Assembly (NCBI GenBank): GCA_023136815.1
Contig: JAGLQM010000008.1
Span: 1-12,610, forward strand
DNA: 12,610 nt
Origin: Thermoplasmata archaeon
Lineage (GTDB): Archaea > Thermoplasmatota > Thermoplasmata > SG8-5
Reading direction: 5' to 3'
Below the pieces are notes generated by a model. The model searched no databases, was not told the origin of the DNA, and saw only the letters and a list, made by a program, of their open reading frames with translations. The translations under genes and the position numbers were made by a program. Below, piece after piece: positions 1-12,610 of the stretch. Within the stretch, counting starts at the first letter, position 1. Every line of letters begins with the position of its first letter.

Positions 1-149
1 TTGCCTCCAGTAGGCGTAGCCAGGGTTGAGCCGCATGCCTGGCATGGCACACGTGTTGCTGCCTTGACGAATAAAATTTGCTTATTGCTACAATCAGGAC
101 ATTTGACTTCCACGAACTTGGCATCTACAATTTCTGTTGATTTGGCCAT
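1..149 (-). CDS. rps27e: 30S ribosomal protein eS27 (S27e), 3' end cut by window edge
   Basis: Small zinc-ribbon protein of the archaeal/eukaryotic small ribosomal subunit. Reading the minus strand from ATG at 149 gives 49 residues before the edge. Two Cys pairs of the form CPxC and CxxC (C17/C20 and C36/C39) form the zinc ribbon, followed by the family-typical GSTLATPTGG. The family is usually about 60-65 residues, so some 12-15 are missing. The start is supported by a strong GGAGG at 157-161, seven bases upstream, which sits inside the last codons of the L44e gene; the two genes are 2 bases apart and very likely translated together. The pairing L44e-S27e is a known archaeal operon, often followed by aIF2-alpha and Nop10, which would lie beyond the left edge. 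Confidence 0.93.
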   Translation of the reverse strand, partial: MAKSTEIVDAKFVEVKCPDCSNKQILFVKAATRVPCQACGSTLATPTGG

Positions 150-151
150 TT

Positions 152-433
152 CTATTCCTCCGTAAGCTCAAATTTCTTTGCTCTCTGGGCAGCTGGCTGG
201 ACATAGGACTTGCAATCAGGGCATTTGTATTTCAGCCAAACACGCCTTGTTGGTTTTTCTCGACCTTCTGGTTTTGGTCTTGGGAAACCTCCATATCCGG
301 CAGTTACTTTCCTGAAACGCCTCTGCCCCCACTTAAGTTCGCTAGCCCTCTTCTTCTTTACCCTCTCGACATCGTGCCTGGTGTGTTTTTTGCACTTGGG
401 GCAATACATGCTCACTTTTCTTGGAAGCTTCAT
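152..433 (-). CDS. rpl44e: 50S ribosomal protein eL42 (L44e)
   Basis: Zinc-binding protein of the large ribosomal subunit, near the E site. The 93-residue product has the family's N-terminus (MKLPRKV) and the two zinc pairs CPKC (C11/C14) and CPDC (C71/C74). It also has the conserved RKVTAGYGGFPRPKP centre and a basic interior, and full family length. The ATG at 433 is preceded by an AGGAAGGAT ribosome-binding site at 438-446. It is the first visible gene of the minus-strand operon with rps27e. No clear TATA box was seen upstream, although a 35-bp hairpin lies 62 bases before the start. Identity is certain from sequence. Confidence 0.97.
   Translation of the reverse strand: MKLPRKVSMYCPKCKKHTRHDVERVKKKRASELKWGQRRFRKVTAGYGGFPRPKPEGREKPTRRVWLKYKCPDCKSYVQPAAQRAKKFELTEE
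157..161 (-). promoter_or_regulatory. Shine-Dalgarno site for rps27e inside the end of rpl44e
   Basis: GGAGG on the minus strand, seven bases before the eS27 ATG at 149. It overlaps the final Glu codons of the L44e gene, so translation of the two genes is likely coupled. Confidence 0.75.
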
Positions 434-755
434 ATTTATCCTTCCTAAATATTACGCTGGCAATGAAATACACTGCGCTGGCTGTTGAACGCAAATTTGA
501 CATTAACGTTTCATTCACGTTTGTCAAATCTACGTATCTCCAAACTTTGACGATGATTTACACATCAACTGCCAATGTTGGGATGGAAAGCAATGAAACA
601 ACAACCCGTATTTTAAGGTTCCCATGAGTGGGTTACGTTGCATCTTGGTGGAAAAGCTTTTTTTCCATATTCGCCCATCACACAAATGATATAATAGGTG
701 AGGGCTCCCCAACCCTAAACATGAAGGAACAAAGTTCCTTCCGTTTATGAAATGA
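434..755. other. Gene-free stretch with hairpins
   Basis: No reading frame here looks like a real protein; the frames of 60-80 residues on both strands lack recognisable motifs and start signals. What it does hold is structure: a hairpin at 495-529, a small CCCA/TGGG stem at 621-632, and the first members of a group of inverted repeats that continues to 795. It probably contains the promoter of the L44e operon, but I could not point to a convincing TATA box. Confidence 0.5.
495..529. repeat. 35-bp interrupted palindrome upstream of rpl44e
   Basis: The arms ATTTGACA (495-502) and TGTCAAAT (522-529) pair perfectly. Inside them AACGT (505-509) pairs with ACGTT (517-521) around a 7-base loop, with a 2-base bulge (TT, 503-504). 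Thirteen base pairs in total. It lies 62-96 bases before the rpl44e ATG. There is no T-run after it on either strand, so an operator or a remnant of a mobile element is more likely than a terminator. Function unknown. Confidence 0.6.
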
Positions 756-795
756 GCCAATGGCTCATTTAACATAAAGGGTGGGGCATCCCTTT
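649..795. repeat. Cluster of four adjacent inverted repeats
   Basis: Four stems in under 150 bases. TGGAAAA/TTTTCCA (649-655 and 661-667, loop 5). GAAGGAAC/GTTCCTTC (723-730 and 734-741, loop 3). AAATGAGCCA/TGGCTCATTT (750-759 and 761-770, one-base centre), extended by TTTATG (744-749) and CATAAA (773-778). AAAGGG/CCCTTT (776-781 and 790-795, loop 8). The third and fourth overlap at their edges, so they may be alternative structures. They end just where the metalloprotease remnant becomes readable. Each stem was checked base by base; what they do is unknown. They could be an insertion scar, a MITE-like piece or regulatory RNA structure. Confidence 0.55.
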
Positions 796-1196
796 CATTT
801 GAATATCAAACAGAAGCAACTATCCAAGATGATATACGAGACGTTGCCAAAAAGCTGATTGAGAATATTATGTCAAGTGCTTTGACGTATTTCATTCCGT
901 CAGGGGGGTCACATAACTTATACGAAGAAAAATCTGAGACAAAAGCCCCTATGTATGAAGCATGGGCAGAGTTCATTGATAGTGCAATAGATAACAATGC
1001 CAATGACAACAGTGAATTTAATGTCTGGAATCCGGTTTTAATTAACCACCGTGCTACTAATATAGAGCAAAACCGGTGGGAATATTATTCAGACAGGGCT
1101 TCTACTGGAAATATAGGTGATGATTTTGAGCATACTCAATTTTGCAGTATATTACTTTATAGCATCGAAAAGTATTTATCATTGTGTTTTATCTAA
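756..1196 (+). pseudogene. Remnant of a secreted zinc-metalloprotease domain, paralogous to the large downstream protein
   Basis: An open frame of 146 codons with no ATG, GTG or TTG until ATG at 870. Its product aligns by eye with the protease domain of the 1890-residue protein encoded downstream. TIQDDIRDVA matches TIRHEYGHA, so the zinc-binding HExxH is lost. GGSHNL matches GQSHWL; EAWAEF matches EGWAEF (third zinc ligand region); ATNIEQNRWEYYSD matches ATNVEYNHWERWGD; GNIGDDF matches GNIEDNF. Similarity stops near SILLYSI (SILWDIF in the intact copy), and the frame ends at 1196. Signal peptide, N-terminal domains and everything after the protease are missing. No promoter or ribosome-binding site was seen for the 870 ATG, and the promoter of the next gene lies inside its 3' end. 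Best read as a decayed duplicate; a short expressed inactive protein from 870 is the alternative. Confidence 0.62.
1172..1180 (+). promoter_or_regulatory. Probable archaeal TATA box for the surface-protein operon
   Basis: GTATTTATC with a purine-rich BRE-like stretch (CGAAAAG) just upstream. Its centre is about 26 bases before 1202, giving a leader of about ten bases that contains GTGAT (1204-1208), a partial match to the archaeal GGTGAT ribosome-binding motif, just before ATG 1212. Position and sequence both fit; not tested. Confidence 0.45.
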
Positions 1197-1211
1197 TTAA
1201 ATTGTGATATT

Positions 1212-1847
1212 ATGGAAGAGAAAGGGGCCAATGAGGGAAGGAATCTGAAGAAAATTGTTGGTGCGATTGTTGTGATTGCAATAATTATAATTAGTTCGAT
1301 AATTGGTTGGAGAATTTATTCGGATAATGATGGAAATGGGCTTGGTTTAATCGATTGGCCTAGTGTCCTTGTTAATGTAACAAAAGAAAACTCAAATTAC
1401 ACCATAACCGTTACTGACATATCATTTAACAGTGAAGTAAGCCTTGAACCTTCTTGGTTGAACCTTACAAACTTAGAATATTTACTAATGTCTCATTCTC
1501 CAGTAATAACTGATAGCCTTGTCCATGATTTATATCATAATAATACAGCATTTGTTCACCACAATGAAACCACTGTAAATAAAATAGAATCAGGCAAATT
1601 AGATGATAATTTTGGTGAAAATAGTGTAGTAATGTTTGTAGATGGTGACAATGATGGAAAAATTAGCATTAACGATTATTTTTTCATTAAAGGTAGCGAT
1701 TTACCAAATTCAACCTGGGATCCTCAGGGACTGTTATCACTGATTTACAAAGGAGATGTTGACGGCCTTAGTAATGAAGAGTTATTCATTCATATAAAAT
1801 ACATTGGTCTTAAAGAAAACGAATGGTGGATATCATGGACGTGGTAA
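1212..1847 (+). CDS. Membrane-anchored extracellular protein with an EF-hand-like calcium loop
   Basis: I do not recognise a named family. The 211-residue product has a short charged N-terminus ending in KK (13-14), one strongly hydrophobic helix (about 15-33) with no clear signal-peptidase site, and a hydrophilic remainder with several N-x-S/T sequons. This predicts a single-pass protein with its C-terminus outside. Residues 144-155 form a good EF-hand/dockerin-type loop, with Asp at loop positions 1, 3, 5 and 12 (D144, D146, D148, D155) and DG at 148-149, so calcium binding is likely; only one loop is visible. The gene ends 2 bases before the ATG of the giant Hint/metalloprotease gene, so the two are almost certainly cotranscribed. 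It could be an anchor, chaperone or inhibitor of that protein (inference). A type IV pilin-like role was considered, but no prepilin cleavage site is clear. Confidence 0.8.
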   Translation: MEEKGANEGRNLKKIVGAIVVIAIIIISSIIGWRIYSDNDGNGLGLIDWPSVLVNVTKENSNYTITVTDISFNSEVSLEPSWLNLTNLEYLLMSHSPVITDSLVHDLYHNNTAFVHHNETTVNKIESGKLDDNFGENSVVMFVDGDNDGKISINDYFFIKGSDLPNSTWDPQGLLSLIYKGDVDGLSNEELFIHIKYIGLKENEWWISWTW

Positions 1848-1848
1848 A

Positions 1849-4800
1849 ATGAGAAGAGTATTAATCAAATCTTTCTGCATTGTGTTAGTGGGCTTAATGT
1901 TTATTTCATGCTTTAATTCTGTTATGGCAAAAACAAATAATATTGAATCAAATCAAAGCATTGATATTGAATCACAAATATTGCCCATAGTCAATGACTA
2001 TAGAAATAAAGTAATATCAATTGATGAAAACTCTCCCATTTCTGAAACAAACGTGGGATTTCCCAAAGAAGATGTAAATATAGACTACGACAATGATAAT
2101 TATATTGTTGTGTATGGGCAGTATAAAGATAGTAATGGACCCATGATAAATGAAACAGTGTATTTATTTCATTCAGTATCTGGACCCGATTTATTAATTG
2201 CCCAAACTCAAACAACCAGCCATGGTGAATTTTACCATTATCTACCATATTTTAAAGAGAAATACAATATTTACGTATGTTTACAGAGGGACAACACACA
2301 AGGAATGGAAACATTTGGCTTTTCAGATATCATCGATATTTCTTCCCTGACTTCGCCATTCAACTTTGGTAGGATATCGGTTGATAGCAATATAATGTTG
2401 TCATCAGATAGTGATCAAACCACGCCAAATACAGCCTTATCCGTAGATATTATAGGTAATGTAAATTATTATAAATATACTTTTGATGGCACATATATTG
2501 GATTACAGGCATTAGAGGGAATTACAGTTGAACTTTGGAGGGATAGTTCACCCGATATTAACACGGGATATTCAACAACCACAACAAGCTCAGGGTCCTT
2601 TACAATACCTAGTGTCGTGAATACTATATATTCTTACTTCACTCGTGTGGTTTCCGATGTGCCCGGGATATGTTATGTAGAAGATAGTGGAACAAAATAT
2701 AGTGCAGATAGTTCTATGACATACACTCCTTGGGTAGGGGATACGAGTTGGCCATTACCTATTATTGCTGATCACAAATGTTGGAATATATGTGATGTTA
2801 TTACTGATCAAAGAAATTGGTTAAAATCTGAAACTACTTCGATTGTGGCTGGTGGTTGGTCCAGAAGCACAATTGAAATACGTTTCCCTGGTACCGGAAA
2901 TTCTCATTTCTCGTATAATCTTATAGGTACAAATTACATTAGCCTTATTGATAGTTCAGGCTATTACGACTCTACTATCAGACATGAATATGGACATGCA
3001 ATCATGTGGAGCATTTATGGAAATATTCCAGCAGGAGATGATGGCCAGAGCCATTGGTTGCAATTGGAAACATATCCAAAATTTGCTTATAAAGAAGGTT
3101 GGGCAGAATTTATGGCATGTGCTGCAGGAAATGATGCAAATAGCTATCGATATTTAGTCTCAACCACCGCTACAAACGTTGAGTATAATCATTGGGAACG
3201 ATGGGGGGACTCATTTCACCAATCTGGTAACATAGAAGATAACTTTGATGGTGATTCTGTAGAGGGAGCGGTGGCCAGCATTCTCTGGGATATATTTGAT
3301 GACTCAACTGCCTCGGATGATCCCATGAATCAGATAAGTGATGGCATTGATATATCTGGCTCAGATGACCCACATGCCAACACACCAGGAACTGAGCCAA
3401 TAATTGAAGATTGTCTGCAATATGGTATTGATGATATAATGGATATATTAATTACATATGAACCACAAAACATCAACGATTTTTATGATGATTGGGTTTC
3501 AAGCGGTCGCACTGATTTACATTGGATGAAAGCAAATTACTACAATCATGGAGTAACTGGTGGATATGGCACTAATAACTTACCAGATCAACATGAGCCA
3601 GAAGGTCTTGACTTTGATATAATTCTCCCTGTAAACGGAGGTTATTACAAATCATCAGATATCATCAATTATGAGCTCGATTTGATTGAATATGATGCTG
3701 AAGACAGAAATTATCTCCGTGTTAGATTAGAATATTATGATTCATCATCATGGGTTACGTTCCATGAAGAAACCTTTACTGGTGTGGGACATGTTACTGG
3801 CTCATTTCCTGCTACTACTCTTCCTGATGGTGATTATCGTACAGATTTTGATTTTAGGATTTGGGTTGATGATGATATGGAACAAACTCTTGTGTCCGCA
3901 ACTAATCCAGATACAATCTACATTGATACTGTCGCCCCATCAGCACCCACATTAACTGAAACGCATTGTGGAAGCGGCTGGACAACACACAACACCCCAT
4001 ATTATGACTGGAACTCCCCATCTGAACCTTGGGGTATGGATTATTATGAGTTAGTTGTTGATGGCATTACAGTAAGTTACTACAATACGTTTTATTCTTC
4101 TTCTTCCTATTTACATTTAGCTTCAGGTCTTACCTCCGGTATCTATGACGCAAAGGTACGTGCTTTTGATATGGCAGGTAATCCAAGTCCTTGGTCAAAT
4201 ACCGTTCAAGTTAAAATTGATACAACACCCCCACCAGCTCCAACCTCGGGACTTCCTGATGATCAAACATTTACGACATCAACTGGTTCTGTATCTCTTA
4301 GCGTTTCATGGAACCATGTCAGTGACCCGGAAAGTGGCATATACACTTATCGACTTGAGATAGACCAAGAAAGTGGCTTCACATCACCTATCGCTTTTGA
4401 AATCGACAGTTCTAATCCCTATATTCCTGTGAATAACATTGGAATTGGAACATGGTATTGGAGAGTAAAAGCGCAGAATGACGCAGGATTATATGGTCAA
4501 TATAGTTCAACTTATTCATTTATAATCTCCGCATCAAGTAGTGGCGGTAGCACTGGTGGCACAGGGGGTACCGGTGGGACAGGTGGTACTGGCGGTACTT
4601 GTTTTCTGTCAGGAACACAAATACAAATGGCCGATGGAACCCAAAAGGAAATTCAGGACCTCACTGTTGGAGAGGCAGTCATGTCTTATAGTGAGCTTCA
4701 ATCAATAATCCAGCCTAATATCATCACTGATACCTTTACACATATGGCCACAGAGTATTTGATTATTAACGACTTTTTGGAAGTAACCGGTAATCATCTT

Positions 4801-7521
4801 ATGTGTGTCAACGGTGAGTTTATCCCCGCATCAAAAATTCAGATCGGGGATGTTCTTCAGGGCCTGAATGAGAACGTTATTGTAACCGGCATTGAAAGTA
4901 TAGTAGATGATGTTATCGTTTACAATATTGAAGTTAGAAACAACCATAATTACTTTGCGAGTGATATATTATCACACAATAAATACATTTCAAACGATCC
5001 TCCACCAAACGGTGGAGGAAGCACAGGCGGTGGTGGAGGTTGTTTCCTTCCAGAAACCTCAGTAATGATATCTAACTGGACTGAGAAAAATATTGAAGAT
5101 ATAGATATGGGGGATTATGTTCTATCGTACAATGAAATAACTGGAAACATAGAATCAAATAAAGTTATTGGGTTGAGTAGCCATGTTTCTTCAATGTATC
5201 TTAATATCAATGATATGAGGTTAACTGAAACTCATCCTATTTACGCGTCCGGAGTAATTAAAACAGCAAAGGACATTAAAGAAGGAGATATTCTTATGGA
5301 ATTAAATGGCTCTATTGAAGTTACTTCTGTTAGTAGAATTGTTGAGTCAAACACGGTTTATAATATTGAAGTAGAAAACAACCACAATTATTATGCTGAA
5401 GGAATACTCGTTCATAATAAAGAAGCACCATATGGTGGCCCAATGCCACTGGGTTGCCCATACATAGCACCTTGGGATGGGTCAAACTATGTTATTGACA
5501 ACAATATCTTACCACAATCTGAGAACTATGGACGTTCAGAGTTAGATGTTACAGAAAGGTATGTTTTAAACAATCCTATTGCTACAAAAGATGGGTTCCT
5601 TTCTATGAAAATTGTTGAATATGAAAACGAACACTCATACTTTGATAACTTCCAGCTAACTGAATTGAAGCACCCAGAAGACTCCTTCCTTGCAGTTTCT
5701 TCAGAAGGGGATTTACTTGCATTTAATGGTGATGACATGGAAGCTGCAATTTCAGCAGAGGATTCTGAATACATTGATGTTTTGTATCACATCGAACAAC
5801 CAGATTCTAAATCATATTATGGAGAGATTGGTGATTGGGTTGAAATTGAATTTGGTCAAATAAGTAGCTATGATGAGTTGGACTTAATACTCAAGACAAA
5901 CACAACCTTTTTCGAAAAGAGTTCAATCATTGTTCAAGTTCTTGGTCCTGATGGATGGTATAACGTAAGTCAGATATCACCACACATGGAATTCTCTTTA
6001 CATTATTCAAACCTAGCTAATCATTTACCAGATCTAGAAGGAGATTTTAAAGTTAGATTGTTCTGGACATCAGGCCATGTATTAGATTATGTGGGTCTAT
6101 ACACCGGATCTACGTTACCAATCTACTATGGTGAATGTGAGTTGGTAAGAGCTACCCAGTCATATTTTGGGAATATCACCAACCGACTTCTGTCTATAGA
6201 TGAATATTATACTGATTTGATTCCAGGAGATGAAATCACACTTGACTTTAAACCACCATTAATGAGCATTGGTGTAATTGGTTATACAACAAGCTATCTC
6301 TTCACATCTATTGGGCATTATTACCCCTTGCACGTGATTGGAACTTCCCAATTCGTGAATGTGTCTGTCTCTCTTGAAGGGGATACGAATACTGAAGCTA
6401 CTGTTGAAATCCGAAGGATTGTCAACTCATTTGGTGGATACGAAACCTTAGTCACATACAATCTGTCTGTAAACGGAAATGATACTGCTGACTTGTGGTT
6501 TATCTATCATCCAGAGGAGGAATATCAGATAGTTTACCTGTTCTCAAACAGGACAGAAAATACAGTTGTAACAACCAGCCTACGGTCAATATTAGGAAAT
6601 GAAGAAAGTTATACAATCGAGGGCGCCGGAGCCAATGAATTCATTTCAATTAATGATGAGCTGAAAACTGTTGTTGGAATTTGGGCAGACATATATTCAA
6701 AGGAGCCCATTGCTTACAAGAATATTCCAATCAATTTCGGAGTTGTCAATAGACCCCACAAAGATTATTCCAACCACAACCTAACAGAGATTTATTGGGA
6801 CTTCGGTGATGGTTATGAATCCAACACAACCTGGCCTACACATACGTACTCTGAAGCAGGAGATTATCTTGTTATCCTTAATATGACATTCAACTATCAG
6901 AACCAATCAATAACACGAACGAAATATCTGCATATTCATGTTCCGATTGTTGAACCAGTGCCCGACTTCATAATCTATCAAGATGTTGAAATATCTCTGA
7001 ATGTTGCTGGCAGAAAAGGCAACACGGTTACCTGCCAGATATACGAGGAGGGCATCCTCATAAATGAATTGCCGGTGACCAGAACAACCGGAAATCCAAA
7101 TGAGGGGACAATCTCATTCAACAAGTATCTGGATAGGGAATCTAATATTGTATTAGTTTACGATGCGGGACACAAAGGAGCAAATCCCACATGGCTCTCG
7201 TTCTATTCTGGCGATAACACAATAGAGTCTTTCGTCGAGTTCAACACGAAGGATGGTTATCAACAAGGAGCCATAGTTGACACTTCATGTCTGGCCGACT
7301 GTTTGCAAGGCAATCGTGGTTTCTTCTTTGATGCATCTGGTTCATATGATGTAGATGGTGAAATAGTATCATATGAATGGGACTTTGGGGATGGGAAAAT
7401 CGGTTCTGGAGAAATTATCGAACACACCTTCATAGAAGCCGGAATATATACAGTAATTTTGACTGTGACCGATGATGATGGAGCCGTAGGCATAAAAACA
7501 CTAGAGCTTATAATTCCTTGA
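1849..7521 (+). CDS. Giant secreted zinc metalloprotease with two tandem Hint (intein-like) domains and PKD domains
   Basis: 1890 residues, start at ATG 1849, because MRRVLIKSF... opens a clear Sec signal peptide cleaved after A27. Order (approximate): Ig/transthyretin-like domains 80-150 and 196-285. Metalloprotease about 300-590 with HEYGH at 379-383 and EGWAEF at 416-421, so H379, H383 and probably E416 bind zinc (gluzincin pattern). Three Ig/FN3-like modules 590-895. Gly/Thr linker to 917. Hint 1, 918-1044. Twenty-residue linker. Hint 2, 1065-1190. A domain opening GCPYIAPWDG near 1202-1210. PKD domains with WDFGDG at 1650 and 1844. No membrane anchor or sorting tail is visible at the C-terminus. 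The upstream 211-residue gene ends 2 bases before it. The Hint domains suggest self-processing that separates protease and PKD halves (inference). The gene is AT-richer than the flanking housekeeping genes. Confidence 0.9.
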   Translation: MRRVLIKSFCIVLVGLMFISCFNSVMAKTNNIESNQSIDIESQILPIVNDYRNKVISIDENSPISETNVGFPKEDVNIDYDNDNYIVVYGQYKDSNGPMINETVYLFHSVSGPDLLIAQTQTTSHGEFYHYLPYFKEKYNIYVCLQRDNTQGMETFGFSDIIDISSLTSPFNFGRISVDSNIMLSSDSDQTTPNTALSVDIIGNVNYYKYTFDGTYIGLQALEGITVELWRDSSPDINTGYSTTTTSSGSFTIPSVVNTIYSYFTRVVSDVPGICYVEDSGTKYSADSSMTYTPWVGDTSWPLPIIADHKCWNICDVITDQRNWLKSETTSIVAGGWSRSTIEIRFPGTGNSHFSYNLIGTNYISLIDSSGYYDSTIRHEYGHAIMWSIYGNIPAGDDGQSHWLQLETYPKFAYKEGWAEFMACAAGNDANSYRYLVSTTATNVEYNHWERWGDSFHQSGNIEDNFDGDSVEGAVASILWDIFDDSTASDDPMNQISDGIDISGSDDPHANTPGTEPIIEDCLQYGIDDIMDILITYEPQNINDFYDDWVSSGRTDLHWMKANYYNHGVTGGYGTNNLPDQHEPEGLDFDIILPVNGGYYKSSDIINYELDLIEYDAEDRNYLRVRLEYYDSSSWVTFHEETFTGVGHVTGSFPATTLPDGDYRTDFDFRIWVDDDMEQTLVSATNPDTIYIDTVAPSAPTLTETHCGSGWTTHNTPYYDWNSPSEPWGMDYYELVVDGITVSYYNTFYSSSSYLHLASGLTSGIYDAKVRAFDMAGNPSPWSNTVQVKIDTTPPPAPTSGLPDDQTFTTSTGSVSLSVSWNHVSDPESGIYTYRLEIDQESGFTSPIAFEIDSSNPYIPVNNIGIGTWYWRVKAQNDAGLYGQYSSTYSFIISASSSGGSTGGTGGTGGTGGTGGTCFLSGTQIQMADGTQKEIQDLTVGEAVMSYSELQSIIQPNIITDTFTHMATEYLIINDFLEVTGNHLMCVNGEFIPASKIQIGDVLQGLNENVIVTGIESIVDDVIVYNIEVRNNHNYFASDILSHNKYISNDPPPNGGGSTGGGGGCFLPETSVMISNWTEKNIEDIDMGDYVLSYNEITGNIESNKVIGLSSHVSSMYLNINDMRLTETHPIYASGVIKTAKDIKEGDILMELNGSIEVTSVSRIVESNTVYNIEVENNHNYYAEGILVHNKEAPYGGPMPLGCPYIAPWDGSNYVIDNNILPQSENYGRSELDVTERYVLNNPIATKDGFLSMKIVEYENEHSYFDNFQLTELKHPEDSFLAVSSEGDLLAFNGDDMEAAISAEDSEYIDVLYHIEQPDSKSYYGEIGDWVEIEFGQISSYDELDLILKTNTTFFEKSSIIVQVLGPDGWYNVSQISPHMEFSLHYSNLANHLPDLEGDFKVRLFWTSGHVLDYVGLYTGSTLPIYYGECELVRATQSYFGNITNRLLSIDEYYTDLIPGDEITLDFKPPLMSIGVIGYTTSYLFTSIGHYYPLHVIGTSQFVNVSVSLEGDTNTEATVEIRRIVNSFGGYETLVTYNLSVNGNDTADLWFIYHPEEEYQIVYLFSNRTENTVVTTSLRSILGNEESYTIEGAGANEFISINDELKTVVGIWADIYSKEPIAYKNIPINFGVVNRPHKDYSNHNLTEIYWDFGDGYESNTTWPTHTYSEAGDYLVILNMTFNYQNQSITRTKYLHIHVPIVEPVPDFIIYQDVEISLNVAGRKGNTVTCQIYEEGILINELPVTRTTGNPNEGTISFNKYLDRESNIVLVYDAGHKGANPTWLSFYSGDNTIESFVEFNTKDGYQQGAIVDTSCLADCLQGNRGFFFDASGSYDVDGEIVSYEWDFGDGKIGSGEIIEHTFIEAGIYTVILTVTDDDGAVGIKTLELIIP
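4543..4599 (+). repeat. GGT/ACN-rich repeat coding for the Gly-Thr linker before Hint 1
   Basis: A run of GGN-GGN-ACN codons (9-base units with varied third positions) encodes four to five copies of Gly-Gly-Thr immediately before the catalytic Cys of Hint 1. The varied third bases mean the peptide, not the DNA, is under selection, although unit gain or loss is still plausible. It forms a flexible, exposed junction. Confidence 0.7.
4600..4980 (+). other. Hint domain 1 (intein-like), within the giant surface protein
   Basis: Residues 918-1044 (127 residues) of the 1849-7521 product. It starts with C918 (CFLSGT, block A), has T980-GN-H983 (block B, TxxH) and the block F run VYNIEVxNNHNY, and ends with H1043-N1044 (block G). 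These are the residues that drive N-S acyl shift and Asn cyclisation in inteins and bacterial intein-like (BIL) domains. The residue after Asn is K1045, not Cys/Ser/Thr. No homing endonuclease fits in this length, so it is a minimal Hint. Confidence 0.85.
5041..5418 (+). other. Hint domain 2 (intein-like), within the giant surface protein
   Basis: Residues 1065-1190 (126 residues). It starts with C1065 (CFLPET) after a poly-Gly stretch, has T1126-ET-H1129 (TxxH) and the same VYNIEVxNNHNY run as Hint 1, and ends with H1189-N1190 followed by K1191. The whole catalytic set is intact. The Gly in the usual CFLxGT of block A is replaced by Glu. Its middle differs strongly from Hint 1, so the pair is not a recent exact duplication. 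Confidence 0.85.
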
Positions 7522-7535
7522 TTCGTCCAAGTGCC

Positions 7536-7635
7536 CTAGTGTTGCGACAATTTAATTTTGAGTCATAAAACAAAACGCATACGATAAGGAATTATCCAGA
7601 TACTATGTAACATAACTTATTTGTCAGGACACTAG
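7536..7635. mobile_element. Possible MITE-like element, 100 bp, with imperfect terminal inverted repeats
   Basis: The left end CTAGTGTTGCGACAA (7536-7550) and the right end, read inward as CTAGTGTCCTGACAA (7635-7621), match at 12 of 15 positions. Weaker similarity continues inward: about 24 of 36 positions overall by hand. CTAG at both ends may be a 4-base target duplication (it fits the YTAR target of IS5-group elements) or simply part of the repeat, since CTAG is its own complement. There is no coding frame inside. It sits between the 3' ends of two convergent genes. Confidence 0.42.
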
Positions 7636-7650
7636 TAACTATATATAATT

Positions 7651-7690
7651 GCAAGCTTGCCGAGATTTCATATAACATTAGGGCTCGGCA
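7651..7690. repeat. Inverted repeats downstream of hutU, possible transcript-end structure
   Basis: A perfect palindrome GCAAGCTTGC (7651-7660) overlaps one arm of TGCCGAG (7658-7664)/CTCGGCA (7684-7690), which encloses 19 bases. It lies just beyond the hutU stop, between convergent genes. No T-run follows on the minus strand, so calling it a terminator would be a guess. Confidence 0.35.
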
Positions 7691-7709
7691 TATGGTATCT
7701 GGCTGCTAA

Positions 7710-9359
7710 TTATTGTAGCATTGGAAGCTTGACACCTTTTTCCTTGGCAGTCTTTATTGCCAACTCATACCCTGCATCTGCGTGTCTCATTACACCGGTT
7801 CCCGGGTCGCTCTTGAATACTCTTTCAATACGCTGGTCTGTAAGCTCGGAGCCGTCCAGAACAACCATCATTCCCGAATGCTGGCTCAGGCCAATTCCCA
7901 CACCGCCGCCGTTATGTAGGGCCACCATGTCAGCCCCAGAGGCGCAATTTAACAGGGCATTAAGCAGGGGCCAGTCAGCAACAGCATCTGTGCCGTCCTG
8001 CATTCCCTCGGTTTCACGATACGGAGATGCTACTGAACCTGAGTCCAAATGATCTCTGGTTATGGCAATTGGGCCGATTTCGCCGTTCCTGACCATTTGA
8101 TTCATTTTCTTGGCGAACTTATGGCGCTCACCATAGCCCAGCCAGCAAACCCGGGCAGGCAAACCTTCCCAGGGCAGGTATTCCTCTGCAAGCTCTATCC
8201 AGTTCTTCAGCAATTGATTGTCGGGGAACATCTCCAGAATGGCCTTGTCTGTTGCTAAAATATCCTCTGGATTTCCAGACTGGGCAATCCATCTGAAAGG
8301 GCCGCGGCCCTCGCAGAACAGTGGGCGAACATAGGCCAGCACGAACCCGGGGTAGGCAAATGCATCCTCAAATCCTGCTTTCTGAGCCTGTCCTCGTAGA
8401 TTATTTCCATAATCAAAAGCAACAGAGCCCTGCTTCTGCATGTCCACCATTGCCATGCAATGCTTCTTCATTGAATCCATTGACTGGCCAATATATTTTT
8501 GTGGATCAGAAGCCCGGAAATCATCACATTCAGAAAGGTTGGAACCATAATATCCGGCTGGAACATAGCCATTCAACTCGTCATGGGCACTGGTCTGATC
8601 TGTTACCACATCGGGAATTATACCTCTAGCCGCCATATCTGGTAAAATATCTGCACAGTTACCCACGAGGCCAATTGACATTGGTTCATTCTCGGCAATA
8701 GCATTCTTCACCATTTCCATTGACTCGTCAAAATCCTGAGTAATATAATCGCAAAATCCAGCATCCAGTCTGCGTTGTATGCGTTTTGGGTCAACCTCAA
8801 TCACAAGACCGATTCCGCCAGCCATTTTTATTGAAAGGGGCTGTGCACCACTCATACCACCCATTCCTCCTGATAGACAAAATTTGCCATTTAGCGTGCC
8901 ATCAAAATGCTTTTGGGCCAATTCGGCAAATGTCTCATAGGTTCCCTGGATAATTCCCTGGGTTCCGATATAGCACCAGGAACCGGCAGTCATCTGGCCG
9001 TACATCATGAGTCCCTGTGCCTCGAGTTTATTGAAGTGTTCCCAGTTTGACCAGTTGCCAACCAGATTTGAATTGCAGATCAGGACCCGTGGAGAATTCT
9101 CGAAGGTCTTGAAAACACCAACTGGCTTACCGGATTGAATTAGTAGAGTTTCATCATGTTCCAGATTTTCAAGACTACTTTTGATTGCATCAAAGCAGTC
9201 CCAATTTCTGGCTGCCTTTCCAGTTCCGCCATAGATTACGAGATCATCTGGCCTCTCTGCATTTTCAAGATTATTATGCAGCATCCTGTAGATTGCTTCT
9301 ATTCGCCAATTCTTGCAATGTAATTCATTACCTCGTGGTGCCTTGTATTCCCTGGTCAT
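7710..9359 (-). CDS. hutU: Urocanate hydratase (urocanase, EC 4.2.1.49)
   Basis: Cytosolic NAD+-dependent enzyme of histidine breakdown that converts urocanate to imidazolonepropionate. The 549-residue product is the normal family length (about 550-560). Visible family signatures: YGGTGKAARN near the N-terminus, MTAGSWCYIGTQGI, the Gly-rich NAD-binding GGMGGMSGAQ, and the signature region WEGLPARVCWLGYGER. C405 there lines up with the catalytic Cys410 of the Pseudomonas enzyme. Also RDHLDSGSVASPYRETEG and HNGGGVGIGLSQHSGMM. The ATG at 9359 follows GGTGAG (about 9369-9374). Its own TATA-like box lies at 9392-9400, and the regulator gene ends 68 bases upstream on the same strand. No hutH, hutI or hutG is in the window, so the rest of the pathway must be elsewhere. 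Confidence 0.97.
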   Translation of the reverse strand: MTREYKAPRGNELHCKNWRIEAIYRMLHNNLENAERPDDLVIYGGTGKAARNWDCFDAIKSSLENLEHDETLLIQSGKPVGVFKTFENSPRVLICNSNLVGNWSNWEHFNKLEAQGLMMYGQMTAGSWCYIGTQGIIQGTYETFAELAQKHFDGTLNGKFCLSGGMGGMSGAQPLSIKMAGGIGLVIEVDPKRIQRRLDAGFCDYITQDFDESMEMVKNAIAENEPMSIGLVGNCADILPDMAARGIIPDVVTDQTSAHDELNGYVPAGYYGSNLSECDDFRASDPQKYIGQSMDSMKKHCMAMVDMQKQGSVAFDYGNNLRGQAQKAGFEDAFAYPGFVLAYVRPLFCEGRGPFRWIAQSGNPEDILATDKAILEMFPDNQLLKNWIELAEEYLPWEGLPARVCWLGYGERHKFAKKMNQMVRNGEIGPIAITRDHLDSGSVASPYRETEGMQDGTDAVADWPLLNALLNCASGADMVALHNGGGVGIGLSQHSGMMVVLDGSELTDQRIERVFKSDPGTGVMRHADAGYELAIKTAKEKGVKLPMLQ

Positions 9360-9391
9360 GAAATCAACTCACCAGGGCATTGCTCGATAGC

Positions 9392-9400
9392 ATAAAAATA
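9392..9400 (-). promoter_or_regulatory. Probable TATA box for hutU
   Basis: TATTTTTAT on the minus strand in the 68-base gap after the regulator gene. About 26 bases downstream the transcript would start near 9370, leaving a leader of about 11 bases around GGTGAG. It suggests hutU can be transcribed separately from the regulator. Confidence 0.4.
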
Positions 9401-9427
9401 CTTTAGCTTCTACCGGATGTTCGCTTT

Positions 9428-10189
9428 TCAGTTCTGTTCAAGATGTTGTTTAAGAAGTTCAAGTATCTGCTCTTCCCTGGATGTAGGTTTGCCGTCCAGT
9501 ATATGCAGAACTTCATCATAAATATCATTATTAGCATCCTTGGAAGTGGGTATCTCATTGATAATTTTGGATTCCATGGATTTATGTTCCTCGTCACTAA
9601 CGCCCAGATGGTCCTTTAGTGCATCAATAAGATGTTTTTCTGATGTTGTGAGAATACCATTGCGCCAGGCAACACTCAGTGCATTGCGATATATCTCTGC
9701 CCTATGGGTTTTCTCGTCCATCATGCGCCTGCGGTTTTCCTCAATGGATTCCAGATTATTCATTAGTAGAATATCATGGCCGTCCATGGCTTCTGCCACA
9801 ATATCTGATAGGGTCAGATGAACAGAGGTTGCTCCATCTATTTCGGAGACCAGCATTTTCTTTGTTTCACCATTTATTTTAACCATGATTTTCTGGCTTC
9901 CAACATGCTGGGATATTTCCCTGGCCTTGGATGCCCCTGGACCAGTGAGGGAATAGCATCTCATTCTTTGCTTGGCACCCCTGACATGGCAAACTCTCTC
10001 GTCAATAAGAGAGTCTTCCATTAGCTTCTTCAGGTATCGAGATATGTGTTTTCTCTGCACTTTCACATTAATGGCTATTTCCTTCTGGGTTAGGTCAGAT
10101 TCGGCTTCATAAGCCTCATCAAGGCTGCCAAAATTGGATAAATACAGTAAAATTCTGTCTTCGGTGTGTAGTGAGAGTCCGTTAGGCAT
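9428..10189 (-). CDS. Winged-helix transcriptional regulator with TerB-like C-terminal region
   Basis: A 253-residue cytosolic DNA-binding protein. Residues 8-82 form a winged helix: first helix near 10-20, TQKEIAINV (34-42) as helix 2, VQRKHISRYLKKLMEDSLI (44-62) as recognition helix, then a basic wing (65-82) ending in YSLTGPG. Residues 95-120 look like a small beta unit. Residues 163-206 (YRNALSVAWRNGILTTSEK...LGVSDEEH) resemble the acidic helical repeat of TerB-like domains, with helix-loop turns rich in D/E. The gene lies upstream of hutU on the same strand, so control of hutU or of histidine use is plausible but only inferred from position. A TATA box centred 26 bases before the ATG and no ribosome-binding site suggest a leaderless transcript. 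Not a named family that I recognise. Confidence 0.82.
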   Translation of the reverse strand: MPNGLSLHTEDRILLYLSNFGSLDEAYEAESDLTQKEIAINVKVQRKHISRYLKKLMEDSLIDERVCHVRGAKQRMRCYSLTGPGASKAREISQHVGSQKIMVKINGETKKMLVSEIDGATSVHLTLSDIVAEAMDGHDILLMNNLESIEENRRRMMDEKTHRAEIYRNALSVAWRNGILTTSEKHLIDALKDHLGVSDEEHKSMESKIINEIPTSKDANNDIYDEVLHILDGKPTSREEQILELLKQHLEQN

Positions 10190-10210
10190 TGGAGGTTGAT
10201 GTTTTGCTTT

Positions 10211-10219
10211 CTATAAAAA
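10211..10219. promoter_or_regulatory. TATA box, possibly serving both strands
   Basis: CTATAAAAA on the plus strand. Read on the minus strand (TTTTTATAG), its centre is 26 bases before the ATG at 10189, the distance expected for a leaderless archaeal mRNA of the regulator. Read on the plus strand (TATAAAAA), it would start a transcript near 10241, ten bases before ATG 10251 of the small membrane gene. The minus-strand use is the better supported. Confidence 0.5.
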
Positions 10220-10250
10220 TTGAACGGAATTCAGAGGTTTAGTATCAAAT

Positions 10251-10521
10251 ATGGCAATCTTGTATGTAATAAAATTGCTCAAAACTCTCACTGTTCTGAT
10301 GATACTATGCTCATGATTCATTGACAAAGAATGAGCTTGTTATTATTCTGGACAACACTGGCCCTGTGGGTGAAACCCCAGATGGCCCGGTGACCGTGGA
10401 AGGGACAATAACCGTTCAGAAAAATGTCTGGACCTTGCAAAACATTGTCATTACCCTGGTGCTTGTAATTTTGATAATTGCGTTCATGTTGAGCTTCCGG
10501 TATCCCAGAAAAAAGGCATAA
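10251..10521 (+). pseudogene. Probable frameshifted small membrane protein (signal-like N-terminus, C-terminal anchor)
   Basis: Two frames fit end to end. ATG 10251 gives 21 very hydrophobic residues (MAILYVIKLLKTLTVLMILCS) and stops at 10316. A second frame, open from 10303, gives a ...KNELVIILDNTGPVGETP... beta-like segment, one transmembrane helix (about 20 residues) and the basic end RYPRKKA, stopping at 10521. A shift of one base in 10303-10313 would join them. The second frame has no ATG; its only early start is TTG 10321 (66 residues), which has no ribosome-binding site or well-placed TATA. The LDNTGPxGxxPxGPV segment resembles the end of a secreted beta-sandwich domain before a membrane anchor, so the middle of a larger protein may also be gone. 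Alternatives: a real 66-residue TTG-start protein, or a sequencing error. Confidence 0.42.
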
Positions 10522-10552
10522 TTCTTTTATGCAGAAGTGCAATGCAAGGTCT

Positions 10553-11155
10553 ATGTATGAGGAAGAGGACGGCATATTGGCAGTAAAGTTGGCCAGGGCA
10601 TCAATAGATCGGGCGGTGAAGGGGACGCCCATGCCAGATATTGAAATTCCCAAAAAATTCTTGGAGTGTTCTGGTGCTTTTGTGACGCTTAACACGTATC
10701 CAAAGCGTGAACTTAGAGGATGCATCGGATACCCGGAGCCATATTTTCCACTGGAAAAATCTCTCATCAGTGGAGCCGAGGGAGCAACCAGGGATCCCAG
10801 GTTCCCGGCATTGGAAGAATCCGAGTTAGACAATGTGGTTGTGGAAGTTAGCTTACTTTCGCCACCGCAGAAAATCAAAGTGAAAAATCCGAAGGATTAT
10901 CACAAGCTTGTTAAAGTTGGCCGCCATGGGCTCATTGTGGAACAGGGAATGTTTAGAGGCTTGCTTCTACCCCAGGTGCCGGTGGAGTATGGCTGGAATA
11001 CTGAAAAATTCCTGAGCCAAACTTGCCTTAAAGCCGGACTATTTCCAGATGCCTGGCTTGATTCAAAAACCATTATATATTCATTCACCGGGGATGTTTT
11101 TTCAGAGGAATCGCCCCGGGGAAAAGTCACGAGAGTGGTACTGAATGGCCCATGA
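10553..11155 (+). CDS. AMMECR1-family protein
   Basis: A 200-residue protein of the conserved AMMECR1 family, present in archaea and eukaryotes. The signature LRGCIG is at 54-59, flanked by the typical FVTLNTYPKRE and GYPEPYFPLEKSL. It also has ATRDPRFPAL, VEVSLLSPP, GRHGLIVEQG, GLLLPQVPVEYGW and the ending SPRGKVTRVVL. The biochemical role is not settled; some bacterial and archaeal relatives occur with MEMO1-like and radical-SAM partners, neither seen here. I prefer ATG 10553 (MYEEEDGILAVKLAR) because it matches the short archaeal N-termini and lies about 26 bases after an AT-rich TTCTTTTAT box. ATG 10529 would add eight residues (MQKCNARS). It overlaps pyrC by 11 bases, so the two genes are an operon. 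Confidence 0.93.
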   Translation: MYEEEDGILAVKLARASIDRAVKGTPMPDIEIPKKFLECSGAFVTLNTYPKRELRGCIGYPEPYFPLEKSLISGAEGATRDPRFPALEESELDNVVVEVSLLSPPQKIKVKNPKDYHKLVKVGRHGLIVEQGMFRGLLLPQVPVEYGWNTEKFLSQTCLKAGLFPDAWLDSKTIIYSFTGDVFSEESPRGKVTRVVLNGP

Positions 11156-12395
11156 GATAATTGTTAAAACGAAAATACTTCAGAGCGGCACTGAACGAGC
11201 CGTGTGCATCGGCATTGATAACGGCAAGATTACTGCGGTTGAGAAACACCTGGATGGTGACCGTGAATTTGATTTAAAAGATTATTTAACGCTTCCTGGC
11301 GGCGTGGACGTTCATACACATATGCGCGAACCTGGTTCCGTTCAGAAAGAGGATTTCTACACTGGCACAAAGGCCGCTGCCTTTGGCGGAACAACAACAA
11401 TACTGGACATGCCAAATACCATACCTTCTGTTAAAAATGAACTTGCACTTCGGGACAAGCTGGACATTGTGAAGAACAGGGCCAATGTGGATTTCGGATT
11501 GTTTGGACAGCTGTCTGATATTGACCAAATCCCCGGCATGGCAAACCTGGCAATAGGATTCAAGCTCTATATGTCAGAAACCACCGGCACTTCCGGCACC
11601 ATAAAAACGCCTCTGGAATTGCTACTGAATTCAGATAGTCTGGCTGGGAAAGTTGTCACGGTTCATGCTGAAGATCCTAGAATGTTTGCAGACGATGTAT
11701 GCGATGATTTGCACAGGCACAATCTTATTCGCAATATGAAGGCGGAGTTCATGGCTCTCCGAAGAATACTATCTATTGATTCCCAGGTAAAATTAAATCT
11801 TGCGCATCTCACAACAGCAGAAAGTATTGACCAGGTAAAGGCAAAAAGAGCAAGCTTCGAGATTACGCCGCATCATGTACTTCTTCATGATGCCAGTAAT
11901 ATAGGAACCATGGGAAAAGTAAATCCCCCGCTGAGAAAAAAGGTAATTTCCAAGAGGCTTTTTGATACCCTGAAAACTGGCAGAGCCATAATAGCCAGTG
12001 ACCATGCGCCGCATACTCTTGAGGAAAAATCTGTTGAGTTTGAGAATGCGCCTTCTGGCCTACCAGGAGTTGAAACCCGGGTTCCGCTAATGCTGGCACT
12101 TGCGAAAAAAGGTATGATTCGGTATATTCATGTCCAGGATATGTGCTGTACCTTGCCTGCGGAATTATTTGACATGAAGAAGGGAAAAATTGAACCTGGT
12201 TATGACGCTGACCTGGCATTCTATGACATGGATAATATGGTGAAGATTGAGCCGGATATGCTTCATTCAAAATGCGGCTGGACTCCATTTGAAGGACATG
12301 ACGCCGTATTCCCCAGGAGAGTTATGCTCCGGGGCCAAATGATAATTCACGATGGTGAACTGGCTGTTGAGAAATCCGGTAAGTTTTTACAATGA
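11145..12395 (+). CDS. pyrC: Dihydroorotase (EC 3.5.2.3), third step of pyrimidine synthesis
   Basis: Cytosolic zinc amidohydrolase that closes carbamoyl-aspartate to dihydroorotate. The 416-residue product has GVDVHTHMREPG with metal ligands H57 and H59, GGTTTILDMPNT, and GFKLYM with K140 as the candidate carboxylated lysine. It also has VTVHAED (H174), LNLAHLTTAES (H221) and IIASDHAPHT with D286. The NAPSGLPGVET loop and the GxIEPGYDADL ending are typical of dihydroorotases rather than hydantoinases or allantoinases. Length fits the class I family (about 420-430). The ATG at 11145 lies within the last codons of the AMMECR1 gene (11-base overlap, different frame), so translation is probably coupled. 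No other pyr gene is in the window. Confidence 0.95.
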   Translation: MAHEIIVKTKILQSGTERAVCIGIDNGKITAVEKHLDGDREFDLKDYLTLPGGVDVHTHMREPGSVQKEDFYTGTKAAAFGGTTTILDMPNTIPSVKNELALRDKLDIVKNRANVDFGLFGQLSDIDQIPGMANLAIGFKLYMSETTGTSGTIKTPLELLLNSDSLAGKVVTVHAEDPRMFADDVCDDLHRHNLIRNMKAEFMALRRILSIDSQVKLNLAHLTTAESIDQVKAKRASFEITPHHVLLHDASNIGTMGKVNPPLRKKVISKRLFDTLKTGRAIIASDHAPHTLEEKSVEFENAPSGLPGVETRVPLMLALAKKGMIRYIHVQDMCCTLPAELFDMKKGKIEPGYDADLAFYDMDNMVKIEPDMLHSKCGWTPFEGHDAVFPRRVMLRGQMIIHDGELAVEKSGKFLQ

Positions 12396-12477
12396 ATTCA
12401 GTCTAGGAAATACTATTACGAGAATTGATTTTGATGTTTCAAACACCCACTAGAAACCCTTAATTATTATGAGGGAC

Positions 12478-12486
12478 TTTTATAAA
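12478..12486 (+). promoter_or_regulatory. TATA-like box before the MNT gene
   Basis: TTTTATAAA, a good archaeal TATA match. It is only about 17 bases before ATG 12499, so a transcript starting 26 bases on would begin near 12508, inside the called frame. Either the start site is unusual or translation begins later, for example at GTG 12514. Confidence 0.35.
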
Positions 12487-12498
12487 CACAGGTTTCCC

Positions 12499-12610
12499 AT
12501 GAAAAATATTGATGTGCTAAAGGAAAAAATACGCCCTATACTTAACAGGTGGAATATTGAAAAAGCCTCCATATTCGGTTCAACAGTGAGGGGAGAGGCA
12601 GGAGAGGATA
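12499..12610 (+). CDS. Minimal nucleotidyltransferase (MNT), 3' end cut by window edge
   Basis: Thirty-seven residues are visible: MKNIDVLKEKIRPILNR, then IEKASIFGSTVRGEAGED. The GSxxRGEAxxD core is the nucleotide-binding and first metal-ligand region of the MNT superfamily. In archaea such genes are usually small (about 100 residues) and often paired with a HEPN gene as a toxin-antitoxin unit in which MNT modifies the HEPN toxin. The partner, if any, lies beyond the edge, so pairing is only a prediction. The frame is also open back to ATG 12469 (ten extra residues), but that start lies before the TATA-like box; GTG 12514 is another possibility. Confidence 0.8.
   Translation, partial: MKNIDVLKEKIRPILNRWNIEKASIFGSTVRGEAGED

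Follow-up and report, generated by a model that had tools for sequence, protein, structure and literature searches.

Organization of the locus

The analysed window (a stretch of 12,610 nucleotides, contig JAGLQM010000008.1 of a Thermoplasmata archaeon) carries a long open reading frame for a putatively exported protein of 1890 amino acids, whose features are as follows:

1849..7521, + strand: whole frame (1890-aa protein), with a hydrophobic N-terminus, a putative metalloprotease half, a Gly-rich linker, two Hint domains, a C-terminal module and PKD domains
2983..3111, + strand: putative zinc site, HEYGH (residues 379-383) and GWAEF (residues 417-421), from a motif scan and related frames
4564..4599, + strand: Gly/Thr-rich N-flank of Hint 1, GGTGGTGGTGGT (residues 906-917)
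4600..4980, + strand: Hint domain 1 (residues 918-1044; C918, TGNH, H1043-N1044), from profiles and a predicted model
4981..5040, + strand: 20-aa spacer KYISNDPPPNGGGSTGGGGG (residues 1045-1064), with Lys1045 at position +1
5041..5418, + strand: Hint domain 2 (residues 1065-1190; C1065, TETH, H1189-N1190), from profiles and a predicted model
5419..5454, + strand: 12-residue C-flank, starting with Lys1191 and preceding the CPY.. module
5455..7521, + strand: conserved C-terminal module, comprising C1 (CPYxxxWNGTDY), C2 and C3 (AGRKGNT), plus PKD domains

The Pfam search of the whole protein returned no protease family for the N-terminal half, its sequence matched no solved structure, and only two proteins related to it were detected in the protein database. 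The predicted model of residues 1191-1714 is mainly beta; Foldseek gave no clear assignment for C1, the matches being to PKD domains and, weakly, to multi-domain beta proteins.

The next gene encodes urocanase on the opposite strand and is followed by annotated or regulator-like genes. No immunity-like gene was found among the neighbours. Location within a mobile island was rejected, since the neighbouring genes encode ribosomal protein L44e, urocanase, AMMECR1 and an amidohydrolase. Two short frames precede the long one. In the first (870-1196, + strand; 108 aa), 82 columns align with residues 393-467 of the 1890-aa protein at 34% identity (E 3e-8); it looks like what is left of a protease gene, or an incomplete copy of one, immediately upstream. 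The second (1212-1847, + strand; 211 aa), which gave no Pfam match, is hydrophobic over a stretch close to the N-terminus, and it overlaps at its end with the TTG start region of the long frame.

Hint domains and their relationship to known systems

Curated profiles match residues 918-1044 and 1065-1190, and the predicted model places both segments in the Hint fold, with BIL2 of the Tetrahymena BUBL1 locus (6y75, 6tmm) as the top solved-structure match. Cys1, TxxH and the terminal His-Asn are present in both copies, in which the residue following the Asn (+1) is Lys, not Cys, Ser or Thr. BIL2 itself is not known to have a nucleophile at +1. With lengths of 127 and 126 residues, the two Hints could not hold an endonuclease insert. 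A sequence-only reading of this DNA had proposed two complete Hint domains in one exported archaeal protein. Profiles, catalytic set and predicted fold agree with it, structure prediction having returned the Hint fold for both segments.

As judged from sequence, both segments fit the A-type bacterial intein-like (BIL) domains (Amitai 2003 and Dassa 2004, as cited in the accessible parts of PMC4031507, PMC7664689 and PMC7765530): the predicted Hint fold, Cys1, TxxH and His-Asn occur together with a +1 position, here Lys, at which Cys, Ser or Thr is not conserved. The available text of PMC4031507 describes type A BILs as having His-Asn and as able to splice, with cleavage dominating; in the splicing route proposed there, the freed amine of the C-fragment attacks the N-terminal thioester. 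The window Hints share with A-type BILs, as presented in these partial accounts, the fold, Cys1, TxxH, the terminal His-Asn, the dispensable +1 nucleophile and the location in variable protein regions. The accessible review accounts (PMC4031507, PMC7664689, PMC7765530) place BILs in bacterial proteins; unlike the A-type BILs described in them, those of the window form a tandem pair in an archaeal, putatively secreted protein and have Lys at +1.

BIL2 of the Tetrahymena polyubiquitin locus forms, according to the available part of PMC8616854, an isopeptide with the epsilon-amine of lysine, and is the one studied precedent that we found for such a reaction by a Hint. Its likeness to the window Hints lies in its structure, the closest found; they may also share its reported lysine chemistry. 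The flanks differ: those of BIL2 are ubiquitin-like domains in the same partial account, whereas the window Hints lie between the putative metalloprotease half with its Gly-rich spacer and the beta-rich/PKD half. No ubiquitin-like domain was found in the Pfam matches of the whole protein or among the listed fold matches of the C-flank. A Hedgehog Hog domain was rejected because the intein-type terminal His-Asn is present in both copies; the room after the Hints amounts to 20 residues (Hint 1) and, up to C1, 12 residues (Hint 2).

A family of proteins sharing the C-terminal module

Four proteins (P0004, P0012, P0123, P0124) align with residues 1191-1890, covering 97-99% of this stretch, and C1 was detected in at least 12 of 189 proteins, including that of the window (the C-terminal relatives in this tally were the best 120 of 242). 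A Hint lies directly before C1 in 11 distinct proteins: the window protein, with two copies, and ten with one (P0004, P0007, P0008, P0012, P0016, P0017, P0019, P0123, P0124, L042). In all 11, the His-Asn is separated from the first conserved Cys of C1 by 6-14 residues. The expectation that Hints stand at the end of a protein or before a toxin domain therefore fails here, as the ten other proteins carry their single Hint in the middle, at the same boundary. Seven proteins have C1 without a Hint (P0125 (= L039 = L246), P0128, L038, L243, L245, L047, L053), and processing thus cannot be essential to the family; the ratio of members with and without Hints is biased towards Hints, as 7 of the 11 Hint-bearing members came from the Hint search itself, and a fragment truncated at a contig start (L041) was excluded from it. 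All named members are archaeal except L038 (Anaerolineales bacterium).

The single-Hint members resemble the window protein in the place of the Hint before the same module, in the catalytic set and in a Lys within +1 to +3, but they differ from it in having one copy and in their N-terminal halves. PF00082 (subtilase) was found in the N-half of P0004, P0012, P0016 and P0019, and other members have other N-half types. PF13582/PF13688, which we take to be metalloprotease families, were matched in that of P0123, and relatives of the putative metalloprotease half of the window protein are present in P0017 and P0125. The nearest N-half relative in the order of the window (genome G396, L246), a C1-module protein with no Hint, matches the 571-residue N-half query at 40% identity across query residues 265-571. 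Cys1, TxxH and His-Asn are intact in all 12 family Hints, despite identities of 35-52% between Hint 1 and the ten compared with it. The +1 residue is Lys in seven, Val in three, and Ala and Glu in one each; a Lys is present at +1, +2 or +3 in 12/12.

Within the order of the window, a Hint of the C1-family kind occurs in 4 of 13 genomes (one gene each) and the C3 stretch in 8 of 13. The genome of the window (950 kb, 61% complete) yielded no further Hint, and a family member with one Hint, 1902 aa long, is encoded in another genome of its genus.

Origin of the tandem pair and adjacent Hint domains in other proteins

In the Hint tree, a quick tree flagged for few columns, Hints 1 and 2 both fall inside a 12-row group of C1-adjacent Hints (SH-aLRT 86), neither being placed as the sister of the other; the shortest tree path from each leads to P0004 (1.34 and 1.36, versus 1.53 between Hints 1 and 2). 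Either a duplication inside the family or an exchange with a paralogue, for example that of P0004, would fit this. The two-copy state, found in one of the 11 Hint-bearing members, could be a neutral duplication; the second copy may provide redundancy or ordered release, or may simply be a duplicate.

Searches for adjacent Hints returned many such proteins, with up to nine Hints behind a subtilase in the same phylum. Among 68 Hint relatives, nine have Hint matches at most 40 residues apart, as read by eye from domain matches (P0002, P0003, P0005, P0009, P0010, P0011, P0014, P0015, P0054); P0067, with two endonuclease-bearing inteins 30 residues apart, was excluded. Hints were found in 51 of 389 genomes of the phylum sample, and 20 stretches were fetched from 12 of these 51. 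Adjacent matches occur in at least six of the 389, including that of the window (G000, G060, G100, G184, G252, G269), with incomplete active sites in some. With the tandem alignment as query, 27 of the 52 genomes in the order of G100 gave a match. Among full-length Hints, the complete catalytic set is retained by 41 of the 52 that have a neighbour no more than 40 residues away versus 55 of 66 single ones, which indicates that tandem copies are not generally decayed. In several proteins the two members of a tandem pair group as sisters on the tree (P0011, P0014, L097), so such copies arose more than once.

The nine-Hint array is encoded by a 2927-aa frame of genome G100 (contig C62; L091:150-8930, + strand), in which Peptidase_S8 (1214-1428) is followed by Hints with spacers of 1-5 residues; Cys1, TxxH and HN are present in 9/9 and Thr/Ser at +1 in 8/9. 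Identity between the copies, at 31-69%, rules out a simple assembly duplicate as the source of the array; with Thr/Ser at +1, they may splice as inteins. Serial splicing of this protein would join its spacers into one short peptide. P0003 (1285 aa) consists almost wholly of seven strong Hints with spacers of 1-3 residues, and P0015 has four. A weak eighth match precedes the seven in P0003, near whose end lies a collagen-like GPPGPQGPPG stretch. In the viral scan with the tandem alignment, which kept the best 80 of 198 loci, two to four Hint matches were present in 38 of the 82 frames with a Hint; the query favours tandem cases in this count, and a few of the 38 are probably inteins split by an insert. 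These arrays resemble the window in their head-to-tail Hints with most active sites intact, but the spacers measure 1-7 residues in L091, P0003 and P0015 and 20 in the window.

Several viral loci (L111:3129-5903, L127:190-2913, L119:4101-5861 and similar) encode proteins of ~590-925 aa in which a part of ~300 aa precedes two to four Hints. By eye, this part recalls ATP-grasp, a reading supported by no Pfam or PHROG name, and the neighbours include radical-SAM-like frames; several of these proteins stop one or two residues past the last Hint (HN-K). Another viral protein (L133:276-7751; 2492 aa) has DUF4815 and two adjacent Hints.

Thus, the part of the sequence-only reading that placed two Hints on a putatively exported archaeal protein stands, but the setting is less unusual than it assumed: the architecture recurs, the window protein being its form with two copies, and many other proteins also carry Hints side by side. 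Our literature search, outside which most subscription papers lay, found no account of two, several or multiple Hint/BIL domains, nor of tandem Hints in archaeal secreted proteins.

Lysine residues following the predicted cut site

Residues following the Asn were compared in 221 distinct His-Asn-ending Hints (the 12 family ones included) from the protein database, same-phylum and viral samples, after removal of 28 without terminal HN and 4 duplicates from 253. Lys occurs within +1 to +3 in 140 of 186 Hints without Cys/Ser/Thr at +1 versus 5 of 35 with it, and this association is new here. By source, the former proportion is 60/72 for the protein database (where the query, which holds HNK, may favour Lys matches), 10/25 for the same phylum and 70/89 for the viral set (the DNA patterns of both viral scans did not extend to +1, although the query did enter into the selection of the best 80). 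Further out, Lys was found in 19/155 (+4 to +6) and 16/152 (+7 to +9), the background in the same proteins being 5.1%.

With one vote per cluster, the counts were 98.3/132 (60% identity), 54.6/74 (50%), 32.5/43 (45%) and 12.8/18 (40%), the last against 2.2 for random 3-mers of the same proteins (sd 1.28, maximum 7.3 of 1000 draws). At 40%, Arg is not enriched (1.1 versus 1.8 expected); Cys is (3.2 versus 0.6), probably because the Cys of the next Hint follows in arrays. Lys at +2/+3 was found in 7.4 of 13 clusters where +1 is neither Lys nor Cys/Ser/Thr, versus 2.1 of 12 with Cys/Ser/Thr there. The enlarged viral set gave raw Lys counts of 98/123 without +1 Cys/Ser/Thr versus 1/25 with it, and 25.0/39 clusters at 50% (random 5.7, sd 1.8), but 4.1/10 at 40% (random 1.3, sd 0.9, maximum 5.1 of 500); Arg is fairly frequent in it (7.4/39 clusters at 50%, with no control). 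At the family level, then, the signature is strong, and it weakens across the deepest splits. Of 110 viral frames, 22 end a single residue past the last Hint, and that residue is Lys in all 11 such frames listed.

Nine proteins with alpha-2-macroglobulin Pfam matches carry one mid-protein Hint (P0021, P0026, P0027, P0032-P0036, P0038), followed by [D/Q]K in 8/9; P0036, from Woesebacteria, is named alpha-2-macroglobulin.

Proposed processing and alternative explanations

What the data show directly is the two domains with their catalytic residues and the fold predicted for them, their conserved place ahead of the C-terminal module, and the lysine excess; the activity of the Hints, and the timing, products and purpose of processing, are what we infer from them. 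Given A-type catalytic residues in Hints without Cys/Ser/Thr at +1, self-cleavage at four bonds is the expected chemistry, and self-processing of the window protein is the best inference. On balance, we lean towards self-cleavage that separates the two halves, the thioester being partly captured by a nearby lysine. The A-type BIL-like Hints would process their own chain, probably after export, as follows: (i) an N-S acyl shift would activate the bond before each Cys (C918 and C1065), (ii) cyclisation of N1044 and N1190 would cut the chain after each Asn, and (iii) water or an amine close by, Lys1045 or Lys1191 being the likeliest, would resolve the Gly-rich thioester end, and a fraction would thus be religated. 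This would yield the putative protease half (up to residue 917), both Hints in free form, the 20-residue spacer and the beta-rich C-terminal half (from 1191), and the purpose may be to separate or re-attach a catalytic half and a binding half.

The lysine near the cut site hints that the Hints may glue as well as cut. It is possible, though in our judgement unlikely, that they are chiefly ligases, which would transfer the N-part, as a thioester on its Gly-rich tail, to a lysine amine in cis (Lys1045/Lys1191) or on another surface molecule, as has been reported for ubiquitin-like conjugation by the ciliate BIL2. The lysine excess (140/186 versus 5/35, persisting after cluster correction at 40%), the absence of Arg enrichment at that level, the single terminal Lys of the viral frames listed and the BIL2 match, with the isopeptides reported in the accessible part of PMC8616854, are consistent with this. 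However, the enrichment may stem from common descent, or from something that Asn cyclisation requires, and not from an acceptor role; it is reduced in the viral-only 40% clusters and the same-phylum sample (10/25), Arg in the viral set and Cys are also frequent, and no ubiquitin-like neighbour was seen at the window locus.

That the folded Hints are inert remnants retained as spacers is quite improbable: seven family members lack a Hint and copy number varies, but the catalytic residues are kept in 12/12 family Hints despite their divergence. We give very little credence to canonical (class 1) inteins with complete, traceless splicing, for which the intein-type blocks and the +1 Thr/Ser of the tandem relative L091 might speak; Lys is at +1 in both window copies, Cys/Ser/Thr in 0/12 family Hints, endonuclease room is lacking, and the junction is not a conserved-protein site, being Gly-rich and preceding a module that also exists without a Hint. 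A pre-toxin Hint releasing a C-terminal effector is equally hard to credit: PT-HINT is the best Pfam Hint name for the whole protein, but what follows is 700 residues of a beta-rich module and PKD domains common to the family, with no immunity-like neighbour, urocanase on the opposite strand as the next gene and no small same-strand gene of known family directly after.

Implications

If the Hints cut as proposed, some secreted archaeal proteases would mature by built-in intein chemistry, a route that we did not find described in the literature searched. For protein engineering, the arrays of up to nine Hints provide a naturally occurring collection of adjacent domains of splicing type, and the lysine signature makes the acceptor question accessible to point mutants. 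We regard as speculative, and rather doubtful, the broader view of a large BIL-like class in archaea, bacteria and phages in which Lys within three residues replaces the +1 Cys/Ser/Thr and makes the Hint an ATP-free, lysine-directed ligase, tandem copies serving as multi-step conjugation platforms on secreted enzymes and L091 stitching its 1-5-residue spacers into one peptide by serial splicing. If the nearby lysine is indeed the acceptor, the lysine ligation described for a single ciliate BIL would extend to many archaeal, bacterial and viral proteins.
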